Virus record (IMG/VR): IMGVR_UViG_3300033142_001600 | Location: 1-64,000 of that record | DNA from: a virus | Strand: one strand, 5' to 3' | Length of the DNA stretch: 64,000 bases | Part shown: positions 1 through 64,000 of the stretch, piece by piece | How the letters are laid out: each line of letters starts with the position of its first letter | How positions within the stretch are numbered: the first letter of the stretch is position 1 | Made by a program: the position numbers and the translations under genes | Notes under the pieces: generated by a model | Databases searched by the model: none | What the model was told of the DNA's origin: nothing | The model's input: the letters and a program-made list of their open reading frames with translations, nothing else

Positions 1-2
1 TT

Positions 3-60
3 AAGCTTTAACAAGTCCATATCAAGCTTTAACAAGCTTGATTTAATAAGCTTTAACAAG
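3..60. repeat. Iteron-like direct repeats at the left edge
   Basis: Three copies of the 13-mer AAGCTTTAACAAG start at 3, 24 and 48, so they are spaced about two helical turns apart. HindIII-like palindromes (AAGCTT) sit in each. Such phased repeats are typical of replication-initiator or regulator binding sites, but no initiator gene is adjacent; the function is inferred only. Confidence 0.6.
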
Positions 61-207
61 CTTTCTTTAATTTATATAATAGTATTAGATACATAGCTAT
101 AGGTGCGTAATCAAATAAAAAATAAAATAAAATTTTTTTGAATTAATTATTCCTTCAGCACTTGGATTGAAATGCCAAATCTCAAGCCTGTCAAATGTGA
201 AATTTGT

Positions 208-317
208 CAAATCTCAATATCCCCAATCTCACTAACTCCATGAGTTGCAACCTTTCCTTTTAATGTCCTTTTTTGTACTTGGCATGCCAAATCTTAATTT
301 CCCCCAATCTTACTAAC
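208..317. repeat. Imperfect 29-30 bp direct repeat in the gene-free left region
   Basis: A segment beginning CAAATCTCAATATCCCC at 208 and ending ACTAAC at 236 recurs at 288-317 with a few C/T differences and one length change. The shorter word CAAATCTCAA recurs near 41336. The first 770 bases contain no convincing gene; apart from the repeats and the palindromes at 641-714 I see only AT-rich sequence. Confidence 0.5.
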
Positions 318-640
318 CTTTCCTAAATTAACCAAATAATTGACAATTAACCCATTCTAACAAAATCTTAACATACTTATATTATTACCTTATTTCCTTC
401 CTTCTATCCTTAACAAACAATAAACAAAACTTAACAAAGAACTATTAAATGTAGCAAATAGGGTAGCTAAGCTTGAACAAAAAGCGAGATTTAGCACGCT
501 TTATGGGGGGGTGTATTTTAGGGTGATTTAAGCAAAACCTGTTAGCTTTCATGGTTCTAAGGGCTTAGCTTTTCATCATAAAAAAAAGTCTCTTTTTCTA
601 CATACTGGAGAATGAATTTGATAATAAATCATTTATTTTT

Positions 641-714
641 CATACGTATACACGTATACGGATTGTTTTTCATCTATTTAATTTCATACGTATACACGTA
701 TACGGATTGTTTTT
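641..714 (+). promoter_or_regulatory. Two identical 30-bp boxes with CGTATAC palindromes, candidate activator sites
   Basis: The 30-bp box starting CATACGTATACACGTATACG occurs at 641-670 and again at 685-714, 44 bp apart. Each contains repeated GTATAC palindromes, and a degenerate third half (ACGTGTATACAC) lies near 743-755. They sit immediately upstream of a sigma-54-type promoter at 714-729. Sigma-54 promoters need an enhancer-binding activator that usually binds paired palindromes upstream, so these are good candidates; activator identity is unknown. Confidence 0.6.
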
Positions 715-729
715 GGCATAGGTATTGCA
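714..729 (+). promoter_or_regulatory. Sigma-54-type -24/-12 promoter for the GIY-YIG gene
   Basis: TGGCAT-N5-TTGCA, with GG and GC twelve bases apart as in RpoN promoters. It lies 42 bp upstream of the start codon at 772 and directly after two palindromic boxes. Confidence 0.75.
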
Positions 730-771
730 TATTATTAAATGTAAACGTGTATACACCAAGTAGGGGGTTTT

Positions 772-1215
772 ATGATAATATATAAAGTAACAAATAAAAT
801 AGACAAAAAAAGTTATATAGGACGAACGAAGTCGTCTCTTGATGAACGAAAAAAACAACATATAAGAGCTTCTAAAAAAGAAACTAATAATGTTTTTCAT
901 AAAGTTTTAAAGGAGCTTGGTGAAGAAGCTTTTACTTGGGAGGTTATACATACATGTGGTATAAAAGAATCTAAAAGTTTAGAAATTTATTATATTGGTT
1001 GCTTTGATTCATATAATAATGGTTATAATTCTATTATTATAAGTAATACTAACAAAAAAACAAATTTAGGTAAGCCTCGTTGTTGTAGATTGCTTTTAGA
1101 ACAAGATGACACCCTGGTTGCTCTTGCTGGTGCAGCTAGCATTAGTCCTGGTATGTTCATACATATAGAAATGACAAAGGTTTTAAAGAAAATGCAATCC
1201 TTAATCGTGGCATAA
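772..1215 (+). CDS. GIY-YIG family endonuclease (homing-type)
   Basis: A 147-residue protein whose first 95 residues carry the GIY-YIG nuclease fold: an N-terminal YKVTN strand, the YIGRT motif at residues 15-19 including the conserved arginine, and a likely metal-binding glutamate at residue 71 in the EIYYIG segment. The C-terminal 50 residues are not a recognised DNA-binding module, so specificity is unknown. Family members are often free-standing homing endonucleases in phages. The start at 772 has a GGGGG-rich ribosome binding site, and the gene has its own sigma-54-type promoter. Alternative: a repair or restriction-like GIY-YIG nuclease. Confidence 0.8.
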   Translation: MIIYKVTNKIDKKSYIGRTKSSLDERKKQHIRASKKETNNVFHKVLKELGEEAFTWEVIHTCGIKESKSLEIYYIGCFDSYNNGYNSIIISNTNKKTNLGKPRCCRLLLEQDDTLVALAGAASISPGMFIHIEMTKVLKKMQSLIVA

Positions 1216-1223
1216 TAGTTGCA
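1208..1223 (+). promoter_or_regulatory. Sigma-54-type promoter overlapping the end of the GIY-YIG gene
   Basis: TGGCAT-AATAG-TTGCA. The -24 element overlaps the last codons of the upstream gene, and the start codon at 1264 lies about 40 bp downstream. Confidence 0.7.
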
Positions 1224-1263
1224 TATATTTTTATAGCGGGCAAAAAATTTAAGGAGATTAAAA

Positions 1264-1482
1264 ATGAAAATAGAAGAAAAGAAAATAAAAGGTAGTACTG
1301 ATGTTATGTTGGATATTATATTTGAAGAGAAAGACGCTGATCTGTATAGTGATTTTTCTAAAATGGCAGAAATAAAAAATATAACAGCACAGGAGTTAAT
1401 GGAGGAAATTCTTACTATGGATAATTTTTTAGAAGGTTGTTCTGATAAAGAAAAAAAATCAATAAAAAGTATAGTTATTTAG
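1264..1482 (+). CDS. Small acidic protein of unknown function
   Basis: 72 residues, rich in Glu and Lys, with AAGGAG placed well ahead of the ATG. The middle region (about residues 28-55) looks helical and might form a small dimerisation or DNA-binding domain, but no family is recognised. It stands alone behind its own sigma-54-type promoter. Confidence 0.65.
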   Translation: MKIEEKKIKGSTDVMLDIIFEEKDADLYSDFSKMAEIKNITAQELMEEILTMDNFLEGCSDKEKKSIKSIVI

Positions 1483-1507
1483 TTTGTTAAATTTTTATTT
1501 TAGAAAG

Positions 1508-1569
1508 GAGCAAGCTTAGGACAGGAATGGTATTCCCTAAGTGTACGCTTCATCATGCGGTTCTTGCTC
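1508..1569 (+). ncRNA. Compact cruciform or small structured RNA
   Basis: Outer stem GAGCAAG (1508-1514) pairs with CTTGCTC (1563-1569). Inside it CTTAGG (1515-1520) pairs with CCTAAG (1536-1541), with a further GGAAT/ATTCC pairing. There is no clear T-run, so it is not a standard intrinsic terminator. It lies between convergent genes and could be a processing site, terminator or small RNA. Confidence 0.4.
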
Positions 1570-1604
1570 ATTAATATTGTTTTTGGCCGAAAAAAATTTC
1601 TTGA

Positions 1605-1820
1605 CTAGATCTCAAGCCATACTTTATAAGCTTTGTCAAGATTTTGTCCAATGTAAATAATTTTGAATAGTTGGGTATTCTTTTCATCACGTAATGTAAC
1701 TTTATACTGCTCGGATAAATTACACCAAAACTTTTTTTGTTTTTCAGTTGCAAAAAGTATCCAACTTTTTCGTTTCCATACATCTAATGTCTTTAAAAAA
1801 GATTTATCTTCTTGTGTCAT
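1605..1820 (-). CDS. Small basic protein of unknown function
   Basis: 71 residues, Lys- and aromatic-rich. The start at 1820 is supported by GAGGAG six bases upstream on the minus strand. A slightly different overlapping frame lacks such a site. It is the last gene of the leftward block and follows 1835-2047 by 14 bp. No domain recognised. Confidence 0.65.
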   Translation of the reverse strand: MTQEDKSFLKTLDVWKRKSWILFATEKQKKFWCNLSEQYKVTLRDEKNTQLFKIIYIGQNLDKAYKVWLEI

Positions 1821-1834
1821 GTTATACTCCTCTA

Positions 1835-2047
1835 TTATGTGTTTATTAGTCTAACTAAATAACCCATACGATGATTATATTTTTGTCCAACAAGTGCTGT
1901 ATCCATCCAGATGATCATTTTTTTATCTCCTTTTTTATATTTACCATTCATCCAGCTGGAAATAAAAAATAAATTTTTAGAAGATGAAATATTTTCTGTT
2001 ATATCCATACCGCCTTCAGTAGCTTCAAAAAATATAAAATTTTTCAT
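1835..2047 (-). CDS. Small protein of unknown function
   Basis: 70 residues, starting after an AAGGA ribosome binding site. The composition is that of a small globular alpha/beta protein and no motif is recognised. Co-directional and probably co-transcribed with the 1605-1820 gene. Confidence 0.6.
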   Translation of the reverse strand: MKNFIFFEATEGGMDITENISSSKNLFFISSWMNGKYKKGDKKMIIWMDTALVGQKYNHRMGYLVRLINT

Positions 2048-2071
2048 TTTTTTATTCCTTTTGCAAAAAAT

Positions 2072-2287
2072 AAATTAGTGTGGCTCATGTTTTAACTGAG
2101 ACGGTATTAATAGTTAAATGGGACCATATAACAGCTTTGGCATAACGCCCCAGGCCAGGGTTTTGCATTTTAATTTTGCCGTGTTGTTAAAAGTTGCGCA
2201 GCTTTATTAGGCTGGGATAGGCTAATTATGTAACGCACTTGGTCATTGTAAACACATTATTCTCCCGCTGTGTTCCCACACTAATTT
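2072..2287 (-). ncRNA. Palindrome-bounded structured element of 216 bp
   Basis: The ends are a perfect 12-bp inverted repeat: AAATTAGTGTGG at 2072-2083 and CCACACTAATTT at 2276-2287. The inside is richer in G+C than its surroundings and has several local hairpins, for example AACACA/TGTGTT and CAGC/GCTG. No open frame of note crosses it. The layout suits a multibranched RNA closed by a terminal stem, or a MITE-like element. Strand is assigned from the neighbouring genes. Confidence 0.45.
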
Positions 2288-2295
2288 AAATTATG

Positions 2296-2781
2296 TTATA
2301 TTATTATAAAGGTAAATTTATATCCTGCATTTATGTAATCCTTTGGTTTCTTGAAAAGATGTTCTTCTGTATCATATATATAGACTGTATTTTTTTTTAT
2401 TAATAAGGCAACTACCTTTTTACTATCTAAGATAGTTATCCCAAGCATCGCTGCTCCACCATTAAAAATATTTTCGTGTGATAAAATGTAAACAGTGTTG
2501 GCTTTTATAAAAAAGGTAAGATCATTTTTATTGAAAACACTATTTTTAATAGGCTGAACATAGTCATCTGCTTCTATAAGTAGATTGACTAGCACATTTC
2601 CATAATCAGCATACATTTTTGCAAGGGTTATTACTTTATGCTGTCCGACTGTTTTTGTCTGTTGTTCTATCAAGTTTTTTACCTGGTTTTCTGTCAATAG
2701 TGGTGATGGTTTGGCGAAAGAAAAATTGACAAATAAAAAAAAGATTAACAAGATAATTATGTACATCAGACTTTGTTTCAT
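2296..2781 (-). CDS. Exported protein with N-terminal signal peptide, unknown function
   Basis: 161 residues. Residues 1-23 form a signal sequence: Lys near the start, a strongly hydrophobic core, then SFAKP as a likely cleavage region. The remaining 138 residues mix helices and strands with no recognised motif. It presumably acts in the periplasm or at the cell surface, for example as a superinfection or envelope-modifying factor; that is inference. It is bracketed by two palindrome-bounded non-coding elements. Confidence 0.7.
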   Translation of the reverse strand: MKQSLMYIIILLIFFLFVNFSFAKPSPLLTENQVKNLIEQQTKTVGQHKVITLAKMYADYGNVLVNLLIEADDYVQPIKNSVFNKNDLTFFIKANTVYILSHENIFNGGAAMLGITILDSKKVVALLIKKNTVYIYDTEEHLFKKPKDYINAGYKFTFIII

Positions 2782-2820
2782 GCCTATTACTCCTAAAATT
2801 TTTTGGGCAATTAAGAGGAA

Positions 2821-3025
2821 ATATTATATAGTGAGTAGGTAATGAGCCTACATGGTCTCTAGTGATAACAAATAAGGTTATACTACATTAATGGAAGGAG
2901 GATGCAAATGAAACAAGGCATGTAGTTGTACTCGTATTTGTTTTAACTAGATATAACTGGAAAGTAAAAATGAAGGGATTTGATAAGTATGTTCATTAGT
3001 CCCACCATACTTCACTATATAATAT
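2821..3025 (-). ncRNA. Long rod-like hairpin element, 6S-like architecture
   Basis: ATATTATATAGTGA (2821-2834) is the exact reverse complement of 3012-3025. Pairing continues inward (GTAGGT with ACCATAC, AATGA with TCATT). After an asymmetric bubble comes an imperfect stem of about 32 bp in which TCTAGT, ACAAATA and ACTACAT pair with ATGTAGT, TATTTGT and ACTAGA. A loop of about 30 nt caps it. Closing stem, central bubble and terminal stem-loop resemble 6S RNA in outline only. It could equally be a MITE remnant. Confidence 0.5.
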
Positions 3026-3027
3026 TG

Positions 3028-3243
3028 TTAAATCATTTTAGTTGATAAGTACCGTAAAGTGTCAGAAAACAGGTTATTTAATTCTTTTGCGAATGTTCGC
3101 ATATTACCTGACCACTCATATGTTTGTGCTAAGGTTGTATAGCTTGCTCCATTTTGTAGTATGCTTTTGCATTGGTTGAATTTAGTCCCTAACTCTTCAA
3201 AACGACAGATTAATTTATGTTGTTCTGTTTGTAATATGTTCAT
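3028..3243 (-). CDS. Small helical protein of unknown function
   Basis: 71 residues, predominantly helical. Its ATG follows the stop codon of the preceding membrane-protein gene by two bases and has no strong ribosome binding site of its own, which suggests translational coupling. No family recognised. Confidence 0.55.
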   Translation of the reverse strand: MNILQTEQHKLICRFEELGTKFNQCKSILQNGASYTTLAQTYEWSGNMRTFAKELNNLFSDTLRYLSTKMI

Positions 3244-3245
3244 TT

Positions 3246-3635
3246 TTATTTTACTGGTGCAGTAGGTAATAGACCTACAATATCTTTAAATGCAAAATAT
3301 TCCGGGTTGAAAATGTCAAAAAAGTCAGCACAAAATATAAAACCGGCAAGTAAAGTTAGAAACATTAGTATACCGTTTGCCCAAACCCAGCCAACTTCGT
3401 GGCCTCGATGATAAATGGAATAAGCATATACTTTTTCTTTTTCTTGTTTTTCTCCATCTATTGACAAGAATATAATACTTACAGTGATAGCAGTTAGAAA
3501 AATGCCAAGAGATACAAAAGCATCAACAAACTGTTGTTTTATAAACCAAGGTCAAATTTGCTGAACTCCAATGTTTAACTTGAGTGCTATCTTATCTAGG
3601 TAGTCCAATACCATTTGTAGTTTTTCTTCATTCAT
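3246..3635 (-). pseudogene. Small two-helix membrane protein gene interrupted by an in-frame UGA
   Basis: An ATG at 3635 preceded by GGAG opens a frame of 129 codons ending at 3246, broken only by TGA at 3554-3552 (codon 28). The interruption reads QQI-stop-PWFIKQQ. Downstream the frame encodes a hydrophobic helix (about residues 38-57), a charged segment with HRGHEVGW, and a second hydrophobic helix. A TGG-to-TGA change or programmed readthrough explains this best. Without readthrough only the C-terminal part, from the TTG at 3467, might be made. The protein looks like a small inner-membrane protein, perhaps holin-like. Confidence 0.6.
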
Positions 3636-3706
3636 TTTAATTCTCCAATAATTAAAGAAATTTCCGTTCTAGTAAGTTTTGTTATACAAGTTTATGTTTT
3701 TTTTAT

Positions 3707-3757
3707 TTGATTTTTATTTTTTTTTGGTTGTAAAAAAAAGAATAATATGATTTCATT
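3707..3757 (-). repeat. T-rich direct repeat, copy 1
   Basis: A roughly 50-bp block recurs at 4214-4262 with few differences. On the minus strand it contains TTCTTTTTTTTACA followed by CCAAAAAAA. Both copies lie upstream of leftward genes, so a shared promoter or processing signal is possible. Confidence 0.5.
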
Positions 3758-3776
3758 ATAGGACTGTACTATTCTG

Positions 3777-4166
3777 TCAATAGCAGTATTCTATTATTTG
3801 CTCTGTACGTTTTTGGCAGTTTTTACAAAATAGTATATTGTAAAATTCAAGATGCCATTCATCATTGTTATCCCAGGAATATTTTTCTAATAATTTACCA
3901 CATTTTGGGCATATATTATGCTTTATGCAAAGTTTAAAATTGGTTGTGAGTTTTTCTATATGTTTGGCTTTTTTGTTAGGATCTGTAATGTTATTATCGA
4001 TAGGTAATTTGAATACAGGAAGATTAGACACTTTATAAAGTTTTTCATTTTCTTTGCGGACACCTTTATTGTACTTTTCAATTTTTTTGTTTTTTCTGAT
4101 ATAAAATAAAAATATAGATATTATAATACTTATTATGAATAAAATTGTTCCATTTGTTATTTCCAT
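3777..4166 (-). CDS. Membrane-anchored zinc-ribbon protein
   Basis: 129 residues. Residues 8-23 form one N-terminal transmembrane helix followed by a Lys-rich stretch, so the bulk is likely cytoplasmic. The C-terminal half carries CPKCGK and CKNC pairs about 30 residues apart, which would bind one zinc. GAGGAAC lies upstream of the start. No specific function is recognised. Confidence 0.65.
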   Translation of the reverse strand: MEITNGTILFIISIIISIFLFYIRKNKKIEKYNKGVRKENEKLYKVSNLPVFKLPIDNNITDPNKKAKHIEKLTTNFKLCIKHNICPKCGKLLEKYSWDNNDEWHLEFYNILFCKNCQKRTEQIIEYCY

Positions 4167-4213
4167 TATTTTTATGTTCCTCTATATCTTTGTAGTTGAA
4201 AAACTGTATTAGT

Positions 4214-4262
4214 CTGATTTTTATTTTTTTGGCTGTAAAAAAAAGAATAACATGACCTCATT
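4214..4262 (-). repeat. T-rich direct repeat, copy 2
   Basis: Second copy of the block at 3707-3757, placed between the SSB gene at 4296-4922 and the zinc-ribbon gene at 3777-4166, just ahead of the latter in the direction of transcription. Confidence 0.5.
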
Positions 4263-4295
4263 GCGAAGCCATGCTATTCTATGAACCAGGGGTGA

Positions 4296-4922
4296 TTATA
4301 TCAGAGTACCTAACTCTTCTGCAATCCCTGCTGATGCTGGTATGTCAGCTGGTGTTTCTGTGGCAGGTTTTTGGTTAATTACACCCAATAAAGCTGCGGC
4401 AAGTGCTTCTGCATTTGGTACAGCGGTTGCAGGCTGTGGCGTAGGTGTTGGTGCTGGAGCAGGTTGTGGGGTTGCAGCAGCTTGTCCGCTTACTAGTGCG
4501 GTTAGTGCTGCTAGGATTGCATCTGTTCCTGTGGGTACAGTGGTACCGGCTGCAGCTTTCTTGGTCTCATACTTATCACGGACGTTGTCTTCAAATCCAA
4601 GAAATTCCATTTGGGCCACTCTGACCTGAACCTTTGTAGGTTCATATTCTCCATTTTCGTCAGCCGGTTTCTGGAAAGTTTCAAGCGTTCCTTTTATCAG
4701 GATTTGACGGCCTTTCAGTCCCCATTCCTTTAGCAGGCTGGCATGTGGTTCCCATGCAATGCATGGTATGAAATCTGTGGTTTTGACCTTTTCATTATCG
4801 CGTTTATAGACGCTGTTGCATGCAACTGTAAAAAGAGCACGTTTTGCTGTACCGTCATCATTTGAAAAAATAGATGTTACATCCCTGGTAAGTCGTCCTA
4901 CGATTGTACATGTTGCTTTCAT
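4296..4922 (-). CDS. ssb: Single-stranded DNA-binding protein, paralogue 1
   Basis: 208 residues. Residues 1-115 form an OB fold of SSB type, with the VGRLTRDV opening, the CIAW segment and the GLKGRQILIKGTLE strand. SSB coats single-stranded DNA during replication and repair. The C-terminal 90 residues are a low-complexity Ala/Pro/Thr linker ending in GTLI. The acidic tip ending in Phe that recruits partner proteins is absent, unlike paralogue 2 at 8776-9300. The gene is in the leftward block, with an ATG close behind a GGAG site. The two paralogues share about half their residues over the OB fold. Confidence 0.9.
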   Translation of the reverse strand: MKATCTIVGRLTRDVTSIFSNDDGTAKRALFTVACNSVYKRDNEKVKTTDFIPCIAWEPHASLLKEWGLKGRQILIKGTLETFQKPADENGEYEPTKVQVRVAQMEFLGFEDNVRDKYETKKAAAGTTVPTGTDAILAALTALVSGQAAATPQPAPAPTPTPQPATAVPNAEALAAALLGVINQKPATETPADIPASAGIAEELGTLI

Positions 4923-5050
4923 AAATTTTCTCCTTGAGTTGAGTCTTTTGTTTGAGGTTATTATTTGCTGGTTTTTGATTACGCGTGATAAAACTGTCAG
5001 TGTTGTGATTAGTGTCTCATTTGTTATTTTCTCCTTTGTATATTGTTTTT

Positions 5051-5071
5051 TTTTGATTTTAAAAAGAAAAA
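5051..5071 (-). promoter_or_regulatory. Recurring T-rich box upstream of a leftward gene
   Basis: Read on the minus strand the box is TTTCTTTTTAAAATCAAAA. Similar boxes occur at 5904-5923, 7839-7860 and 8531-8551, each upstream of a leftward gene. It may be a class of phage promoter or RNA-processing signal distinct from the sigma-54 sites. Confidence 0.4.
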
Positions 5072-5088
5072 GAGGTATGGTTTTCTTG

Positions 5089-5889
5089 TTAACGTCTTAA
5101 TTCAATTGTAGGATCGTGTCCTTCAATTTTTGTGAGATAAGTTTCGGTTGGTCTGTTTATTTCAGTTTCAGCCATTCTTTCACTATCTACGTCTACGAAG
5201 GTTTTCCAAACGTTGTCTTCGTGAACGTAAATCATGCCAGCATACTCAATACCTACACGGGTTATATGTCCAAGGGTTTTCTTTACTTCATCTAACATTT
5301 TTACATTGGTAGTATGCCTTATTGTGGTAATGTGTTCGTTATTGATGATTTCCATGGAACCATACCTTGTAGGTATTATAGTGTTCATTTCCTTCTTTTC
5401 GCTTATTTCATTGATAAAGTTAAACATTCCTCCACTAGCTAAGGGAATAACTACTTTTTCTTGCAAGTCTTCTGTTTTAGTAGGTGAGATCATATTCTTT
5501 TCTCCATATTTGGTTAGTATTGCTGTTGGCAGGTGTTCTGCTTGTTCTTTTCCATAAGCAGTTGCTAATTCTTCTGTATTAAGTTCTGTTCCGTGATGGG
5601 CAGCGTGGTAGCATTCTTCGAATAGTACTGCTGCTCCTATTCTTATAGAGTGTTCTTGTGTTGTTTCTTCTTCTGTTTTTGATATATCATATCTTAACAG
5701 TATTTCTGGATTATTTAATGCTCCGATGTTTAAGCAGATGTCTTTCTTTTCAGGATCATAATAACCTGCTGTTGATTCTTCTGAGGCATTAGCGATAATT
5801 ACATTTTTCAGTGTTATTCCAAATTTTCTTGTTTGGTTGATAACTAAAAATTTGGCTAATGGAAATAGTTCTTCTCCAATAAATTTCAT
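5089..5889 (-). CDS. Putative metallopeptidase-like protein with EECYHAAHH motif
   Basis: 266 residues. Around residues 91-100 the helix FEECYHAAHHG resembles the zinc helix of HExxH peptidases and of IrrE-like proteins, but the order is E-E-x-x-H-x-x-H-H, so zinc binding and activity are uncertain. Upstream there is a YYDPEKKDICLN strand, as in proteins of that fold. The second half is beta-rich and unassigned. It starts behind a clear AGGAG. It may be a degraded or specialised protease, perhaps acting on a host regulator. Function is inference. Confidence 0.45.
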   Translation of the reverse strand: MKFIGEELFPLAKFLVINQTRKFGITLKNVIIANASEESTAGYYDPEKKDICLNIGALNNPEILLRYDISKTEEETTQEHSIRIGAAVLFEECYHAAHHGTELNTEELATAYGKEQAEHLPTAILTKYGEKNMISPTKTEDLQEKVVIPLASGGMFNFINEISEKKEMNTIIPTRYGSMEIINNEHITTIRHTTNVKMLDEVKKTLGHITRVGIEYAGMIYVHEDNVWKTFVDVDSERMAETEINRPTETYLTKIEGHDPTIELRR

Positions 5890-5903
5890 GGCAACTCCTT
5901 TTT

Positions 5904-5923
5904 TTTAGAATTTAAAAAGAAAG
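5904..5923 (-). promoter_or_regulatory. Recurring T-rich box upstream of the 5089-5889 gene
   Basis: Minus-strand reading CTTTCTTTTTAAATTCTAAA, 15-35 bp before the start codon at 5889. Same motif class as at 5051-5071. Confidence 0.4.
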
Positions 5924-5938
5924 ATGTGGAATAATTAC

Positions 5939-6355
5939 TTAGGGATAAACTATTGCAGCTTCTGAAATTGTATCCTGTATGATTGAGTATACGATGTCCC
6001 AATTTCCACCAGCGTTACCACAACCCATTTTGTATGGAATATAAACAGATAAGTCCTGATGGCTTTTAAGTTTCCAAGTAGATATTTTTTTTAGACAAGA
6101 TTCTACTGCATCATAGTCGGTATGGCGCCTTTCTCTTCCGTATCTATCTTGTGCGAATAAATTAATAACGAATAAGTTATCTTTTATAGGAACTATTTGT
6201 ATCATTCCTAGTTCTGCTTTCTGATAGTGTTTATGGTAATATTCGTATACCTTGGGCCATTTGTTTCGGATTGCGAGGGCAACCCCACATCCCATCACAC
6301 CTTTACAGTTGACCTGGTGTAGGATTATGCCCTTGGTGATAGTTGTTATATTCAT
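5939..6355 (-). CDS. Macro-domain protein (ADP-ribose binding or hydrolysing)
   Basis: 138 residues covering a single macro domain. Visible motifs are HQVNCKGVMGCGVALAIR at residues 13-30, the ligand-binding loop, and PYKMGCGNAGGNWDIV near residues 107-122. Macro domains bind ADP-ribose and many remove it from nucleic acids or proteins, or process ADP-ribose phosphate. It overlaps the DUF488-like gene by one base and lies two genes away from a NADAR protein. That grouping suggests NAD or ADP-ribose metabolism, or reversal of DarT-like ADP-ribosylation defence; the latter is inference. Confidence 0.85.
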   Translation of the reverse strand: MNITTITKGIILHQVNCKGVMGCGVALAIRNKWPKVYEYYHKHYQKAELGMIQIVPIKDNLFVINLFAQDRYGRERRHTDYDAVESCLKKISTWKLKSHQDLSVYIPYKMGCGNAGGNWDIVYSIIQDTISEAAIVYP

Positions 6356-6768
6356 TAAAGTGTTTCCTTTACTTTAATACCTGCTATTTTTATTACATCG
6401 GCAATGATATATCTATGGCAGTGTTTAGTATTACAGAAGCATATGATAGCTACATCAGTTCCGTTATATAGTAGGCTGTACAGATATTTCATTGCGGAAT
6501 ATTTTGGTTCTTGTGATAGCTCTTTTATAAACTTGTCAGTGTACAATTGCCACCAGTTTTCAACTTTACCGTCTTTCCATTCAGACAGGTATTGTTTGAA
6601 TAGTTGTACACTTGGAGCTAGTTGTGTATACCAAGTTACACCTGTTATTTTACGTTTAGACCTGGTTATTAATAATCTGGTTTTAACATGATCTGGTAGT
6701 AGGCGTAGTCTGCATAAGGATATCAAGTATAGAGTCCCTTTCACTTTGTGATTTCTCCTGTAATTCAT
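6355..6768 (-). CDS. DUF488-like protein
   Basis: 137 residues. The pattern matches the DUF488 family: WYTQLAPS in the middle, an FIKEL helix, then AIICFCNTKHCHR near the C terminus, where Cys and CHR residues are typical. The biochemical role of the family is not established. The annotated ATG overlaps the upstream gene by 86 bases, so a start further in is possible. It sits between the macro-domain gene and a pair of small duplicated genes. Confidence 0.65.
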   Translation of the reverse strand: MNYRRNHKVKGTLYLISLCRLRLLPDHVKTRLLITRSKRKITGVTWYTQLAPSVQLFKQYLSEWKDGKVENWWQLYTDKFIKELSQEPKYSAMKYLYSLLYNGTDVAIICFCNTKHCHRYIIADVIKIAGIKVKETL

Positions 6769-6898
6769 ATATTAGGGTTAATAACCAAGCAATGGTAACC
6801 TCATCGTCAGTCGGTTCTAACGAACTGTGATAATAAGCCATTCTTTTGTTTAAGTCCTTGGTTATTTTCTCTAGTCGTGCTTTATCTCTTTCAGTCAT
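6683..6898 (-). CDS. Small protein, member of a tandem duplicate pair
   Basis: 71 residues, opening MTERDKARLEKITKDL and containing EPTDDEVTIAWLLTLIYELQE. The neighbour at 6895-7134 has the same pattern, so the two arose by duplication. Mostly helical and of unknown function. It overlaps the upstream stop by four bases, typical of coupled translation. Confidence 0.65.
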   Translation of the reverse strand: MTERDKARLEKITKDLNKRMAYYHSSLEPTDDEVTIAWLLTLIYELQEKSQSERDSILDILMQTTPTTRSC

Positions 6899-7134
6899 GA
6901 TATATTCTCTTTGGCAGGTTTATCAACTCGGTGAAGAACGTTGTTTTGATACCACGGTTTATGTTCGTCTATAAATTTAATGATGGGTATAGGTTCTTCT
7001 TGTAACTCGTTAATAATTGTTAGCAACCAAGCAATAATAACTTCGTTATTGGTTGGTTCCGTTGAGTTGTGATAATCAGATCTTCTTAGGTTATCAGATA
7101 TTTTTTTTAGTTTTATTTTGTCTTTTTCAGTCAT
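6895..7134 (-). CDS. Small protein, second member of the tandem duplicate pair
   Basis: 79 residues. MTEKDKIKLKKISDNL and EPTNNEVIIAWLLTIINELQEE match the 6683-6898 protein closely, followed by a divergent C-terminal tail. It overlaps both neighbours by four bases. Function unknown. Confidence 0.65.
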   Translation of the reverse strand: MTEKDKIKLKKISDNLRRSDYHNSTEPTNNEVIIAWLLTIINELQEEPIPIIKFIDEHKPWYQNNVLHRVDKPAKENIS

Positions 7135-7556
7135 TTTTCTGCTCCTAATGTGCTTCTGATAAGCATTAATGTGTGTCCAAGAATGTTCTGTCCTCTGCCT
7201 TTATACATTCCCCAATATCTATCTCCCCAAGTATTTCCTTCTATTAATTGGTGAGGTGCTGTTTTTAATAGTTTTTCTCGTAATTCAAGATGTGTTGTGA
7301 ATTTTTCCAGTAAGCCTTCTACCATGAAATTAATTTTCACAAGTTCCCAATCCTTTCTTAAAAGTATTCTCCTGCCCAACCGTTTAGCACTTCCAGGGCT
7401 GTGTGCTTTAGCTATTTCCTTTCTTTGTGTAATGCTAGTTGTTTTCATAGCTTGAAAATAGTGTTCAACGGTTGGGTAGATTATTCCTCCCATAGTTATT
7501 GCAGATGGGTAGAAATTGCTTAAGAATCTATATTTACCTCTAAATGAGTCAATCAT
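7131..7556 (-). CDS. NADAR (YbiA-like) domain protein
   Basis: 141 residues, one NADAR domain. FRGKYRFLSNFYPSAI at residues 5-20 and the PTVEHYFQAMK helix at 28-38 are diagnostic, with the family's GNTWGDRYWGMYKGRGQNILG close to the end. NADAR proteins hydrolyse N-glycosidic bonds: YbiA acts on riboflavin intermediates, and other members act on ADP-ribosyl groups, including ADP-ribosylated guanine in DNA. Its proximity to a macro domain makes an ADP-ribose role more likely here, though I cannot tell the substrate. Confidence 0.85.
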   Translation of the reverse strand: MIDSFRGKYRFLSNFYPSAITMGGIIYPTVEHYFQAMKTTSITQRKEIAKAHSPGSAKRLGRRILLRKDWELVKINFMVEGLLEKFTTHLELREKLLKTAPHQLIEGNTWGDRYWGMYKGRGQNILGHTLMLIRSTLGAEK

Positions 7557-7801
7557 TATACACCTACTTTTATTATTTTACCTTCAGCGAGGTTTTCTCT
7601 GGCAAGGTTTATAATATTGGCCATTGTTTTACTTTTTTCCATTCTTTGCATAGTTGCTCGTCTTCTCTTCTTTATTGCAGCTTTTTTTTGTTCGATACCG
7701 CTTCTCTGATCCTGTTGTTGGTAGTAAACCAGTACATTCTTTGGTGTGTTTACTTTCAGATTGAAGTTGGGGTCATAGACTTGGTTGATTGCAAATTTCA
7801 T
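7556..7801 (-). CDS. Small basic protein of unknown function
   Basis: 81 residues with a Lys/Arg cluster (KKRRRATMQRMEK) in the middle that would favour nucleic-acid binding. It has a GGAGG site upstream of its ATG. Its stop overlaps the NADAR start by one base, so they are co-translated. Confidence 0.65.
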   Translation of the reverse strand: MKFAINQVYDPNFNLKVNTPKNVLVYYQQQDQRSGIEQKKAAIKKRRRATMQRMEKSKTMANIINLARENLAEGKIIKVGV

Positions 7802-7838
7802 TGTTTGTTTCCTCCATTATAGGTTAGTAGTTAATTTT

Positions 7839-7860
7839 TTTTGAATTTTAAAAAGAAAAA
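7839..7860 (-). promoter_or_regulatory. Recurring T-rich box upstream of the 7556-7801 gene
   Basis: Minus-strand TTTTTCTTTTTAAAATTCAA, about 40 bp before the start codon at 7801. Same motif class as the boxes at 5051, 5904 and 8531. Confidence 0.4.
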
Positions 7861-7987
7861 AAGGAAAGTTTTGTCGATTAGTAAAATACTGTAATAATTA
7901 ATGAATTACTTGCTTAGTGAAAGATGGTTAAGCTAGAATCAAAAGTTTATGGTTAAAACTTTACCGTCTTCCACTACTTCCCGGAAC

Positions 7988-8296
7988 TTATTTTTGATAC
8001 CATACTCTATTTTCTACCCTACCTATCCATTTTTCTTTGTTAGTCTTTCGGTTATAACCAATAACCCACATTATACTTGCTCCATTAGAAGCACGTTTTC
8101 CGTATTCACTGGGTTTATGTGGGTTTTGTTCCAGAAAGGTTAAACGGAATGGGTCTATTGCGTTTGATGTAATCTTCTTTAGTACACCAACTTTTACATA
8201 AGTTAAGTCATCCCTTGCTTCTAATGGTTTGTTGCCAAACATTTTGTCATAATACCCAATAAATAGATTTGTTAATTGTTGACTGATTGCTTTCAT
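7988..8296 (-). CDS. Conserved-looking protein of unknown function
   Basis: 102 residues. The central segment RLTFLEQNPHKPSEYGKRASNG and the C-terminal MWVIGYNRKTNKEKWIGRVENR read as a compact beta-rich domain. No family recognised. A 186-bp gap separates it from the next leftward gene. Confidence 0.6.
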   Translation of the reverse strand: MKAISQQLTNLFIGYYDKMFGNKPLEARDDLTYVKVGVLKKITSNAIDPFRLTFLEQNPHKPSEYGKRASNGASIMWVIGYNRKTNKEKWIGRVENRVWYQK

Positions 8297-8317
8297 GTTG
8301 TTGTTTTTCCTTATGTT

Positions 8318-8500
8318 TTATAATAGACTGTTTGGAACGCCAAGCGTCATAGTATCGCTCTTTAGAACCAACTGTTCATAAGTTTTAAGTTCTTTTTCTG
8401 CTTTCTTTAATTTTTCAGGATTATTTTCCATTTTTGCTTTTCCTACCGCATGTGCTTTTTTCATCAAGTAGTTGAAGTTGGTTATTACTTTGACTGACAT
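8318..8500 (-). CDS. Small helical Lys-rich protein
   Basis: 60 residues, with a Lys/Glu-rich coiled-coil-like middle (residues 15-45). AGGAG precedes the start and a T-rich box lies further upstream. Function unknown. Confidence 0.6.
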   Translation of the reverse strand: MSVKVITNFNYLMKKAHAVGKAKMENNPEKLKKAEKELKTYEQLVLKSDTMTLGVPNSLL

Positions 8501-8530
8501 GTTGTTATTCTCCTTTTTGTAATAATTAGT

Positions 8531-8551
8531 TTTTAGAATTTAAAAAGAAAG
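8531..8551 (-). promoter_or_regulatory. Recurring T-rich box upstream of the 8318-8500 gene
   Basis: Minus-strand CTTTCTTTTTAAATTCTAAAA. The closest match to the box at 5904-5923. Confidence 0.4.
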
Positions 8552-8647
8552 ATTAAGATAATCTTCTGTTTTTTTTTCTAGTCTTATTAATAAAAGAATT
8601 ACAATAGTTTTAAGCTTTGAGTTGAGGCTTAGCTATCTATAATAGAT

Positions 8648-8716
8648 TGAGGTTTGGCGCGAATATTGCGGTGAGCGAAGCGAAGCGAGCGAGTGCGATA
8701 TTCGTGACAAACCTCA
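8648..8716. other. Strong imperfect hairpin in the intergenic gap
   Basis: TGAGGTTTG (8648-8656) pairs with CAAACCTCA (8708-8716), and CGAATAT pairs with ATATTCG inside. The loop carries GAGCGAAGCGAAGCGAGCGAG. A related AGCGAGCGGAGCGAGCG string recurs near 9442-9460. It could be a terminator for either strand or a protein-binding palindrome. Confidence 0.55.
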
Positions 8717-8725
8717 ACACCTTGT

Positions 8726-8770
8726 TAAAAAAAAACAATAGAACGCCATATAGACGCTCTATTGTTTCTG
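8726..8770 (-). terminator. Intrinsic terminator of the second ssb gene
   Basis: On the minus strand AACAATAGA pairs with TCTATTGTT around a short loop and is followed directly by a run of nine or more T. It starts six bases after the stop codon of the SSB gene at 8776-9300. Confidence 0.85.
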
Positions 8771-8775
8771 TGTAC

Positions 8776-9300
8776 TTAGAAGGGTACATCTTCGTTGGCA
8801 GTCATTTCAGTTTGAGCTGGCTGAGCTGGTTGTGTTTGTCCAAGCAACTGTGTTATTACTTTCAATACATCTTGTTGTGTTGCACCACCTGGAAAGAGCT
8901 TTTCCAATTGTTGTGCTGGGGTTGCTGTGGCTGCTTTCTGAGCATTTAGTTTGGCCTTGACGTTGTCTTCTAATGCACAGAATTCAATCTTTTCTGCTCG
9001 AACTTGTACTTTGGTTGGAGGATATTCACCGTTCTCATTAGCCGGGGGCTGATAAGCCTCCAATGTACCAACAATGTGGACTTTTCTGCCTTTCAATCCC
9101 CACTTTTGGAGCATGTCAACCAGGCTATTCCAAGCAATGCAAGGGATGAAGTCTACTGTCTTGATCTTTTCGTCATTTTTGACGTATGAGTTATTACATG
9201 CAACAGTAAATAGACATCTCTTATGAGTTCCGTCATCATTTGCAAAAGTTGCAGTGACATCAGCCGTGAGGTTTCCTACCATAGTTACTTGAGGTTTCAT
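8776..9300 (-). CDS. ssb: Single-stranded DNA-binding protein, paralogue 2
   Basis: 174 residues. OB fold over residues 1-115 (VGNLTADV, CIAWN, GLKGRKVHIVGTLEAY), then a Gln/Ala-rich linker, ending in NEDVPF. That acidic tip with a final Phe is the interaction peptide by which bacterial SSBs recruit replication and repair enzymes. It is therefore the more canonical of the two paralogues and probably the replisome SSB. It is followed by a clear intrinsic terminator. Paralogue 1 (4296-4922) lacks the tip. Confidence 0.92.
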   Translation of the reverse strand: MKPQVTMVGNLTADVTATFANDDGTHKRCLFTVACNNSYVKNDEKIKTVDFIPCIAWNSLVDMLQKWGLKGRKVHIVGTLEAYQPPANENGEYPPTKVQVRAEKIEFCALEDNVKAKLNAQKAATATPAQQLEKLFPGGATQQDVLKVITQLLGQTQPAQPAQTEMTANEDVPF

Positions 9301-9559
9301 AATAAATCTCCTATCCTGCAGTTGATAACTCTTTGAGTTCTCAACAGGGTTATGGTAGAACGTATCTACCTGGTTAATAAAATTAAATATTCATTATAAA
9401 TAAAAAGAAAGTCTTTTGATTTTAAAACTTAATGAGTGTAGCGAGTTTTAGCGAGCGGAGCGAGCGTTTCAAATGTTGTAATAATTACTTGTTTACTTGC
9501 TTAGTGAAAGTTGACTAACCTAAGATTAAAGGTTTGCAAGGAGATAAGTTTTGTCATTC

Positions 9560-9577
9560 AGAGCCCCGAAGGGCTCT
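9560..9577 (-). terminator. UUCG-type hairpin at the end of the 9576-9758 gene
   Basis: AGAGCCC and GGGCTCT pair perfectly. On the minus strand the loop reads TTCG. The T-run is weak on that strand, so it may stabilise the 3' end rather than act as a full terminator. Confidence 0.5.
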
Positions 9578-9758
9578 ATTTTGTGATTTCTTTCAATTCT
9601 GCTATTCTTTTTCCAGAGCAGGTATCGCAGATGCCATGAGATGTTCCGTATATTCCTCCCCCATCTTTTGTTCCAATAAATTTTTTACAATACATGCAGA
9701 TGGTGTAAATGACTGTGGAGTACTTGTCTGATGTTTCCATTTTTCCTATTTCCAGCAT
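9576..9758 (-). CDS. Small zinc-ribbon protein
   Basis: 60 residues with CMYCKKFIG, then THGICDTC about 20 residues on, forming a four-cysteine zinc site. Phages often encode small proteins of the type C-x2-C-(G)-x-HGIC-x2-C, thought to modulate transcription or other host enzymes, but the role is not established. It has a good GGAGGA site. Confidence 0.65.
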   Translation of the reverse strand: MLEIGKMETSDKYSTVIYTICMYCKKFIGTKDGGGIYGTSHGICDTCSGKRIAELKEITK

Positions 9759-9771
9759 AATATCCTCCTTT

Positions 9772-9888
9772 TTATAGTTTTAGCAAGCATAAGCCCATTA
9801 GACATAGAATTAATGCTAACCAAGCGAGGTTAACACTAGCTCCAACCATGAATAAGATTATTCCCAAAGATCCAGTATAAGTTGCCAT
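9772..9888 (-). CDS. Tiny membrane peptide
   Basis: 38 residues, nearly all one hydrophobic helix (LGIILFMVGASV then LAWLALILCLMGL). AAAGGAG lies a suitable distance before the ATG at 9888. Probably an inner-membrane peptide; function unknown. Confidence 0.6.
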   Translation of the reverse strand: MATYTGSLGIILFMVGASVNLAWLALILCLMGLCLLKL

Positions 9889-9921
9889 AAACTATTCTCC
9901 TTTTTTTGAATTAAGTAAGAT

Positions 9922-9978
9922 AGATCCACCCCAAACCACAGTATATTGAGAATTTGCTGTGGCTCAGGATTGAGCTAC
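9922..9978. repeat. 57-bp intergenic repeat, copy 1
   Basis: Nearly identical to 10174-10230. Both start AGATCCACCCCAAACCACAG, contain a CACAGC-AATT-GCTGTG type hairpin, and end ATTGAGCTAC at the stop codon of the leftward gene there. Recent duplication or a shared 3'-end signal. Confidence 0.7.
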
Positions 9979-10139
9979 TCTTTTTCTAGTCTTGAGATAT
10001 CGGCGAGCCTTTTTAGTTCAACTTTGTCGCCTTGTTCCCATGCAGATAACATAGCCTTTGTAAGATTGTCGAGTGGTGGACGTGCTGGTTTAATTTCTTG
10101 TTGAAAATTTTCTGCCAAACTTAAGTTTACATTATACAT
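9975..10139 (-). CDS. Small helical protein of unknown function
   Basis: 54 residues, with a helical C-terminal half (LTKAMLSAWEQGDKVELKRLAD). AAAGGAG precedes the ATG at 10139. Its last bases are inside the 57-bp repeat. No family recognised. Confidence 0.6.
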   Translation of the reverse strand: MYNVNLSLAENFQQEIKPARPPLDNLTKAMLSAWEQGDKVELKRLADISRLEKE

Positions 10140-10173
10140 TTTAATTCTCCTTTTTTAAGGTTTAGAAAGAAAC

Positions 10174-10230
10174 AGATCCACCCCAAACCACAGCATATTG
10201 AGAATTTGCTGTGATCTGAGATTGAGCTAC
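10174..10230. repeat. 57-bp intergenic repeat, copy 2
   Basis: Second copy of 9922-9978, overlapping the stop codon of the gene at 10227-10499. Its internal hairpin suggests a 3'-end or processing signal carried with duplicated gene units. Confidence 0.7.
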
Positions 10231-10499
10231 TTGGTCAAGTGTTCTAACTCGACTTTGCGAGGTTTGAACCCAGCAAGATTACCCCACCTATTACCGAAAG
10301 TACTCCCAAACGTAGGAGCTTTCTTTTTGTCACATTGGTGGAGAAGTGCTAATGCTGCGTCAACAACACATAACTTATGTTTGCGACACCATGCCAAAGC
10401 ATGATTAGCAACTGTTGAATGAGGGAAAACGACAAGAATACGGCAAAGTTTGCCAGACTTTACTTTAATTACTTTATCCTGGACAAATAAGTTATTCAT
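10227..10499 (-). CDS. Small basic protein of unknown function
   Basis: 90 residues, Lys/Arg-rich, with HALAWCRKHKLCVVDAALALLHQC in the middle. The two Cys and several His could bind metal, but spacing does not match a known finger. AGGAG precedes the start. Base composition is somewhat less AT-rich than neighbours. Confidence 0.55.
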   Translation of the reverse strand: MNNLFVQDKVIKVKSGKLCRILVVFPHSTVANHALAWCRKHKLCVVDAALALLHQCDKKKAPTFGSTFGNRWGNLAGFKPRKVELEHLTK

Positions 10500-10511
10500 G
10501 GTATATCTCCT

Positions 10512-10604
10512 TTAGTTGGTCATCCATTTTGCAACAATGACGACAGTTATTAACGCAACAACAATCATACCACCAAACATTAAGAAACCTTCGATACCAG
10601 TCAT
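10512..10604 (-). CDS. Tiny single-helix membrane peptide
   Basis: 30 residues from the ATG at 10604, which has AAAGGAG upstream. A longer in-frame extension to 10754 lacks a ribosome binding site. Residues 8-26 form one hydrophobic helix, followed by KWMTN. Function unknown. Confidence 0.6.
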   Translation of the reverse strand: MTGIEGFLMFGGMIVVALITVVIVAKWMTN

Positions 10605-10798
10605 AATATTCTCCTTTTTTATCTTAGAAAGATAGACCAACTCCAGATTACAATGCTGAATGTTAAGGTTAGTAAAGTGAATAGGGATAGGGTACCCCCT
10701 ATACAAAATATAAATATACTTTTTAATATATAATAAGATAGAGGGAGGTCCCAACTATATTCTGGGAAGTTTTGAAAAATCCAACTTTTTCGTTTTTT

Positions 10799-10814
10799 TG
10801 GTATAGTTATTGCA
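10799..10814 (+). promoter_or_regulatory. Sigma-54-type promoter for the rightward small-gene block
   Basis: TGGTAT-AGTTA-TTGCA, a slightly weaker -24 element with correct GG-to-GC spacing. The first gene starts at 10850. Confidence 0.6.
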
Positions 10815-10849
10815 TATATTTTTGATAAAAATATAATAGGAGTAATACT

Positions 10850-11269
10850 ATGCTTGACCTAAAGACAAATTTAGATTTAAAATCAATCTTTGATTTAATT
10901 CAAAAAATAAAAAAAGGTATAAAACAAAAAAGTTGTATAACAATAACTGAATCTGATAACTATACAGTAGAACCCGGTTTACGTATTTTAATAGAAACTA
11001 AAAATTATAAAACAAAAGAATATATGTATTTTAAAAGAAATATATCGGAAAGTGAACTTATTCACACAGAAAGAGATTTACATTATACTATAATCGAAAA
11101 AACTATAGAAGAAGCTAATGATTATTTTAGAGAAGAACAGACAGTAGGTTTATGTGAAGAATGTGGAAAACAATTAACTAACAAAGAAATAAATGAAGGT
11201 ATTACAGTTTGTGAAAAATGTGCTACTGGTCTATATGGGTATGAAGAAGAATATAATAAAGGAAAATAA
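10850..11269 (+). CDS. Zinc-finger protein of unknown function
   Basis: 139 residues. The first 95 are charged and unassigned. Residues 103-124 hold CEECGKQL and CEKCA, a four-cysteine zinc knuckle of the LIM/ribbon class. It is the first gene behind the promoter at 10799, so probably expressed early in this unit. DNA, RNA or protein binding are all possible. Confidence 0.65.
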   Translation: MLDLKTNLDLKSIFDLIQKIKKGIKQKSCITITESDNYTVEPGLRILIETKNYKTKEYMYFKRNISESELIHTERDLHYTIIEKTIEEANDYFREEQTVGLCEECGKQLTNKEINEGITVCEKCATGLYGYEEEYNKGK

Positions 11270-11274
11270 ATAAT

Positions 11275-11583
11275 ATGGAAACAAAAGAACGCTATTATCC
11301 TTGTGGAATTGATGGAAAATGTGACGAGAGATGTGAATATTATTACAAAGATCATGCATGTTTAAATGCCCAAAGACGTGCGTATAATGCAGTATCACGT
11401 GATAAAGCATATGATTTTTTTATAAGCAAAGGTATAGATGTTACAATGCACGTACACGGTTATCTCTTAGATAATCGTTTTATATTTTCACCTACATCTA
11501 ATAAATGGAGAAGTACAAAAAGAAATAAGTGGTATAGAAGTTCTGGACCAGAAACTTTTTATAAAAAATATTTTGTTAAATAA
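11275..11583 (+). CDS. Cys-rich small protein
   Basis: 102 residues. PCGIDGKCDERC and a further Cys at about residue 29 suggest an N-terminal metal site; the rest is basic with many Lys and Tyr. It follows the upstream stop by five bases, so it is in the same operon. No family recognised. Confidence 0.6.
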   Translation: METKERYYPCGIDGKCDERCEYYYKDHACLNAQRRAYNAVSRDKAYDFFISKGIDVTMHVHGYLLDNRFIFSPTSNKWRSTKRNKWYRSSGPETFYKKYFVK

Positions 11584-11622
11584 AAATAATTAATATTTTA
11601 AGATAACAACAGGATTCAAACT

Positions 11623-11832
11623 ATGAAATACAACCTACACTTCTACGAAAAAAATAAATTAAAAGAAATTATAACAAGTAACGCTTTTATGTATGGTGAA
11701 GGTAATAAGTTTTTATCTTATGATATTCCTTCTACGTATGATAAATTAAAATTATTTGACAAAGATAACAGATATATAATAACTTATCGATATGTTGAAA
11801 GACAAGAGAATAAATCCATATTTAGGAGATAA
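11623..11832 (+). CDS. Small protein of unknown function
   Basis: 69 residues, Tyr/Lys/Asn-rich, probably a small beta-rich fold. Co-directional with its neighbours. No motif recognised. Confidence 0.5.
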   Translation: MKYNLHFYEKNKLKEIITSNAFMYGEGNKFLSYDIPSTYDKLKLFDKDNRYIITYRYVERQENKSIFRR

Positions 11833-11840
11833 AACAAATA

Positions 11841-11954
11841 ATGAAAATACTTATTAACATACTAATTAGGTTTTTAGTTATTTTTGATTTAATACTTTTT
11901 TGTTATTATTTTAAGTTAGATCACCACCTTTATATTTTATTTAATAAATTTTAA
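11841..11954 (+). CDS. Tiny membrane peptide
   Basis: 37 residues, with a hydrophobic helix over residues 3-24. An AGGAG-type site lies at the end of the previous gene, eight bases after which comes this ATG. Function unknown. Confidence 0.5.
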   Translation: MKILINILIRFLVIFDLILFCYYFKLDHHLYILFNKF

Positions 11955-11969
11955 AAACGGAGATAAGTA

Positions 11970-12134
11970 ATGAAAATAACTAATAAAAGATACAGTGAGT
12001 TAATAGAAGCAGAGATGACATTAAACTCTCTGTACGCTGCTGGGGTAGATAATTGGGAAGGCTGGGATATAGCTATGGAATCGTTAGAAGAAATAAAACA
12101 AACAAACAAAAAATTAGATATAGAAGAAGGATAA
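11970..12134 (+). CDS. Small acidic protein of unknown function
   Basis: 54 residues, acidic and helical, containing NWEGWDIAMESLEEI. The start at 11970 follows CGGAG. Located in the tight rightward operon. Confidence 0.55.
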   Translation: MKITNKRYSELIEAEMTLNSLYAAGVDNWEGWDIAMESLEEIKQTNKKLDIEEG

Positions 12135-12138
12135 CTAT

Positions 12139-12435
12139 ATGAACTTTTACAAAAAAAATAAAGGTAAAATAAAAGATATACCATTAACAATTAAAAGATC
12201 TGTTTATAATCTCCTAAAAGAAATCGACTTTGACGAGGTGGATGGGTTATTAAAGGATAAAAACAGTAGTATAACATCTAGAGAAATTGATGGGTTACAA
12301 ATAACTGTATCCAAAAATTCAATTATGGTATTTATTAAAATGAAATATTATGATTTAGATACCAAAATGCTAAGTGACGATAAAATCTTAACATTTAAAG
12401 TTAAACGTACTGAAGTTGAGGATTTATGTAAATGA
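12139..12435 (+). CDS. Small protein of unknown function
   Basis: 98 residues, an alternating alpha/beta pattern with a basic N terminus. Its stop overlaps the next ATG (ATGA), so translation is coupled. No family recognised. Confidence 0.55.
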   Translation: MNFYKKNKGKIKDIPLTIKRSVYNLLKEIDFDEVDGLLKDKNSSITSREIDGLQITVSKNSIMVFIKMKYYDLDTKMLSDDKILTFKVKRTEVEDLCK

Positions 12436-12614
12436 CCTTTCTTAAAAAGCTAATACAAAATTATATAGACAAAGCAAAAGGTGAACGCGAAGCTATACTA
12501 AGAATGTTAAAAATTTGCTCTGAAGGCTATTTTCGTTATAACATAATAAACCACAGTGGTGGTTTTTTAAATTTTAGAATATCCTTCTGGGAATACATAA
12601 TAAAAGGACTTTAA
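12432..12614 (+). CDS. Small basic protein of unknown function
   Basis: 60 residues. N-terminal amphipathic helix then an aromatic region (FRISFWEYIIKGL). The layout recalls the small protein at 26438-26629, which also ends in a W-containing hydrophobic segment, but the similarity is weak. Confidence 0.5.
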   Translation: MTFLKKLIQNYIDKAKGEREAILRMLKICSEGYFRYNIINHSGGFLNFRISFWEYIIKGL

Positions 12615-12647
12615 CAAATAAAAAAAATTATCTGTTAGGGGAATGAA

Positions 12648-12845
12648 ATGAAGAAAGAAACTTGTTGTGAATATGGAAAAAAATTAATGATTGATGAAAT
12701 GGAAATCTATGCAAAATGTCAAAAAAAATGGGATGATGAAGATAAAAAATATGTTAACTGTAAGGAGTGTACCCCTTTAGGGTATTATCTAACTGATGGT
12801 TTTTATATCAGTCGTAAAAGTGCTCACAATCTTGGTTTAATTTAG
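12648..12845 (+). CDS. Small Cys-rich protein
   Basis: 65 residues with Cys at 5, 6, 24, 38 and 41, which may form a zinc site (C-x18-C and C-x2-C). GGGGAATG precedes the start. Unknown function. Confidence 0.5.
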   Translation: MKKETCCEYGKKLMIDEMEIYAKCQKKWDDEDKKYVNCKECTPLGYYLTDGFYISRKSAHNLGLI

Positions 12846-12854
12846 GATACAAAT

Positions 12855-13049
12855 ATGCAAATAATTAAAAAAATAATATTATTTATTTTATTAATTTTAT
12901 TTTTGTTAAATTTAAAATGTTCTCATACAGTAACAAAATTAGAACCCTCTACGCCTTCTAATATTGAAATAGGTGAAACATAAAAAGAAATAATTAAAAA
13001 ACTTGGCTCAGACCCAAGAAAAGTAAGTTTATTACCTTGGAGTAAATAA
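12855..13049 (+). pseudogene. Small lipoprotein-like gene interrupted by in-frame UAA
   Basis: The ATG at 12855 opens a hydrophobic signal-like segment (residues 3-19) with a Cys at 22, then a linker and NIEIGET. TAA at 12981-12983 interrupts, and the same frame continues with KEIIKKLGSDPRKVSLLPWSK up to a stop at 13047-13049, directly before the next ATG. An IxxGxT...EIxxxLGxDP pattern is typical of SmpA/OmlA-like lipoprotein repeats, so the two parts probably were one gene. The truncated 42-residue product may still be made. Confidence 0.5.
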
Positions 13050-13304
13050 ATGAATAAATTACAATTTACTATGGCTATAGCTATAGCTAATTCGTATAAC
13101 GGGCTTAATGGTGACTTTGATATAAAAAAACTAGAAATATTTGATGGATTTGCTCTTGATACTTTTGAACCTGTTGAAGTTACAATATATGATGTAGCAA
13201 AACTAATTAAGTTTATGTGTTGGAGATCTGACAGGTCATACATTAAAAGCGTACTACATATAATAAATATAAACAAAAAAAAATTTATTATAAAAAAAGA
13301 TTAA
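13050..13304 (+). CDS. Small protein of unknown function
   Basis: 84 residues with no recognised motif. It abuts the interrupted lipoprotein-like frame without spacing. Last gene before the sigma-54-type promoter at 13318. Confidence 0.5.
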   Translation: MNKLQFTMAIAIANSYNGLNGDFDIKKLEIFDGFALDTFEPVEVTIYDVAKLIKFMCWRSDRSYIKSVLHIININKKKFIIKKD

Positions 13305-13317
13305 ACTTGTTAAGATT

Positions 13318-13333
13318 TGGCACAAAGATTGCA
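13318..13333 (+). promoter_or_regulatory. Sigma-54-type promoter, consensus-like
   Basis: TGGCAC-AAAGA-TTGCA, an exact match to the RpoN core. It lies in a 100-bp gap before the gene at 13408. Confidence 0.8.
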
Positions 13334-13407
13334 TGATTATACTGCATAAATGAAAAGCACCCTTACACTGTCGAATTTAAAATATAATTAATATAAAAGG
13401 AGATAGT

Positions 13408-13572
13408 ATGCAATTTTTTTATAAATGGTTCGTATCGGAAAAGGAAGTGGTGAATAACTTACCACTAATGTTACCAAGGAAATTAAAAGAAAATCAACTA
13501 GACAACCTTATTAAGAAGGTAAGAAAACTATTATTTTTTAAAAAATTAAGAAAAAATTTAGGCGTAACATAA
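13408..13572 (+). CDS. Small basic protein of unknown function
   Basis: 54 residues, strongly basic in the C-terminal half (KKVRKLLFFKKLRKN). Preceded by AAAGGAG and by the sigma-54-type promoter. Possibly membrane-associated or nucleic-acid binding; not recognised. Confidence 0.55.
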   Translation: MQFFYKWFVSEKEVVNNLPLMLPRKLKENQLDNLIKKVRKLLFFKKLRKNLGVT

Positions 13573-13592
13573 AAAGGTAAGTAAACAATGCT

Positions 13593-13829
13593 ATGAAAAC
13601 AAGCTTTTTTTGGGATAAGGTTAGTAAATGTAACCATAAAAACTTATCTGATCATTACGTATCTCTTAAATGTAATACTCCATACTGCCCTGGGTATGAG
13701 GTACGTTGTTTAGATTGTGGTGTTTACCTTTCTAAATGTGGCTGTGGTCAATGTAACGGAATGTCTGGTTGGTCAGACGCTCAATGGAAAACTTATTATA
13801 AAAACAAAAGGACGGTAAAGAATGGCTGA
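13593..13829 (+). CDS. Cys/His-rich putative zinc protein
   Basis: 78 residues with many metal ligands: CNHKN near residue 13, then C, C, CLDCG, CGCGQC. Probably binds one or two zincs. No specific family recognised. It overlaps the next gene by eight bases. Confidence 0.6.
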   Translation: MKTSFFWDKVSKCNHKNLSDHYVSLKCNTPYCPGYEVRCLDCGVYLSKCGCGQCNGMSGWSDAQWKTYYKNKRTVKNG

Positions 13830-14043
13830 TACAGCAGAATTAAAAAAACATATTACTCTTATAGAAGATAAACTAAAAATTAGTATAAGTAAAATTCTTG
13901 GAGAACTTGAAATACCTGTAGATTTTGATTTAAACGATATATCTATTGACTTTAGACCAGTCCAAGAACTTGGGCGAATTACAAAAAACTATGTATTGAG
14001 AAATGTTAGATTAAATGTCAATTGGATATCACACGAATACTAG
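13822..14043 (+). CDS. Small protein of unknown function
   Basis: 73 residues. N-terminal helix rich in Lys/Glu, followed by a probable beta hairpin. Overlaps the previous gene. Function unknown. Confidence 0.55.
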   Translation: MADTAELKKHITLIEDKLKISISKILGELEIPVDFDLNDISIDFRPVQELGRITKNYVLRNVRLNVNWISHEY

Positions 14044-14098
14044 TCATAAGATGAGCTTGAAAAAAGTAATCTATTTAACAATTAAATAACCGTATGAC
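14044..14098. repeat. Intergenic repeat, copy 1
   Basis: A block with GAGCTTGAAAAAAGTAA and ATTAAATAA is repeated at about 14361-14415 with scattered differences. Each copy sits between two small genes, suggesting duplication of a gene-plus-leader unit. Confidence 0.5.
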
Positions 14099-14120
14099 AC
14101 TATAAAAGGAAAAATAAATA

Positions 14121-14312
14121 ATGAAAATAACTAAAATAGAAAATGTTAATACTTACTTAATTACAACGGATAAAACTAAGTATACAAGGTATGGTCCAAA
14201 CAACTGGTTTATAGCAATAGATATAAGTGAAAAATCTGTTACTAATAATAAAAAACTAGAATCATGTTTTCAAGAATATATGAATAAAAATAACATGCTT
14301 GGAAAAGGATAA
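14121..14312 (+). CDS. Small protein of unknown function
   Basis: 63 residues, probably a small beta-sheet with a C-terminal helix. Has an AAAGGA site. Flanked by the two copies of an intergenic repeat. Confidence 0.5.
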   Translation: MKITKIENVNTYLITTDKTKYTRYGPNNWFIAIDISEKSVTNNKKLESCFQEYMNKNNMLGKG

Positions 14313-14360
14313 CAATTTATTAAAGGTAAAGCCGCCAAAATTTTTAAAGAAAGTGGTTAA

Positions 14361-14415
14361 TTATAGGATAAGCTTGAAAAAAGTAAGCTGTTTAAAGATT
14401 AAATAATAACATATG
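14361..14415. repeat. Intergenic repeat, copy 2
   Basis: Second copy of the block at 14044-14098, ahead of the gene starting at 14434. Confidence 0.5.
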
Positions 14416-14433
14416 ATAAGAAAGGAGGATAAA

Positions 14434-14622
14434 ATGAAGAAATGGATAGATAACGCAGATTATGAATCTCTTTTGAGAAAATGGAGATTCGCTAAAACTG
14501 GTGATGCTCTCTTTCAAGGAGATCTCGGAAAATATTACAGTAAGATAATATCTAAAAAGAAAAATGAATTAGATTCAGCAGAACAAGTTAGGATTAGTAA
14601 ATCTGTTGGTTGGGGGCTTTAG
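14434..14622 (+). CDS. Small conserved-type phage protein
   Basis: 62 residues from the ATG at 14434, which follows AAAGGAGG at a good distance. An upstream in-frame ATG at 14413 lies before that site and is unlikely. The sequence LLRKWRFAKTGDALFQGDLGKYY has the look of a small protein that recurs in large phages. Function unknown. Confidence 0.6.
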   Translation: MKKWIDNADYESLLRKWRFAKTGDALFQGDLGKYYSKIISKKKNELDSAEQVRISKSVGWGL

Positions 14623-14624
14623 TT

Positions 14625-14640
14625 TGGCACGGATATTGCA
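14625..14640 (+). promoter_or_regulatory. Sigma-54-type promoter, consensus-like
   Basis: TGGCAC-GGATA-TTGCA, immediately after a stop codon. An ATG at 14641 would lie upstream of the expected start of transcription, so that codon cannot begin the gene made from this promoter. Confidence 0.8.
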
Positions 14641-14673
14641 ATGTATATAGATCGTAATACAAAACAAGGAGAC

Positions 14674-14895
14674 ATGCTTGGTAAGTACTATATTCTCAAG
14701 GAGAAGTTAAAAACTTTATGTTGTTCTAAAATTTTTAAAGCTGGTGATATTGTTTTAGTACGTTTATATTCTAGTAAAAATAGGTTATTGATTATAGATA
14801 TGAATACAACACACAGAAGTATCCATAAAGTAAAAAGATCTAATTTAAATAGAGTATCTGAAGAATATAAGGATTATCAAGACTATTATGGGTAA
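14674..14895 (+). CDS. Small protein of unknown function
   Basis: 73 residues counted from the ATG at 14674. This start is preferred because the in-frame ATG at 14641 is inside the promoter region; AAGGAG ends only two bases before it, so the exact start remains uncertain. The sequence suggests a small beta-barrel-like fold (AGDIVLVRLYSSKNRLLIID). It precedes dnaK by 59 bp and may share its mRNA. Confidence 0.5.
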   Translation: MLGKYYILKEKLKTLCCSKIFKAGDIVLVRLYSSKNRLLIIDMNTTHRSIHKVKRSNLNRVSEEYKDYQDYYG

Positions 14896-14954
14896 ACTTA
14901 TATAAATTAAATAAATAAATTAAATAAATAAATTAATTAAGGAGATTTTATAAC

Positions 14955-16835
14955 ATGAGTAAAATAATAGGTATAGATTTAGGAACTACTAATTCTTGTA
15001 TAGCTGTTGTAGAAAACAATGAGCCTAAGATTTTAAATAACAACGAAGGCGGTAGAACTATACCATCTATTATAGCTATGACAGATAAAGATGAACGGCT
15101 AGTAGGCACATTAGCAAAAAGACAGGCTGTTACTAATGCAAAAAACACAGTCTTTGCAATCAAAAGACTTATTGGAAGAAAATTTGATGATATAGAAGTT
15201 CAAAAAACTAAAAAGATGGTACCGTTTGAAATAATAGAAACACAAGGAAAAAATATATCTATAAAAATAAAAAATAAAAAATATAATCCTATAGAAATTT
15301 CTTCTATGCTTCTCAGCGAAATAAAACAAATAGCTAATACTTATTTTAATGAAGAAATCACAGATACTGTAATTACTGTTCCAGCATACTTTAATGATAA
15401 TCAACGACAAGCAACAAAAGACGCTGGAGAAATAGCTGGATTAAATGTCTTACGTATTATTAATGAACCTACTGCTGCTGCATTAGCTTATGGTTTAGCT
15501 AAAAAATTAAATGAAAAAATAGCAGTATTTGATTTGGGTGGTGGTACTTTTGATGTTTCTATATTAGAAATTGGAGATGGTGTGTTTGAAGTTAAATCTA
15601 CAAACGGTAACACTTTTCTTGGTGGCGAAGACTTTGATGCCCGTATTGTTGAATGGTTAGCAGATGAATTTAAAAAGGAACAAGGCCTAGATCTTAAAAC
15701 AGATCAAATAGCTCTTCAACGCCTTAAAGAGGCTGCTGAAAAAGCCAAGTGTGAACTTTCAAGTACTTTAGAAACTGATATCAATTTACCTTTTATTACT
15801 GCTGATACAAATGGCCCAAAGCATTTAGTTACTAAACTTACTAGGGCTAAACTTGAAAATTTAGTTGAAAGTTTGATTGATAGTCTTGATGAACCTTGTA
15901 TTACAGCTTTGAGAGATGCGGGCCTTAACAAACCAGATATAGATGAAGTTTTACTAGTTGGTGGTATGACACGTATGCCAAAAATACAAGAAAAAATAGA
16001 AAAAATATTTTCAAAGAAACCTAATAAGAATGTCAATCCCGATGAAGTAGTAGCAATTGGAGCAGCTATTCAAGGAGCTATTTTAAGTGGTGATATTCAA
16101 GATGTCGTTCTTTTAGATGTAACTCCTTTATCTCTTGGTATTGAAACACTTGGTCAAGTTATGACTAAGTTGATTGAAAAAAATACTACTATCCCTATTA
16201 AAGAAAATAAAGTATTTACAACTGCAACAGATAATCAAAACTCTGTAAGTATTCATGTGCTTCAAGGAGAACGTGAAATGGCTTATGGTAATAAAACAAT
16301 TGGAAGATTTGAATTAGTTGGAATTCCTCCAGCTATTCGAGGGATACCACAAATAGATGTTTCTTTTGATATAGATGCTAACGGTATTTTAAACGTTACA
16401 GCCAAAGACTTAGCTACAAACAAAGAACAGTCTATTAAGATTCAAGCCTCTAGTGGGCTCAGTGATGAGGAAATTGAAAAAATGAAGAAAGACGCAGAAC
16501 TTCATGCAGAAGAAGATAAAAAACAAAAAGAATTAGTAGAAATTAAAAATCAAACCAGTGCTTTAATATACAGTGTTGAAAAAAGTTTAGAAGAATTTAA
16601 AGATGATGTTGATGAAGAAACCAAAAAAACAATAAAAGAAAAAATAGAAGAGATTAATAAACTCATAGAAGGTGATGACATAGAAGCTATTAAAAAGACA
16701 CAGGGTGAGCTTATGCAATTTTCACAAAAACTATCAGAAATGATGTATAAGAAAAACAACCCTGACGCACAAAAAGCTGAAGGACAATCAAGTGAAGATA
16801 CTACAGAAAAAACACAAACAACTACCCAGGTTTAA
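14955..16835 (+). CDS. dnaK: Hsp70 chaperone DnaK
   Basis: 626 residues, close to the bacterial length of about 630-640. The nucleotide-binding domain shows [15 protein letters not shown] at residues 5-19, the [10 protein letters not shown] phosphate loop near 193 and the VGGMTRMP segment near 335. The substrate-binding domain follows, then a helical lid and a Thr/Glu/Gln tail. The C terminus ends KTQTTTQV, without the EEVD-like end. AAGGAG precedes the ATG. DnaK refolds proteins with DnaJ and GrpE; neither partner is seen here, so it presumably uses those of the host. It could help fold virion proteins or adapt host proteostasis. Confidence 0.97.
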
Positions 16836-16843
16836 CGCGTGTT

Positions 16844-17068
16844 ATGATAAAAAAATTTAAACCACATGAATTATTTTGTTCTACGTGTTTAATACATGAA
16901 TCTTTTTTTAATAATATAGGTGAACACATGGATGAAGAGTGTCCACGATGCGGTAATGCAAGATGTACAAGATATGAAGATTTAACATTAAAGCAAAAAG
17001 AAATAGCCGAAAAAAATTATATAACAAAGAAAAAATTTAAAAGCATAAGAAGTAATTGTTATTTATAA
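16844..17068 (+). CDS. Small zinc-ribbon protein
   Basis: 74 residues with CSTC near residue 12 and CPRCGNARC near residue 34, a four-cysteine zinc ribbon followed by a basic helix. Starts nine bases after dnaK. Function unknown. Confidence 0.6.
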   Translation: MIKKFKPHELFCSTCLIHESFFNNIGEHMDEECPRCGNARCTRYEDLTLKQKEIAEKNYITKKKFKSIRSNCYL

Positions 17069-17080
17069 ATAGAGGGTAAT

Positions 17081-17248
17081 ATGACAAAAAAAGAATTAGT
17101 TGAGGCATTAGAACGTATCGAGGATGACGCTGTAGTTGTTTGTGCAGATGAAAATGGTGGTTGGGATAATATTATTAAAGTTGGGAAAATTGGAAAAACC
17201 CCAGCTATTATTTCTGGTGGTGGATCTCCATTTAGCGATGGTGGTTAG
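17081..17248 (+). CDS. Small acidic protein of unknown function
   Basis: 55 residues. MTKKELVEALERIEDDAVVVCAD followed by a Gly-rich tail. Such short proteins occur in phages and look like a helix plus strand. AGAGGG precedes the start. Not recognised. Confidence 0.6.
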   Translation: MTKKELVEALERIEDDAVVVCADENGGWDNIIKVGKIGKTPAIISGGGSPFSDGG

Positions 17249-17269
17249 CTAACCAAAAGGAAAAAGAAT

Positions 17270-17791
17270 ATGTACGTTAAAACATTAGATGATTTAAAAG
17301 ATAAAAAGTTCACTACATTGTATATTGATCCTCCTTGGAGTTATAATAATAGTGGAACTCGTGGTGCTGCTAAAAAACATTATGAGTGTATGACTCTTAA
17401 AAAAATAAGAAATCTACCAGTAAATGGACTATCTAATGATAATTCTCATTTGCATTTATGGACAACTAAAGATTTTGTTTTTGATGCTAAAGACATATTA
17501 GAATCTTGGGGTTTTAAATATAAATCTATGTTCATATGGGTTAAACCACAAATGGGTATGGGAAACTACTGGAGAGTTAGTCACGAAATATTATTGTTTG
17601 GCATGAAAGGAAAACTTCCGTTTCAAGCTAGAAATAAAAAATCGTGGGTAGAACACCCAAGAATGAAGCATAGTCAAAAACCAGAGGTTGTTCGAAAACT
17701 TATCGAAGAAGTCAGTCCTGGACCGTATTTAGAAATGTTTGGTAGAAAAGATATAGAAGGGTGGACAGTATTTGGAAATGGTATTTTATAA
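17270..17791 (+). CDS. MT-A70 family adenine-N6 methyltransferase
   Basis: 173 residues. DPPW at residues 20-23 is the catalytic motif of the MT-A70 class. It is followed by the family's WTTKDFV segment and an ESWGFKYKSMFIWVKP core. It transfers methyl from S-adenosylmethionine to adenine N6, usually in DNA in bacteria and phages. No cognate nuclease is adjacent, so it is an orphan enzyme that may protect phage DNA from restriction or mark it. No DNA-recognition domain is visible. Confidence 0.9.
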   Translation: MYVKTLDDLKDKKFTTLYIDPPWSYNNSGTRGAAKKHYECMTLKKIRNLPVNGLSNDNSHLHLWTTKDFVFDAKDILESWGFKYKSMFIWVKPQMGMGNYWRVSHEILLFGMKGKLPFQARNKKSWVEHPRMKHSQKPEVVRKLIEEVSPGPYLEMFGRKDIEGWTVFGNGIL

Positions 17792-17814
17792 AATTTAAAT
17801 TTGAGGAAATAACA

Positions 17815-18045
17815 ATGATAAAAAAAGTTAATGGAATAAAAATAGGAGATACGTTTGAATTTGAGGGCGACGAGTTTGAGGTTACAGGATTTAAGTCAAG
17901 GTATACTATCTTTGGTAAAATCAAGGACTATAAGCCAGGTAGTCCTAATACTTGTAAAGTTTCAATAAAAAATATTGTTATGAAAAATAAAGAAATTTCA
18001 ACCGAATACAAATTGTTGGTGGCAGATCCATTTTTTTTAATTTAA
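17815..18045 (+). CDS. Small protein of unknown function
   Basis: 76 residues from the ATG at 17815, preceded by GAGGAAAT. An upstream in-frame GTG at 17761 lies inside the methyltransferase gene and has no such site. Beta-rich, with KIGDTFEFEGDEFEVTGF. Function unknown. Confidence 0.55.
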   Translation: MIKKVNGIKIGDTFEFEGDEFEVTGFKSRYTIFGKIKDYKPGSPNTCKVSIKNIVMKNKEISTEYKLLVADPFFLI

Positions 18046-18105
18046 ATTTTAAGAAAGATATCGTTGTTGATATAGCGTTTTTAAATAAGAAATAAGGAGT
18101 ATGTT

Positions 18106-18300
18106 ATGGACTTCAAAGAGTGGAAGGGAAGCAAAAAAACTTCTGCAAAAAACTATCGTTGGTATATTACTTCTTGTAGCATATTAAACAGAAATAACGC
18201 AGAAAAAGCGGCAGAAAATGCTTTTGAAGCAGGTAAAACAGAAGGACTAAAAAGAGCAATAAGACTATTAGCAGGCGTTATTATGCCAAATGAAGAATAA
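18106..18300 (+). CDS. Small protein of unknown function
   Basis: 64 residues, basic N terminus, then Ala/Glu-rich helices (NAEKAAENAFEAGKTEG). AAGGAG precedes the ATG. No family recognised. Confidence 0.55.
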   Translation: MDFKEWKGSKKTSAKNYRWYITSCSILNRNNAEKAAENAFEAGKTEGLKRAIRLLAGVIMPNEE

Positions 18301-18305
18301 ACTAA

Positions 18306-18536
18306 ATGGGAATTTTTGGTTGGATACTTGCCTTAATTAGTATTATAGGTGTTGTACTAAACATAAGAAAGAGAGCGTCTGGTTTTATTTTTTATACTAT
18401 TGCTAATGTTGGCTGGGTGTATGTTAATCTAAGACATGAGATATATGCTCAAGCTTTTTTGTTTTTAGTTTTTACTGGTTTATCAATATTTGGTTGGTAT
18501 GATTGGAAATTTCAAAAAAGGAAAAATAATGAATAA
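18306..18536 (+). CDS. Small integral membrane protein
   Basis: 76 residues with three hydrophobic segments (about 3-20, 27-42, 48-66) and a final IFGWYDWKFQKRKN. The W-rich end and size recall fragments of PnuC-type vitamin transporters found in phages, but this is too short for a full transporter. Possibly acts as an oligomer. Stop overlaps the next start. Confidence 0.55.
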   Translation: MGIFGWILALISIIGVVLNIRKRASGFIFYTIANVGWVYVNLRHEIYAQAFLFLVFTGLSIFGWYDWKFQKRKNNE

Positions 18537-18795
18537 AAAATCATTTTCTAAACTTAGTCGTGGTGATATTGTTAAACATATAGGCGATACTAAAACATTT
18601 ATTGTAACTTCTAATTATGGTAAAAGAGTAACTGCGACAACAACTGTAGATATGACTAACCCAAACGAGTGGGAATTAGTATTAAAAGCTAAGTATGATA
18701 AATCATTTATTACATCAAACATATTAGATAATATTAAAGACCTCGAACCTATATTTTCTAAAACGGTAGATAAAAACTTTTGGGATTTAATATGA
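18529..18795 (+). CDS. Small protein of unknown function
   Basis: 88 residues from the ATG at 18529, which overlaps the stop of the membrane protein gene and follows AAGGAA. The N-terminal part (KLSRGDIVKHIGDTKTFIVTSNYGKRV) looks like a small SH3-like beta barrel. The UGA stop is followed by a further 13 open codons. Function unknown. Confidence 0.5.
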   Translation: MNKKSFSKLSRGDIVKHIGDTKTFIVTSNYGKRVTATTTVDMTNPNEWELVLKAKYDKSFITSNILDNIKDLEPIFSKTVDKNFWDLI

Positions 18796-18898
18796 TTTTT
18801 AAAATATAACTATTTGGGCCGCAAAAAAAATTAACAAAAGAAGAAATAACATTGAAAAAGTTGAACCAAACAAAAAAATAAGGTAAAGGAAACAAAAT

Positions 18899-19636
18899 AT
18901 GATTTATTATGTTTTTGATGTAGACGGTGTTATTACACTTAGTAAATCTGACATAGATAAAGAAATGGTTGAATGTTTACACCTCTTGTTATATAAATAT
19001 AAAATAGCTTTTATAACAGGTGGAAAAATTAAACAAATAAACAACCAAATTATAACATACCTAAATAAATGTAGTTTAAGTAATTTAATTATAATACCTT
19101 TATCTGGTGCAGAAATGTGGATATACGAAAATAATAAATGGAATCTTTTATATCAAAACTCTTTTACTATAAAAGAAAAAAATAAAATGATAAATATGTT
19201 AGGTAGAATAACAGCCCCATATAATCCAACAATAGTATATGGAAAACGTATTGAAGATAGGGGTTGTCAAATTACCTGGAGTGCTCACGGACAAGACGCC
19301 CCGTATGCAGTAAAAGAATACTTTGATGTTGATCGTAAGAAAAGAACAGAAATAAAAAATAAACTAGATAAACTATTACCTAAATTTGAAATAAGGATAG
19401 GTGGTTGTAGTTCTATAGACATCACTAAAAAAGATATTGATAAATCCTACGGTATGAATAAGTTTATTACCATATTTAATTTAAAAAAAGAAAATATTAT
19501 TTTTATAGGAGATTCTTTGTTTAAAGGGGGGAATGACCATCCTATTAAAAAAATGGGGATTAAATGTGTAAAAGTAGGTAGTCCACAAGAAACAAAGGTG
19601 TTTATAAAAAATATAACTAAAGGGGTATTTACATAA
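18899..19636 (+). CDS. HAD-superfamily phosphatase, phosphomannomutase-like (HAD-IIB)
   Basis: 245 residues. FDVDG at 6-10 carries the nucleophile Asp7 and Asp9. ITGGK follows at about 39-43. The end has IGDSLFKGGNDHP, which is nearly the diagnostic loop of eukaryotic-type phosphomannomutases. Activity is therefore likely on a hexose phosphate, as a mutase or phosphatase. It is followed without gap by a nucleotidyltransferase-cupin fusion, so the two probably work in one sugar-nucleotide pathway, for example for surface glycan or DNA/protein glycosylation. Substrate is unknown. Confidence 0.8.
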   Translation: MIYYVFDVDGVITLSKSDIDKEMVECLHLLLYKYKIAFITGGKIKQINNQIITYLNKCSLSNLIIIPLSGAEMWIYENNKWNLLYQNSFTIKEKNKMINMLGRITAPYNPTIVYGKRIEDRGCQITWSAHGQDAPYAVKEYFDVDRKKRTEIKNKLDKLLPKFEIRIGGCSSIDITKKDIDKSYGMNKFITIFNLKKENIIFIGDSLFKGGNDHPIKKMGIKCVKVGSPQETKVFIKNITKGVFT

Positions 19637-20388
19637 TGATTACAATAGCCGCATCAGGATATTTTGACCCAATACACTCTGGGCATGTAGAGTATTTAAA
19701 ACTATCAAGAGAACTAGGAGATATGCTTGTAGTAATTCTTAATAACCAGGAACAGTGTATTTTAAAGAAGGGCAAACCTTTTATGCCGCTCAAAGATAAG
19801 ATAACTATTTTAGAAGAACTAAAATGTGTTGATAAAGTATTTATTTCTGTAGATAAAGATTCAACTGTCACAAAATCTTTGGAGTGTGTTATACCAGACA
19901 TTTTTGCAAAAGGCGGAGATAGGTTTTCGTATGAAATACCTGAAGCTAATATATGTAAAAAACTAAACATTGAAATAGTTGATGGGGTTGGAGAAAAAAC
20001 ACAATCATCTTCAGGCTTGATAGCAGAAGCAACTCAACAAAAAACGGAAAGATGTTGGGGTTATTACTCTATACTGGCGGAAGGTAAAGGCTATAAAGTT
20101 AAATTATTAGAAATAAGACAAGGAATGAGTATATCATTACAAAAACATAACCATAGATCTGAACATTGGGTGATAGTTAATGGCACAGCTACAGTAATAA
20201 ATGTGGATAAACAAAGGATTATAGATCCTCCGTTATTGTTATATGCTAATCAATCTACATATATCCCAAAAAATACAATACATAAATTATCTAACCTCGG
20301 TAAAACACCTTTAAAAGTGATCGAGGTTCAATGTGGTGAATACTTGGAGGAAAACGATATTGAAAGATTTGAACCAAACAAAAAGTAA
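19636..20388 (+). CDS. Fusion of cytidylyltransferase-like and mannose-6-phosphate isomerase-type cupin domains
   Basis: 250 residues. Residues 1-130 form a RfaE/TagD-type nucleotidyltransferase: GYFDPIHSGHVEYL at 8-21 with the HxGH motif, and KGGDRF near 92. Residues 133-245 are a cupin of the type fused to mannose-1-phosphate guanylyltransferases, with RCWGYYSILAEGKGYKVK, LQKHNHRSEHW (metal-binding His) and VIVNGTA. The pairing of these two in one chain is unusual. It suggests activation of a sugar phosphate to a nucleotide sugar plus isomerisation. The ATG follows the HAD stop directly (TAATG). Confidence 0.8.
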   Translation: MITIAASGYFDPIHSGHVEYLKLSRELGDMLVVILNNQEQCILKKGKPFMPLKDKITILEELKCVDKVFISVDKDSTVTKSLECVIPDIFAKGGDRFSYEIPEANICKKLNIEIVDGVGEKTQSSSGLIAEATQQKTERCWGYYSILAEGKGYKVKLLEIRQGMSISLQKHNHRSEHWVIVNGTATVINVDKQRIIDPPLLLYANQSTYIPKNTIHKLSNLGKTPLKVIEVQCGEYLEENDIERFEPNKK

Positions 20389-20989
20389 ATGGCCGAGTTT
20401 AAAATTAGAAAAACAATTAAAAACTCAAGGCTTTAAAAAAATAATAGGAGTAGACGAGAACGGACGAGGAAGTTTGGCAGGCCCTGTAGTTTCCGCTGCT
20501 GTTTGTATTCCTGAAGGGTTCGACACCAGAGGAATAAGAGATTCAAAAAAGATGACAGCCTCTGCTAGAAAAAGACTATATGATAGAATAACTTCTAATT
20601 GTGAATATAGTATAGGTATGGCATCAGAGAAAATCGTAGATCAAATAAACATACAACAGGCAACACTGGTTGCTATGAAAAAAGCTATATTTGGAATAGA
20701 AGACGTTGACTTTGTTTTGGTAGACGGAAAATATATACCAAGTAAATTAGGTATAAATGCTAAAGCTGTTATAAAAGGTGACAACATTTCTGTCTCGGTT
20801 GCTGCAGCTTCTATTGCGGGTAAGATTTTTCGAGATAATTTAATGAAGGTTTTACATGATTATTACCCAATGTATGGGTGGGATAAGAACTTTGGATATG
20901 GAACAGTTATTCACAGAGAAGCTATAGAAAAATATGGACCTTGTGAATATCACAGAAAAACATTTAGAAAAGTAAAAGAATTTATATAA
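20360..20989 (+). CDS. rnhB: Ribonuclease HII
   Basis: About 209 residues from a TTG start at 20360, which has GGAGG nine bases upstream. An upstream in-frame ATG at 20333 has no such site. IGVDENGRGSLAGPVVSAAV carries the first catalytic Asp-Glu pair, DSKKM follows, and a further acidic residue lies in VLVDGKYI, with SIAGKIFRD near the C terminus. The enzyme nicks RNA in RNA-DNA hybrids and removes ribonucleotides or primers. The conserved Ala of DEAGRG is Asn here. It overlaps the fusion gene, so the two are co-translated. Length is normal for the family. Confidence 0.93.
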   Translation: MKDLNQTKSKWPSLKLEKQLKTQGFKKIIGVDENGRGSLAGPVVSAAVCIPEGFDTRGIRDSKKMTASARKRLYDRITSNCEYSIGMASEKIVDQINIQQATLVAMKKAIFGIEDVDFVLVDGKYIPSKLGINAKAVIKGDNISVSVAAASIAGKIFRDNLMKVLHDYYPMYGWDKNFGYGTVIHREAIEKYGPCEYHRKTFRKVKEFI

Positions 20990-21004
20990 AGGAGATAAAA
21001 TAAC

Positions 21005-21496
21005 ATGTATGATAAACCATCAGAACACGGATTATACTGGGCAAGAACTGCATATGCTAAAAAATGGAAATATATAATAAAAATCAAAGGAGAATCCCCT
21101 TTTTTAAATTATGTTGGATGGGATTTAAATTACCCATTACATGAACCTACAGTAGATAATAGTCTTGTTGGAGTTAATCCTACTAAATTTATATTTGGAA
21201 ACAAAATAAACTGTGATTATGATTATTCAGATAATTGGAAAAATAAACAATCTCTTTCAAAAATGTTAATTGGTTTACAAAAAACAACTAACAAGATTAT
21301 TATACAAAACGAGTGTCTCTACTGGGCAATTTCTAAATCTGAAGGTGATCCTCTATTAGTGTATATAAAAGGAACAGAACCCTATATGTCTTGTTTTATA
21401 TGGAATATTTTATTTAATACAAGAAAACAGAAACTTGAGGGTAATGATTTAATATATTTAACTCAAATAGAGAAACCAAGAGATGAAGAAGAATAA
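21005..21496 (+). CDS. Protein of unknown function
   Basis: 163 residues, aromatic-rich N terminus with HGLYWARTAYAKKWKYIIKIKG. Resembles small phage proteins that open with GxYWA, but no function is established. AAAGGAG precedes the start. Overlaps the next gene by 14 bases. Confidence 0.6.
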   Translation: MYDKPSEHGLYWARTAYAKKWKYIIKIKGESPFLNYVGWDLNYPLHEPTVDNSLVGVNPTKFIFGNKINCDYDYSDNWKNKQSLSKMLIGLQKTTNKIIIQNECLYWAISKSEGDPLLVYIKGTEPYMSCFIWNILFNTRKQKLEGNDLIYLTQIEKPRDEEE

Positions 21497-21656
21497 CGAA
21501 ATAATATGTGCTGTATGTGGTAAACATACAACAGAACATGGAGATGGTCTTAAAATTCCAAAAACAACATGTTTACGTTGTTATACTTATAGAATGAAAC
21601 AAAACAAAATAGACAAGGAATTAGAAAAACAAAAGGACAAAAAACGATGTGGCTAG
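21483..21656 (+). CDS. Small zinc-ribbon protein
   Basis: 57 residues with CAVCGKHTTEHGDG and CLRCYTY, a treble-clef or ribbon zinc site, then a Lys/Glu helix. Starts within the previous gene. Function unknown. Confidence 0.6.
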   Translation: MKKNNEIICAVCGKHTTEHGDGLKIPKTTCLRCYTYRMKQNKIDKELEKQKDKKRCG

Positions 21657-21817
21657 ATCCTGATGCAGATGGTTGTGTGTTTGATACTGTAGATTGCTAT
21701 CACAACTGTGATGGATGTAAATATGGTATTGTAACCTGTAGTGGATGTGGTAACAAAATTGACTGGGACGAAGATTACTGTTTAGATTGTGGTTTAAAAA
21801 AACCAGAAGGATATTAA
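21647..21817 (+). CDS. Small Cys-rich (double zinc) protein
   Basis: 56 residues with ten Cys: CDGC, CSGCG and CLDCG pairs follow earlier Cys residues, enough for two zinc sites. The ATG overlaps the end of the previous gene. Last gene before the large structured region. Confidence 0.6.
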   Translation: MWLDPDADGCVFDTVDCYHNCDGCKYGIVTCSGCGNKIDWDEDYCLDCGLKKPEGY

Positions 21818-21822
21818 TTTAT

Positions 21823-21838
21823 TGGCACAGTTATTGCA
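21823..21838 (+). promoter_or_regulatory. Sigma-54-type promoter of the non-coding region
   Basis: TGGCAC-AGTTA-TTGCA, an exact core match six bases after a stop codon. No gene starts for 700 bp downstream, so the immediate product is a non-coding RNA or a very long leader. Confidence 0.8.
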
Positions 21839-21847
21839 TGTATAACT

Positions 21848-22310
21848 AGTTCATAGAAATGAAATATAACAATCGACCTCAGCAAACCAGAGGATGATTA
21901 GTTGTTGCTTTAATTAATTTTATACGCCGAATTAAAATTTAAACAACTAATTATGATTGGTCAGGCCCCACAGCCAGCCTGCCGAGAATAGGTTAGTTTC
22001 TAAGAATTCTCCAGTATAAACCTGGGGAGTTAGTTTACTCTTTGATGGATTGTTTTTTAATCCTGTTGCTCCACAACTGTAGATTTTAATAAAGTTTGAT
22101 TTTAGTGAAGTCTAGGGGGTTATTTAGGAATTACTTAATTGTAATGGCGTATCAAGGCAGACGAAGAGGCGCATTTCTTAAATAGTCGAATATGTCCGAA
22201 AGTGTAATAAAACACTTTACACTGACCCTTTCCCAGCCCAGTACAAGTTTATTGTGCTGGACTGGGAGGGGTCTATCAATTGAACCGAAGTGTAATGCTT
22301 AAGAACATAT
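21848..22310 (+). ncRNA. Large structured non-coding RNA candidate (about 460 nt or longer)
   Basis: No open frame. Stems visible: TTAGTTGTT (21897-21905) with AACAACTAA (21941-21949); CTC-CAG with CTG-GG-GAG near 22009-22028; GGATT/AATCC (22047-22063); GTTG/CAAC near 22065-22077; AAAGTGT/ACACTTT (22199-22218). A nearly perfect 21-bp stem lies at 22223-22274, with arms differing only by G-U-compatible changes. A TTTCTTAA/TTAAGAA pairing closes the last two hairpins. Wobble pairs favour an RNA function. Driven by its own sigma-54-type promoter. Size and ornament recall GOLLD or ROOL RNAs; identity not established. Confidence 0.6.
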
Positions 22311-22363
22311 GTTAAATCTAATACTAAAAAATGTTAAATCTAATATTAAAAAGTGTTAAATCT
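22310..22363. repeat. Three 22-bp tandem repeats
   Basis: TGTTAAATCT occurs at 22310, 22332 and 22354, exactly 22 bp apart, with related A/T-rich spacers. Directly downstream a hairpin GAATTTGATA/TATCAAATTT lies at about 22374-22410. The remainder to 22538 is AT-rich with no gene. Could be regulator-binding iterons upstream of the gene at 22539 or part of an origin. Confidence 0.65.
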
Positions 22364-22538
22364 TAAAAAGAGCGAATTTGATAAAATTTAATAAACACAT
22401 ATCAAATTTGATCAAGTAAAGAACATTGAAGAGTTGAATAATTAACCAACTTATCGTTAATATAGTAGAGATTATAGTTCAATAGACTTTAAAACAAAAT
22501 ACAGGGTAATAGTCTAAGACCCTTAAAAGGAGAGTACA

Positions 22539-23312
22539 ATGTATTCAAACAAGTTAATCGTAGCACTAAAACACAAAGGTAAAATTTTAAGAGAACGTTC
22601 AGGTTTTGTATCCCTTCCATTTAATTCTGAGTATTCATTACTTGTAAAAAATCTCAATACCAGAAAAGTATCAGTTAATATTTCTATAGATAGTGAGGAT
22701 GTTCTTAACAGCAACTCTTTATTAGTTTATCCTGATTCTGAAACAGAACTGAAAGGTTTTATGGATGGTATGACAGCTAAGAATAAGTTTAAGTTTATCC
22801 AAAAAACAAAAAAAATAAGTGATTATAGAGGAGACAAAATAGACGATGGATTAATCAGAGTAGAGTTTGCATTTGAAAAAGAAAAACCTGAGATAGTTCA
22901 TAACCATCACGTATGCCATAATAAAGATGCTTGGTATTGGTCTCAAATTCCTCGGAGATTATATCGTCATAGAGAGCCTCTTTGGTCAAACAGTAGTGTA
23001 AAATGTAGTTTTAATTCTGGTAATAACGCTGCGGATGTTATGGAATCAAATACTTTATATAGTAATAATTCTTTTAATGATGATGGAATAACAGTAAAAG
23101 GTTCCGAAATAAACCAAGATTTTAATTATGGTAATATTGATGAATTAGAACAAAGCAATGTAATGATTATTAAATTGCGTGGTGAAGAAAATAGTGGAAC
23201 ACTTGTTAGAAAACCTGTGACAGTCAGAACTAAGCTAGTTTGTTCAACATGTGGAAAGAAATCAAGATCTGATTTAAAATATTGTTCTAGATGCGGAACG
23301 TTTTTAAATTAA
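22539..23312 (+). CDS. Phage protein with C-terminal zinc ribbon
   Basis: 257 residues. N-terminal half (residues 1-120) is beta-rich, with VSLPFNSEYSLLVKNLNTRKVSVNISID and a DDGLIRVEFAFEK segment, resembling proteins that recur in large phages and are annotated as hypothetical. The middle is Ser/Asn-rich linker. Residues 230-255 hold CSTCGK and CSRCGTF, a zinc ribbon. AAAGGAGAG precedes the ATG. It may be a virion or internal protein. No function can be assigned. Confidence 0.65.
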   Translation: MYSNKLIVALKHKGKILRERSGFVSLPFNSEYSLLVKNLNTRKVSVNISIDSEDVLNSNSLLVYPDSETELKGFMDGMTAKNKFKFIQKTKKISDYRGDKIDDGLIRVEFAFEKEKPEIVHNHHVCHNKDAWYWSQIPRRLYRHREPLWSNSSVKCSFNSGNNAADVMESNTLYSNNSFNDDGITVKGSEINQDFNYGNIDELEQSNVMIIKLRGEENSGTLVRKPVTVRTKLVCSTCGKKSRSDLKYCSRCGTFLN

Positions 23313-23333
23313 AAACGATAGGAGATGATAAAT

Positions 23334-23468
23334 ATGCCTAAAAGAGATGGAACAGGTCCTTCTAGTAAAAGTAGAGGACCACGAAACGGTCAGGGTGGGA
23401 GTAAAGGTCGAAATAATAGAGGAGGTCTTGGCTCTAGATCCGGGGGTAGAAAAGGTAACTGTAAGTAA
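23334..23468 (+). CDS. Tiny Gly/Arg/Lys-rich protein
   Basis: 44 residues. It opens MPKRDGTGPSS and continues with repeated GG, SRG and GR steps, a basic disordered protein of the style of DUF5320-like small proteins (MPxxDGTGP). AGGAG precedes the ATG at 23334. Possibly RNA or DNA binding. Confidence 0.6.
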   Translation: MPKRDGTGPSSKSRGPRNGQGGSKGRNNRGGLGSRSGGRKGNCK

Positions 23469-23477
23469 AATAAGATT

Positions 23478-23493
23478 TGGCATAGAAATTGCA
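23478..23493 (+). promoter_or_regulatory. Sigma-54-type promoter
   Basis: TGGCAT-AGAAA-TTGCA, ten bases after the end of the Gly/Arg-rich gene and 55 bp before the next start at 23548. Confidence 0.75.
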
Positions 23494-23496
23494 ATA

Positions 23497-23527
23497 CCTC
23501 TTAGCATATATTGTTAAGAGGTTTTTT
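23497..23527 (+). terminator. Intrinsic terminator of the 22539-23468 unit
   Basis: CCTCTTA (23497-23503) pairs with TTAAGAGG (23514-23521), followed by six T. It overlaps the likely transcription start of the promoter at 23478, so it ends the upstream unit while a new one begins. Confidence 0.75.
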
Positions 23528-23547
23528 CATTTTAAGGAGTGTATATA

Positions 23548-23799
23548 ATGATATTAATTTTTGAACAAGATACAAGAACGTTTATTAGTGGAAACACACA
23601 TTTTTATTGTTTCTTAAAAAGTTATGACTTTGTTTGGAAACCTTTATTTTCTAAAAAGGAATGGGAAAAAGGTAAGCACACACGGAAAATAAGCTGGGGT
23701 ATTTGGAGTTTATCATATTACCCTGAAAAAAATTTAGATAGTTTTTTTGAAAGTGTAACTAAAAAAAATACAAGGCGATACTACGGACGGGCATACTAA
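23548..23799 (+). CDS. Small protein of unknown function
   Basis: 83 residues from the ATG at 23548, chosen because AAGGAG lies at proper distance; a GTG nine bases earlier is too close. Aromatic-rich, with KISWGIWSLSYYPEKNLDSFFESV. Not recognised. Confidence 0.55.
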   Translation: MILIFEQDTRTFISGNTHFYCFLKSYDFVWKPLFSKKEWEKGKHTRKISWGIWSLSYYPEKNLDSFFESVTKKNTRRYYGRAY

Positions 23800-23804
23800 A
23801 ATCT

Positions 23805-23820
23805 TGGCATAAAACATGCA
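23805..23820 (+). promoter_or_regulatory. Sigma-54-like promoter, weaker -12 element
   Basis: TGGCAT-AAAAC-ATGCA keeps the GG and GC at the right distance but has A in place of the first T. It precedes the HD hydrolase gene at 23845. Confidence 0.55.
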
Positions 23821-23844
23821 AGTACTTATTAGAAGAGGTGAAAC

Positions 23845-24603
23845 ATGGAAAAAGAAACCATTATAGAAAATAAAGATGAAGAAAAAGAAGAACTATTATG
23901 TTTACTTGATTCCTCATATCCGTTACTTCAAAGGTTTAGAGATGCTTGTTCAGGTACTTATAAACATTCTCAGGCTGTGTCAGCTATGATTGAAAGCGTA
24001 AGTGTTGCCCTTAAGTTAGATGTTACGTTTATGAAGGTTGTAGCGATGTATCACGATATAGGTAAAATTAATAACCCTAAATTTTTTACAGAAAATCAAT
24101 TAGAGAAAGATATTGATCCACACGAGCATTTAGATCCTTGGATAAGTTCTCAAATTATTTCTCGTCACGTTTCTGATTCTGTAAATATTTTACTAAACGA
24201 TAAACATTTTTCTAGAAGAATGATAGAAATAATTAGTCAGCATCATGGAACTTCTGTAATTAAATATTTTTTTGATAGAGCAGAAAATAAAGAAGAAAAA
24301 GATTATAGATATAAATGTACAAAACCTGATTCTATAGAGGCGGCTGTTTTAATGGTTTGTGATCGTTTAGAAGCCATGACAAGGTCACTAGTTCAAAATA
24401 ATAAATATAGTAATGATCCAATAGAAGTAGTAAATGATGTTATTAATGAATTATTAGAAGATGAACAGTTAGACGAGGTAACAATTAAACTTGGAGATTT
24501 AAAAAAGTTTAAAACAGTATTAAACAAAGAATTAGAAGGAATGTATAGCAAAAGAATAGATTATGATAAATCTGATGGTGTAAAAAATGGTAAAGAAAAC
24601 TAA
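23845..24603 (+). CDS. HD-domain phosphohydrolase similar to the c-di-AMP phosphodiesterase domain of PgpH
   Basis: 252 residues, no membrane segment. YKHSQAV gives His41, MYHDIGKI gives His70-Asp71, and ENQ at 84-86, DPHEHLDPWISSQIISRHVSD and SQHHGTS at 131-137 follow, then CDRLEAMTRS. This order and wording match the 7TM-HD/PgpH subgroup, which cleaves cyclic di-AMP. Here the membrane part is missing, leaving a soluble enzyme. Expected effect is lowering of a cyclic dinucleotide in the host, for signalling control or against nucleotide-based defence; the substrate is inferred. Next gene starts within its end. Confidence 0.8.
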   Translation: MEKETIIENKDEEKEELLCLLDSSYPLLQRFRDACSGTYKHSQAVSAMIESVSVALKLDVTFMKVVAMYHDIGKINNPKFFTENQLEKDIDPHEHLDPWISSQIISRHVSDSVNILLNDKHFSRRMIEIISQHHGTSVIKYFFDRAENKEEKDYRYKCTKPDSIEAAVLMVCDRLEAMTRSLVQNNKYSNDPIEVVNDVINELLEDEQLDEVTIKLGDLKKFKTVLNKELEGMYSKRIDYDKSDGVKNGKEN

Positions 24604-25192
24604 TATAGCTTTTGATATAGATAACGTTGTGTTGGACTTTGCTGAATGTTTTTTAAAAACAGCAAAGGAAAAATTTAAATTATTAAAAAATGTAGAATTA
24701 TTTAATATAACTCGTTATCAGTTTTATGAATGCTTAGATATTTCTTATAAGGAATGTTTTGAAGTTGTTGACTATGTTTTAGACAACCCTTTTGAGTGTA
24801 AAATAAAAGCAGTGCCTGGAGCAGTAGAAAGTTTAACTCGTTTATCGAGATCTATGGGCTTAATTTTTGTAACTGCAAGAAAAGAAAAATTTAAAAAAAC
24901 AACAAAAGAATCATTATACTCTATATTACCAAATGTTAGCAAAGATAAAATCATAATTAAACACTGTAAAGGTAGTGAGAAATATATAATATTAAATAAA
25001 TTAGGAATTGATTTTTTTATAGATGATCGTTCAAGAAATGTTCGTATTTTAAATAAAAAAGGAATTAAAACTTTTTTAATTAATAAGCCCTGGAACGCTA
25101 AAACGAGACCAGGTGATTCTTTTACAAGAATTGATACATGGAAAGAAATATCTAATTTAACAAAGGAGATACACAGTGGTAAAGCTATCTGA
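24587..25192 (+). CDS. 5'(3')-deoxyribonucleotidase-like HAD phosphatase
   Basis: 201 residues. FDIDNVVLDF at residues 9-18 supplies the nucleophile and acid/base Asp, LIFVTARKEK near 88 is motif II, and IDFFIDDRSRNVRIL near 143 is motif IV. This fits the NT5C group that removes phosphate from (d)NMPs, a frequent phage activity in nucleotide recycling. It overlaps both neighbours, so it is co-translated with the HD enzyme and the ligase. Confidence 0.75.
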   Translation: MVKKTNIAFDIDNVVLDFAECFLKTAKEKFKLLKNVELFNITRYQFYECLDISYKECFEVVDYVLDNPFECKIKAVPGAVESLTRLSRSMGLIFVTARKEKFKKTTKESLYSILPNVSKDKIIIKHCKGSEKYIILNKLGIDFFIDDRSRNVRILNKKGIKTFLINKPWNAKTRPGDSFTRIDTWKEISNLTKEIHSGKAI

Positions 25193-25865
25193 TTTTCCTA
25201 AAATACAATGTCCATTCCGCCGAAAAAATTTTAAGGTAAATGTGGAGGATTGGAGAAAGTATGGAAGAGAACTACAGTTGCGAACTCCAGAAGTGTATTT
25301 GGTAGTTAATGAAATTAATCCTGGATATGAGTGGGTATTTGAGAGTGCCAATACCATCTGTACTGAAAAGCTGGATGGAACAAATGTCAAATTGTTAACT
25401 AAAAACGGTAGGTTAGAGGCAGTCCAGAATAGGAAAACTCCTATTGATCTTTTACAAATCATTAAAGGAAAAAATTTTATAATGGAAGGGGTTTTCCAGG
25501 CGATAGGTAAAGGGTATGTAAAGTTTGATGGAGAACAAGCGGGCGAGTTAATCGGGAAAAAATTACAAGGAAATCCTTATAAATTAGATACACACTTATG
25601 GTATCCGTTTGAAAAATGTATAAATCATTTAAGATATAAATCATTTCATGAGCATAAAAGAACATTTGACAACTGGAGTATGTGGTTTGAAAATTACTTA
25701 GTATCGCTTTTCGCTTCTAAGCGGGGCAATAAAGATGTATTTGCAGAAGGTGTTGTATTCTATAACTTAAAAAGAAGAGCAGAAGGAAAATCCTATACGG
25801 CAAAGATTCGTCGAGATATGTGGGAGTGGTTTTATTCAGATAAAATAGAAATATATAGGAGCTAA
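25176..25865 (+). CDS. RNA ligase-family nucleotidyltransferase
   Basis: 229 residues from a GTG start with AAAGGAG upstream. CTEKLDGTNVKL at 62-73 is motif I with Lys65 as the AMP-accepting residue. EGVVFYN near 190 matches motif IV, and the YTAKIRRDMWEW segment motif V. Such enzymes seal RNA or DNA nicks; in phages they often repair tRNAs cut by host anticodon nucleases. No polynucleotide kinase is next to it. No separate C-terminal domain is present, so it resembles the minimal Rnl group. Confidence 0.8.
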   Translation: MVKLSDFPKIQCPFRRKNFKVNVEDWRKYGRELQLRTPEVYLVVNEINPGYEWVFESANTICTEKLDGTNVKLLTKNGRLEAVQNRKTPIDLLQIIKGKNFIMEGVFQAIGKGYVKFDGEQAGELIGKKLQGNPYKLDTHLWYPFEKCINHLRYKSFHEHKRTFDNWSMWFENYLVSLFASKRGNKDVFAEGVVFYNLKRRAEGKSYTAKIRRDMWEWFYSDKIEIYRS

Positions 25866-25868
25866 TTA

Positions 25869-26441
25869 ATGTCTGATACAGGAATTTATTGGAAGGATGG
25901 TTGTGTGATAGCTGAAAGTGGCGATGTTAAAGTATACCAAACAAATTATGATTCATTTTTAGAAATTGGGCCAGCTCATACGTTGTGGGCGATGGGATCT
26001 GAAATTAAAGATTATGAAAACCAACTTGGTAATCGCCCATTTGGAAATGTTTTGGAGATTGGGCTTGGCTTAGGTGTTGCAAGTAAGTATTTGTTATCGC
26101 TTGATAGAGTTAAATCATTAACGACGATAGAGGCCAATGCGGGTGTTATAAAAGCATTTAATTATCTTAACATTCAATTAGATGAAAAACACGTAATATT
26201 TAATCTAGAAGGGTTAGACTACGTGAAGAGTATGGGTAACTATTTATACGATTTTATTTTTCTTGATTATTATACCTTGTTGGATGAAGAGACTCTACCA
26301 GATATAGAAGTAATGGTACATTGGTGTAAAAAAATACTTAAGCCTGGTGGAAAGATCGTAGGATGGTATGATCGATTTACTCCTGATAATTTTACTGATT
26401 GGTTTAATGAAATATTTGATTGTAATATGGTGTCAGAATGA
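25869..26441 (+). CDS. SAM-dependent methyltransferase, spermidine-synthase-like fold
   Basis: 190 residues. NVLEIGLGLGVASKYL near 59-74 is the SAM-binding motif I, TTIEAN is motif post-I and YDFIFLDYYTLLDE motif IV. The substrate is unclear; arginine/guanidinoacetate-type and small-molecule methyltransferases share this fold. It follows the ligase by three bases and overlaps the next start (ATGA). Confidence 0.7.
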   Translation: MSDTGIYWKDGCVIAESGDVKVYQTNYDSFLEIGPAHTLWAMGSEIKDYENQLGNRPFGNVLEIGLGLGVASKYLLSLDRVKSLTTIEANAGVIKAFNYLNIQLDEKHVIFNLEGLDYVKSMGNYLYDFIFLDYYTLLDEETLPDIEVMVHWCKKILKPGGKIVGWYDRFTPDNFTDWFNEIFDCNMVSE

Positions 26442-26629
26442 AAAAATTTAAGAAAGCAGTAGAAACTCATATAAAAAGTTTAGAGCTTGAACGAACTCTT
26501 TATGAAGTTAGATTAAAAGATTATCCTAAATCTTCATTTATGTATAAAGGTCTGTTTTTTGTAATAAAATGGTTAGAATTTAAAATAACTATTTGGGAAG
26601 TTTTCAATGGCATTTTGTTTAGCAGATAA
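26438..26629 (+). CDS. Small protein of unknown function
   Basis: 63 residues. N-terminal charged helix, C-terminal hydrophobic segment with W residues (FFVIKWLEFKITIWEV). Possibly membrane associated. Last gene of the rightward block, facing the DGR cassette. Confidence 0.5.
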   Translation: MKKFKKAVETHIKSLELERTLYEVRLKDYPKSSFMYKGLFFVIKWLEFKITIWEVFNGILFSR

Positions 26630-26651
26630 TTTTTATTTGGCTTAAATTTTT

Positions 26652-26948
26652 TTAAGTAAAAGTATAGTATCTATCTATTTTTTTTATTATGGTATGAAAT
26701 GGTAAGTTTTCTTTATATTTCTCAAGTTGATCAATCAGCACACTTGATCCTGTAAAAACTATATAATTAATATCATTTATCTTAAACTGAATAGTAGCAT
26801 ACAAAGAGTCCTGTTTCTTTTTGCTTTCCTTTACTTTGAAATCCAAAATAAGAATTTCCTGATTCAAGATATTTTCAATTTTTTTCTTATCGCCATCAAA
26901 AGCTTTTGTTTTTTCTGCAAAGTCTGAGAATTTTGGATATTCAGTCAT
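26652..26948 (-). CDS. Small protein downstream of the reverse transcriptase
   Basis: 98 residues. Strands DSLYATIQFKINDINYIVFTGSSVLIDQLEKY suggest an OB-like or other small alpha/beta domain. It overlaps the reverse transcriptase by eight bases, so the two are co-translated. It does not resemble the four-helix Avd accessory protein. It may be an alternative accessory factor or a nucleic-acid binding protein for the retroelement. This is position-based inference. Confidence 0.55.
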   Translation of the reverse strand: MTEYPKFSDFAEKTKAFDGDKKKIENILNQEILILDFKVKESKKKQDSLYATIQFKINDINYIVFTGSSVLIDQLEKYKENLPFHTIIKKIDRYYTFT

Positions 26949-27999
26949 TAGTGTACCCCAAAGGATTATGAAGCTTATTTACTATACAAACATTGCCCAC
27001 AATTTTTTTAATATCATAATCAATATATAGTTTTTTCAATTTATAGCAATTTGCATATTTCATCCATCCCCAATAACTCATAATTCCGCTTAAGATGTTT
27101 ATCGGAGTTAATGAATAATATCTTTTTTTAATATAATTTATTCTTTGTTTAAATCTAACAGCTGTCCTCTTTCTTAAAAGAGTATAATCATGAAAAAACC
27201 GATAACCAAGAAAGTCTATTCCTCTTTTATCAATTGGAAATATTTGCCAATTAGTCTTTAACACAAGATTCAGATTAATATGTAGATAGTTAGATATTTC
27301 TTTTCTCAGCTCACTTAAGTATTTTTTATCAGAATGCAATACACAAACGTCGTCGCAGTAGCGAAATGTGTATTTGCATCTTTTTTGTTCTTTTAGCCAA
27401 TGATCTAATCCCGACAAGTACAAATTACCAAAGTATTGGCTCAAGTAATTTCCGATAGGTACACCGCTTGCCGAATCAATAATAAGATCCAGTAGCCAAA
27501 GAACATTCTTATCCTTGATTTTTTTTCCGATGACTCTTTTTAAAATACCATGATCAACAGATGGGTAAAACTTGCGTATATCCATTTTAAGACAATATTT
27601 TGTATTTTCTCTGTCTTTAAGGGCTTTCTTAATTCGCTTAACGCCTTTATGAATTCCTCTGTTTTTTAATGATGAATAAGTATCTGTAATCAGTGTTTTT
27701 ATCAATATAGGTTCTAATATGTTCATAATACAATGATGAATAATCCGATCAGGAAAGTAAGGGAGTTTGAAGATTTCTCTTTCTTTACCTTTATCTTTTT
27801 TTGTAAATACTTGATACTCGGAGTTATGAAAGGTCTTATTTTTCAACATATTGTGAATTTTCATAAAATATTTTTCTGGATCAGCTTCTACCATTTTAAC
27901 TTCCGAATAATGAGATTTGCCTTTCTTGGCATTTTTATGCGCTAACCTGATGTTTTCGATGTCATACATTTTATGATATAAGTTTCCGTATCTTTTCAT
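26941..27999 (-). CDS. Reverse transcriptase of diversity-generating retroelement (DGR) type
   Basis: 352 residues. YCLKMDIRKFYPSVDH (135-150) holds the first catalytic Asp140. GVPIGNYLSQ (179-188) is the SQ signature that separates DGR enzymes from group II intron and retron enzymes, followed by the family-like NLYLSGLDHWLKE. YCDD (214-217) is the active-site box, and IDFLGYRF (261-268) the next motif. There is no maturase or nuclease domain. It lies 64 bp downstream of a lectin-like gene with a hypervariable end, the normal DGR target. The enzyme copies a template-repeat RNA with adenine mutagenesis. No template repeat is visible in this window. Confidence 0.92.
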   Translation of the reverse strand: MKRYGNLYHKMYDIENIRLAHKNAKKGKSHYSEVKMVEADPEKYFMKIHNMLKNKTFHNSEYQVFTKKDKGKEREIFKLPYFPDRIIHHCIMNILEPILIKTLITDTYSSLKNRGIHKGVKRIKKALKDRENTKYCLKMDIRKFYPSVDHGILKRVIGKKIKDKNVLWLLDLIIDSASGVPIGNYLSQYFGNLYLSGLDHWLKEQKRCKYTFRYCDDVCVLHSDKKYLSELRKEISNYLHINLNLVLKTNWQIFPIDKRGIDFLGYRFFHDYTLLRKRTAVRFKQRINYIKKRYYSLTPINILSGIMSYWGWMKYANCYKLKKLYIDYDIKKIVGNVCIVNKLHNPLGYTND

Positions 28000-28063
28000 T
28001 TGTCTTGTTTTATCTCAGAGTCTTCAATTTCTTTACCAACACTTATGAGATTTATTTTATATT

Positions 28064-29797
28064 TTAGCAAGAGCTAAGGTTATCATAATTTAATACTTTA
28101 AAACAAGATAACTGGCCTGCGATATTCTGATTAGTGTTACCTGACGAATTATTCAGATTCCAATAAGCGACCCCCGCACACGCGCCACCACTACTCGCGC
28201 GACCGCCCAGCATAGCCACCCGCCAACCCCCAGATTGGTAATAATAATCAGTTATATACGTATTTGGATCACCGCCAACTGAAGCGGGCAGAAATCCTCT
28301 GGCAATCTGTTCAAGGGTTTTTTGATATCCGTTTGAACCAGGTAATACTATCCCAAGGTTGGTGTAATTAGTCCAAGTATTATCTGCAAAATTAGTATCA
28401 TTATTGCAGACATGAACTTTGTGGTCATCTGCCCCCGTTGCCCCACCAATATTTATTCCATCTACCCATTTCCATACATGACCAAAAAGGTTTTCTATTC
28501 CTCTATAACTCATATAAGAACCAAGAGCATTAGCCCCGTTATCAATAGCGCCAGAAGCATTACCCAAGCCATTTGACAGTCCTGTTTTTTCAATAGGATT
28601 ATAACTAGATCGATTTAACCAATTCGTACTTCCAAAGCTGGTTAAACCAGCACCTATCATACTTTGAGAATTCCAAGAAGCATATTCAACCAAATAAAAT
28701 AATTGAATAGTTGAGATCAAATCATAATCTTGTTGTCTCCAGCCGGTTTCTCGATTACTCGCTACTGCCCTGAAATTAGCTCTTGTTCCTTGGTTTATAG
28801 GAGTTTTACTAGCAACCGAACTTAATTTATCTCCAGTTGAGGCCACCCAATTTCTTTGAGTTTGAAGATATGCCCTGGGCGCATAATCTTCATCTGTGAT
28901 TGCCTCATCAACTGTAAAAGATTGGTCTCCTGTAGAGGCTACTGTAAAGGTAGAGTTATTATGAGCTGAGCTTGATATAGTAATTTTATCCCCCACCTCT
29001 AATCTTGTATAGGGGTTTGTCATAGCAACTTCAAGCGAAGCTATGTGAACTGTACAACTTGACCCAGTTCCACCAGAGGTCGCAACTACTCCTGCCGTGT
29101 GACCATAGCCTTTTGTTGTCAATGTAATCGTGAGGACTTCCCCACTACCACCAATACTTGCGACAGTTACTGTGGCTCCGGTAGTCCCACCTGCTAAGGT
29201 CAAAACATCATCAACAGAATATCCAGTCCCAGCCGCCGCTCCGACCATATCAACTGTTTTTACTGTGCCGGTTCTATGGATTATGGTTTTTGATGCAGAA
29301 ATAAAGCCTACATTATGGGCTAATTGATATACCCCGTTAGTATATCTTGAAGCGGATACGTCATAAAGAACGCCTTCATAAGCAGACATGTATCTATTCT
29401 TAACCCACTCGTCATTTTTGTAGAAGGCGTCAAGACGAGTAGCCCCATTAAATTGTTCTTTCGATATTAGATAATGGTGTTTTGAATTCGCATACCAATA
29501 CTTTAGCCAACCTTGCGGAACTTCCACCATTACTTGGCCGTCAGCCCCAGTAAGAACGGAAGGGGTGACCATGTCTTCTTTCTTTGTGCGGTCAGTGGCC
29601 CCGGTATAATACTGGACTGCCCCAGCATCATTCAGAAGACAACCCCTCATCCTGGATTGTAAAGCCATAAGATTATCAGGTAATTTTGCCGCGGCAGGAC
29701 AGCTTTGACCTTGGCCTATTCGTTCTAAAGTAGGGGAGCTTTGGCTTTCATCCCATACCACCCCCGTCGCCTGGAAATGTTTTCTGCGGTGTGCCAT
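28064..29797 (-). CDS. DGR variable protein: tail-associated C-type-lectin/formylglycine-enzyme-like adhesin
   Basis: 577 residues. N-terminal 150 residues are a virion-attachment-like region. Residues about 180-260 hold a Gly-rich beta domain with repeated TGYSVDDVL and GYGHTA-type turns, as in tail spikes. The C-terminal 250 residues are the C-type-lectin fold, with GIENLFGHVWKWVDG and a final GGWRVAMLGG (523-532) leading into an Asn/Ser/Gly-rich variable tail. Visibly richer in G+C than its neighbours, suggesting transfer. It overlaps the gene upstream by one base. Expected role is receptor binding with tropism switching. Confidence 0.9.
   Translation of the reverse strand: MAHRRKHFQATGVVWDESQSSPTLERIGQGQSCPAAAKLPDNLMALQSRMRGCLLNDAGAVQYYTGATDRTKKEDMVTPSVLTGADGQVMVEVPQGWLKYWYANSKHHYLISKEQFNGATRLDAFYKNDEWVKNRYMSAYEGVLYDVSASRYTNGVYQLAHNVGFISASKTIIHRTGTVKTVDMVGAAAGTGYSVDDVLTLAGGTTGATVTVASIGGSGEVLTITLTTKGYGHTAGVVATSGGTGSSCTVHIASLEVAMTNPYTRLEVGDKITISSSAHNNSTFTVASTGDQSFTVDEAITDEDYAPRAYLQTQRNWVASTGDKLSSVASKTPINQGTRANFRAVASNRETGWRQQDYDLISTIQLFYLVEYASWNSQSMIGAGLTSFGSTNWLNRSSYNPIEKTGLSNGLGNASGAIDNGANALGSYMSYRGIENLFGHVWKWVDGINIGGATGADDHKVHVCNNDTNFADNTWTNYTNLGIVLPGSNGYQKTLEQIARGFLPASVGGDPNTYITDYYYQSGGWRVAMLGGRASSGGACAGVAYWNLNNSSGNTNQNIAGQLSCFKVLNYDNLSSC
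28103..28230 (-). other. Putative DGR variable region (VR)
   Basis: Codes for residues about 524-565 of the lectin-like protein. WRVAMLGG is followed by small or variable residues, then YWNLNNSSGNTNQNI, the spacing seen in DGR targets where Asn (AAY) codons of the template are diversified. Ends close to the stop codon, as usual. The matching template repeat was sought on both strands by eye and not found. Confidence 0.6.
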
Positions 29798-30210
29798 TAT
29801 TTCATCTCCGTTTTAGTTTTTCTTAAATCTTCATTTGTTTTTGCTGCTTCTATTTCAGCGATTTTTATATCTTTAGCCGATAATAAAACACTTATCTGTG
29901 AATTTTGATCTACTTCACCAAAAACGGTCTTGATATCGCCTATTGTTTTGCTCTCAATATTTTCTATTTTTATTTGTTTAGATTCTTCAAATGATCTTTC
30001 TTTAATAGCCCATACTCGAAGAACTTTGTCTTTTTGAATCTCATAAGAATCTGACAAGGTTTGAGTAGTATAATCATGAATTGGAACTGCCTGTTCCTCT
30101 ACAGGTAAATACCCATGAGCAAGAAGTTTAGAAACGATTAGACTATCTGTATCAGAAATATTTTTAAATTTTATTATTTTATTTTTTTGTATTAATGCAT
30201 ATTTTTTCAC
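29797..30210 (-). CDS. Tail fibre-associated protein
   Basis: 137 residues, N-terminal strand region then a helical C-terminal half rich in Lys/Glu. It lies between the fibre and the adhesin and overlaps the latter by one base. Size and place fit a fibre assembly chaperone or connector, but no motif is recognised. Confidence 0.55.
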   Translation of the reverse strand: MKKYALIQKNKIIKFKNISDTDSLIVSKLLAHGYLPVEEQAVPIHDYTTQTLSDSYEIQKDKVLRVWAIKERSFEESKQIKIENIESKTIGDIKTVFGEVDQNSQISVLLSAKDIKIAEIEAAKTNEDLRKTKTEMK

Positions 30211-30270
30211 TACACGTCTCCTAAAGGTTTCAGCAAAATTTTTTGCGCGCTAAGAAATTTCCACAATTTT

Positions 30271-32625
30271 CTACCAAGCTGCTACGGCACCAGATAGTTT
30301 ATATTGTATTGTACAGCCAAATAAAAACCCATCTTCCGCGCAGGAATCTACACCATCTGTATTTCGATAAACTTCAAAGAGAATCAAATCGCCGAGTGAA
30401 GGAGTTCCACCAACGGTAAGTGCTGGAGTTGCCGCAGTAGTTTGTAAATCAGCCCCATCGTCTGCTAAAAGAGTATCGCTTATAATTTGAGCAGTACCTA
30501 AAGCAATATCTATCACATCACTATCAGATAAAGCACGTGCTTTTATACCAAATTCTACAGTGTCACCTGCTGTGCTACCTGTTGCTGAAGACCAATCAAA
30601 TTTTACTTTTAAAGTTCCTAAATCCCAATTTTCAGGCATTTTAAGTTTAAATTGCACTCTTTCTTTTGTTGCACCAGCATCAAAAGCAAAGTGATCCATA
30701 TCTATATCATTCGTGCTATATTCTTTTGTTCCTTGAAGAGGGCTAGATGTTGTACAAGGAACCATAGCAGCGGCATCTATATAAGTTGTTTCATAAGTAT
30801 CTGATCCGCTAATTGTAATTTCGTCCTCTGCAGAACGTGTAATGTCAATATTATCGCCGCCAACAAAATTCAATATATCGTTCGAAGTTATAGCGTCTTT
30901 TGTAACACCACCAACTGCAAAACTCCAACTTGAATAATTATCTTTACTATCAATGTTGGTTTGAAGAGAACCTGAGATTGTATCAACCTCACTTTCAGTG
31001 TAATATCTATTATCGTGGGTATGTATACTACAATCATTACTATCTGTTAAATCTGTACGTTGAGCAGAGGTTAAATGATAATACTGCTCTTCTATTCCAC
31101 CCTGTAATCCTGATAAATCATTATGAATTACTGCTGTAGTAATATTAAACGTGGTTGTTTGTATCATTTGAATCTCGTTAAAAGCTTCTACACCGCAATC
31201 TATAATTATTCTACCAATTAACGCCCCAAATACATCAATAAAATCTTCTACATTTGGAACAGTAGAATTTTCTATAGCTGTTAATGTGCCGTTATCTTGC
31301 CCATATACAACATAAACATGACCGTCGTCTGGGTGAACAAATACCCAATCGCATTTATACTTATTACAGGTGCTTAATCCAGAGGTTATATTATTGTAAT
31401 TATTTACGTCTATTTCTGTTTGGTCATCATTGTATATCCAATTAGAACCGTCATAATAAACATAAGTAAATCTACCAGAATCGCTTGTATCAAATTTTGA
31501 GAAATCGATCTCATTAATGCCTTTGTAAAAATGTCCAGCAGCTATAGAAAAGTGTTTACTACCCTCATCCGTTATTTGGATTTCAGAACACATTTCCCAA
31601 AGTCTAATGTGCTCTATTCTTCTATGTAATTTAGCAATACCATTATTTAGCCGATAGCCCCCAGAAGTCCAATGTATTAAATTATTATAAGAACTTTTAA
31701 TAAATTTACCTAATGGTATGTCTGTAGTTCTATTTGGTTTTGATTCTTGTAAAACTATTTGTGGGTTATTGCTATTATACTGTAAAACTACTCTATAAAT
31801 AGTTCCAGAAGCTGTTATAGTAATGTTATCTTGCTCGTCTACATTAAAATATTTTAACTCGCCACTTTCACTATCTGTTGTTCTTAATAAAGCGGTGCCT
31901 GCACCAACTTTAACAGTGCCACTATTTGTGCCAGAAGATAAAGTAAAACCTGTTAATCTTTGTGGGGATAGTGGGCCATCAATATAATTATTTTTATTGG
32001 TTGTTATGGTAGAGTTTATACTCCCAGATATTGTGTCAACTTCAGATTCTGTATAATACCGGTTATCATGCGCATGTCCAATATCAGATTTTCCGTCTAT
32101 GTCGGTTTGAAGATTACCTGAAAGTGTGGTTTGTGAAGCCGAAGACGCAAATCCAGTATGGCCTGCAGATGCATAATCAAGATTATTTAAGGCTGAGTGG
32201 TCTGTTGTTCCCTCGACGCCTGTGGAACCACTGATTGTAATTTCATCATCAGCGGAACGTGTGATAGTGATGTTGTTGCCGCTAACAAAGTTTAATTCAT
32301 CTCCAGAAGCAATACTATCTTTTGTAACACCATCAACAGCAAAATTCCAATTAGAGTAGTTATCTTTGCCATCAATATCAGTTTTAAGAGAACCGGAGAT
32401 AACATTAACCTCAGCCCCTGTATAATAACGAGTATCTAGTTGTCCAGTATTAAGGTCTGTTTTAGTATAATATCTGGCATCTCCTCTTGTGTTTGTATGA
32501 TATTGAGTATGATCGTCATCTGATAATCCTGTTAAATCCCCATGATCACTAATTGTACCAGAAAGAACAGTAGAGACTGTATAATAATCTAAATTTTGAC
32601 TAATTGGATTATATGTGTATGGCAT
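30271..32625 (-). CDS. Long tail fibre protein with duplicated repeats
   Basis: 784 residues. A roughly 48-residue unit with WxFAVxGVTKDxIxSxDxLNFV and ITRSAxDEITISGS occurs near residues 88-135 and again near 590-640. HDNRYYTESEVDTISGS occurs twice, as does the DH(T/D)xYHT-type coil. Such shaft repeats are typical of trimeric fibres. The C-terminal 150 residues are a beta-rich tip. First gene of the leftward fibre-adhesin-RT unit. No sigma-54-type site is seen at its start. Confidence 0.85.
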   Translation of the reverse strand: MPYTYNPISQNLDYYTVSTVLSGTISDHGDLTGLSDDDHTQYHTNTRGDARYYTKTDLNTGQLDTRYYTGAEVNVISGSLKTDIDGKDNYSNWNFAVDGVTKDSIASGDELNFVSGNNITITRSADDEITISGSTGVEGTTDHSALNNLDYASAGHTGFASSASQTTLSGNLQTDIDGKSDIGHAHDNRYYTESEVDTISGSINSTITTNKNNYIDGPLSPQRLTGFTLSSGTNSGTVKVGAGTALLRTTDSESGELKYFNVDEQDNITITASGTIYRVVLQYNSNNPQIVLQESKPNRTTDIPLGKFIKSSYNNLIHWTSGGYRLNNGIAKLHRRIEHIRLWEMCSEIQITDEGSKHFSIAAGHFYKGINEIDFSKFDTSDSGRFTYVYYDGSNWIYNDDQTEIDVNNYNNITSGLSTCNKYKCDWVFVHPDDGHVYVVYGQDNGTLTAIENSTVPNVEDFIDVFGALIGRIIIDCGVEAFNEIQMIQTTTFNITTAVIHNDLSGLQGGIEEQYYHLTSAQRTDLTDSNDCSIHTHDNRYYTESEVDTISGSLQTNIDSKDNYSSWSFAVGGVTKDAITSNDILNFVGGDNIDITRSAEDEITISGSDTYETTYIDAAAMVPCTTSSPLQGTKEYSTNDIDMDHFAFDAGATKERVQFKLKMPENWDLGTLKVKFDWSSATGSTAGDTVEFGIKARALSDSDVIDIALGTAQIISDTLLADDGADLQTTAATPALTVGGTPSLGDLILFEVYRNTDGVDSCAEDGFLFGCTIQYKLSGAVAAW

Positions 32626-32681
32626 TTTTAATTCCTTGTTTTTATGTTTTCTATAATTAGTTAGGTAAGTTTATGGTATGT

Positions 32682-32697
32682 TGGCATAGTTATTGCA
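32682..32697 (+). promoter_or_regulatory. Sigma-54-type promoter
   Basis: TGGCAT-AGTTA-TTGCA, 30 bp before the start codon at 32728; drives the rightward GGQ-protein unit. Confidence 0.75.
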
Positions 32698-32727
32698 TTG
32701 TTTTACAACTAAGCAGGAGCGTTAAAA

Positions 32728-33102
32728 ATGAGTAGAGAATTATTATTTTCAGTGACTAAAAAGGATCTCGAAGTTCAAGTTTTTAGGGCGGGTGGAAAAG
32801 GAGGACAAAGACAAAATAAAGTTAGTACAGGTGTCCGTATAATTCATAAAGATTCTGGCGCTGTAGGTGAAAGTAGAAATGAACGAAGCCAATATCAAAA
32901 CAAAAAAATAGCATTTAAAAGACTTAACAAGAATCCTAAATTTAAAATTTGGTTAAATCAAAAAGCATACGAAATAACGAATAAAATAAACATAGAAAAA
33001 GAATTAAAGAAAGCAATGTCTCCAGAAAACCTTCTTGTCGAAATTAAAAACGAAAAAGGCGAATGGCTAGATATAAAGGAGAAAACAGATGTCAAAAAAT
33101 AA
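32728..33102 (+). CDS. Release-factor-like GGQ protein (ArfB/PrfH class)
   Basis: 124 residues. FRAGGKGGQRQNKVSTGVRI at residues 19-38 contains the catalytic GGQ (25-27), and ERSQYQNKKIAF the conserved second element, with a basic C-terminal tail. Codon-recognition domains are absent, so it resembles ribosome-rescue hydrolases that release peptides from stalled or damaged ribosomes. A phage copy may rescue ribosomes after host-triggered mRNA or rRNA cleavage. It is behind its own promoter with AGGAG ahead of the ATG. Confidence 0.85.
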   Translation: MSRELLFSVTKKDLEVQVFRAGGKGGQRQNKVSTGVRIIHKDSGAVGESRNERSQYQNKKIAFKRLNKNPKFKIWLNQKAYEITNKINIEKELKKAMSPENLLVEIKNEKGEWLDIKEKTDVKK

Positions 33103-33463
33103 AACACCAACACAAGCGGTAAAGTTTTTTTGTAAGAATTTTTGTTGTTGTGGAAACTCATCTATGCTTAAATCTTGTAATGGTAAAGTACTTTTTTCTA
33201 AAAAACTTTGCCCACTTTTTTCTTATAGACTAGGAAAAGGACGAGTTTCTGTTAAAAAAATTCGTCAGCACTGTTTAAACTTTTGTATGAATGGTTCAAA
33301 ATCAGCCGTTAGAGAATGTCAATCTGAAAATTGTAGTTTGCATCCGTTTAGGCTTGGGACAAATCCTAATTATGGCAAGAAAGACCGTAAAGTAAAAAGT
33401 AAGGCAGCAAAGAAGTTAGGGCTTGCTAAATTGGGTTTGAAAAGTAAAATAAATAAAAAATAA
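33089..33463 (+). CDS. Cys-rich zinc-binding phage protein
   Basis: 124 residues. First cluster CKNFCCCGNSSMLKSC. Second cluster IRQHCLNFCMNG with CQSENCSLHPFRLGTNPN, a pattern (C-x2/3-C ... C-x4-C-x-L-x-P-F/Y-R-x-G) common in phage proteins of unknown role. Basic C-terminal tail. Overlaps the GGQ gene by 14 bases. Confidence 0.7.
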   Translation: MSKNKTPTQAVKFFCKNFCCCGNSSMLKSCNGKVLFSKKLCPLFSYRLGKGRVSVKKIRQHCLNFCMNGSKSAVRECQSENCSLHPFRLGTNPNYGKKDRKVKSKAAKKLGLAKLGLKSKINKK

Positions 33464-33476
33464 GGTGTATATTTTT

Positions 33477-33686
33477 ATGAGTGACTCTGTTAAACACCCA
33501 AAACATTATACATCTCATCCAAGTGGGGTCGAATGTATTGAAATAACAAAACATATGAACTTCTGTCTCGGTAATGCTTTTAAATATATTTGGCGAGCAG
33601 ATTTAAAAAATAGTGCCATTGAAGATTTACGTAAAGCTGTGTGGTATATTGAATGTGAAATTGAAAAGAGAGAACAGGATAGATAA
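33477..33686 (+). CDS. DUF3310 family protein
   Basis: 69 residues from the ATG at 33477. VKHPKHYTSHPSGVECIEITKHM at the start and FKYIWRADLK with IEDLRKAVWYI match DUF3310, a small protein widespread in phages, role unclear and perhaps linked to nucleotide metabolism or replication. An upstream in-frame start at 33465 is less likely. Confidence 0.85.
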   Translation: MSDSVKHPKHYTSHPSGVECIEITKHMNFCLGNAFKYIWRADLKNSAIEDLRKAVWYIECEIEKREQDR

Positions 33687-33688
33687 TT

Positions 33689-34817
33689 ATGGATAAGATC
33701 AAGTGCCCTAATTGCGGATTCGAATTCGAATTATCGCAAACATTGTTTTCTGAGTTAGAAAATGAATTAAAAGATAAACTTAAAGAAAAAACTAAAGCCT
33801 TAGAAATTTCTTCGGCGGCCGAAAAAAAGAAACTTAAAGAAGAACTTTTAAATGAGAAACAAGAATTCATTAATGGTGTGGAGAAAGATACAACCAAAAG
33901 ACTACAAGAAGAGTTTGATTTAAAAGCTAAACTTTCTCAAGATCAGTTAACAACAATAAATGATAAATATCTGCAGTCGCAGCAAAAGATTCAGAAACTT
34001 TTAGTAGAAACAGCCAACAGTCGCCAAATTATAGAGGAAGAGCGAGTACGTTTGTTGGAAGAAAACAATAAAGTTAAAAAAGAATTAGAAATAAAAATAC
34101 AAACTAAAGTAGATGAAGAGCACAGGTTAAAAACTTTAGAACGTGATAAAGTTATAGAAGATCAAAAAAAGAAATTATTAGAAATGCAAAGAAAATTGGA
34201 AACCGGATCTTCACAATTAGTTGGTGAGGTGCTTGAACTCGATATAGAAACTCGCTTACAAAGTATATACCCATTAGACAAAGTAAAAGAGGTTTTAAAG
34301 GGGATAGCCGGTGCTGATGTAAAGCAAACTGTAATGAATAATTTCTCGCAAGAATGTGGTTTAATACTTATTGAAACAAAGAATACAAAAGAGTTTGCTA
34401 AAAAATGGATAAATAAATTAAGAGATGATAACTACTGTTTTACCAACGGGTGTAAAGTATTTTACAATACAAGAAGGTATAATTATTTGTAATTATGATT
34501 TGTTTTTTGGTTTATTAGATGTCTTTAGACATAAATTGATAGATATGCACGGGTTAAGATTATCCAATCAGAATAAATCTAGCAGACTCAGTATATTGTA
34601 TGATCATGTTACGGATCAAAAATTTATAGATAAGATTCAACTTCTTTATAATTTGTATTCTGATATGAAAAACTCATTAGAAGCTGAAAAAAACTCTATT
34701 AAACGGGCATGGAATAAGCGGGAAGTAGAATTAAAAATATTTTCAGATAATGTTGATTCTATTTGGTCGGAATTAAACGCTATAACAAATGTATTTCCAG
34801 AGGGGTTTGGTCAATAG
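33689..34817 (+). pseudogene. DUF2130 gene split by a frameshift/deletion
   Basis: The first frame (33689-34492) encodes a zinc ribbon (CPNCGFEFEL), a long coiled coil, and the DUF2130 core ETGSSQLVGEVLELDIETRL and LILIETKNTKEFAKKWINKL. After LRDD it shifts. A second frame from about 34425 continues with TTVLPTGVKYF, GIIICNYDLFFGLLDVFRHKL and a C-terminal coil, the known downstream half. A short segment between them seems deleted, by a length not divisible by three. DUF2130 proteins have a nuclease-like core. The gene is probably inactive unless frameshifting occurs or the sequence has an error. Confidence 0.7.
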
Positions 34818-34819
34818 TG

Positions 34820-34835
34820 TGGCACAGTTATTGCA
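34820..34835 (+). promoter_or_regulatory. Sigma-54-type promoter, consensus-like
   Basis: TGGCAC-AGTTA-TTGCA, directly after the DUF2130 remnant. First firm gene downstream is the lipoprotein at 35040, 200 bp away; the leader contains two small hairpins (GTGATT/AATCAC and ATCAGC/GCTGAT). Confidence 0.8.
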
Positions 34836-34847
34836 TATTAATCTATT

Positions 34848-34952
34848 ATGAAAAACAAAGATATTTATAAAAAAATAAGAAATGTTTTTAGAAAACATCA
34901 TCTTAGATTATTGTTGGGAAGGAGGGCTATAAGTTTGTCGTGCTTTGTGTAA
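34848..34952 (+). CDS. Possible tiny basic peptide in the leader
   Basis: 34 codons from the ATG at 34848, with many Lys/Arg. It lacks a ribosome binding site and would be nearly leaderless relative to the promoter at 34820. Could be a leader peptide; weak support. Confidence 0.25.
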   Translation: MKNKDIYKKIRNVFRKHHLRLLLGRRAISLSCFV

Positions 34953-35039
34953 TGGTGTGATTAAATCACAGACGGGGGTGTTGTTTGTATCAGCGAGGGG
35001 TGGGGCTGATATTATATTAAATTTAAAGGAGAAATTTTT

Positions 35040-35489
35040 ATGGAAACAAAAATTAGTTTGAAAGAAAAATGTTTGATGTTTTTAATCGCAATGTGTTTAG
35101 TTTTGACTGCTTCATGTTCATTAATAACTAAACAAAATCCAAATGTCAAGACATCATTAGACACTGCTAAAGTAATATATGATGCTTCTTGTGGTTGGTA
35201 TCTTGGAGTGTATAGTGATATTGTTATGTTAAATAAAGATCCTTATCTCAATAAAGATGCACAAAAGATACTAAGAAATGAAATAAATCCAGCAATGGAT
35301 AATTATAAACACGGATTGATCGAATATGGTAATTTAATTGATCGAATTGAGACTGATGGGGTAATATCAGCTATAGGTGAGTCTAGTTTGTTATTAAAAG
35401 CTGAAGAGTTGGGTATGATGAAGCAAAGTATTATAGGTTTAATGTTAGCTATAAACCAATTACAAAGTATAGAGGGGGGATTGATATGA
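35040..35489 (+). CDS. Lipoprotein of unknown function
   Basis: 149 residues. Basic N terminus, hydrophobic core and LTASC lipobox with Cys26, so it should be lipid-modified and tethered to a membrane. The rest is helical. Followed by a small membrane protein with ATGA overlap. The set could be part of a lysis cassette (spanin-like) or an exclusion function; no motif decides. AAAGGAG precedes the ATG. Confidence 0.65.
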   Translation: METKISLKEKCLMFLIAMCLVLTASCSLITKQNPNVKTSLDTAKVIYDASCGWYLGVYSDIVMLNKDPYLNKDAQKILRNEINPAMDNYKHGLIEYGNLIDRIETDGVISAIGESSLLLKAEELGMMKQSIIGLMLAINQLQSIEGGLI

Positions 35490-35719
35490 TTCCTGTAATG
35501 ACAATAGTTACTTTAATTGAAGCGATTACGGCCCTTGTATCTATAACAGGCAAGACAATAGTGGCTGTTGATAAATTGAAAAATGGAAAACCAGAAGATG
35601 TAGATATTGATGCTTTAAAGAGGTCTTTACTTGAACTACCTGATTTAACTATCTTATTTCCGCCAATAGAAGATAAAGATCAGAATCCGGAAACAGAAAA
35701 AGAAGATATAAAAAAGTAG
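35486..35719 (+). CDS. Small membrane-anchored protein
   Basis: 77 residues, with one hydrophobic N-terminal helix (about 3-24) and an acidic tail. Overlaps the lipoprotein gene by four bases, so it is a likely partner. Function unknown. Confidence 0.6.
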   Translation: MIPVMTIVTLIEAITALVSITGKTIVAVDKLKNGKPEDVDIDALKRSLLELPDLTILFPPIEDKDQNPETEKEDIKK

Positions 35720-35772
35720 TACTTATTCTTGGAATAGCTTAGTATAATATTTAACAAAAAAGGAGGAAATAA

Positions 35773-35949
35773 GTGCTTACATATATATTTATTTTTGTTA
35801 TTGGTATTACTGTTGGACTTATAATCGGAAAAAAATCTAAAAAAGTTTCTAGCGTTAACTTTTGGGATAGAGCTTTGAGTGCTGAAGAAATAGCATTGTT
35901 GTATAAAGCTGATAAAATAATAAGTGAAAGTTATTCTCAAAAAGTATAA
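35773..35949 (+). CDS. Small membrane-anchored protein
   Basis: 58 residues from a GTG start preceded by AGGAGG. Hydrophobic helix at 2-18, then basic KKSKK, then NFWDRALSAEEIALLYKADK. The last part resembles the closing motif of LamG-type domains, a coincidence or a relic. Last gene before the tRNAs. Confidence 0.55.
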   Translation: MLTYIFIFVIGITVGLIIGKKSKKVSSVNFWDRALSAEEIALLYKADKIISESYSQKV

Positions 35950-35988
35950 CTAAAGTTCAAATCTTTTCACTAAGACCGATAATTTAAA

Positions 35989-36065
35989 TCCAGAGTAGCT
36001 CAGTTGGTAGTAGCGTACGGCTGTTAACCGTGTTGTCGGGGGTTCGAATCCCTCCTCTGGAGCCA
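35989..36065 (+). tRNA. tRNA-Asn (anticodon GUU)
   Basis: A full cloverleaf: acceptor TCCAGAG/CTCTGGA, anticodon stem ACGG/CCGT around CTGTTAA, T arm with GGTTCGAATCC, discriminator G and encoded CCA. It serves the AAY codons that are common in this AT-rich genome. Confidence 0.93.
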
Positions 36066-36067
36066 AA

Positions 36068-36143
36068 GCCGGCATAGTTTAGTTTGGTAAAATATCTGAT
36101 TTGTACTCAGATGTCAGGGGTTCGAGGCCTCTTGCTGGCTCCA
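36068..36143 (+). tRNA. tRNA-Thr (anticodon UGU)
   Basis: Acceptor GCCGGCA/TGCTGGC with one G-U pair, D stem GTTT/AAAT, anticodon stem TCTGA/TCAGA around TTTGTAC, T stem AGGGG/CCTCT, encoded CCA. It starts two bases after the Asn tRNA, so both come from one precursor. It reads ACA, a favoured Thr codon here. Confidence 0.88.
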
Positions 36144-36168
36144 AAATAATTTTTATAAGGAAAAAGCA

Positions 36169-36378
36169 ATGAAATTATTTAAAAATGAAAGTGAAGCACG
36201 GCAGTCGTTAAACGAAAAAGAAAAAGTATATACAAATGGGTTATGTCCTTACAGTAATAATGGTAAATTATGTGGATCTTGGTGTTCTTTGTTCTATTTT
36301 GATAAAGGTGATGGTAAAAGGGCTCCTTACATTATATTAGGTTGTAAAGCAGGGACGGATAAAAAACTGTATGTATAA
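36169..36378 (+). CDS. Small Cys-rich protein
   Basis: 69 residues with LCPYSNNGKLCGSWCSLFYF and a later GCKAG, four Cys able to bind a metal. This arrangement occurs in small phage proteins of unknown role. Overlaps pyrE by eight bases. Confidence 0.6.
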   Translation: MKLFKNESEARQSLNEKEKVYTNGLCPYSNNGKLCGSWCSLFYFDKGDGKRAPYIILGCKAGTDKKLYV

Positions 36379-36907
36379 TAAAATAACAAATAAAAATATA
36401 ATTTTTCCTAACATAGAAAAGCAATTAATAGATTCTATAATTTCAAATTATAAAATAAATAAACAAGTAATTCTTTCTTCTGGAAACATAAGTACCTATT
36501 ATTACGATATAAAATCTCTTTTGCTAAACAATCTTGATTGGAATCAATTAAAAAATTTAGTAATTAAAGATTTAAAAAAGAAATTTCCTGAAATGTCGTG
36601 TGTTGCTGGTTATGGTGTAGGTGGGATGATACTTGCAACAAGAATAGCAAGTTGTTCTGAGTTTCGTATAAATCCACTTATTATTAGAAAAGATGTAAAA
36701 AAGTATGGTTTATTAAAACAAGTTGAAGGACATTGCCCTAATGGTACTCCTCGTGTTGTTATTGTGGATGATGTGTGTACCACAGGTGGAAGTTTCCTGG
36801 CCGCCGCAAAAATTTTGCGCAGCGAAGGAATAAAAATTTTAGGAAATTATGTGCTGTTAAAAAGAAAAGAAAGTAAATTCAAATGTGAATCGTTTATCTC
36901 CGTCTAG
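36371..36907 (+). CDS. pyrE: Orotate phosphoribosyltransferase
   Basis: 178 residues. VVIVDDVCTTGGS near residue 129 is the PRPP-binding loop of type I phosphoribosyltransferases. LSSGNISTYYYDIKSLL near 35-51 and AGYGVGGMILATRIA match PyrE. It makes orotidine monophosphate from orotate and PRPP in pyrimidine synthesis. With ThyX, NrdD/G and a nucleotidase it belongs to the nucleotide-supply group. The 3' end overlaps the convergent nrdG by four bases. Confidence 0.85.
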   Translation: MYNKITNKNIIFPNIEKQLIDSIISNYKINKQVILSSGNISTYYYDIKSLLLNNLDWNQLKNLVIKDLKKKFPEMSCVAGYGVGGMILATRIASCSEFRINPLIIRKDVKKYGLLKQVEGHCPNGTPRVVIVDDVCTTGGSFLAAAKILRSEGIKILGNYVLLKRKESKFKCESFISV

Positions 36908-37374
36908 TAGTCTTTGTCCTTTTTGTAGATTTTTTGATTCGAAGTAGCAAGAGTAATTCCAAATTGAACATTGTTTTCTGTTTTTAAATTTTTTATATAT
37001 CTCCCACACTTTATGTAATCACACAATCTTCTAACACGATAAGGTACTTCACCAAGATCATATCGTGTGAATAAAAATATTTTTTTATTAAGTATTTTTA
37101 GTTTTTCTAAAAAATCTATCAGTTCTAGATGATCTTGATCCATTGGTTCTCCGCCAAATAACATTATATTTTCTATGAGAATATCGAAGTCTTTTACTTT
37201 CTTTTTTATTTCTTTGAATTTTTCTAAATAGTTGTTATCATCCACAAATTCCCACAACTCTGAGTTATGACATTCCTTGCAGTGTGGTGGATTACATCCC
37301 GAGAAGTAAATATCTAGGGATTCCATAGAAAGTGTGTATTGGGTGCTTGCTACATTCATGATCTTATTAGACAT
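36904..37374 (-). CDS. nrdG: Anaerobic ribonucleotide reductase activase
   Basis: 156 residues. GCNPPHCKECHN supplies the iron-sulphur Cys at 27, 32 and 35 (C-x4-C-x2-C; many relatives have C-x3-C-x2-C). MLFGGEPMDQ near 72-81 is the SAM-binding GGEP motif. It activates NrdD by forming its glycyl radical. It is separated from nrdD by a homing endonuclease gene that it overlaps by eight bases, so it should still be co-transcribed. Confidence 0.9.
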   Translation of the reverse strand: MSNKIMNVASTQYTLSMESLDIYFSGCNPPHCKECHNSELWEFVDDNNYLEKFKEIKKKVKDFDILIENIMLFGGEPMDQDHLELIDFLEKLKILNKKIFLFTRYDLGEVPYRVRRLCDYIKCGRYIKNLKTENNVQFGITLATSNQKIYKKDKDY

Positions 37375-39232
37375 CTCCTTTTAGTGTGAATTTATAATTA
37401 CCGCAATCCCAAATTCTATCATAGTTATTATTAAGCATATTTTGGTATTCTGTTAAATTTGGATTAAAGTTAGGTAACAGTTTTGATAATTCAGATTTTC
37501 TATATTTGAATCTATGTTCTAAATATGTTTTGCCTCTTCTGAAATACCAATAATTAGGCGTAGATGGTTTTAATTGTTTGAAGCCAAGTTTACCATAGAA
37601 AGAGCCATTGCTGTATCTGATATCTGCGAAAGTGTACAAATTATTAAATAAATAGTTGTTTTTAAAATAAGATAGAAATCTTGATGCCATCCCAGGAATG
37701 TAATAATTTAATAAACAGCAAAATCTTGATAATTCATAATTATTAGATTTTTGGTCTTTTCTTCCTTTTGCTATGGACGGTTTAGCAAAGGTTATTACAG
37801 AAATTAAGTTGTTGTTATAAAATGCACCTAGTTTTATGGAGCTATTACAGTAGCCTTGTATGTGATTTTTATTTAAAAATTTGCGGGCTAAAGATGCTGT
37901 AATGGTTTCTATTGTAGTTTGTCTTGCTCCACATAGTTTATCGAGTTTACCTAGTTTTGCACATAGTATAGATTTAACTATCTCCTGTTTTTCTAACCAC
38001 TCATTTTCAAAAACATGTATTAGTTGAATGTTTTTTTCTTTACACATAATAGTTTTGTTAAGGTGATAGTTTTTATCTTTTTTTAGTCTTTCACTGTGCC
38101 AATGTATACCGTCATATTCTATTGCCATATTAAAATCCGGTAAGTATATATCTAGTTCAACAGGAGGTATTATGGTTCTTGTGTTTGTTACTATGTTTGT
38201 TATGTTTAAATTCCTTATAAAGTTTAAAATATCAAGTTCACCGTGTGATTTTTTGATAGGGTAACATCCATAACACCGTAGTATCTCAGGGTTTGTTCTG
38301 TGAAATATAGGATCAGCAACTAATGTTTCTCCTATCCATCCACATTTTTTACATTTTATTTTTACTAATCTATTTTTTGGTTCTGATAATATTTCGAAGT
38401 TTTCTTTTTGTGTATTTAAAAAAGCGTTTTGTTTTTCTAATACCCTTTCTTTTTTTTGTGTTATTATCTCATTAGATTCTAAGTATGAGGGTACGCCGTG
38501 TCTGTTTATCATTGAGTTCTTTATTTTATTTTTAACGTCTGTTGCTTGATTCGCGTATTCAGTGCCATATTTAGTTAGACATGTTTTTTTACTTTTTTCT
38601 TTTATTTTAGCTGACTGAAAAGGGTTTTTAACCCCATTGTTTTTTAAACATGTTTGTTCGGCCTTATTTTTTAGTGTTTTATTTTTAAATGCGTGTTCAG
38701 TACCATATTTTTTTAACATTGTTTGCTTACGTTTTTCTTTAGTGTTTTTTTCCTGTAAAGTACAAACTACCCCATATTTTTTTAGATTTGATTGTTTAAG
38801 TTTTTCTTTGACAATATCAGACTGCATCGGGTTTTCGGTGCCATATTTTTTTAAACATGTTTGTTTAATCTTATTTTTTATTTCATTACATTTTAAGTTG
38901 GTCGTTTCCCCATACCTATTTAACATTGTTTGTTTAATTTTATTTTTTATTTTCGGTGTTTGCATAGGGTATTCTACGCCGTATTTTTTTAAGTTTGATT
39001 TTTTTATTATATTTACGTTGTAAATATTGGAACATTTTTTACTACAAAATTTTTGATAGCCTTTTGTTATACCTTTAAACCTTGTAGGTTTTCCACAATT
39101 GGCACATATTCCTTCTTTATCTTGTTTTAAGTATTTATCATAGTAATCTTTACATGACACATTTTTATGTTTGTGACGTAGGTGTGTTCCTATACATTTA
39201 TGTGTTGTATTACATATTTTACATGTAACCAT
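37367..39232 (-). CDS. Homing endonuclease, Vsr-like (EDxHD) nuclease with modular repeats
   Basis: About 621 residues from the ATG at 39232, which has AAAGGAATT upstream. N-terminal C2-type zinc modules (CKICNTTHKC, CANCGKP, CSKKC). About eight repeats of 24-25 residues follow, each like KKYGTENPMQSxxVKEKxKQT. A nuclease core follows with VELDIYLPDFNMAIEYDGIHWHSE and HVFENEW. The conserved C-terminal third (SRFCC, PGMASRFLSYF, FADIRYSNG) is shared with two other genes here. Inserted between nrdD and nrdG. Confidence 0.85.
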   Translation of the reverse strand: MVTCKICNTTHKCIGTHLRHKHKNVSCKDYYDKYLKQDKEGICANCGKPTRFKGITKGYQKFCSKKCSNIYNVNIIKKSNLKKYGVEYPMQTPKIKNKIKQTMLNRYGETTNLKCNEIKNKIKQTCLKKYGTENPMQSDIVKEKLKQSNLKKYGVVCTLQEKNTKEKRKQTMLKKYGTEHAFKNKTLKNKAEQTCLKNNGVKNPFQSAKIKEKSKKTCLTKYGTEYANQATDVKNKIKNSMINRHGVPSYLESNEIITQKKERVLEKQNAFLNTQKENFEILSEPKNRLVKIKCKKCGWIGETLVADPIFHRTNPEILRCYGCYPIKKSHGELDILNFIRNLNITNIVTNTRTIIPPVELDIYLPDFNMAIEYDGIHWHSERLKKDKNYHLNKTIMCKEKNIQLIHVFENEWLEKQEIVKSILCAKLGKLDKLCGARQTTIETITASLARKFLNKNHIQGYCNSSIKLGAFYNNNLISVITFAKPSIAKGRKDQKSNNYELSRFCCLLNYYIPGMASRFLSYFKNNYLFNNLYTFADIRYSNGSFYGKLGFKQLKPSTPNYWYFRRGKTYLEHRFKYRKSELSKLLPNFNPNLTEYQNMLNNNYDRIWDCGNYKFTLKGDV

Positions 39233-39236
39233 TTTA

Positions 39237-41147
39237 TTAAATTCCTTTATATTGTTGTCTGTTTGGAAAATCATGTTCCCTTCTTTCTTGTGCGGAGTTA
39301 GATAGGTCTACCAAAAAGCCAACTACACGACTATACGTATTTGTTATAGGTGCTCCGCAAGTAGGGCATATTGTGTTATTACCGACACTCATATGTTTAT
39401 TTTCACATAAATTCAAGACGTAATTTAAAGCAAAATAAATTACTTTTTGTTTAGCACATGCTTTTATGATATTTATTATTTTTTGGGTGTCTTCTATCTT
39501 AGAATCTAAATTTACATGGAGAATACTTCCTCCTGACATTTTACTGTCCAAAGCTCCACTTATTCTAATCCTGTCTAGTACATCTGCTTTAGTTGTTAAG
39601 GGCACCCACTGATTCGCGTAAAAAGGAACGCCAATATCATATCCTAGGAGTTTGTCCTTTTTAGCCAATTTTATAGAGGCGTTTTCACTAGGAACTTGCT
39701 CACAGTTGAAAGCTGTTTGGTATTGTTTTTGTAGTTTGTCATTTGTTAAATTTATTGTATCAATTGTTTCTTTTGCTAATTCGAGTCCGTTATCTTTTGT
39801 TATGTCTTCTCCAAGAATTTGTATTGCTTCGTATAAACCATTTATACCTACAGTGTTATACTGGTTGTCTAAATTCATATATCCTAAAGTATATAAAGGT
39901 TGTGTTCCAAGTTTAATGCGTTTTTTGATAATGCTTCTTTTACTGTGGTTTATTTTACCTGCTATTTTTGTGTATTCTTTTATGTTTTCTAAAAATACTT
40001 CTTTTGTTTTAGATGTTAAAGCGAGCCGGGGCAAATTTATTGTTACAACACCGATACTTCCTATTTGAACTTTCGAGCCGACTCCAAAATTGTTCATATA
40101 AGGACTTTCTGTATCACTGCGTAGTCTACAACAGCTTGAGATCATTGTACTTTTTCCGCAAAAGAAGTTAATGAATCCAAATTCTTTGTTTTGTTCAGCC
40201 ACCATTTTTACAAAAGCTTCATCATTTACGTTGTTATCTTTATCTAACGAGATACAGGCTGTTGTGACGGGAAAGGTTATTTTTCCTCTGCTCATCTCAA
40301 TATTCATAACTTCTAAGAATATTTTTTGAACTTTTTTAATCGTTTCTCTTTTTGGTATTACTTGTCCTAATTCCTCGTCTGGAAATTTATAATCTTCGAT
40401 TAAATTATCTAAAAAAACATCATCATAAACAGATACATTTGTGAAAGGAGATTGGTTGCTTCTGAAGTTTTGATTGATAGTATAAATAAAAGATGCAATG
40501 TTTTCAGATACATAAATCCATATGTCTTTTTCTGATTTAAATTTAAAATGGCAGTCTTCCCCAGTTTTTAAAATTTTATCTACATAATAAGACATAGCTA
40601 AAAATAGATCACTGATGCCGCAAGCTCCCAAAATTGAATTGGAAACAATTACAATACATTGTTCCATTTGACTTTTGAAAGAATACAAGCTTTTTGGTGG
40701 AATGCAATTTATATTTTTTAACATTTTTAATCCCATTAGGGCTACATTCATCGCGCTCATGTTCCAACAATAACTCATTTGGCAATTCCATGCATCATGA
40801 ATATAAATATCTCCTTTAATTTGCATGGTTAGTAGTTTACTTGCTTCTTCTGTGTTATATAATTGCCTAAGTTTTTTCCACAATATAAAATAACTATTAA
40901 GTTTAAAAAAAGACTTCGGCATTTCATGCATGTATGTGATAGCATCCATCTGTGAAATGTTAGCATTTGAGTCAATACTTACATCAGCGGTGGTAGTTCT
41001 ATTATTATAAAATTGTTTTGAAAATGTGTTAATATCTAATTGCTTTTTACCAATACCATCCAATTCAAAAAGTTCTTCACCATATTGATCTTTGAGTGAA
41101 TCCATTAAATCAGAAAATTCTTTATCATATGAAAATGAAATATCCAT
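39237..41147 (-). CDS. nrdD: Anaerobic ribonucleoside-triphosphate reductase
   Basis: 636 residues. The C-terminal end has CENKHMSVGNNTICPTCGAP, a four-cysteine zinc site, and SRVVGF with the glycyl-radical Gly610. The central barrel carries typical segments such as HIHDAWNCQMSYCWNM-like text (YIHDAWNCQMSYCWNM at about 112) and the NLPRLAL strand. It reduces ribonucleotides to deoxyribonucleotides without oxygen. It lacks a clear N-terminal ATP cone, so it is shorter than cellular enzymes. Preceded by a minus-strand sigma-54-type promoter at 41211-41226. Confidence 0.95.
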   Translation of the reverse strand: MDISFSYDKEFSDLMDSLKDQYGEELFELDGIGKKQLDINTFSKQFYNNRTTTADVSIDSNANISQMDAITYMHEMPKSFFKLNSYFILWKKLRQLYNTEEASKLLTMQIKGDIYIHDAWNCQMSYCWNMSAMNVALMGLKMLKNINCIPPKSLYSFKSQMEQCIVIVSNSILGACGISDLFLAMSYYVDKILKTGEDCHFKFKSEKDIWIYVSENIASFIYTINQNFRSNQSPFTNVSVYDDVFLDNLIEDYKFPDEELGQVIPKRETIKKVQKIFLEVMNIEMSRGKITFPVTTACISLDKDNNVNDEAFVKMVAEQNKEFGFINFFCGKSTMISSCCRLRSDTESPYMNNFGVGSKVQIGSIGVVTINLPRLALTSKTKEVFLENIKEYTKIAGKINHSKRSIIKKRIKLGTQPLYTLGYMNLDNQYNTVGINGLYEAIQILGEDITKDNGLELAKETIDTINLTNDKLQKQYQTAFNCEQVPSENASIKLAKKDKLLGYDIGVPFYANQWVPLTTKADVLDRIRISGALDSKMSGGSILHVNLDSKIEDTQKIINIIKACAKQKVIYFALNYVLNLCENKHMSVGNNTICPTCGAPITNTYSRVVGFLVDLSNSAQERREHDFPNRQQYKGI

Positions 41148-41210
41148 TAAAAGGTGCTCCTATTTTATTGTGTAGTTGTGTTCGATTTGCGTGTCGATAC
41201 CATTAATGTA

Positions 41211-41226
41211 TGCACATTCTGTGCCA
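41211..41226 (-). promoter_or_regulatory. Sigma-54-type promoter for nrdD
   Basis: On the minus strand TGGCAC-AGAAT-GTGCA, with a perfect -24 element, GG-to-GC spacing of twelve, and one change in the -12 element. It lies 64 bp before the nrdD start codon. Confidence 0.65.
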
Positions 41227-41259
41227 TAATTGTAATAATCTCAATACTCTATAGTTGGC

Positions 41260-41300
41260 TACTGTGGCAGGTTTGAGTAAATAAACCCCTGCTGCTAGTA
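41260..41300. other. Hairpin in the divergent nrdD / virion-gene gap
   Basis: TACT and GGCAGG-TTT pair with AAA-CCCCTGC and AGTA around a loop of about eight bases. Rest of the 300-bp gap (41161-41456) is AT-rich, with one CAAATCTCAAT word also seen near the left edge, and no gene. May separate divergent transcription. Confidence 0.45.
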
Positions 41301-41456
41301 TAGTAAAAGTGGGTTAATTCTTAGCTAACAAATACGTCAAATCTCAATTTTATTTTTAAAAAATAAATAAATTTTTTACTATATAAATTGGTAATATCAA
41401 TAATCTTATTGACATGTTAGTATAGTGCTATGTGCTTTAATAGGGGGATTTAGGTC

Positions 41457-42023
41457 ATGATGCTTTCTGTAAATGAAATGGTTAAAGTAGATGAATCTGT
41501 AATAAAAAAATATCATAAAAAAATGATAAATAACTTAAGTAAAAGAGGTTGGGCTCTTTATCAAGCATCTTCTGCTACTGTTACAAACATAGATGAGCTT
41601 GAAATAATAGTCTCTAACGGGTCTGAAAAAGAAAGCTTGACTAATGACACGCTTTATCAAATATTGCCTTTTGTAGAAGAAGACAATAATTGGGACAAAG
41701 TAAGAAAAACAATGGAAGAATGTATCATTACAAGAAGATACCCTTTTTTTGTAGATATATCTCCAGACGAAATAGACGAGAAAGGGAATGAATCATTAAA
41801 GGTAAAGAATGTATACCTTATCGACAGTATTTATTTTGATGAAAAAGAAAATATGTTCGTATTAGTTCCTGACTACGATTTAATGTTTTTTTTAGGTATT
41901 AAATCAGAAAAACAAGGAGATATTCTTTTAAGTATTCCTTCTGCTGCCGAAAAAGTATTACGACAAATGACCAAAGCAAAAAGAGAAGATAAAAGTAAGT
42001 ATGTAGAGGATTTAATTATTTAA
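41457..42023 (+). CDS. Protein of unknown function upstream of virion genes
   Basis: 188 residues, starting at either of two consecutive ATG codons. Alpha/beta composition, acidic. Contains VKNVYLIDSIYFDEKENMFVLVPDYDLM, likely a beta sheet. No family recognised. It may belong to the virion genes that follow, from which it is separated by a leftward endonuclease. Confidence 0.55.
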   Translation: MMLSVNEMVKVDESVIKKYHKKMINNLSKRGWALYQASSATVTNIDELEIIVSNGSEKESLTNDTLYQILPFVEEDNNWDKVRKTMEECIITRRYPFFVDISPDEIDEKGNESLKVKNVYLIDSIYFDEKENMFVLVPDYDLMFFLGIKSEKQGDILLSIPSAAEKVLRQMTKAKREDKSKYVEDLII

Positions 42024-42055
42024 GGCGAAAATCCACGGGCACTGTTCGTTTATGT

Positions 42056-43033
42056 TTATTGTGTAATCCATAAAGGCCTGCTCTGATTTCTTATCAACGT
42101 TAGTTTTAAATTTGGCGCTGTAGAAAGATTATATATTATAGTTTCTATTCTGCTTTTGGTTATTGGTGTGTTTTTAATAAACTGAAGAAATCTAGTTTCA
42201 AAAAAAGGAGTCCCTTCAGAAGTAATAGGATCATATTGTATTCGTCTCATAGGGTCTCTATGTATTGCTGTAGTATTGAAATAAAAACCTAATTTAATAA
42301 GTAATTCATGTATGTTATCTACTAATTTTTCACTTGGTGTTGTTATTACTACTTGGGCCTTTGATTTAAGTTTGTAGTCTTTTGTTATTTTAGCATCGCT
42401 TGACATGGAGGAGTTTAATATAGTCGATAATAAATAACGAATAAAATATTTATCCAACTTAAGAAACTTTTCTGGGATATGTTTATTTCTTCCCAAACCA
42501 AACTGTAATAAAAAATCATATAAAACTTTATCATAACTAATAAGAGATAAACCCCTGTTATTTATACTTAAAAAGTTTTTTATATTTAACAAATCTAATG
42601 TTTTACTTATATCATTTAGTTTAGGTTTTTTATTTCTAAATATAATTGTGTTTTTTTGTTTAAGGATTCCACAGTCTACAAAGTATCCAATCACTTTAAG
42701 AATTAAACAAGTATCAAACATTACCCCTTCTTGTGTTATAGGGTTTAAGGTGTATCCAGAGTAGTCGTATTGGGGTGTTGTTAAATTTTTTATATTTTTA
42801 ATATTTTTTATTTTTTGTAATCTATGTGCTTTTGTTAAAAGTAAAGTATCAGGAAGTAAGAAAGATTTATTTAGTGTATAAGTGTCCCCATAATATCGTT
42901 GTTTTTTTATGTTAGTAATCGTGGATAGTTTTAGATTACTTTTTTCCAGCCCGAAAATTTTTTGTCCAACGGTTAGTTTTTGGACAGTATTCCACCCAGT
43001 GTTTGTTAGTAAGTATGTGTGTTTTGGAAGCAT
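42056..43033 (-). CDS. Intein-like Hint/LAGLIDADG-type homing endonuclease
   Basis: 325 residues. It begins THTYLLTNTGWNTVQKLTVGQKIFGLE, as inside a Hint (intein) domain after the splice cysteine, which itself is missing. Middle segments VIGYFVDCG and FIRYLLSTILNSSMS look like the two LAGLIDADG helices, with degenerate acids. The C-terminal half continues as an intein-type endonuclease. It stands alone, antisense to its neighbours, with no extein. It may be a remnant intein or a mobile endonuclease derived from one. Confidence 0.6.
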   Translation of the reverse strand: MLPKHTYLLTNTGWNTVQKLTVGQKIFGLEKSNLKLSTITNIKKQRYYGDTYTLNKSFLLPDTLLLTKAHRLQKIKNIKNIKNLTTPQYDYSGYTLNPITQEGVMFDTCLILKVIGYFVDCGILKQKNTIIFRNKKPKLNDISKTLDLLNIKNFLSINNRGLSLISYDKVLYDFLLQFGLGRNKHIPEKFLKLDKYFIRYLLSTILNSSMSSDAKITKDYKLKSKAQVVITTPSEKLVDNIHELLIKLGFYFNTTAIHRDPMRRIQYDPITSEGTPFFETRFLQFIKNTPITKSRIETIIYNLSTAPNLKLTLIRNQSRPLWITQ

Positions 43034-43090
43034 TTTTGTCTCTGTTTCTAATATAGAAAGTTTAAACTTATTTACGGACGGAAAAATTTT

Positions 43091-43612
43091 ATGCCAACAT
43101 CTTCTGGAGTAATAGATATACCATTAAACGTAGAAACAAATGTTTTAGATATATATTATGATAGTTGTTATATTTTAGTTTGTACAAACTCTGGTGTTGA
43201 GTGTTTAAACAGTAGAACGCTTGAATCTATATGGTATTTTGATTCTACAATTGTTCAATCGACTTGTTCTAATCAGGAAATAGTGTGTTTTGGTACGATG
43301 TGTAGTGGCGTTTATTATGATGATTTTCCAAGAGCTATAGAAAATCTTGGAAATTTTTTGGCGGGCTGTAAAAAAGTAGACAGTTTAACATCCAGCGGTA
43401 TTGTAGATATATGTACAACATCTAATGGGTTTTTTGTTGGTGGTGAAAACGGTGTAGATATTCTAACAACAAGTAGTGGATTAGACTTAGAAGTAACCTG
43501 TCAATTAACTTGCTCAGGTGTTAGTAGTGTAGCGTATTCTGTAGATACTGGAATTTATTATTGGTCTACGGCAAATACGGCGTATTGTGCAGATACGTGT
43601 GTACAAATATAA
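43091..43612 (+). CDS. Virion-associated beta-rich protein
   Basis: 173 residues. Repeating short strands with TSSGIVDI, GVEC, GVYY and GVDIL steps suggest a beta-propeller-like or beta-helical surface protein. Many SSG/TSSG turns are shared with the next gene. Probably tail or capsid decoration. Not recognised. Confidence 0.6.
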   Translation: MPTSSGVIDIPLNVETNVLDIYYDSCYILVCTNSGVECLNSRTLESIWYFDSTIVQSTCSNQEIVCFGTMCSGVYYDDFPRAIENLGNFLAGCKKVDSLTSSGIVDICTTSNGFFVGGENGVDILTTSSGLDLEVTCQLTCSGVSSVAYSVDTGIYYWSTANTAYCADTCVQI

Positions 43613-43624
43613 AGGATAGAAAAT

Positions 43625-44932
43625 ATGACTTGGTTATCTGGTTGGAAAAAAAGAATAAAAATAACAGTAGATCATACTAAAATAGATGGTGACTTGTCTA
43701 ATTTCCCTGTGTTATTAAAGGTAACTTCTTCTGGTGTATTTACAGAACTTGGTGCTAATAGTAAAAAAATCGCTGTTACAGCTTCTAGTGGAGTTACACA
43801 AAATTATGTAGAGATTGAAAACTGGGATAATGGAAATACTGTTGCTTGGTTATGGACAAAAGTACCAACAGTTGTTTCTGGCATTGATACAGATATTTAT
43901 TTATATTATGATAATAGTAAAGCCGATAACACAGATTACGTTGGTGACATAGGAAGTGCTTCCGCTAAAAATGTTTGGGATTCTAATTTTGTTGGCGTGT
44001 GGCATATGTGCCAAGATCCGTCAGGTGGTGCTAGTTGTATAAAAGACTCAACGTCTAACGTTCATCACGGAACTCCTAATGGCTCAATGACATCCGGGGA
44101 TTTAGTTGATGGAAAAATTGGAAAAGCTTTAAATTTTGATGGTAATGATGATCGAATAGAGATTACAGATCATAATGATTTTGATTTTACCACCTCTTTT
44201 ACTGGTGAAGTAATTGCTAAAATATTAACGGATTATAATTCTGGTTGGCACGTTTTATTTGCAAAAGGTGCAGATTCTGGAAATTTACGGTTATGGCAAA
44301 TAGAGATTGTTATTGATGGAACAAAAGTTGCTAAAGGCGCCATACGTAAAAGTTCTTCAGATGATGTAGCTTTAGTAGGTGATAATTTTGCTTGGTCTGT
44401 AGATACTCAATATAATTTTATAATAACTTATGATAAATCTGCTACGGAACTAAAATTATATAAAGATGGGGTTCAGTTTGGTTCCACTCTTTCTCATGAT
44501 GAAGATATGGTTATTTCTGCATTGCCGATCAATATTGGTTGCGGTTGGTATGCAGGCTCAAATGTGGATTTTATAAATGCTGTAATAGACGGTGTTCGAT
44601 TTTCAAACACGGCCCGTTCTGCCCCATGGATCAAAGCAACTTATTATTCAAATTGGGATACTCTATTGACGTATGGTAATGAAGAGATTCGTACATATTA
44701 TTTCTCAGGATATGTTCTTGAACAAAATAATCCAATAAGTAGAAAATTATATTTACATGACAGAGCTACTGGTGATTTAATTGGTACAACAACATCTAGT
44801 GGTGACGGTTATTATTACATGGAGACCGCTTCTTCTGGTTCTCATTATATAGTATGTTTAGATGATGTGGCTGGTATAGAGTATAATGATATGATTATAG
44901 GTCCTGCTCTTCCTACTACAATGTCTGGATAG
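43625..44932 (+). CDS. DUF2341 plus LamG-domain adhesin
   Basis: 435 residues. Residues 1-110 are DUF2341 (WKKRIKITVDHTKID, LYYDN). Residues 120-330 are a LamG/concanavalin-like jelly roll (GVWHMCQDPSGG, FDGNDDRIEI, YYSNWDTLLTYG). The last 100 form a further beta domain. Such proteins bind carbohydrate and occur in phage tails. Follows the previous gene by 12 bases. Likely a receptor-binding or decoration protein. Confidence 0.8.
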   Translation: MTWLSGWKKRIKITVDHTKIDGDLSNFPVLLKVTSSGVFTELGANSKKIAVTASSGVTQNYVEIENWDNGNTVAWLWTKVPTVVSGIDTDIYLYYDNSKADNTDYVGDIGSASAKNVWDSNFVGVWHMCQDPSGGASCIKDSTSNVHHGTPNGSMTSGDLVDGKIGKALNFDGNDDRIEITDHNDFDFTTSFTGEVIAKILTDYNSGWHVLFAKGADSGNLRLWQIEIVIDGTKVAKGAIRKSSSDDVALVGDNFAWSVDTQYNFIITYDKSATELKLYKDGVQFGSTLSHDEDMVISALPINIGCGWYAGSNVDFINAVIDGVRFSNTARSAPWIKATYYSNWDTLLTYGNEEIRTYYFSGYVLEQNNPISRKLYLHDRATGDLIGTTTSSGDGYYYMETASSGSHYIVCLDDVAGIEYNDMIIGPALPTTMSG

Positions 44933-44944
44933 TGGCGTATACTT

Positions 44945-45328
44945 ATGTATAATTTTAATTTTGGAACAAGTAGACATACTAATTTTAATTTTAATTTCGG
45001 CGCTACTGGAATAAAACAATTAGTTATAAAATCTACAGCTACACCAGGTTATGTTATAAACAGTATAAATGTAGAAAATTTAGAAGGAGAAGATGTTTTA
45101 TATGTTAATACTGTTAGCGGTATACTAAGAATATTTTCGTCTTCTTGTAGCGGTATAATAGACGATAGAAATATAGTAAGTTCAGCATATGAATCTGGAA
45201 GTTGTGGTGAAGAAAAAATTTTTGCGGGCTATGATACTAGTTTAATTGAAATAAATGTAGCAAGCGGAACAGAAGAGTCTTTTGAAGTTGTTAACAATAT
45301 ATCTAAAGTTTTATATTACATTTGGTAA
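44945..45328 (+). CDS. Virion-associated protein of unknown function
   Basis: 127 residues. Opens with a FNFGTSRHTNFNFNFG repeat and continues as strands. Co-directional with the LamG protein and probably part of the same structure. No family recognised. Confidence 0.55.
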   Translation: MYNFNFGTSRHTNFNFNFGATGIKQLVIKSTATPGYVINSINVENLEGEDVLYVNTVSGILRIFSSSCSGIIDDRNIVSSAYESGSCGEEKIFAGYDTSLIEINVASGTEESFEVVNNISKVLYYIW

Positions 45329-45368
45329 AAATAATCTTGGTGATTTATTATAGAAAGGAAATATTATT

Positions 45369-45617
45369 ATGAATAGTACAGAACATATATTATTAACAAA
45401 GATAAGTGAAGATTTACAAGATCTTAATGTAAGATATGAACACCGTATTACATTATTGGAATCAATGAAAGAAAAACAACAAGAACAAGTAGATGACTGT
45501 ATGAGTAAAAAAGAATGTGATACTTTTACAAGTAACATAAAAAAGGCAATTGGTTTTCTTTATGCATGTTTGTTGAGTTTTGGAGGTGCTATTATATATA
45601 GTATATTTAGAAACTAG
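45369..45617 (+). CDS. Small coiled-coil protein with C-terminal membrane helix
   Basis: 82 residues. Residues 1-55 are a coiled coil, residues 60-78 one membrane helix, then RN. This layout is that of XhlA-like holin-associated proteins, so a role in lysis is possible. AAAGGA precedes the start. A terminator follows. Confidence 0.6.
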   Translation: MNSTEHILLTKISEDLQDLNVRYEHRITLLESMKEKQQEQVDDCMSKKECDTFTSNIKKAIGFLYACLLSFGGAIIYSIFRN

Positions 45618-45650
45618 CATGGTTTTTGCATAATATAAAAATACATTATA

Positions 45651-45681
45651 GGTAAACCATAGCTGCAGGGTTTACCTTTTT
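45651..45681 (+). terminator. Intrinsic terminator
   Basis: GGTAAACC (45651-45658) pairs perfectly with GGTTTACC (45669-45676), followed by five T. Ends the adhesin/holin-like unit just before the thyX promoter. Confidence 0.9.
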
Positions 45682-45685
45682 GTTT

Positions 45686-45701
45686 TGGCATGGAAATTGC
45701 A
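45686..45701 (+). promoter_or_regulatory. Sigma-54-type promoter of thyX
   Basis: TGGCAT-GGAAA-TTGCA directly after an intrinsic terminator and 42 bp before the thyX start. Confidence 0.8.
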
Positions 45702-45742
45702 TATAGTTATTGTAGTATTTAAATAGTTTTTGGAGGACGATT

Positions 45743-46504
45743 ATGATAAATATAGTTAAGCCTAAAGTTCTTATTGAAGAGTTTGATGCAGAGTATATTA
45801 TAAGAAAAATAGAAAGAGCAGCAAGGACTTGTTATAAAACGGAAAAAAGTAAGGCACCTGTTGGGCAGTTATTAGATAAGCGTCTTTTGAAAACCCCTGA
45901 TAGGGCGGAATTTTGGAATACATATCGTGATGGTATTATAGATCCAAAACTTTTAAAAACGATATTAGCGAATGTTCATTCAAGTGTTTTAGAACATTGT
46001 ACGATTAGTATAAAGGTTATAACGAATCGTGCTTGTAGCCTCGAATGGGTAAGACATAGAATTGGTGTAGCTTATTCGCAAGAGAGCAGCCGTTTCTGTA
46101 ACTATAGTAAAAATAAATTTGATAATAAAGTAACAATGTTAAAACCATATTTTTATAAGAACGAAGAACAATATAAGATATGGAAAGAAAATGTAAAGTT
46201 ATCAGCGAAAGGTTATTTTGATTTGTTAAAAGTTGCTACTACAGAAGAGGCGCGAGAGTTATTACCTAATTCTACAAAGACTGAAATTACTATTACATAC
46301 AATATGGGAGCATGGCGCCATTTTCTGGATTTGCGCACATCACAAAAAGCACACCCGGAAATAAGAAGAATGGCTATGACGCTGTTATGTGAATTTTCTA
46401 CAAGGTTGCCTGTTTTATTTGATGATATTATGAGTAGATACACAAAAGATCCAGAATTTTTTCCCGGTATCGAGGACGTGATAGTGGAGTATATAACAAT
46501 ATAA
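45743..46504 (+). CDS. thyX: Flavin-dependent thymidylate synthase ThyX
   Basis: 253 residues. RHRIGVAYSQESSRF (104-118) is the ThyX motif RHRxxSxNExSxR with Ala-Tyr variation. SVLEHCTISI upstream and TYNMGAWRHFLDLRTSQKAHPEIR near the end are also conserved. The enzyme methylates dUMP to dTMP using FAD and methylene-tetrahydrofolate, so it supports DNA synthesis independently of ThyA. GGAGG lies upstream. It has its own promoter, and the sequence after it leads into a broken zinc-ribbon gene. Confidence 0.95.
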   Translation: MINIVKPKVLIEEFDAEYIIRKIERAARTCYKTEKSKAPVGQLLDKRLLKTPDRAEFWNTYRDGIIDPKLLKTILANVHSSVLEHCTISIKVITNRACSLEWVRHRIGVAYSQESSRFCNYSKNKFDNKVTMLKPYFYKNEEQYKIWKENVKLSAKGYFDLLKVATTEEARELLPNSTKTEITITYNMGAWRHFLDLRTSQKAHPEIRRMAMTLLCEFSTRLPVLFDDIMSRYTKDPEFFPGIEDVIVEYITI

Positions 46505-46505
46505 T

Positions 46506-46631
46506 ATGATAAGAAGATGTAAATTTTGTAATAGTTTGGTTTCCGTAAAAAGGCTATGAAGTGGGCGAATACGTTACCTCTGTAAGAGGTGTAAAAAAAT
46601 ATTAAAGGTTTCAGAAGTTGTTGAAAAATAA
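46506..46631 (+). pseudogene. Small zinc-ribbon gene interrupted by in-frame UGA
   Basis: The ATG at 46506 opens RRCKFCNSLVSVKRL, then TGA at 46557-46559, then SGRIRYLCKRCKKILKV in the same frame to TAA. The two halves together form a typical CxxC...CxxC ribbon in which a Trp is expected near the break. One base change (TGG to TGA) would explain it. Readthrough is possible but unproven. Confidence 0.55.
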
Positions 46632-46649
46632 AAAAAGTAGGTGAACAAA

Positions 46650-46868
46650 ATGTATAAGGAGAATGGTCGTTTAAACATAAGTGTGGCTGGCACTGTGTCT
46701 GATTTTACTGATGAAGGCACAGAAGCTTGTATAATTATAGATGGAGAAAAGGTTAGAATTAAACCTTCTTCTTCTAAGTTGTTGGCTAAAATTAAAAAAG
46801 GTTCGTATGTGAAACTTGAGTGTTATTTAGAGAACGGAAAACTATTTGCGTCCAGTAGGTCTGATTAA
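46650..46868 (+). CDS. Small OB-fold-like protein
   Basis: 72 residues from the ATG at 46650; the in-frame GTG at 46641 is part of the likely ribosome binding region. Strands NISVAGTVSDFTDEGTEACIIIDGEKV and GSYVKLECYLENGKL suggest a compact beta barrel that binds nucleic acid. Not assigned. Confidence 0.55.
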   Translation: MYKENGRLNISVAGTVSDFTDEGTEACIIIDGEKVRIKPSSSKLLAKIKKGSYVKLECYLENGKLFASSRSD

Positions 46869-47090
46869 ATGAATAAAATAGATAAAGATATTATTTCTGT
46901 TAGCTTATCAGAAAGAGATGAAAATTTATATGATGTAGTTATATATTTTAATTTGGTTAAGCACATGGCTGTTTATAGTCCGATTGTAGGTATTATGTAT
47001 AGTTCTTTGCCACAGAACACAAAAGAAGATCAAGAGGTATTATTTAGAGTATCTAATGAAATAAAAAAAGTTTTAAATAAGGGTATATAA
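46869..47090 (+). CDS. Small protein of unknown function
   Basis: 73 residues, alpha/beta, starting at the base after the previous stop codon. No family recognised. Confidence 0.55.
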   Translation: MNKIDKDIISVSLSERDENLYDVVIYFNLVKHMAVYSPIVGIMYSSLPQNTKEDQEVLFRVSNEIKKVLNKGI

Positions 47091-47099
47091 TATAAGATA

Positions 47100-48362
47100 A
47101 TGTCAAAAAGAAAAACGGAAGAAGACTATTACGAGTTAGCAGAAGGTCGTGGGTTTAAATGGCTTGGTGATGTGTTGCCTAAAAATACAGATATACCAAC
47201 CGAATGGGTGTGTAGTAATACGCATAAATGGCTAGCGTCATATCATAATATACGCAATGGCAGTGGGTGTCCATATTGTGCCGGTCTTGTTAAAAAAGTA
47301 GAAAAAGATTATTATAATTTAGCAAATAAATTTGGTTTTATTTGGATTGGTGAAAAACTGCCTAAAAATGTTATGACTAAAACTTGGTGGGAATGTAAGA
47401 AGGGGCATGAGTGGAAAGCTACATATAGTGGAATACAGCGAGGGGGCGGGTGTCCTTATTGTTCTAAAAAAATAAGGAAAACAAGAAATGATTATCACAT
47501 CTTAGCTAATAAAAACAATTTTAGGTGGTTAGGTAAAAGTTTGCCTAAAAATGTTAAAACTAAAACACTATGGGAAGATTTGTCAGATGGGAGATTATTC
47601 AGATTATCTTATAGTAGTATCTTGGGAAGTAGTGGAAAACCATATTGTTCTAAAAGGCTTATAAAAAATACCAGTGATTATCATAAGTTAGCCGAGTTTC
47701 GTAAATTTAAATGGGTTGGTAAAGATTTACCGAAAAATGCTATGACTAAGACTTTGTGGGAATGCGAAAGGGGACATAAATGGTTGGCAAAATATAATGA
47801 TATATTTTGTAACGGTAGTGGTTGTCCTTATTGTGCTAAATGCGCAAAAAAAGTTGAGATAGATTATTATAGTTTGGCAAACAAATATAACTTTGTATGG
47901 ATAGGTGAAAAGTTACCAAAAAATACGAATATAAAAACAAAATGGCTGTGTTTAAAGTGTGGGCATATTCGTGAAGTAACATATAGTAGTATTCAACAAG
48001 GTAAGGGTTGCCCATACTGTAAGAATATGATTAATGGCGTGTTAGTATCAAAGCCGCAAATAAAACTAAATGATTTACTTTGTGGAAGTTTGAACTACCC
48101 AGAAGGGAGATACCATATTGATGTTGCTATAATGCGAGAAAGTCAAAAAATAGCAGTGGAGTATGATTGCTGGTATTGGCATAATGGAAATGAAGAACGT
48201 GATGTTAAGAGAGATAGACTTTTGATATTTCATGGATGGAAAGTATTACGCGTAAAGTCAGGAAGATTGTTGCCAACACGAAAACAACTAAAGACAGCTA
48301 TTAATTATTTGTTGAAAACTAATAACAAGATTTATAATCTATATTTGGAAGATTGGAAGTAA
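47100..48362 (+). CDS. Homing endonuclease with five zinc-ribbon repeats and Vsr-like nuclease end
   Basis: 420 residues. Five repeats of about 58 residues read YYxLAxxxxFxWxGxxLPKN, then TxWxC, GHxWxA and GCPYC, the DUF4379-like zinc-ribbon type. One copy is degenerate (GSSGKPYC, lacking the first pair). The C-terminal 100 residues (YHIDVAIMRESQKIAVEYDCWYWH, GWKVLRVKSG) are a Vsr/very-short-patch-like nuclease. DNA recognition is likely by the repeats. Located between small genes and clpP. Confidence 0.75.
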   Translation: MSKRKTEEDYYELAEGRGFKWLGDVLPKNTDIPTEWVCSNTHKWLASYHNIRNGSGCPYCAGLVKKVEKDYYNLANKFGFIWIGEKLPKNVMTKTWWECKKGHEWKATYSGIQRGGGCPYCSKKIRKTRNDYHILANKNNFRWLGKSLPKNVKTKTLWEDLSDGRLFRLSYSSILGSSGKPYCSKRLIKNTSDYHKLAEFRKFKWVGKDLPKNAMTKTLWECERGHKWLAKYNDIFCNGSGCPYCAKCAKKVEIDYYSLANKYNFVWIGEKLPKNTNIKTKWLCLKCGHIREVTYSSIQQGKGCPYCKNMINGVLVSKPQIKLNDLLCGSLNYPEGRYHIDVAIMRESQKIAVEYDCWYWHNGNEERDVKRDRLLIFHGWKVLRVKSGRLLPTRKQLKTAINYLLKTNNKIYNLYLEDWK

Positions 48363-48364
48363 AT

Positions 48365-48380
48365 TGGCATATTTTTTGCG
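48365..48380 (+). promoter_or_regulatory. Sigma-54-type promoter of clpP
   Basis: TGGCAT-ATTTT-TTGCG, two bases after the endonuclease stop codon and 47 bp before the clpP start. Confidence 0.7.
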
Positions 48381-48427
48381 TAAATATAAAAATAAAAAAA
48401 AAGTTTTAAAAATGAGGAGATTTGATT

Positions 48428-49018
48428 ATGCCTGTACCGTACGTGATAGAAAAGGATAAAAACCACAACGAACGCATTTATGATATCTACAGTCGGCTTC
48501 TAAAGGATCGCGTGATTCTTGTTGGAGAAGTTATAGAATCAAACATGGCTAATTCTATTGTTGCTCAACTTTTGTTTTTGGAAGCTAATGATTCAGAATC
48601 TACAATTAGATTATATATAAACAGCCCTGGGGGTGAGATCGTCTCGGGTTTGGCGATATACGATACAATAAAGTACATTAAAAATGATGTTTCCACTTTG
48701 TGTTATGGGCGTGCCGCAAGCATGGCCTCACTATTGCTTGCGGCCGGTACACCTAAAAAAAGATTCATACTTTCCAATGCTGAAGTTTTAATTCATCAGC
48801 CTGTCGGTGGATTTCGCGGTCAAGTTTCGGATATTCGAATTACTCATGACCACATTATATCCACACAAAAAAGATTATATGATATTTATTGTGAAATAAC
48901 TGGAAAGTCATATGAACAAATAAAGAAAGATTGTGACAGAGATTTTTTTATGACTGCCGAACAGGCGGTTGAATATGGTTTAGTTGATGAAGTATTAAAA
49001 ACTTCAAAAAAAGATTGA
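48428..49018 (+). CDS. clpP: ATP-dependent Clp protease proteolytic subunit
   Basis: 196 residues from the ATG at 48428, with GAGGAGA upstream; an in-frame TTG at 48422 is too close. Catalytic Ser98 in GRAASMAS, His123 in LIHQPVGG and Asp172 in CDRDFFM are all present. ClpP forms tetradecamers that degrade proteins delivered by ClpX or ClpA. In phages it can be a prohead protease relative or a host-proteostasis tool. A separate prohead protease lies at 57264, so a cellular role is more likely. No Clp ATPase is in view. Confidence 0.93.
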   Translation: MPVPYVIEKDKNHNERIYDIYSRLLKDRVILVGEVIESNMANSIVAQLLFLEANDSESTIRLYINSPGGEIVSGLAIYDTIKYIKNDVSTLCYGRAASMASLLLAAGTPKKRFILSNAEVLIHQPVGGFRGQVSDIRITHDHIISTQKRLYDIYCEITGKSYEQIKKDCDRDFFMTAEQAVEYGLVDEVLKTSKKD

Positions 49019-49023
49019 ACATT

Positions 49024-49278
49024 TTAGCCACGCAATCCCCGAACGCTGTTCAGGGTTAGTGGCGTAGGAGAATAAACACGATGTTACAACCACTAGATTA
49101 CACTACAAGAATAACACTTGTTTTGCCTAGTAAAAGTAAACACGTGGGTTGCTTGGGCAACCCGGCATTAGAGCAAAGAGGCTCTGGTGTGGGGCTTAAT
49201 GGTAATCCCCTAAACTTGGAGGTGGAAGCAAATGCAACATGCTGATATTAAACAAGAAACTCCGACCGCTGGTCGCGG
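49024..49278 (+). ncRNA. Structured, less AT-rich island downstream of clpP
   Basis: Five hairpins in 250 bases: GCCAC...GTGGC with an inner CCCCGAAC/GTTCAGGG (49027-49066); GGGTTGC/GCAACCC (about 49145-49163); AGAGC/GCTCT; GGGG/CCCC; CGACC/GGTCG (about 49262-49274). The composition is distinctly richer in G+C than neighbours. It may be a regulatory or transposon-derived RNA. A 54-codon frame (49081-49245) runs through it. Confidence 0.45.
49081..49245 (+). CDS. Possible small protein within the structured island
   Basis: 54 codons from ATG to TGA. The 'GSGVGLNGNPLNLEVEANATC' type tail is Gly/Asn-rich. It has AGGAG 20 bases upstream, a poor distance. A second short frame starts at 49232 after GGAGGTGG. 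It may instead be the relic 3' end of a tnpB-like gene; weak support. Confidence 0.25.
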   Translation: MLQPLDYTTRITLVLPSKSKHVGCLGNPALEQRGSGVGLNGNPLNLEVEANATC

Positions 49279-49310
49279 GCGTATCATAAAAAATAACATT
49301 GGAGATAGAA

Positions 49311-49526
49311 ATGAGTCAAGAAATTCGTTTAAATAGAGAGAAGGCTTTTAGTGAAATATGTGAATTAATTGATTTTGATCGTAGTAGGTGGCCAGAAGAT
49401 ATGGAAGTGTGGTTAGACCGTCGATACCGTGTTATGCCTCTACCAGGTTATGATACTCGTTATCCATCTACTCGTGCTTTTAGAGACAACATAAACGTTA
49501 AAGATCCGGTTTTCCAAAGAAGATAA
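49311..49526 (+). CDS. Small protein of unknown function
   Basis: 71 residues from the ATG at 49311 with GGAG upstream. Contains FSEICELIDFDRSRWPEDMEVWLDRRYRVMPLPGYDTRYP, a compact domain that looks conserved. Opens the run of head-region genes. Function unknown. Confidence 0.6.
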   Translation: MSQEIRLNREKAFSEICELIDFDRSRWPEDMEVWLDRRYRVMPLPGYDTRYPSTRAFRDNINVKDPVFQRR

Positions 49527-49542
49527 TAAGGAGAGATTTAAT

Positions 49543-50328
49543 ATGCTTTTAAAAGAAAAAATAAAAATATTTAGTAAAGAATTAGCTTTAATTAAGTCGT
49601 TTCAAGTAAAAAAATTCGTTATAGAATGCTTAGATGAGGCTCCAAGTTACATTTTTAAAAATTGCCCGTCAAGTTCTACTGGAAAATACCATAATATAGA
49701 CGAGTTCACGAAAAAAGGGAATATCTTACATACGAAGCGTGTAGTTGCCAATTGTGATGTTATGGCCAGGGCTTTTGATCTAGAAGGAAAGGATAGAGAT
49801 TTAGTTCTTGGTGCTGCTATACTACATGATATGGTTAAACAGGGTTTTAAACAAACAGGGCATACTGTTAAAGACCATGCTGCTTTGGCAGCCCAGTTAG
49901 TAGAAAAAGTTTTTAAGACAACAGAATCTAAAATAGAAAAAAAGGATTATGAAATTATTAGAGGTTGTGTTTTTTATCATAATGGTGTTTGGACACCTAA
50001 GCCAGATAATATACCAATTAGTAGTTTTACACCACATCAATTATGTGTCCATATGTCTGACTATAGTGCTACAAAATTTCATGCCGGTAGTGCAGTAAAT
50101 GGTGTGGAAGATATTTTTGTAGAGTTTAAAGCTTTTGTTGAAGATTTTAAATTAAAGTTTAGGATAGATGATGTAAGAGATATTCCTATTATATCTGGCA
50201 AACTTTTTGGTGCTATGTGTTCTAGTATTAAAAATTTTTCGGCAATGGAAGAAAAGTTAATGATGTTAGCAGCATGGTGTATAAAGGCTATACTATATTT
50301 GAGAATTCATAAAGGAGGGCAAATGTAA
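49543..50328 (+). CDS. HD-domain phosphohydrolase
   Basis: 261 residues. ILHTKRVVANCDV gives the first His, AILHDMVKQG near 94-103 the HD pair, H in GHTVKDHAA the next ligand, and HMSDYSA the last Asp. This is the metal-binding set of HD hydrolases acting on nucleotides. The subgroup is unlike the PgpH-like enzyme at 23845. Substrate unknown; dNTP or alarmone hydrolysis is possible. AAGGAGAG precedes the ATG. Confidence 0.75.
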   Translation: MLLKEKIKIFSKELALIKSFQVKKFVIECLDEAPSYIFKNCPSSSTGKYHNIDEFTKKGNILHTKRVVANCDVMARAFDLEGKDRDLVLGAAILHDMVKQGFKQTGHTVKDHAALAAQLVEKVFKTTESKIEKKDYEIIRGCVFYHNGVWTPKPDNIPISSFTPHQLCVHMSDYSATKFHAGSAVNGVEDIFVEFKAFVEDFKLKFRIDDVRDIPIISGKLFGAMCSSIKNFSAMEEKLMMLAAWCIKAILYLRIHKGGQM

Positions 50329-50330
50329 TC

Positions 50331-50771
50331 GTGTCAGAAAATAATGTAAGAAAACGTGGAAGACCATCTGGGTATATTATGAGCGAAGTATCAAAAAAGA
50401 AAATATCTTTAAAATTAAGAGGTAGGATATTATCTGAAGAGCATCGACTTAAAATTTCAATAGCTATGATGGGTAATACAAACAGATCAAAAAGAAATAG
50501 TTCTGTATTTATAGATGATTTATATAATGATTATATTAAAAATTATAGTGATGAAAATATAGGACAATGGATATCAAGTGTTAGAGAGGAGATATTAATG
50601 TGTTCTGGTATTTTTTCTAATAGACAATTATCTAGTTATTCTTTTATGGAATTAAGTGTTAACGATATAGATCAATTTCGTGGAGATAGTATAGACCCTG
50701 AAGCATTGTTATTAGTGTCTGAAACTATTAAGGAACTTGGTTTAGACATATGGGCGCTTGGCGATGACTAA
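50331..50771 (+). CDS. NUMOD3-motif DNA-binding protein, place of terminase small subunit
   Basis: 146 residues from GTG. KRGRPSGY near residue 8 is an AT-hook. KKKISLKLRGRILSEEHRLKISIAMMG (about 23-49) is a NUMOD3 motif, the DNA-binding module of homing endonucleases. The rest lacks a nuclease. It is in the position where small terminases occur, so it might be a packaging factor that took up such a module, or an endonuclease relic. Overlaps the next gene. Confidence 0.5.
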   Translation: MSENNVRKRGRPSGYIMSEVSKKKISLKLRGRILSEEHRLKISIAMMGNTNRSKRNSSVFIDDLYNDYIKNYSDENIGQWISSVREEILMCSGIFSNRQLSSYSFMELSVNDIDQFRGDSIDPEALLLVSETIKELGLDIWALGDD

Positions 50772-51600
50772 AAAAAAGAAAAGTAAAGTAGAATATAAAG
50801 ATAGTGTGGTTGTTACTTCTTTAGAAGAGCGTATTGGTGAAGAAAAGTTCGATGAGTTAGCATCAAAAGAACATAGAACACAAGAATTGCCAGAAAGAAT
50901 AAAAAGCAAACGCAATGTGTCCCCAAACTCGTTAAAGAATTTAGCTCAATATAACAAAAATATATCTAAAGAATCTAAAAAAACAATGTTAAAAAATCTT
51001 AGATGTGTTGTTGATGAAAGTAAATTACAAGACGAAAAAGGACTAAAAGCTGAACAAGAAGACTTAGAAGATGATAAAAATCTTCGTGTATTTGAAAAGC
51101 TTGAAGTTAAGATAGGTGGAGATTTAGTATTGTTGTTTGATCTTATAGGTATGGTTTTTCCAACTTATCAAACTTTAACCAAAAAAGAACAAATTACATT
51201 TAATAATATATCAGCTGCTTATCTCAAGGATTTTGAAAATGAAGAATTGTCATATTCAGATATGGATGATGTATTTTCATTAGCTTTAAATAAAATACTT
51301 GAATTAAGGTTACTTAAAATAGCAAAGAAAAAACCAAACCTGCTTAGTGATACTTTCATTTCTTTAGAAAAACTTAAAAAACAAAATGATAAATTAAAAG
51401 AATCCTTGGCTACTACAAGAAAGGAAAGAAAGAAACATGTATTAAAATCTGGTGTTTCTATTCTTGATTTAGCAGCTAGTTTTGATGAAGAACGAAAAGA
51501 AAAATTAGAGAAAAAAGAAAAGGAACTTCTTAAAAAAGAAAAAGAGTTTATAAAAAATAGGGTTTTTAAAGGTAATGAGGATGACGTTGATGCCAAATAG
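50764..51600 (+). CDS. Coiled-coil protein, candidate terminase small subunit
   Basis: 278 residues from the ATG at 50764. N-terminal Lys-rich part, central globular segment (about 115-190), then a long Lys/Glu coiled coil. Its position, upstream of the large terminase with a homing endonuclease and a transferase gene between, suggests a terminase-associated role, but no small-terminase motif is recognised. The end overlaps the endonuclease. Confidence 0.5.
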   Translation: MTKKKKSKVEYKDSVVVTSLEERIGEEKFDELASKEHRTQELPERIKSKRNVSPNSLKNLAQYNKNISKESKKTMLKNLRCVVDESKLQDEKGLKAEQEDLEDDKNLRVFEKLEVKIGGDLVLLFDLIGMVFPTYQTLTKKEQITFNNISAAYLKDFENEELSYSDMDDVFSLALNKILELRLLKIAKKKPNLLSDTFISLEKLKKQNDKLKESLATTRKERKKHVLKSGVSILDLAASFDEERKEKLEKKEKELLKKEKEFIKNRVFKGNEDDVDAK

Positions 51601-53317
51601 AAAAGAAATAAAGTGTGCCATATGCGGAAGAAAGTGTAAAGGCACAAGAGGGTTGGCTTTTCATTTAAGATCACACAGTGTATCCAATGAAGAGTATTAT
51701 CTTACATATATTTGTCCCGATTCAAATAGATGTGTTATTTGTGGACAGCCTACTAAGTTTAACAAGTTGTCTAAGGGTTTTTATAAAACATGTTGTAAAG
51801 AATGCAGAATAAAATCATTCAAAATGGAATATAATAAAACATGTATGGAAAGATACGGGGTTAATAGCCCAATGAAGTTGGATATTTTCAAAGAAAAAGT
51901 CAAAAACACTATGATTAAAAATTACGGTGTAGATAATATAGCAAAAAGTAAAAAAATACAAAATATTAAAAAAGAAAATCATTTAAAAAAATATGGTGTA
52001 GAAGCCCCTGCTCAACGAGATAGTATTAAAGCTAAAATGGCAGCAACTAATATAGAGAGGTATGGTGTAGCTTTTGCGTCAAAAACAGATAAAGTTAAAG
52101 AGAAAGTGAAACAAACAAATTTAGATCGTTATGGGGTTTGTGCTCCCCTTCAGAGTAGCAGTGTTCTTGATAAAATGAAAAAGACATGTTTAAAAAGGTA
52201 TGGTGTAGAAAATCCAGGACAATTACGCAAAACAATAGATGTAAATAAAGAGTTAATGCTGGATAAGATTATAAGTGGTGTGAGATTACAGTATTGTAGT
52301 ATGTTAGATATTTCTAGTTACATTTCTACTAATAAAGATAATAAATATAAATTTAAATGTAATTATTGTGATAACATTTTTTTTTCACATTTAGAAAATG
52401 GGCATCAGCCAAAATGTCCGATATGTTTTAACGGAAGTTTGATAGAACAATATATTTCTGAAATTTTGTCAATGTTTAATATAAAATATATAACAAACGA
52501 TAGAAGCATTATTAGCCCATATGAATTAGATTTTTATCTTCCTGATTATAATATAGCAATAGAATGTAATGGTATCTACTGGCATGCAGAAAACCAGCTG
52601 GCAAATAGAAAATTATTACCATGTAGTATAAGAAATTATCATTTATTTAAATATAATATGTGTAAAAAAAATGGAATAAAATTATTACAGTTTTTTGAAG
52701 ATGAGATACTAGATAAAAAAGTTATAGTAGAATCGATGATTTTAAATAGACTTGGGTTATCAGAAAAACTATGCGGAGCAAGACAATGTAATATAGTAGA
52801 TATTAGTGCTAAAATAGCAAATAAATTTTTGAACGATAATCATATTCATGGTAGAAATTATGGAAGTACAGATTCAATGGGTGCCATATATAAAGGTAAT
52901 TTGGTTTCGGTAATGTCATTTAAAAAAGGAAACATATCGAGAAAATCTACACAAATGGAGTTAGATAGATTTTGTACTAAAACACATTATTATATTCCAG
53001 GCATTTCTTCAAAAATGTTTAGTCGTTTTTTAAAAACCAGACAGGTGTTTGGTAATATCCTCACGTATTCTGATTTACGTTTTGGTGTCGGTAGTGTGTA
53101 TAAATATTTAGGTTTTAATTTTATTAGTCAATCTCTACCAAATTACTTTTATGTAATAGGTACGAAACGTAAACATAGGTTTTCATATAGAAAATCTGTT
53201 TTAAAAAATAAATTAAGAACATTTGACCCAACTTTAACGGAATATCAAAATATGTTAAGTAACGGGTATGATAGGGTGTGGGATTGTGGTCATTTTAAAT
53301 TTTTATATGGTAAATAA
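51590..53317 (+). CDS. Homing endonuclease, Vsr-like (EDxHD) nuclease with modular repeats
   Basis: 575 residues from the ATG at 51590, with GAGG nine bases upstream; earlier ATGs lie inside the previous gene. Zinc modules CAICGRKC, CVICGQP and CCKEC at the start, then about six 24-residue repeats (ERYGVNSPMKxDIFKEKVKNT). The nuclease has PYELDFYLPDYNIAIECNGIYWHAE with FFEDEIL. C-terminal third SRFCTKT-like (LDRFCTKTHYYIPGISSKMF). Homologous to 37367-39232 and more distantly to 61944-63431. Interrupts the terminase region. Confidence 0.85.
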   Translation: MPNRKEIKCAICGRKCKGTRGLAFHLRSHSVSNEEYYLTYICPDSNRCVICGQPTKFNKLSKGFYKTCCKECRIKSFKMEYNKTCMERYGVNSPMKLDIFKEKVKNTMIKNYGVDNIAKSKKIQNIKKENHLKKYGVEAPAQRDSIKAKMAATNIERYGVAFASKTDKVKEKVKQTNLDRYGVCAPLQSSSVLDKMKKTCLKRYGVENPGQLRKTIDVNKELMLDKIISGVRLQYCSMLDISSYISTNKDNKYKFKCNYCDNIFFSHLENGHQPKCPICFNGSLIEQYISEILSMFNIKYITNDRSIISPYELDFYLPDYNIAIECNGIYWHAENQLANRKLLPCSIRNYHLFKYNMCKKNGIKLLQFFEDEILDKKVIVESMILNRLGLSEKLCGARQCNIVDISAKIANKFLNDNHIHGRNYGSTDSMGAIYKGNLVSVMSFKKGNISRKSTQMELDRFCTKTHYYIPGISSKMFSRFLKTRQVFGNILTYSDLRFGVGSVYKYLGFNFISQSLPNYFYVIGTKRKHRFSYRKSVLKNKLRTFDPTLTEYQNMLSNGYDRVWDCGHFKFLYGK

Positions 53318-53720
53318 TGAAAAAAAAGTATTTCTTGGCGGAACTTGTAATGAAAGTACTTGGCGCAACAGGATGGTGATTTATTTACACGAAGAAGGGG
53401 TCGAATGGTTTAATCCCGTTGTTCCTGATTGGACAGAAGCATGTATGACACAAGAAATTAAGGAACGTGAGACTTGTGATTTTGTTCTTTATACAATTAC
53501 GCCAAAAATGACAGGAGTTTATTCCATTGCTGAAGTTGTCGATGATAGCAATAAAAGACCAAGCAAGACTATTTTGGTGCTATTACGTGATGATAGAGAT
53601 TTGCGTTTTTCAAAGGGGCAGTGGAAATCACTTGGTGCTGTAGCCAAAATGGTTACTCGTAATGGTGGCAACGTTTTTGATAGTTTAAAATCTGCTGCTA
53701 TATACATTGGTGGCAAGTAA
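53307..53720 (+). CDS. Nucleoside 2-deoxyribosyltransferase-like protein
   Basis: 137 residues from the ATG at 53307, overlapping the endonuclease end. KVFLGGTCNESTWRN, WFNPVVPDW and CDFVLYTITPKMTGVYSIAEVVD fit the family (PF15891-like) that moves deoxyribose between bases. In phages it may recycle nucleosides or hydrolyse base-deoxyribose bonds. It lies before the large terminase. Active-site acids are plausible but unverified. Confidence 0.7.
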   Translation: MVNNEKKVFLGGTCNESTWRNRMVIYLHEEGVEWFNPVVPDWTEACMTQEIKERETCDFVLYTITPKMTGVYSIAEVVDDSNKRPSKTILVLLRDDRDLRFSKGQWKSLGAVAKMVTRNGGNVFDSLKSAAIYIGGK

Positions 53721-53721
53721 A

Positions 53722-55422
53722 ATGAAGTCATATGAAATAGTTAAAGCACAAGCTAACAGTTTAGTATCTTTTTATCGCCAACATCCAGTAATTGCTGCTT
53801 ATGATTTATTAGGTGTTACACTTGATGAAATCCAACGTATTATTTTTAGAGACATGTGGTTTAAGGATTATGTTATTATTGTAGCTCGTCGTGGTTTAGG
53901 TAAAAGTTTTTTACAAGCATTGTTGGCAACTTTAAAAGCATTACTATATCCTGGTCATAGAGTCGGTTTAATTGGAAGTTCGTATAGACAAAGTAAAGTA
54001 ATGTTTCGAGAAGTAGAAGCCTTATATCAACAATCGGAAATATTTAGAGAAGCCACAATGCGGGCTCCAGTAAAGAGTACAGATATGTGTGAGGTAAAAT
54101 TCAGGCCGGCAGGGAAGTATTCAGGTTCGTCTATTTTAGCTATCCCTTTAGGTAATGATGGTTCTAAAATTAGAGGCCAAAGATTTTTCACAATCTGCGT
54201 GGATGAATTCGCGGTTGTGCCTGAGCAAGTATTTAATCTTGTAATTAGACCTATGGCAGCTACTACTCATGACCCCATGTCAAACGTAGCAAGAATGAAA
54301 AGACAGAAAAAATTAATAGCATTAGGTTTAGAGGTGGAAGAAGAGTCTAATGTTAATAAAATAGTTATGACCTCGTCTGGGTTTTTTAAAGTTAATCATA
54401 TGTGGAATCGAATGAGGCATTATTGGAAAAAAATAGAATCAGGCGATAATACTTACGCTGTTCATCAAGCTTCTTATACTGATTTGTCAGAAGGGTTTTT
54501 AAATAAAGGTAACATTGAAGAAGCAAGAGAAACAATGCCACGAGCGTTGTTTGAGATGGAGTATTGTGGAAAAATGATTTCCGATTCCGAAGGATTCTTT
54601 AAAGCGTCAATGATAGAAGCGTGTATTGCTAATAAGTTAGATAATTACTTTAGTGTAAAACTAAAAGGAAATAAAGATTCAAAATATGTTATGGCAATAG
54701 ACCCAGCTAGAACAAGCGATTCTTTTGCTATTCTTATTTTTAAAGTTAGTGAAATTATTACAAAACTTGTTTATGCTGTTACATATACAGGTATAAGCTC
54801 AATAGAAACTGTTCACGAAGTATTTAGATTAAGGGATAATTTTGATTTAGTTAGAATCGTAATGGATTCACAGGGTGGTGGACTTAATATAAAAGATTTA
54901 CTTGAAGCTGGTATAGATAATAATAAACCTATTTTAGATTTATTAGATAAGGATAACTATGGAAAAGATGGGGATTTAATATTACAGCTGTTTAATCCGA
55001 GTCCATCAACAAACACTGATGCTAATTTTACAGCATTAGCTATGTTGGAAAAGAATAATTTTTTGTTTCCTGGTCCTCCGCAGTTTGGGTATGAGGAAGA
55101 GGATGATTTATATGAATATATAGAGTTATTAAAAAGACAGATATTAAGTATAGTAGTAACCCAAAACCCTAATGGGAGTTTGAATTTTAATACTCAATCA
55201 GCAAAAGCTAAAAAGGATTTATATTCATGTTTTATAATGGGTTGTTGGGTGATAAAACAAATAGCAAAAGAGAGAGAGATGTCTACTGAACAGGAACAGA
55301 TACTGTCTTATACAGGTGTTATAAATAATAGAACAGGTGGTTCTATGAATAATCAGTACATAGATAGAGTAAATAATTTCGGCGGTGGAATAAGGCCGTT
55401 GATAGTTCCTACTGTAATATAA
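53722..55422 (+). CDS. terL: Terminase large subunit
   Basis: 566 residues from the ATG at 53722; an earlier in-frame GTG-type start is inside the previous gene. ARRGLGKS (55-62) is the Walker A/adenine-binding P loop, TICVDEFA (D161-E162) Walker B, and MAIDPARTSDS near 325 with VMDSQGGG begin the RNase H-like nuclease. It drives packaging ATPase and cuts concatemers. It precedes the portal gene by 15 bases. Confidence 0.95.
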   Translation: MKSYEIVKAQANSLVSFYRQHPVIAAYDLLGVTLDEIQRIIFRDMWFKDYVIIVARRGLGKSFLQALLATLKALLYPGHRVGLIGSSYRQSKVMFREVEALYQQSEIFREATMRAPVKSTDMCEVKFRPAGKYSGSSILAIPLGNDGSKIRGQRFFTICVDEFAVVPEQVFNLVIRPMAATTHDPMSNVARMKRQKKLIALGLEVEEESNVNKIVMTSSGFFKVNHMWNRMRHYWKKIESGDNTYAVHQASYTDLSEGFLNKGNIEEARETMPRALFEMEYCGKMISDSEGFFKASMIEACIANKLDNYFSVKLKGNKDSKYVMAIDPARTSDSFAILIFKVSEIITKLVYAVTYTGISSIETVHEVFRLRDNFDLVRIVMDSQGGGLNIKDLLEAGIDNNKPILDLLDKDNYGKDGDLILQLFNPSPSTNTDANFTALAMLEKNNFLFPGPPQFGYEEEDDLYEYIELLKRQILSIVVTQNPNGSLNFNTQSAKAKKDLYSCFIMGCWVIKQIAKEREMSTEQEQILSYTGVINNRTGGSMNNQYIDRVNNFGGGIRPLIVPTVI

Positions 55423-55437
55423 TAGGAGAATGCGGTT

Positions 55438-57243
55438 ATGGTCAAAAAAGATTTAAATATTTTAAAAGGCGAACTTAATACTAAGTATGATACTAATATA
55501 TTAGATATCCAAGAAAATAAAGACGGCTCTGTATCATTTATGGTTGATAAATCTTCTGTTTCTCCGGGTTTTCTTAAAGATAGAAAAATAAATGATAGTA
55601 AAGTAGTTGGTTCTGTTGTTAGCAGACCAAGAATGGATAGAACATATTTAGATCTTCAAAATAAAACAACTGTAGCACAGAGGAAACCACATGTTTTATA
55701 TAAAAGATCTGCTGATGAGTATCTTAATGATCCTATATATGGTGCCAGTATAAATGTTTTAAGTAACTTTGCGTGTAAAGGTTTTGAAAATGATTCTGAG
55801 GATTTGGATATTAAATACTTTTTTGATTGTTGGTGTTTTGATACTAATTTTGAAGAAGTATTAGAGTGGGTATTTTTAGATTTTTTTAGAATGGGCATGG
55901 TTAGAACTTATAAAATTCTTGGTAAATATGTTCCTAGTATAAATAATATATCAGATCCTTCTGAAATTGTTAAAGATAAAAGCTCAAGTGCTGCCGGGGC
56001 TGTAGAAGATAAAGTTTCAGGTGCTGCCAAAGTAAGATGGTCTAAAAAAGATATACCTTTAAAATATACAGTTCTTAATCCAAATTTTGTTGAAATAGAA
56101 GGAAGTTTACTGTTTGGTGATGCTAAGACAACTTTAAAACCAAATACTGAACTTAAAGATTTATTTAAGAAAAAAACAAAGGATTTAACTACAGAAGAGA
56201 AAAACTTAATTCAAAAATTACCGTCTAAATTTAAAAAAGCATTAAAAGATGGAAAAAATATACCATTAGATCCACAATTAGTAGGCGAGATTGATTATAG
56301 GAAGATGCCGTATGAAAGGTATGGTTTACCTCGTGGTGCTAGAGTATTTGAATCTTTAAATTATAAAAAGTCTTTACGTGATGCCGATCTGTCAACGTTA
56401 GATGGTATTACTAATTATATTTTAAAAATTACGGTAGGTAGTGATAAGTTTCCTGTTACTTCACAAGAGCAGTTAGAACAGGTAGCACAGTTGTTTAACA
56501 CGCCTAGTAAATCTTTTGATGTAGTTTATAATCATACCTTGAAAATAGAAAAAATAACATCTCCAGAAATAGAAGCAGTGTTAGGTAAAGAAAAGTATGC
56601 ACAAGTTAATGAAGATATTTCTGGTGGTTTATCTTTACCAAGAGTGTTACTTGACGGTGTTGGTGATTTGAATACAGCGGAAGTGAATACTGTTGTAAAG
56701 TCTGTTGTTGAAGAAATACATTATGCAAGAAAATGTGTAACTAGGTGGATATATAAAGAATATATATTTATTGCTGAGGCTCTTGGTTTTACTAAGATAC
56801 CTAGAGTTAGATGGGATGATACTATACTTAAGGATATATTAATGTATATGTCTATAATAGGACAATTAGTAGATAGGCGTATGTTAAGTTATAAAACAGC
56901 TCTCGAACGTTTAGGTTTCAACTTTATGTCAGAGCTTACAAATATGCGTAAGGAACTTCCTATAGTACTTAATGAAGGTGCATTTGGTATTATAGGTAGT
57001 CCGTGGCAACAAGCGGCTGGATTAGCGTATACCCAAGATACTCAAATGGCCCCACAAGGAAGCCCATCGCAAGGAAAGCCTGTTGGTGAAGAACCTACTG
57101 AAAATCAAGATACTACACCCGACAAACAGAGTAAAGAAAACGATGGAGAAAGTAGTGCTAATATAGACGAAGAGTTGCTTAAAAAAGTTGGTGGATTAGA
57201 TCATGCTTTAAAAATTAAGTTGTTGAAGTTAATCAATGAGTAG
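55438..57243 (+). CDS. Portal protein
   Basis: 601 residues. The order terL-portal-protease and a large alpha/beta body support the call. DEYLNDPIYGASINVLSNFACKG near 98-120, an inserted loop with SAAGAVEDKVSGAA, and a helical WIYKEYIFIAEALGFTKIPRVRW near 437-459 are like portal stems. Twelve copies form the packaging vertex. The C-terminal 60 residues are disordered (Pro/Glu/Gln). Confidence 0.85.
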   Translation: MVKKDLNILKGELNTKYDTNILDIQENKDGSVSFMVDKSSVSPGFLKDRKINDSKVVGSVVSRPRMDRTYLDLQNKTTVAQRKPHVLYKRSADEYLNDPIYGASINVLSNFACKGFENDSEDLDIKYFFDCWCFDTNFEEVLEWVFLDFFRMGMVRTYKILGKYVPSINNISDPSEIVKDKSSSAAGAVEDKVSGAAKVRWSKKDIPLKYTVLNPNFVEIEGSLLFGDAKTTLKPNTELKDLFKKKTKDLTTEEKNLIQKLPSKFKKALKDGKNIPLDPQLVGEIDYRKMPYERYGLPRGARVFESLNYKKSLRDADLSTLDGITNYILKITVGSDKFPVTSQEQLEQVAQLFNTPSKSFDVVYNHTLKIEKITSPEIEAVLGKEKYAQVNEDISGGLSLPRVLLDGVGDLNTAEVNTVVKSVVEEIHYARKCVTRWIYKEYIFIAEALGFTKIPRVRWDDTILKDILMYMSIIGQLVDRRMLSYKTALERLGFNFMSELTNMRKELPIVLNEGAFGIIGSPWQQAAGLAYTQDTQMAPQGSPSQGKPVGEEPTENQDTTPDKQSKENDGESSANIDEELLKKVGGLDHALKIKLLKLINE

Positions 57244-57263
57244 TGAAGAGTTGGAGGTAATCA

Positions 57264-58448
57264 ATGTTTAAATTTAAGACATATGCTAAAGCCGAGTTAG
57301 TAACAGACGCGGATGGTGCATTAAAGAAGACTTTAGCTGGACGAGTTGATATTCCTGATGATGCCCCGTTTGATCTTTTGTTTTTTAAAGCCATTTATTT
57401 AACTAGTGGTTCAAACCTTAATCATGTGTATTTTGATAAAGCCGAGCTTACAAAGTCTATAGATACTGTAGCTAATAAAGCTATGGATATTGAACATGAG
57501 GAACAAGGTATAGTTGGTCATATATATGCTGCTTCGTTTTTTGGCGCAAAAAATAATGAGCCTATAGAAGCTGATAAGTTATCTAGTTATGAAGGTGAGG
57601 CTGATGTTGTTATAGCTGGAGTAGTTTATAGAGATAGATTTCCAAAATTAGCTTCTGAAATAGCAAAGGGAAGCTGGTATATTTCTATGGAAACTTATTA
57701 TGCTTCTTTTGATATAAAGGTTGGTGATGTTTTGTTAGATTATGATACGGCTGTTTCTTTAGGTATGGCAGATCTTATAGGGCAAGATGTAACATTAAAG
57801 AAATCGGGAGAAGTAATTACGTCTGGAATAGCAAAAAAAGTAATTAGAGATTTACATTTTTCTGGAGGTGGTTTCGTAAAAGAGCCAGCTAATCCTACAT
57901 CAGTAGTTTTAGATACATCTTGTAATAAAACAATTGATATAGCTGTTGTTACGTCAAAAAATGATAATAAAAATGATATTAACAACAATAAGAGAGATAA
58001 TGTTGATATGGGTTCTAATAAGATGAATTTAGAAGAAGTATGTGCTTTTATTGAATGTTTGATAGAAGACTATGAAAAAGAGTTTTCGCGTCCCAATTAT
58101 GATACTCTAATTAAAGAAGTTGATGATGCGCTGACTGCTGTTTCGGGACTTATTTGTAAAGAGTGTGCGAAGAAGTGGACAACTAAATATATAAATTCTT
58201 TGCCTAACAGTGCTTTTATTATTATTGAACCTGCTTATACTAGTGGTAAAACTGATAATAAAAACGCTAGACACTTACCTTATAAAGATGACGCAGGTAA
58301 AGTTGATTTGCCACACTTACGTAATGCTTTAGCAAGGTGTGGTCAAATTAAACCTGTTACAGATTCTATTTCTCAGGATTCATTAAGAAGTAAAGCCTGT
58401 AAGAAGGCACAAAGCCTTGGTAAGAAACATTTAAAGAAAAAGAAGTAA
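57264..58448 (+). CDS. Prohead protease-like protein with extra C-terminal domain
   Basis: 394 residues. The N-terminal 220 fit capsid-maturation proteases: DIEHEEQGIVGHIYAASF near 75 with His, GSWYISMETYY near 132 with Ser, and FSGGGFVKEPANPTSVV near 200. The C-terminal 120 carry LPNSAFIIIEPAY and RHLPYKDDAGKVDLPHLRNALARC, a separate small domain that occurs in other phage head proteins. Between is a Lys/Asn linker. Probably cleaves scaffold and capsid proteins. Confidence 0.75.
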   Translation: MFKFKTYAKAELVTDADGALKKTLAGRVDIPDDAPFDLLFFKAIYLTSGSNLNHVYFDKAELTKSIDTVANKAMDIEHEEQGIVGHIYAASFFGAKNNEPIEADKLSSYEGEADVVIAGVVYRDRFPKLASEIAKGSWYISMETYYASFDIKVGDVLLDYDTAVSLGMADLIGQDVTLKKSGEVITSGIAKKVIRDLHFSGGGFVKEPANPTSVVLDTSCNKTIDIAVVTSKNDNKNDINNNKRDNVDMGSNKMNLEEVCAFIECLIEDYEKEFSRPNYDTLIKEVDDALTAVSGLICKECAKKWTTKYINSLPNSAFIIIEPAYTSGKTDNKNARHLPYKDDAGKVDLPHLRNALARCGQIKPVTDSISQDSLRSKACKKAQSLGKKHLKKKK

Positions 58449-58576
58449 GTAATTAACTTTCTATTGTTTTATAGAAAGTATTTTTTTTAAAGTATTGTAG
58501 GGAGTTAACTAAATGTTTGTTAACCTATGATATGGTTGGGAGAAGTATCAATGGTTTTAACATATAAAATTATATA

Positions 58577-58717
58577 TGTAATAGTTGTGGGGTCAAACTT
58601 GATAGAGATGTCAATGCCGCAATAAGTTTTAAAATGGCCGCAAGTTCTGCGGTGACAGCCTGTGGACACGGGGGCGCTGATCATGTTTTACATGATGAAA
58701 CAGATGTTAATTATTAA
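58577..58717 (+). pseudogene. Relic 3' end of a tnpB-like (IS200/IS605 OrfB) gene, copy 1
   Basis: Forty-six open codons read CNSCGVKLDRDVNAAISF and then VTACGHGGADH, the end of TnpB: second zinc-ribbon CxxC, the RuvC-III DRDxNAA and the usual tail. Bases 58585-58698 are identical to 59186-59299. A 13-bp direct repeat (AATGTTTGTTAAC at 58512 and 58716) flanks it. It lacks the rest of tnpB. Less AT-rich than its surroundings. The same segment of intact elements overlaps the guide-RNA scaffold. Confidence 0.75.
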
Positions 58718-58750
58718 TGTTTGTTAACGAGTTTAGGACGGTTATAACTG

Positions 58751-59143
58751 ATGGCGCTAAAAGATAAGAAACCTGTTCCAAATATGGTAGGTATGCGTGC
58801 TAATGCTGAAAAAGCTCTAATTATGAAAGATATGGGTAACGGTCATATGAGGCCTTTTATGTGGGGGTCTACTATTACTGTTGCTAGTGGGGATAATAAT
58901 GCATTAGTAGCTAGTGGAACAATGGCGGATGTGTATGTAGACGAGGCTGTGTATGCTCTAAGTGATGGAGATTATCGTATCGCTAAAGATGCTGCAACAC
59001 ATACGGTAAAAATTGAGACGTTGACTACGAGTGGTGTTAATGCCGATTTTGATGTTGATGTTGTAGTATTTATGTCTACAGCTGCTACGATAGATATTAA
59101 TGACTATACCGGAAAAAGAGGGTATTCGGTAGGTAATTATTAA
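58751..59143 (+). CDS. Head protein of unknown function, decoration-like
   Basis: 130 residues. Strands with TITVASGDNNALVASGTMADVYV and a VNADFDVDVVVFMS segment suggest a small beta protein, as in capsid decoration proteins. Located between protease and scaffold-like genes and bracketed by the two tnpB relics. The start ATG has a weak AGGA. Confidence 0.6.
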   Translation: MALKDKKPVPNMVGMRANAEKALIMKDMGNGHMRPFMWGSTITVASGDNNALVASGTMADVYVDEAVYALSDGDYRIAKDAATHTVKIETLTTSGVNADFDVDVVVFMSTAATIDINDYTGKRGYSVGNY

Positions 59144-59171
59144 AAAAAGAACAAATATTGGCACACAAAAG

Positions 59172-59330
59172 TGTGTATGTAATGATTGTGGGGTCAAACT
59201 TGATAGAGATGTCAATGCCGCAATAAGTTTTAAAATGGCCGCAAGTTCTGCGGTGACAGCCTGTGGACACGGGGGCGCTGATCATGTTTTACATGATGAG
59301 AATTTGGGACGGTTATATTATAATGATTGA
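59172..59330 (+). pseudogene. Relic 3' end of a tnpB-like gene, copy 2
   Basis: CVCNDCGVKLDRDVNAAISF and VTACGHGGADH again; bases 59186-59299 are identical to copy 1. It starts near a CACAC/GTGTG hairpin (59163-59175) and its frame runs into the next gene start. Retention of a perfect 114-bp identity suggests recent duplication or gene conversion. Confidence 0.75.
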
Positions 59331-60036
59331 TCTTACGACCAAGACTGAACTTGAAAAATTAGTTAAGAATATTTTTTCTAAGAAAGAAGACTCTGATAAG
59401 AAAGAGATGCTTGTTGAGGCTTTAGAAAATGCAAAGTCTAAATTGGTAGAAACTTCTAATCTTATTGCTGAAAGGGATTCTGAAATTGCAGAGATGGCTA
59501 CAAAGATAGAAGAGTTGGATGCTTCTGTTGAGACTCTTACTGCTTCTGCGACTGAAACTGATGAGACTCTTAAAGCTAAAAAAGAAGAATTAACTAAAGT
59601 TTCAGAAGAGTTAGAAACAGAAAAGGCAAAAACAGCAGAACATGAGTCTGCTATGGAAAAGAAAGATGTTGAAGTTACATCTATGAAAGAAGAATTTAAA
59701 AAAGTATCTTCTGAATTAGATACAATTAAGAAAGACGCTATTGTTGAAAAGCGTATGTCAGCTTTGGAGGAAGCAGGTTTGCTTCGTTCTGATGAAGAAG
59801 GCGTTACTGCTCAAAAAGAAAAAGTATCAGCATTTTCTGATGAGGAATATGAGATTTATAAAAAAGAACTAGAAGAAATTAAAGCTTCTATTGTTGCTTC
59901 TTTAAAGGATAAAACTATTGATCCTAAAAATAAAGATAAAGGTAATACAACTCTTAATTTAGAAGGTGATAACGAGCCTACTATAAAAGACATTGGAGAA
60001 GCTTTAGGTGAATTATTTTATGGAAAAAAAGAATAA
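59323..60036 (+). CDS. Scaffold-like coiled-coil protein
   Basis: 237 residues from the ATG at 59323. Earlier in-frame starts would lie in the tnpB relic and are unlikely. Nearly all helical and Glu/Lys-rich: long heptad repeats over 20-170, then a hinge and GEALGELFYGKKE end. This place before the capsid gene and composition fit a scaffolding/prohead core protein cleaved by the protease. Confidence 0.7.
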   Translation: MIDLTTKTELEKLVKNIFSKKEDSDKKEMLVEALENAKSKLVETSNLIAERDSEIAEMATKIEELDASVETLTASATETDETLKAKKEELTKVSEELETEKAKTAEHESAMEKKDVEVTSMKEEFKKVSSELDTIKKDAIVEKRMSALEEAGLLRSDEEGVTAQKEKVSAFSDEEYEIYKKELEEIKASIVASLKDKTIDPKNKDKGNTTLNLEGDNEPTIKDIGEALGELFYGKKE

Positions 60037-60077
60037 AAGTAAATACGATTTAAGAATATAATGGAGGTAAGATAAAC

Positions 60078-60659
60078 ATGTTTATTCCTAGAGATCCTGT
60101 TAATGAAAATATGTTTTGTCAATATATAGCCACTACTTCAAGTGGTGGAACTGGAGAGTTTCTTGCTTATGCGGGTGCTGTTGTATACATTTGTGATGCT
60201 ACTTGTGATAGTACACATGGTTCTAATACAGAAACCTATGTTAAAGTAAGTACTAGTGTGAGTGGTAATCACTTTGGTTTTTTAGAGCAGTCAATTAAGA
60301 CTGGGTATCATTCTATTCACCCTGCAGGCTATATAATGGATAAAGATTTTGGGATGTCCCATGTAGTTGCACAGCCTACGTTTGCTGCGGGGACTCGTAC
60401 TGTAAATGGTACTAAAGCTACTCCTGTTGGTATAGCCCATCTTGGTATTTGGGAAACCACACATTATAATAATGGTGGAGTTGCCATTAAATCCGGTGCT
60501 GCGATGTATGTCAGTGCAAATGATGGCGGTAAGATATGTACTTCTTCAAGCGGTGCTACTCAAGTTGCTTGGTGTATGAAGGGTGTTACTGCAGCTAAAG
60601 AAGCTAAGAATGTTTTGGGTACTACATTGTATCCAATTAGAATTAAACTTTTGATATAA
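60078..60659 (+). CDS. Head decoration-like protein
   Basis: 193 residues. MFIPRDPVNENMF, then beta-strand repeats with SSGG and TCDSTHGSN loops and a C-terminal LYPIRIKLLI. Its position immediately before the major capsid gene fits a decoration or stabilisation protein. Ribosome site GGAGG is good. No motif proves the role. Confidence 0.65.
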   Translation: MFIPRDPVNENMFCQYIATTSSGGTGEFLAYAGAVVYICDATCDSTHGSNTETYVKVSTSVSGNHFGFLEQSIKTGYHSIHPAGYIMDKDFGMSHVVAQPTFAAGTRTVNGTKATPVGIAHLGIWETTHYNNGGVAIKSGAAMYVSANDGGKICTSSSGATQVAWCMKGVTAAKEAKNVLGTTLYPIRIKLLI

Positions 60660-60718
60660 AAGTAATAATGTTTAAAATATAGGCCGACGAAAAATTAGGC
60701 TATGGAGGATTATATATT

Positions 60719-61801
60719 ATGGATAGAAGTGAATTAGTAAAGCTATTTAAAGCTGCTGCTTCTGTTGATGGGTCTGGTAGTATTGCTGCTCTTAAAGATT
60801 TTGCAGCTGCATTAACTATTCCTATTCTTCAGAAGATAGAGCTCGATTCTATTATGCGCGGTTTGTTTGCGGTTGAAAGATTAGAGCCGGGCGCACAAGC
60901 ATCATATCCTATTGCAGACGATATGTATGACATCCCAGTGTGGCTTTTACCTGGGCTGGGTTATGTTGCACAGAACTTTATTGAAGGTATGGGAGAAGAA
61001 GTGTATATTCCTACTTTTGATATGGCTGCATCTGCAGATTGGAAAGTTAAATATGCTCTTGAAGGAAGAGTAGACGTTTTGGCAAAAGCAATTGCTAAGG
61101 TAGCAAAAACAATTGGAGAGTATGAAGATGACTGTGGTTGGAATGTGATTGTTCCTGCTGTAACTTCTGCTTGGGTAGCCCAAGGATTACTTACTGGTCG
61201 TCCTGCTCCTATATATGAGGTAGCTCCCGCTAGTCCTGGTGCTGGTTATCTTTCTAAAGAGCTAATCAATAAAATGATAGTTGGTATGGAACGTATTGGA
61301 CGAAGACTTACTGATTTGTATATTAGTCCAGAGGATGCTGCTGATATACGTGAGTGGACTGATACTGATATTGATCCTGTAACTAGGCGTGAGATTTTCC
61401 AAGCTGCAGGTATGACAGGTATTTGGGGTGTAGCAATGCATCCAGTTAGACACCTCGGCGTTACTGGTAAGTATAACATTAATGGTTATGATGCAGAAGA
61501 GTATGAGTATAGTAAGTTTACTTGTGCTGATGGTGATGTTTTTCATGATTATACAATTACTAATGCAAATATTGTTAATGATGAGGGTGTTGTAACTCAA
61601 TTAGGTGAAACTCAAATTTATGGATTTGATCTTTCGGTTAATGATTCATTAGTTATGCCTATCAAGAAAGAATATGAAGCAATAGATGATCCAACACTCT
61701 TAAGACGCCAGAAAATCGGCTTTTTCGGATGGCAAGAAATCGGATTTAGTTGTTTAGACCCGAGAATGATGTGTATGGGAATTATAGATAGATCACTATA
61801 A
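60719..61801 (+). CDS. Major capsid protein
   Basis: 360 residues with typical HK97-type head-protein wording: AAASVDGSGSIAALKDFAAALT at the N terminus, LPGLGYVAQNFIEGMGEEVYIPTFDMAASADWKV, and DPRMMCMGIIDRSL at the end. Less AT-rich with favoured codons, as expected of the most expressed gene. GGAGGA site, and a strong terminator follows. No clear protease cleavage site is evident. Confidence 0.85.
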   Translation: MDRSELVKLFKAAASVDGSGSIAALKDFAAALTIPILQKIELDSIMRGLFAVERLEPGAQASYPIADDMYDIPVWLLPGLGYVAQNFIEGMGEEVYIPTFDMAASADWKVKYALEGRVDVLAKAIAKVAKTIGEYEDDCGWNVIVPAVTSAWVAQGLLTGRPAPIYEVAPASPGAGYLSKELINKMIVGMERIGRRLTDLYISPEDAADIREWTDTDIDPVTRREIFQAAGMTGIWGVAMHPVRHLGVTGKYNINGYDAEEYEYSKFTCADGDVFHDYTITNANIVNDEGVVTQLGETQIYGFDLSVNDSLVMPIKKEYEAIDDPTLLRRQKIGFFGWQEIGFSCLDPRMMCMGIIDRSL

Positions 61802-61825
61802 GTTGTTATAATGTTTATATATTTG

Positions 61826-61855
61826 AAGCCCTAGCAGCAATGTTAGGGCTTTTTA
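61826..61855 (+). terminator. Intrinsic terminator of the capsid unit
   Basis: AAGCCCTA (61826-61833) pairs with TAGGGCTT (61844-61851), followed by T residues. Ends the head operon. Confidence 0.93.
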
Positions 61856-61896
61856 TTGGTATAAAGCAAAAGATAGATGTTTATGGTGTTATATTT

Positions 61897-61912
61897 TGGC
61901 ACAAGTATTGCA
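61897..61912 (+). promoter_or_regulatory. Sigma-54-type promoter, consensus-like
   Basis: TGGCAC-AAGTA-TTGCA, 32 bp before the endonuclease start at 61944 and after a terminator, so the gene is independently expressed. Confidence 0.8.
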
Positions 61913-61943
61913 TTAAATATGTTTAAACTAGTGAGGGGTTTTT

Positions 61944-63431
61944 ATGCCGAAGTATAAACCGAAAAAATGTAAGTTATGTAATGAGTTGTTTATACCGACT
62001 TCTGGTAACCAGCTTGTTTGTCTTGATTGTATTCCAGAACGTAAGAAAATCTATATATCAAAATATGGTAAAGAAAAACATATAAAAAAACAATTAGCTA
62101 AAGGGTTGGGTAAGCCACAAAAATGCCCTTTGTGCGGCGAAATATTTATTACTTTAGATAGCAAGAGAAAGTATTGTGGTTCTGAAGAATGTGAAAAAAT
62201 AAGATGTGAGATAAAAAGTAAAAAAATACAAAAAAGAAGAACAGAAATACGAAAAAAGAAAAAAGTAGACAAATTAAAACATTTTTTGTTTAAAGTGTAT
62301 AATACTGAAGAATTTAAGGGTGAGATAAAAATAAAGAACACATCTGGTCAAATAACATATTCTGATGAGTATGTTAAATATTATTTTTCAAAATATGGTT
62401 ATAAAGTATTAGATAAATATAAAAATTTTGGAACAAAAATGAGTGTTATTTGTCCAAACAACCACCCACAAAAGATATCTTTTCAAAACTTTTTTAGAAA
62501 AAATCAAAGATGTAAGCAATGTGCTATTGAATCAAAAACATGTGGAACAAAGTGGGAAAATGATATTTTTATGCTACTTACAGAGAATAATATAAATTTT
62601 GATTATAGGGTACGAACAATATTAGAAAATAAATTGGAATTAGATTTCTATATTCCGAAATATAAAGTTGCTATAGAGTTGTGTGGTCTATACTGGCATT
62701 CCGAGATTGGTGGAAAAAAAGAAAGAAAATACCATAGAAATAAATATTTGGAATGTGTCAAGAAAGGTATAAGGTTAATAACAGTATTTGAAGATGAATA
62801 TGTTAATTTTCCTGATGTTGTTAAATCTAGGATTTTACATGCTCTTGGCGTATCAACACAAAAACTGTATGCTAGAAAAACAGAAGTAAAAATAGTTAAT
62901 AATAAACAGGCTTCTAACTTTTTGAATAAAAGTCATTTACAAAAAAGTTCGCCGTGTAAATTTAGTATTGGAATGTTTGAAGGAGAAAAACTTATTGGTG
63001 TTATGACTTGGGGCGCTATGTCTAGGGCACATGCTAAAGTAGACGGATTACCAACACTTGAATTAAAAAGATTTGCGTTTAGTTCTTATTTACATGTTGT
63101 TGGGGGCGCGTCCAAAATGTTTAAATTTTCTATCAACTATATAAAAAACAATTTAAGAGAAATAGAATTTATTAAGTCATATTGCGATCTGAGGTATGCT
63201 AATTATAAAAATACTATTTATTCTGTTCTAGGTTTTGATTTATATGATGAAACAACAGGTTCTCCTCATTATATAGGTAACAATTATAATTCTCGTATTA
63301 GAAACCAGTCTCTGAGAAAAACTAAAGAAGAAAGGCTTTTAGGAAAAACAGAATGGGAGTTAAGAAAGGAACAAGGTTATGATAGGATTTGGGATTGCGG
63401 TCATAGGTCATATATTTTTTATATAAGATAG
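61944..63431 (+). CDS. Homing endonuclease, Vsr-like (EDxHD) nuclease
   Basis: 495 residues. CKLCNELFIPTSGNQLVCLDC and CPLCGEIF at the start form two zinc modules. A basic linker follows, then TSGQITYSDEYVKYYFSKYG. The nuclease core is ELDFYIPKYKVAIELCGLYWHSE with TVFEDEYV. The C-terminal third (LKRFAFSSYLHVVGGASKMFKF, SYCDLRYANY) matches those of the genes at 37367 and 51590, which all end with YDRIWDCG. It lacks the 24-residue repeats of the other two. Placed between the capsid gene and the next operon. Confidence 0.85.
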   Translation: MPKYKPKKCKLCNELFIPTSGNQLVCLDCIPERKKIYISKYGKEKHIKKQLAKGLGKPQKCPLCGEIFITLDSKRKYCGSEECEKIRCEIKSKKIQKRRTEIRKKKKVDKLKHFLFKVYNTEEFKGEIKIKNTSGQITYSDEYVKYYFSKYGYKVLDKYKNFGTKMSVICPNNHPQKISFQNFFRKNQRCKQCAIESKTCGTKWENDIFMLLTENNINFDYRVRTILENKLELDFYIPKYKVAIELCGLYWHSEIGGKKERKYHRNKYLECVKKGIRLITVFEDEYVNFPDVVKSRILHALGVSTQKLYARKTEVKIVNNKQASNFLNKSHLQKSSPCKFSIGMFEGEKLIGVMTWGAMSRAHAKVDGLPTLELKRFAFSSYLHVVGGASKMFKFSINYIKNNLREIEFIKSYCDLRYANYKNTIYSVLGFDLYDETTGSPHYIGNNYNSRIRNQSLRKTKEERLLGKTEWELRKEQGYDRIWDCGHRSYIFYIR

Positions 63432-63526
63432 TGTTTGTGTGTTAAAATTCTTCTGCCCGCCAAAAAGAAATAACCCCACTAAACCAATTATAGTAAGGGA
63501 TTTAATTCACAAATAGGAGATTTATT

Positions 63527-64000
63527 ATGGAAGGTTATGTCAAGAACATAGGAAAGGCGCCGATTTATATTTTTAAAGGAGTTGTGAACGTTAATGAAAT
63601 TATTACTTTTGATACGTTGTTAAAAAGGTTTGGAGACGTGGCCGATACAAGTAGCGAAAGAGTGTTTGCCGATTGGTTATCGAAGAATAAATTCATAAAT
63701 AAAAGTAGATGGCAAATAGTTACAAAAAAGGCAGCTAAAGTAAAAAAAATTCCGGCCACAGAAGTATCGTCTGATGAAACAAAAGTTAAATTAGAGAAAT
63801 TGGAAAAACCAGAGAAAGTAGAACCAGAAGAAATAGAAAAAATAAAAGAAATAGAACCCGTTTCTAAAGTTACTGCTACTAATAGAGAGATTATAAAACA
63901 ATCAGTTGCTGGTGTAAAGAAAGAAATGACCATCGATTATATTGTGAATATAAAAACTCTAAATATGAAAAAAGAAATTAATAGAATTGATGATTTAAAA
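63527..64000 (+). CDS. Partial gene at the right edge, unknown function
   Basis: The ATG at 63527 follows AGGAG and its frame stays open for 158 codons to the window edge. Residues 1-65 look like a small beta/alpha domain (GKAPIYIFKGVVNVNEI); residues 70-115 are Lys/Glu/Pro linker. Head-to-tail connector genes commonly occur here, but nothing identifies it. Confidence 0.7.
   Translation, partial: MEGYVKNIGKAPIYIFKGVVNVNEIITFDTLLKRFGDVADTSSERVFADWLSKNKFINKSRWQIVTKKAAKVKKIPATEVSSDETKVKLEKLEKPEKVEPEEIEKIKEIEPVSKVTATNREIIKQSVAGVKKEMTIDYIVNIKTLNMKKEINRIDDLK

Follow-up and report, generated by a model that had tools for sequence, protein, structure and literature searches.

What is encoded in some 690 bases of phage DNA that hold no gene and follow an intact promoter core? 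The question is raised by one stretch of the window, by which we mean the whole 64,000 nucleotides of viral DNA analysed here, the greater part of a virus record with 64,714 bases (G000). The initial annotation had read this stretch as one large structured non-coding RNA under its own sigma-54-type promoter. The promoter, the strong folding and the lack of genes all stood up to analysis, but a single 690-nt RNA did not, as its 3' end proved to be a leader in its own right, conserved in phages without the rest.

The window probably comes from the genome of a jumbo phage, since contigs of 223-248 kb occur among its relatives and homologues of the protein encoded next to the gene-free stretch are present in three jumbo phages, XacN1, RAS14 and CM1 (see below). 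Its large-phage gene set includes HSP70 (14955-16835), RNase HII (20333-20989) and terminase plus portal (53707-57243), and it also encodes homing endonucleases and a reverse transcriptase that adjoins a tail protein. The latter two belong to a probable diversity-generating retroelement at 26941-29797, a candidate made up, all on the minus strand, of the reverse transcriptase (26941-27999), an RT-17 RNA (28000-28081) and the tail protein (28064-29797).

The gene-free stretch and its promoter

No gene is found between 21819 and 22538, where the longest internal frame has 36 codons' worth of amino acids and lacks a ribosome-binding site, in agreement with the earlier claim of about 690 gene-free bases. 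Folded as a whole (21845-22530, 690 nt), the sequence is far more stable than expected (z -6.9), and the strongest-folding block of the entire window lies at 21826-22350. Nevertheless, the stretch does not form one RNA, since about 50 nt at its end belong to a conserved leader of the downstream gene and positions 22306-22480 are AT-rich with 22-bp repeats. The G+C content shifts near 22305, from 0.32-0.43 upstream to 0.17-0.23 downstream. The stretch is thus a composite of a structured region (21848-22305), an AT-rich spacer and the leader of the next gene.

The promoter, TTGGCACAGTTATTGCA at 21822-21838 on the plus strand, has an exact core, as the initial annotation had stated (TGGCACAGTTATTGCA at 21823-21838, of the GG-N10-GC type), and its predicted start falls at about 21848-21850. 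Exact TGGCAY-N5-TTGCA sites occur ten times in the window, all on the plus strand, against 0.04 expected from shuffled sequences; they span positions 714 to 61912 and most lie 30-100 nt upstream of a gene. The site at 21823 stands out because no gene begins until some 700 nt further downstream. Two of the ten are kept at orthologous genes in two related records (G002 and G003) whose surrounding sequence has diverged. The exact core, the tenfold recurrence mostly upstream of genes and the two sites kept in relatives make the site at 21823 credible.

Searches for a sigma-54 gene or an enhancer-binding activator gene (PF00158, PF04552) gave none in G000-G003, all of which are fragments, so that sigma-54 and its activator would come from the host or from unsequenced parts of the phage; the host may supply both. 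The tenfold occurrence of this promoter type suggests that the phage draws on activator-dependent transcription machinery of its host. Such a phage-wide set of sigma-54-type promoters is unusual, and a literature search, whose incomplete coverage makes it weak evidence of novelty, found no phage described with one.

The structured region and its lack of homologues

On the basis of its folding, its G+C content and the absence of a coding frame, the structured region at 21848-22305 (plus strand) is probably a non-coding RNA of about 460 nt. Its excess of folding is stronger on the plus strand (z -6.3) than on the minus strand (z -4.1), consistent with a plus-strand RNA, and in a scan of the whole plus strand the two best-folding 150-nt windows were those starting at 22126 and 22201. 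The predicted helices on that strand comprise a 13-bp stem with an inner 7-bp hairpin at 21894-21954 (helix probability 0.74), a hairpin with a C-rich loop at 21957-21985 (TTGG-CAGGC...GCCTG-CCGA, 0.88-0.95), a 10-bp hairpin at 22005-22031 (0.86) and a long hairpin of 9 + 6 bp at 22080-22114 (0.93-0.96). The dominant element is the 21-bp, G+C-rich hairpin that had already been pointed out, located at 22224-22273 (-34.5 kcal/mol, z -7.1), which is not an intrinsic terminator since no T-run follows it. Much of the fold signal of the region comes from this one hairpin: when 22219-22279 is left out, the z-score of the remainder drops to -2.5, while 21848-22110 by itself has a z-score of -3.5. A multibranch closed by TTTCTTAA/TTAAGAA, also proposed earlier, does not appear among the helices with probability above 0.3, the more frequent partner of TTTCTTAA being TATTTAGGA at 22121-22129. 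That the 21-bp stem is kept by G-U compatible changes, as the initial annotation had put it, goes beyond what a single sequence can show. Since no homologue was found, the structure given here is a purely thermodynamic prediction.

The search for homologues was broad. Rfam, at gathering as well as permissive thresholds, gave only chance matches, and blastn against INPHARED and PLSDB returned nothing beyond brief chance matches over 5-6% of the query. There was no match to the large RNA in 50 related virus records, nor by blastn and nhmmer in about 5 Mb of sequence from relatives, and single-sequence covariance models of 22117-22285 and 21872-22035 reached a best E-value of 2.9 against 1.5 Mb of relatives. 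Exact scans of IMG/VR with two short motifs of the large RNA returned matches whose flanks disagreed, scans with neighbouring proteins for a closer relative carrying the region yielded none, and comparison with other parts of the window revealed no extended antisense complementarity. The closest relative contig (G001, 99.5% identical) begins near window position 34,360, so that the structured region lies outside its span. Five relatives that could be read fully upstream of the gene behind the leader have opposite-strand genes there at once and no large RNA, and a sigma-54-like site within 800 nt of that gene was observed in only one of 78 relatives. Structured gaps in relatives were considered as counterparts and rejected, being a likely group I intron, tRNA-bearing DNA or repeat-rich DNA; the intron candidate (L225:2137-2581) interrupts a gene of relative G018 and is probable as judged by eye, with no Rfam match at gathering score. 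With no homologue by DNA or covariance-model searches, and with G001 stopping short of it, the region is an orphan. It may represent an RNA gene specific to this lineage, belong to a leader of unusual length, or be a relic.

Phages are known to carry large ornate RNAs, and the initial annotation had raised GOLLD and ROOL as candidates. What the region shares with these is a long, highly folded RNA without a coding frame in a phage genome; it differs in being shorter (~460 nt), in its sigma-54-type promoter and in the lack of a covariance-model match. For GOLLD (RF02032, a model of the conserved 3' region) there was no match at E ≤ 10, in a search in which controls scored only below the family's cut-off. 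The ROOL model (RF03087) also gave no match at E ≤ 10, in a by-name search that had no working control, as it detected none of 14 control genomes. GOLLD and ROOL are frequently found near tRNA islands (PMC12286853), in contrast to the structured region, which is 13.5 kb from the two tRNA genes of the window (35989-36143). HEARO (RF02033) was not matched by its covariance model either; moreover, HEARO adjoins its own endonuclease gene, whereas the adjoining gene here encodes a zinc-ribbon protein, which is another fold. Nothing therefore supports filing the large RNA under GOLLD, ROOL or HEARO, although a large RNA that works like GOLLD or ROOL, which form homo-oligomeric cages, may exist here, the evidence being compatible with it. 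We would only tentatively suggest that 21848-22305 founds a new, lineage-specific class of large ornate phage RNA, induced through host sigma-54 during infection.

The spacer, the pseudoknot leader and its gene

The AT-rich spacer (22306-22480, G+C 0.17-0.23) separates the structured region from the leader. It holds three TGTTAAATCT boxes at 22310, 22332 and 22354, exactly 22 bp or two helix turns apart, and an inverted repeat (22361-22383 / 22400-22422). From this arrangement, it is likely to be protein-binding DNA rather than RNA.

The best-supported RNA of the gene-free stretch is the pseudoknot leader of the next gene, at 22483-22532 on the plus strand. In the window, P1 pairs TAGACT (22483-22488) with AGTCTA (22511-22516), P2 pairs AGGGT (22503-22507) with ACCCT (22519-22523), and the ribosome-binding site AAAAGGAG (22525-22532) follows directly after the knot. 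P2 is a 5-bp hairpin; its ~9-nt loop and a strand immediately upstream form the 6 bp of P1. The general layout runs from the 6-nt strand through TTTAA, a variable A-rich stretch, the 5-nt strand and ~2 nt to a segment complementary to the 6-nt strand, followed after 0-2 nt by one complementary to the 5-nt strand and then by AGGAG. A 9-nt loop that leaves two bases unpaired at one flank and a single base at the opposite flank has the geometry of known loop-loop helices, so that P1 and P2 can form together.

At least 80 metagenomic loci carry relatives of the gene behind the leader, and 78 of them could be read upstream of the start codon. In all 78, as well as in XacN1 and RAS14, the leader has a fixed position, adjoining the ribosome-binding site of this one orthologous gene. 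Across the whole family, with 37 distinct stem combinations, 99.5% of the alignment cells are paired and double changes number 103, where shuffles average 21 and never exceed 37; these counts lean towards structure, as seven of the metagenomic rows and both phage isolates had been anchored manually. When 16 diverse members were aligned with MAFFT and counted separately, 98.9% of cells were paired, with 45 cells double-changed versus 11 in shuffles; both sides had changed in nine of the 11 pairs, none of 500 shuffles reached the covariation score, and slid controls were paired in at most 46%. XacN1 and RAS14 have the same architecture with wholly different stems (CCACCT/AGGTGG and GGCTC/GAGCC). 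Judged from these sequences, the structure is kept by compensatory changes, as would suit a conserved cis-regulatory RNA leader. No Rfam family matches the leader of the window or of a relative. A scan of the loci with a leader descriptor found it ahead of this gene, besides about five chance-like matches (the reversed-sequence control gave 20), and gave no sign of its use ahead of other genes.

Read most naturally, the leader would be a translational operator, on which the product of the gene itself may act. In phage T4, the mRNA of gene 32 has a pseudoknot translational operator in its leader, near the ribosome-binding site. The leader described here resembles it in having a pseudoknot near the ribosome-binding site of a single gene, and differs from it in sequence, in layout (a ~9-nt loop with 2 + 1 nt unpaired at its sides and a 6-bp upstream pairing), in a knot that almost touches the ribosome-binding site, and in preceding an unrelated gene. 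The preQ1 and SAM-II riboswitches are small pseudoknots with an A-rich loop by the ribosome-binding site, and the leader is likewise a short pseudoknot with an A-rich loop that adjoins this site. Unlike these riboswitches, however, its stems vary freely while mainly TTTAA and a few loop letters are kept, and it precedes a single gene family rather than metabolic genes, with no match in Rfam. The literature search found no description of such a leader in jumbo phages, which, given its incomplete coverage, is weak evidence of novelty. Here, then, is a well-supported RNA element that lacks an Rfam entry, in phages from many metagenomes and with Xanthomonas and Stenotrophomonas hosts, and its presence in the isolates XacN1 and RAS14 allows direct testing.

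The gene itself (22539-23312, plus strand) encodes a beta-rich protein of 257 amino acids with a C-terminal zinc ribbon, and its homologues in XacN1, RAS14 and CM1 are 32-33% identical. In XacN1 the homologous gene adjoins the tail sheath gene. There were no homologues in 84,980 prokaryote genomes, and the predicted structure had no significant match among the solved structures of the PDB. In a Foldseek search of the predicted structures in BFVD, the fold matched uncharacterised proteins from large DNA viruses that infect eukaryotes, namely iridovirus, mimivirus-like, pithovirus and nudivirus entries, with E-values down to 1.9e-11 and TM-scores near 0.5.

An AGAACA box lies 74-102 nt upstream of the gene in 69 of the 78 relatives and 119 nt upstream in the window phage. 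Relatives also have a repeated motif, TTAATATATATAG, with a strong bias to one strand (L249 near 9880 on the minus strand, and loci of G030, G038 and G044). From its pattern of occurrence, the TTAATATATATAG / AGAACA motif is a probable phage promoter in the relatives. The full TTAATATATATAG motif is absent from the window, and an own promoter for the gene in the window phage is weakly suggested.

Two proposed adjacent units and the alternatives

We lean towards two adjacent units, a separate sigma-54-driven RNA of ~460 nt and a gene with its own pseudoknot leader. A separate RNA gene is favoured by the exact promoter, the excess of folding on the plus strand, the boundary in composition and the short leader of the relatives, where the leader stands alone, with its covariation, and no large RNA was found upstream. 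For the first unit, we infer that host RNA polymerase with sigma-54 would start at about 21848 and yield a strongly folded non-coding RNA of ~460 nt, whose 3' end would perhaps reach into the spacer at 22306-22420, and which would act as an RNA, most likely in trans. In the second unit, the 257-aa gene would be controlled by its own leader, with just a few nucleotides between the knot and the ribosome-binding site: if the gene product or another ligand stabilised the knot, the ribosome would be kept off, and an open knot would allow translation.

One may also consider that the whole 690 nt is a single long structured 5' leader, in which the folded part adds a layer of control. The gene that follows lies on the same strand, other sigma-54-type sites of this phage precede genes, and the search for terminator-like sites detected one inside the large RNA and none between the two units. 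It is because of this missing terminator that we regard the long leader as a real, if doubtful, possibility. Against it, all 78 relatives manage with a short leader that ends in the knot, leaders at the other sigma-54-type sites are mostly 30-100 nt long, and the AT-rich spacer with its 22-bp repeats resembles a regulatory DNA boundary. Obviously, an orphan sequence may also be a relic, for instance what is left of a mobile element or gene after decay, in which a long hairpin arose by chance. That the structured region is missing at the same place in relatives, and that one hairpin provides so much of the signal, would agree with this. Against it stand the exact promoter, the better folding on the plus strand than on the minus strand and the fold signal kept in 21848-22110 alone, and no residual similarity to proteins or elements was found; we consider it unlikely. 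Membership of a diverged kind in GOLLD, ROOL or another known family (HEARO, group I introns) would suit the phage genome, the size and the elaborate predicted fold, and is more improbable still, as neither Rfam at permissive thresholds nor the searches for ROOL (the one without a working control), GOLLD and HEARO by name gave a match, the tRNA genes are distant, and there is no adjoining endonuclease or interrupted gene. Returning to the two units, should the large RNA be transcribed, it would add to the ornate RNAs of phages, and would do so under a sigma-54-type promoter.

Elsewhere in the window, the ORF call leaves a further ~1 kb without a clear gene at 2782-3776, while another apparently gene-free stretch, 46505-47099, was rejected as an artefact of the gene finder. 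Among the relatives, the 223-kb contig G030 carries a c-di-GMP-I-GGC riboswitch aptamer (L203:18569-18643, minus strand).

Follow-up and report, generated by a model that had tools for sequence, protein, structure and literature searches.

When a diversity-generating retroelement (DGR) works, its reverse transcriptase (RT) complex is recruited by a spacer RNA, cDNA synthesis starts in IMH* at the end of the template repeat (TR), adenines are mutagenized, and the cDNA replaces the variable region (VR) of a target gene (PMC12875486). The locus described here has much in common with the mtd/TR/brt system of Bordetella phage BPP-1: an RT with SQ and YxDD motifs, a tail protein that serves as target and carries its variable domain at the C-terminus, replacement specific to adenines in the VR half, and a structured spacer RNA between TR and RT, the role of which in BPP-1 has been described (PMC12875486). 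It differs from BPP-1 in that VR and TR form one chimera and the stop codon of the target is lost. Moreover, the RT is followed by another small ORF, and no Avd gene was recognized in the part examined.

Degenerate DGRs have been reported from Thiohalocapsa PB-PSB1 (PMC10907252) and Treponema denticola (PMC4891356), where, as here, a necessary part has been lost and the rest persists. In those systems, however, the losses are transposon insertions, missing machinery, or isolates without RT and TR, whereas the present locus has a precise VR-TR fusion and is otherwise intact. A process that can produce such a fusion is RecA-independent deletion between short direct repeats, known from E. coli, in which the intervening segment is lost and one hybrid copy is left (PMC5426353). 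It was shown there for other repeats, whereas in the present case we infer it. A limited literature search found no published account of a VR/TR fusion.

The locus lies on the minus strand of a virus contig record of 64,714 bases (IMGVR_UViG_3300033142_001600), the first 64,000 of which make up the stretch analysed (the window). In transcription order, it consists of a gene for a 577-aa tail protein (29797-28064), a gap of 64 bp (28000-28063), a gene for a 352-aa RT (27999-26941), and a 98-aa ORF that overlaps the RT end (26948-26652). The tail protein, the DGR target, matches phrog_5302 (tail, E 4e-89). The WRVAMLGG motif and the Asn-rich end that an earlier, sequence-only reading of the locus had picked out are both in this ORF, and the 64-bp gap was likewise confirmed. 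The only PDB match to a profile of the C-terminal domain is 5VF4, weak (E 0.03) and roughly collinear; this entry is TaqVP, a DGR variable protein with a CLec fold. The domain has no Pfam match, and its AlphaFold2 model (pLDDT 36) is too poor to show a fold. This single weak profile match hints at a lectin-type (FGE-like CLec) variable domain, a candidate fold.

The RT carries the motifs PIGNYLSQ and YCDD, in agreement with the SQ and YxDD signatures of DGRs first read from it. Its best PDB match by phmmer is 8ub7 (E 1.2e-36; 'Reverse transcriptase'), the Bordetella phage DGR RT, well before group II RTs (5.6e-17). The NCBIfam models for group II and retron RTs score far under their cut-offs (TIGR04416, 111 against 300 bits; retron St85, 51 against 235 bits). 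The tree of RTs places L002 (IMGVR_UViG_3300013103_000256) as sister to the window locus, with support of 100/97, and nearly every locus among the RT relatives has a TR/VR pair. The affinity to retrons or group II introns that would have spoken against a DGR was thus not seen; by sequence comparison, the RT is of the DGR type and belongs to the DGR clade. It is 82% identical in amino acids to the RT of L002 (dN 0.11, dS 1.31), a comparison that indicates purifying selection, and none of 31 highly conserved columns is changed in the window. The RT is intact.

The DGR spacer RNA, from the TR end to the RT (28003-28108, minus strand), is also intact, with a predicted outer stem (UCUUGUUUUA/UAAAACAAGA) and inner hairpins. 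In the outer stem, the end of the TR is paired with the bases that immediately precede the RT, and this pairing is preserved in the window. The spacer following the TR is identical to that of L002 at 107 of 109 bases, and the z score of its fold is -2.64. Covariation over 15 loci agrees with a structured RNA: 99.6% of cells are paired, with 27 double changes against 5.5 in shuffles and a score of 0.430 against 0.181. The window thus has a structured spacer RNA between TR and RT.

Among the window ORFs tested, none had a Pfam match to Avd. The 98-aa ORF belongs to a family without a Pfam match, but 56 homologues were counted among the first 180 loci, most of them no more than ~40 bp away from the end of the RT (for example, L002:3467-3760 and L010:3795-4085). 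In L030/L082 and L105 the homologue seems to be joined to the RT in a single open frame. The AlphaFold2 model of the 98-aa protein (pLDDT 90.5) has an OB-like beta-barrel topology; Foldseek returned no significant match, the best being non-significant OB domains. Conservation next to the RT and the predicted fold make the family a candidate DGR accessory protein, perhaps a substitute for Avd.

The sequence-only reading had noted that no second repeat was visible, and had offered two explanations: that the template lies elsewhere in the genome or at a distance, or that the system is frozen. The absence itself is borne out. Scans that allowed A-to-N changes, run on both strands over the window and the remaining 714 bases of the record, found no second copy in the 64,714 bases beyond noise; the best 40-mer score was 10.5 (A-rich noise), against 50-100 for true TR/VR pairs of relatives in their pair scan. 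A search of viral contigs with a 52-mer of the TR tail, for another contig of the same phage, returned L002 only, in a search set from which near-identical records may have been withheld. The distant template did not hold up, since the 3' half of a TR and the spacer RNA are in place locally, fused to the VR at ~28168. A complete, standard TR next to the VR, which would have contradicted the earlier reading, is not there either; the adjoining TR half had been overlooked.

The single repeat extends from 28228 to 28107 on the minus strand. Its 5' half (28228-28168) is of VR type, with template adenines replaced. Its 3' half (28167-28107), with an IMH*-type end, is of TR type, and from there onward to the RT the sequence is that of a TR and its RT-recruiting spacer RNA. 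With the TR of L002 as stand-in for the lost TR of the window, 13 of 16 TR adenines in the left half are changed against 4 of 42 other sites (p = 3e-7), and 3 of 20 in the right half against 7 of 41 others. The two halves differ in the change of adenines (13/16 vs 3/20, Fisher p = 1.3e-4). Intact relatives have 62% of the 3'-half TR adenines changed in the VR, so that 3/20 would have a probability of 2e-5 in a VR. In column-wise log-odds derived from 18 relatives, the left half scores -36.2 bits (towards VR) and the right half +29.7 bits (towards TR); a switch from VR to TR therefore beats an all-VR repeat by 29.7 bits and an all-TR repeat by 36.2 bits. In the 36 intact repeats of these relatives, which served as control, spurious chimera values never exceeded 9.2 and 11.3 bits.

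Flanks and position agree with the composition of the repeat. In pairwise alignment, the sequence upstream corresponds to the flank of the L002 VR, and the sequence downstream to the flank of the L002 TR, not of the VR, uninterrupted to the RT start. The repeat starts at -229 from the RT, where the TR of L002 starts at about -226 to -228 and the median TR start of 245 loci is -236; nearly all relatives have their TR 180-300 bp upstream of the RT. The 3' end of the chimera forms the outer stem of the spacer, as TRs do in relatives. L002 resembles the window in gene order and accessory ORF as well as in RT and spacer RNA, but has a separate VR (-383), a target stop, a spacer and a TR (-228), with 17 adenine-directed differences between VR and TR. 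Its target terminates at the position corresponding to the end of the repeat, whereas in the window the last 14 target codons are read through into what was a noncoding TR tail and spacer (28064-28108), ending in SCFKVLNYDNLSSC.

That the record shows a VR/TR fusion is, in our judgement, close to certain. The target retains a variable region near its 3' end, represented by the adenine-mutagenized 5' half, but the 64,714-base record has no separate near-identical TR, only the 3' half fused to the VR. Because the RT, target, spacer RNA and VR half fit a DGR and the separate TR is missing, we classify the locus as a collapsed DGR. The system is thus of a known kind rather than a novel one that does without a template, and the element is probably inactive. 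Of the earlier suggestions, a DGR without an intact second repeat, possibly frozen, survives in this form.

Collapsed loci are seen elsewhere too. The relatives of the RT came from viral contigs and from GTDB genomes, and the set was widened with the target protein and with other DGR RTs in viral contigs, giving 268 unique RT loci, 248 of them with at least 700 bp upstream. A clear TR/VR pair is present in 242 of the 248. Read individually, the six others comprise three that keep a TR (L102, L396 and L444) and three that have collapsed (L194, L414 and L350), so that the TR is kept in 245 of 248. L396 and L444 have the TR far from the VR. In L102, from the isolate genome of Tetzosporium hominis, VR and TR are separated by a string of Ns ~250-280 bp before the RT, which is at 6001; here the assembly failed at the DGR repeat. 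When seven loci singled out in the larger survey were read individually, four proved to have diverged TRs, one had an N gap, and two were collapsed; the diverged TRs of L209 and L211 had been missed by a strict filter. An initial indication that several close relatives lack a TR was rejected: the first scan was too strict in its seed and penalty, and these loci had TRs or a contig start too near the RT.

With the window, there are four independent cases of collapse, about 1.6% of 249 loci. The four RTs are separate tips of the tree, and those of the window, L194 and L350 each have a well-supported sister that bears a TR. The RT is at 3001 in L350 and L194, and no second repeat copy was found in the records of these two; L414 and L297 are the same contig (RT at 3001/2983). 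The chimera test is strong for L350 (-35.3/+24.0 bits) and weaker for L194 (-7.3/+21.1 bits) and L414 (-8.0/+17.2 bits), the neighbours of which are more distant. In L350 the switch from VR to TR occurs inside the six nucleotides CCTCGC, at IMH*, with a VR-type G on one side and a TR-type A on the other, and the single repeat is mutagenized right up to IMH*.

Other departures from the simple arrangement were seen in the survey. Four loci (L041, L045, L049 and L083) have one TR and two target VRs, the VRs being at about -365 and -760 from the RT. In L009 (RT at 2861), the TR (about -270 to -130) is apparently interrupted by ~100 bp with inverted repeats (AAATTGTATGAGTTTGCTTTGCAAAC...), and the VR is uninterrupted.

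How the fusion arose can be explained in more than one way. We give roughly an even chance to a genuine deletion in the phage DNA. The starting point would have been an ordinary phage tail-gene DGR (target with VR, spacer, TR, structured spacer RNA, RT and accessory ORF), the two direct repeats of which were fused by the deletion. The crossover between VR and TR would lie within 28167-28107, probably near 28167-28140. Lost with it would be the 3' end of the VR, the stop codon of the target, the spacer between the two repeats and the 5' half of the TR. The loss would amount to ~155 bp if the phage resembled L002; the median VR-TR offset in relatives is 207 bp. The chimera left behind would be in frame with the target, which would run 14 codons beyond its old end. 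Because VR and TR are fused, nothing could be copied from a master template: with template and acceptor no longer separate, mutagenic retrohoming would lack a master copy, the tail protein variant would be frozen and the RT idle.

Such a deletion may have originated by recombination between the direct repeats or by misdirected retrohoming, in which the cDNA was written across VR and TR; we infer an event of one of these kinds in the phage rather than in assembly. The window, with the adenines of its right half unmutated, fits recombination better, while L350, mutated up to IMH*, would fit misdirected retrohoming. The collapse must be recent or made in assembly, because the RT, the spacer structure and the accessory gene are intact. 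The lack of decay in the RT and spacer is expected of a very recent deletion, and equally of an artefact.

An assembly artefact is indeed a serious possibility, although we put it at somewhat short of an even chance. The phage would then have a complete DGR, and the assembler would have joined the 5' half of one VR variant to the 3' half of the TR through a word shared by both, leaving out the stretch in between. A cloud of VR variants together with a uniform TR would give the same polarity of the chimera as a deletion, and the full conservation of the RT and spacer would follow. The VR and TR of L002 have an exact word of ~36 nt in common, and the crossover interval of the window could likewise be a shared word long enough for collapse by an assembler. 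The N run of L102 falls between VR and TR even in an isolate genome. Public contigs also tend to end in the VR/TR region: among the 268 unique loci, 13 contig ends lie 200-499 bp upstream of the RT, where 5.0 are expected (p = 0.002). The four collapsed loci are all from virus contig records, three with metagenome identifiers. Against an artefact, assembly yielded a clear TR/VR pair in 242 of the 248 comparable loci, and long words shared by VR and TR are uncommon in intact loci (21 nt or longer in only 31%, 31 nt or longer in 5%). The L350 switch is left unexplained: a k-mer graph with an ordinary k cannot make the jump within six nucleotides, so that in at least one case the fusion must be either a genuine molecule or a PCR chimera.

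A self-templating DGR is very unlikely. Here the target mRNA, with the chimera and the intact spacer RNA, would be both template and target, and the RT would rewrite the sole copy. As this would demand, neither the RT nor the spacer RNA nor the IMH*-type end is damaged, and the L350 repeat looks as if cDNA had been written onto the TR position. An active self-writer, however, should consume template adenines, and the 3' half of the window repeat retains 17 of 20; nor is there a single-repeat lineage, the four cases being isolated tips. It is just as unlikely, though conceivable, that DGRs pass through a single-repeat state, perhaps entered by misdirected retrohoming onto their own template, in which one chimera, linked to an intact spacer RNA and RT, serves as template and as target and uses up its remaining adenines before freezing.

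A template supplied in trans, by a matching TR elsewhere in the phage or host genome, is extremely improbable: the record may be an incomplete genome, but its 64,714 bases have no copy, the usual place of the TR in relatives is close to the RT, and the local TR remnant accounts for the absence, all parts that a TR requires being local. An unusually short or diverged TR missed by the scans is scarcely credible, for although diverged TRs exist in the family, as in L209 and L211, the 64-bp gap is too small, the window repeat already occupies the TR position with a TR flank, and the scan of the whole record tolerates any adenine change.

Whether by deletion in the phage or in assembly, the fusion removes a false lead, that of a DGR whose template is absent or far away, and reveals one way in which DGRs fail: their two repeats can collapse into one. 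If real, such fusions give a mutational route by which phages lose DGR function, together with a rough frequency, and they offer a natural experiment on the fate of a frozen receptor-binding variant. If they are artefacts, public phage contigs contain target genes that are chimeras and DGRs that wrongly seem to lack a template, and surveys will miscount these. The diagnostic is simple either way: only one repeat is present, it stands where a TR would be, and its adenines are mutated in the left part but kept in the right.

Elsewhere in the window, several HNH/homing endonuclease ORFs lie beside essential phage genes (37367-41147, minus strand; 51575-55422 and 61944-63431, plus strand). Their neighbours include an anaerobic ribonucleotide reductase and the terminase large subunit, the latter preceded by an endonuclease ORF. 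The portal gene is at 55438-57243, and a 626-aa ORF (14955-16835, plus strand) matches phrog_22485, of unknown function, over its full length (E 3e-253).
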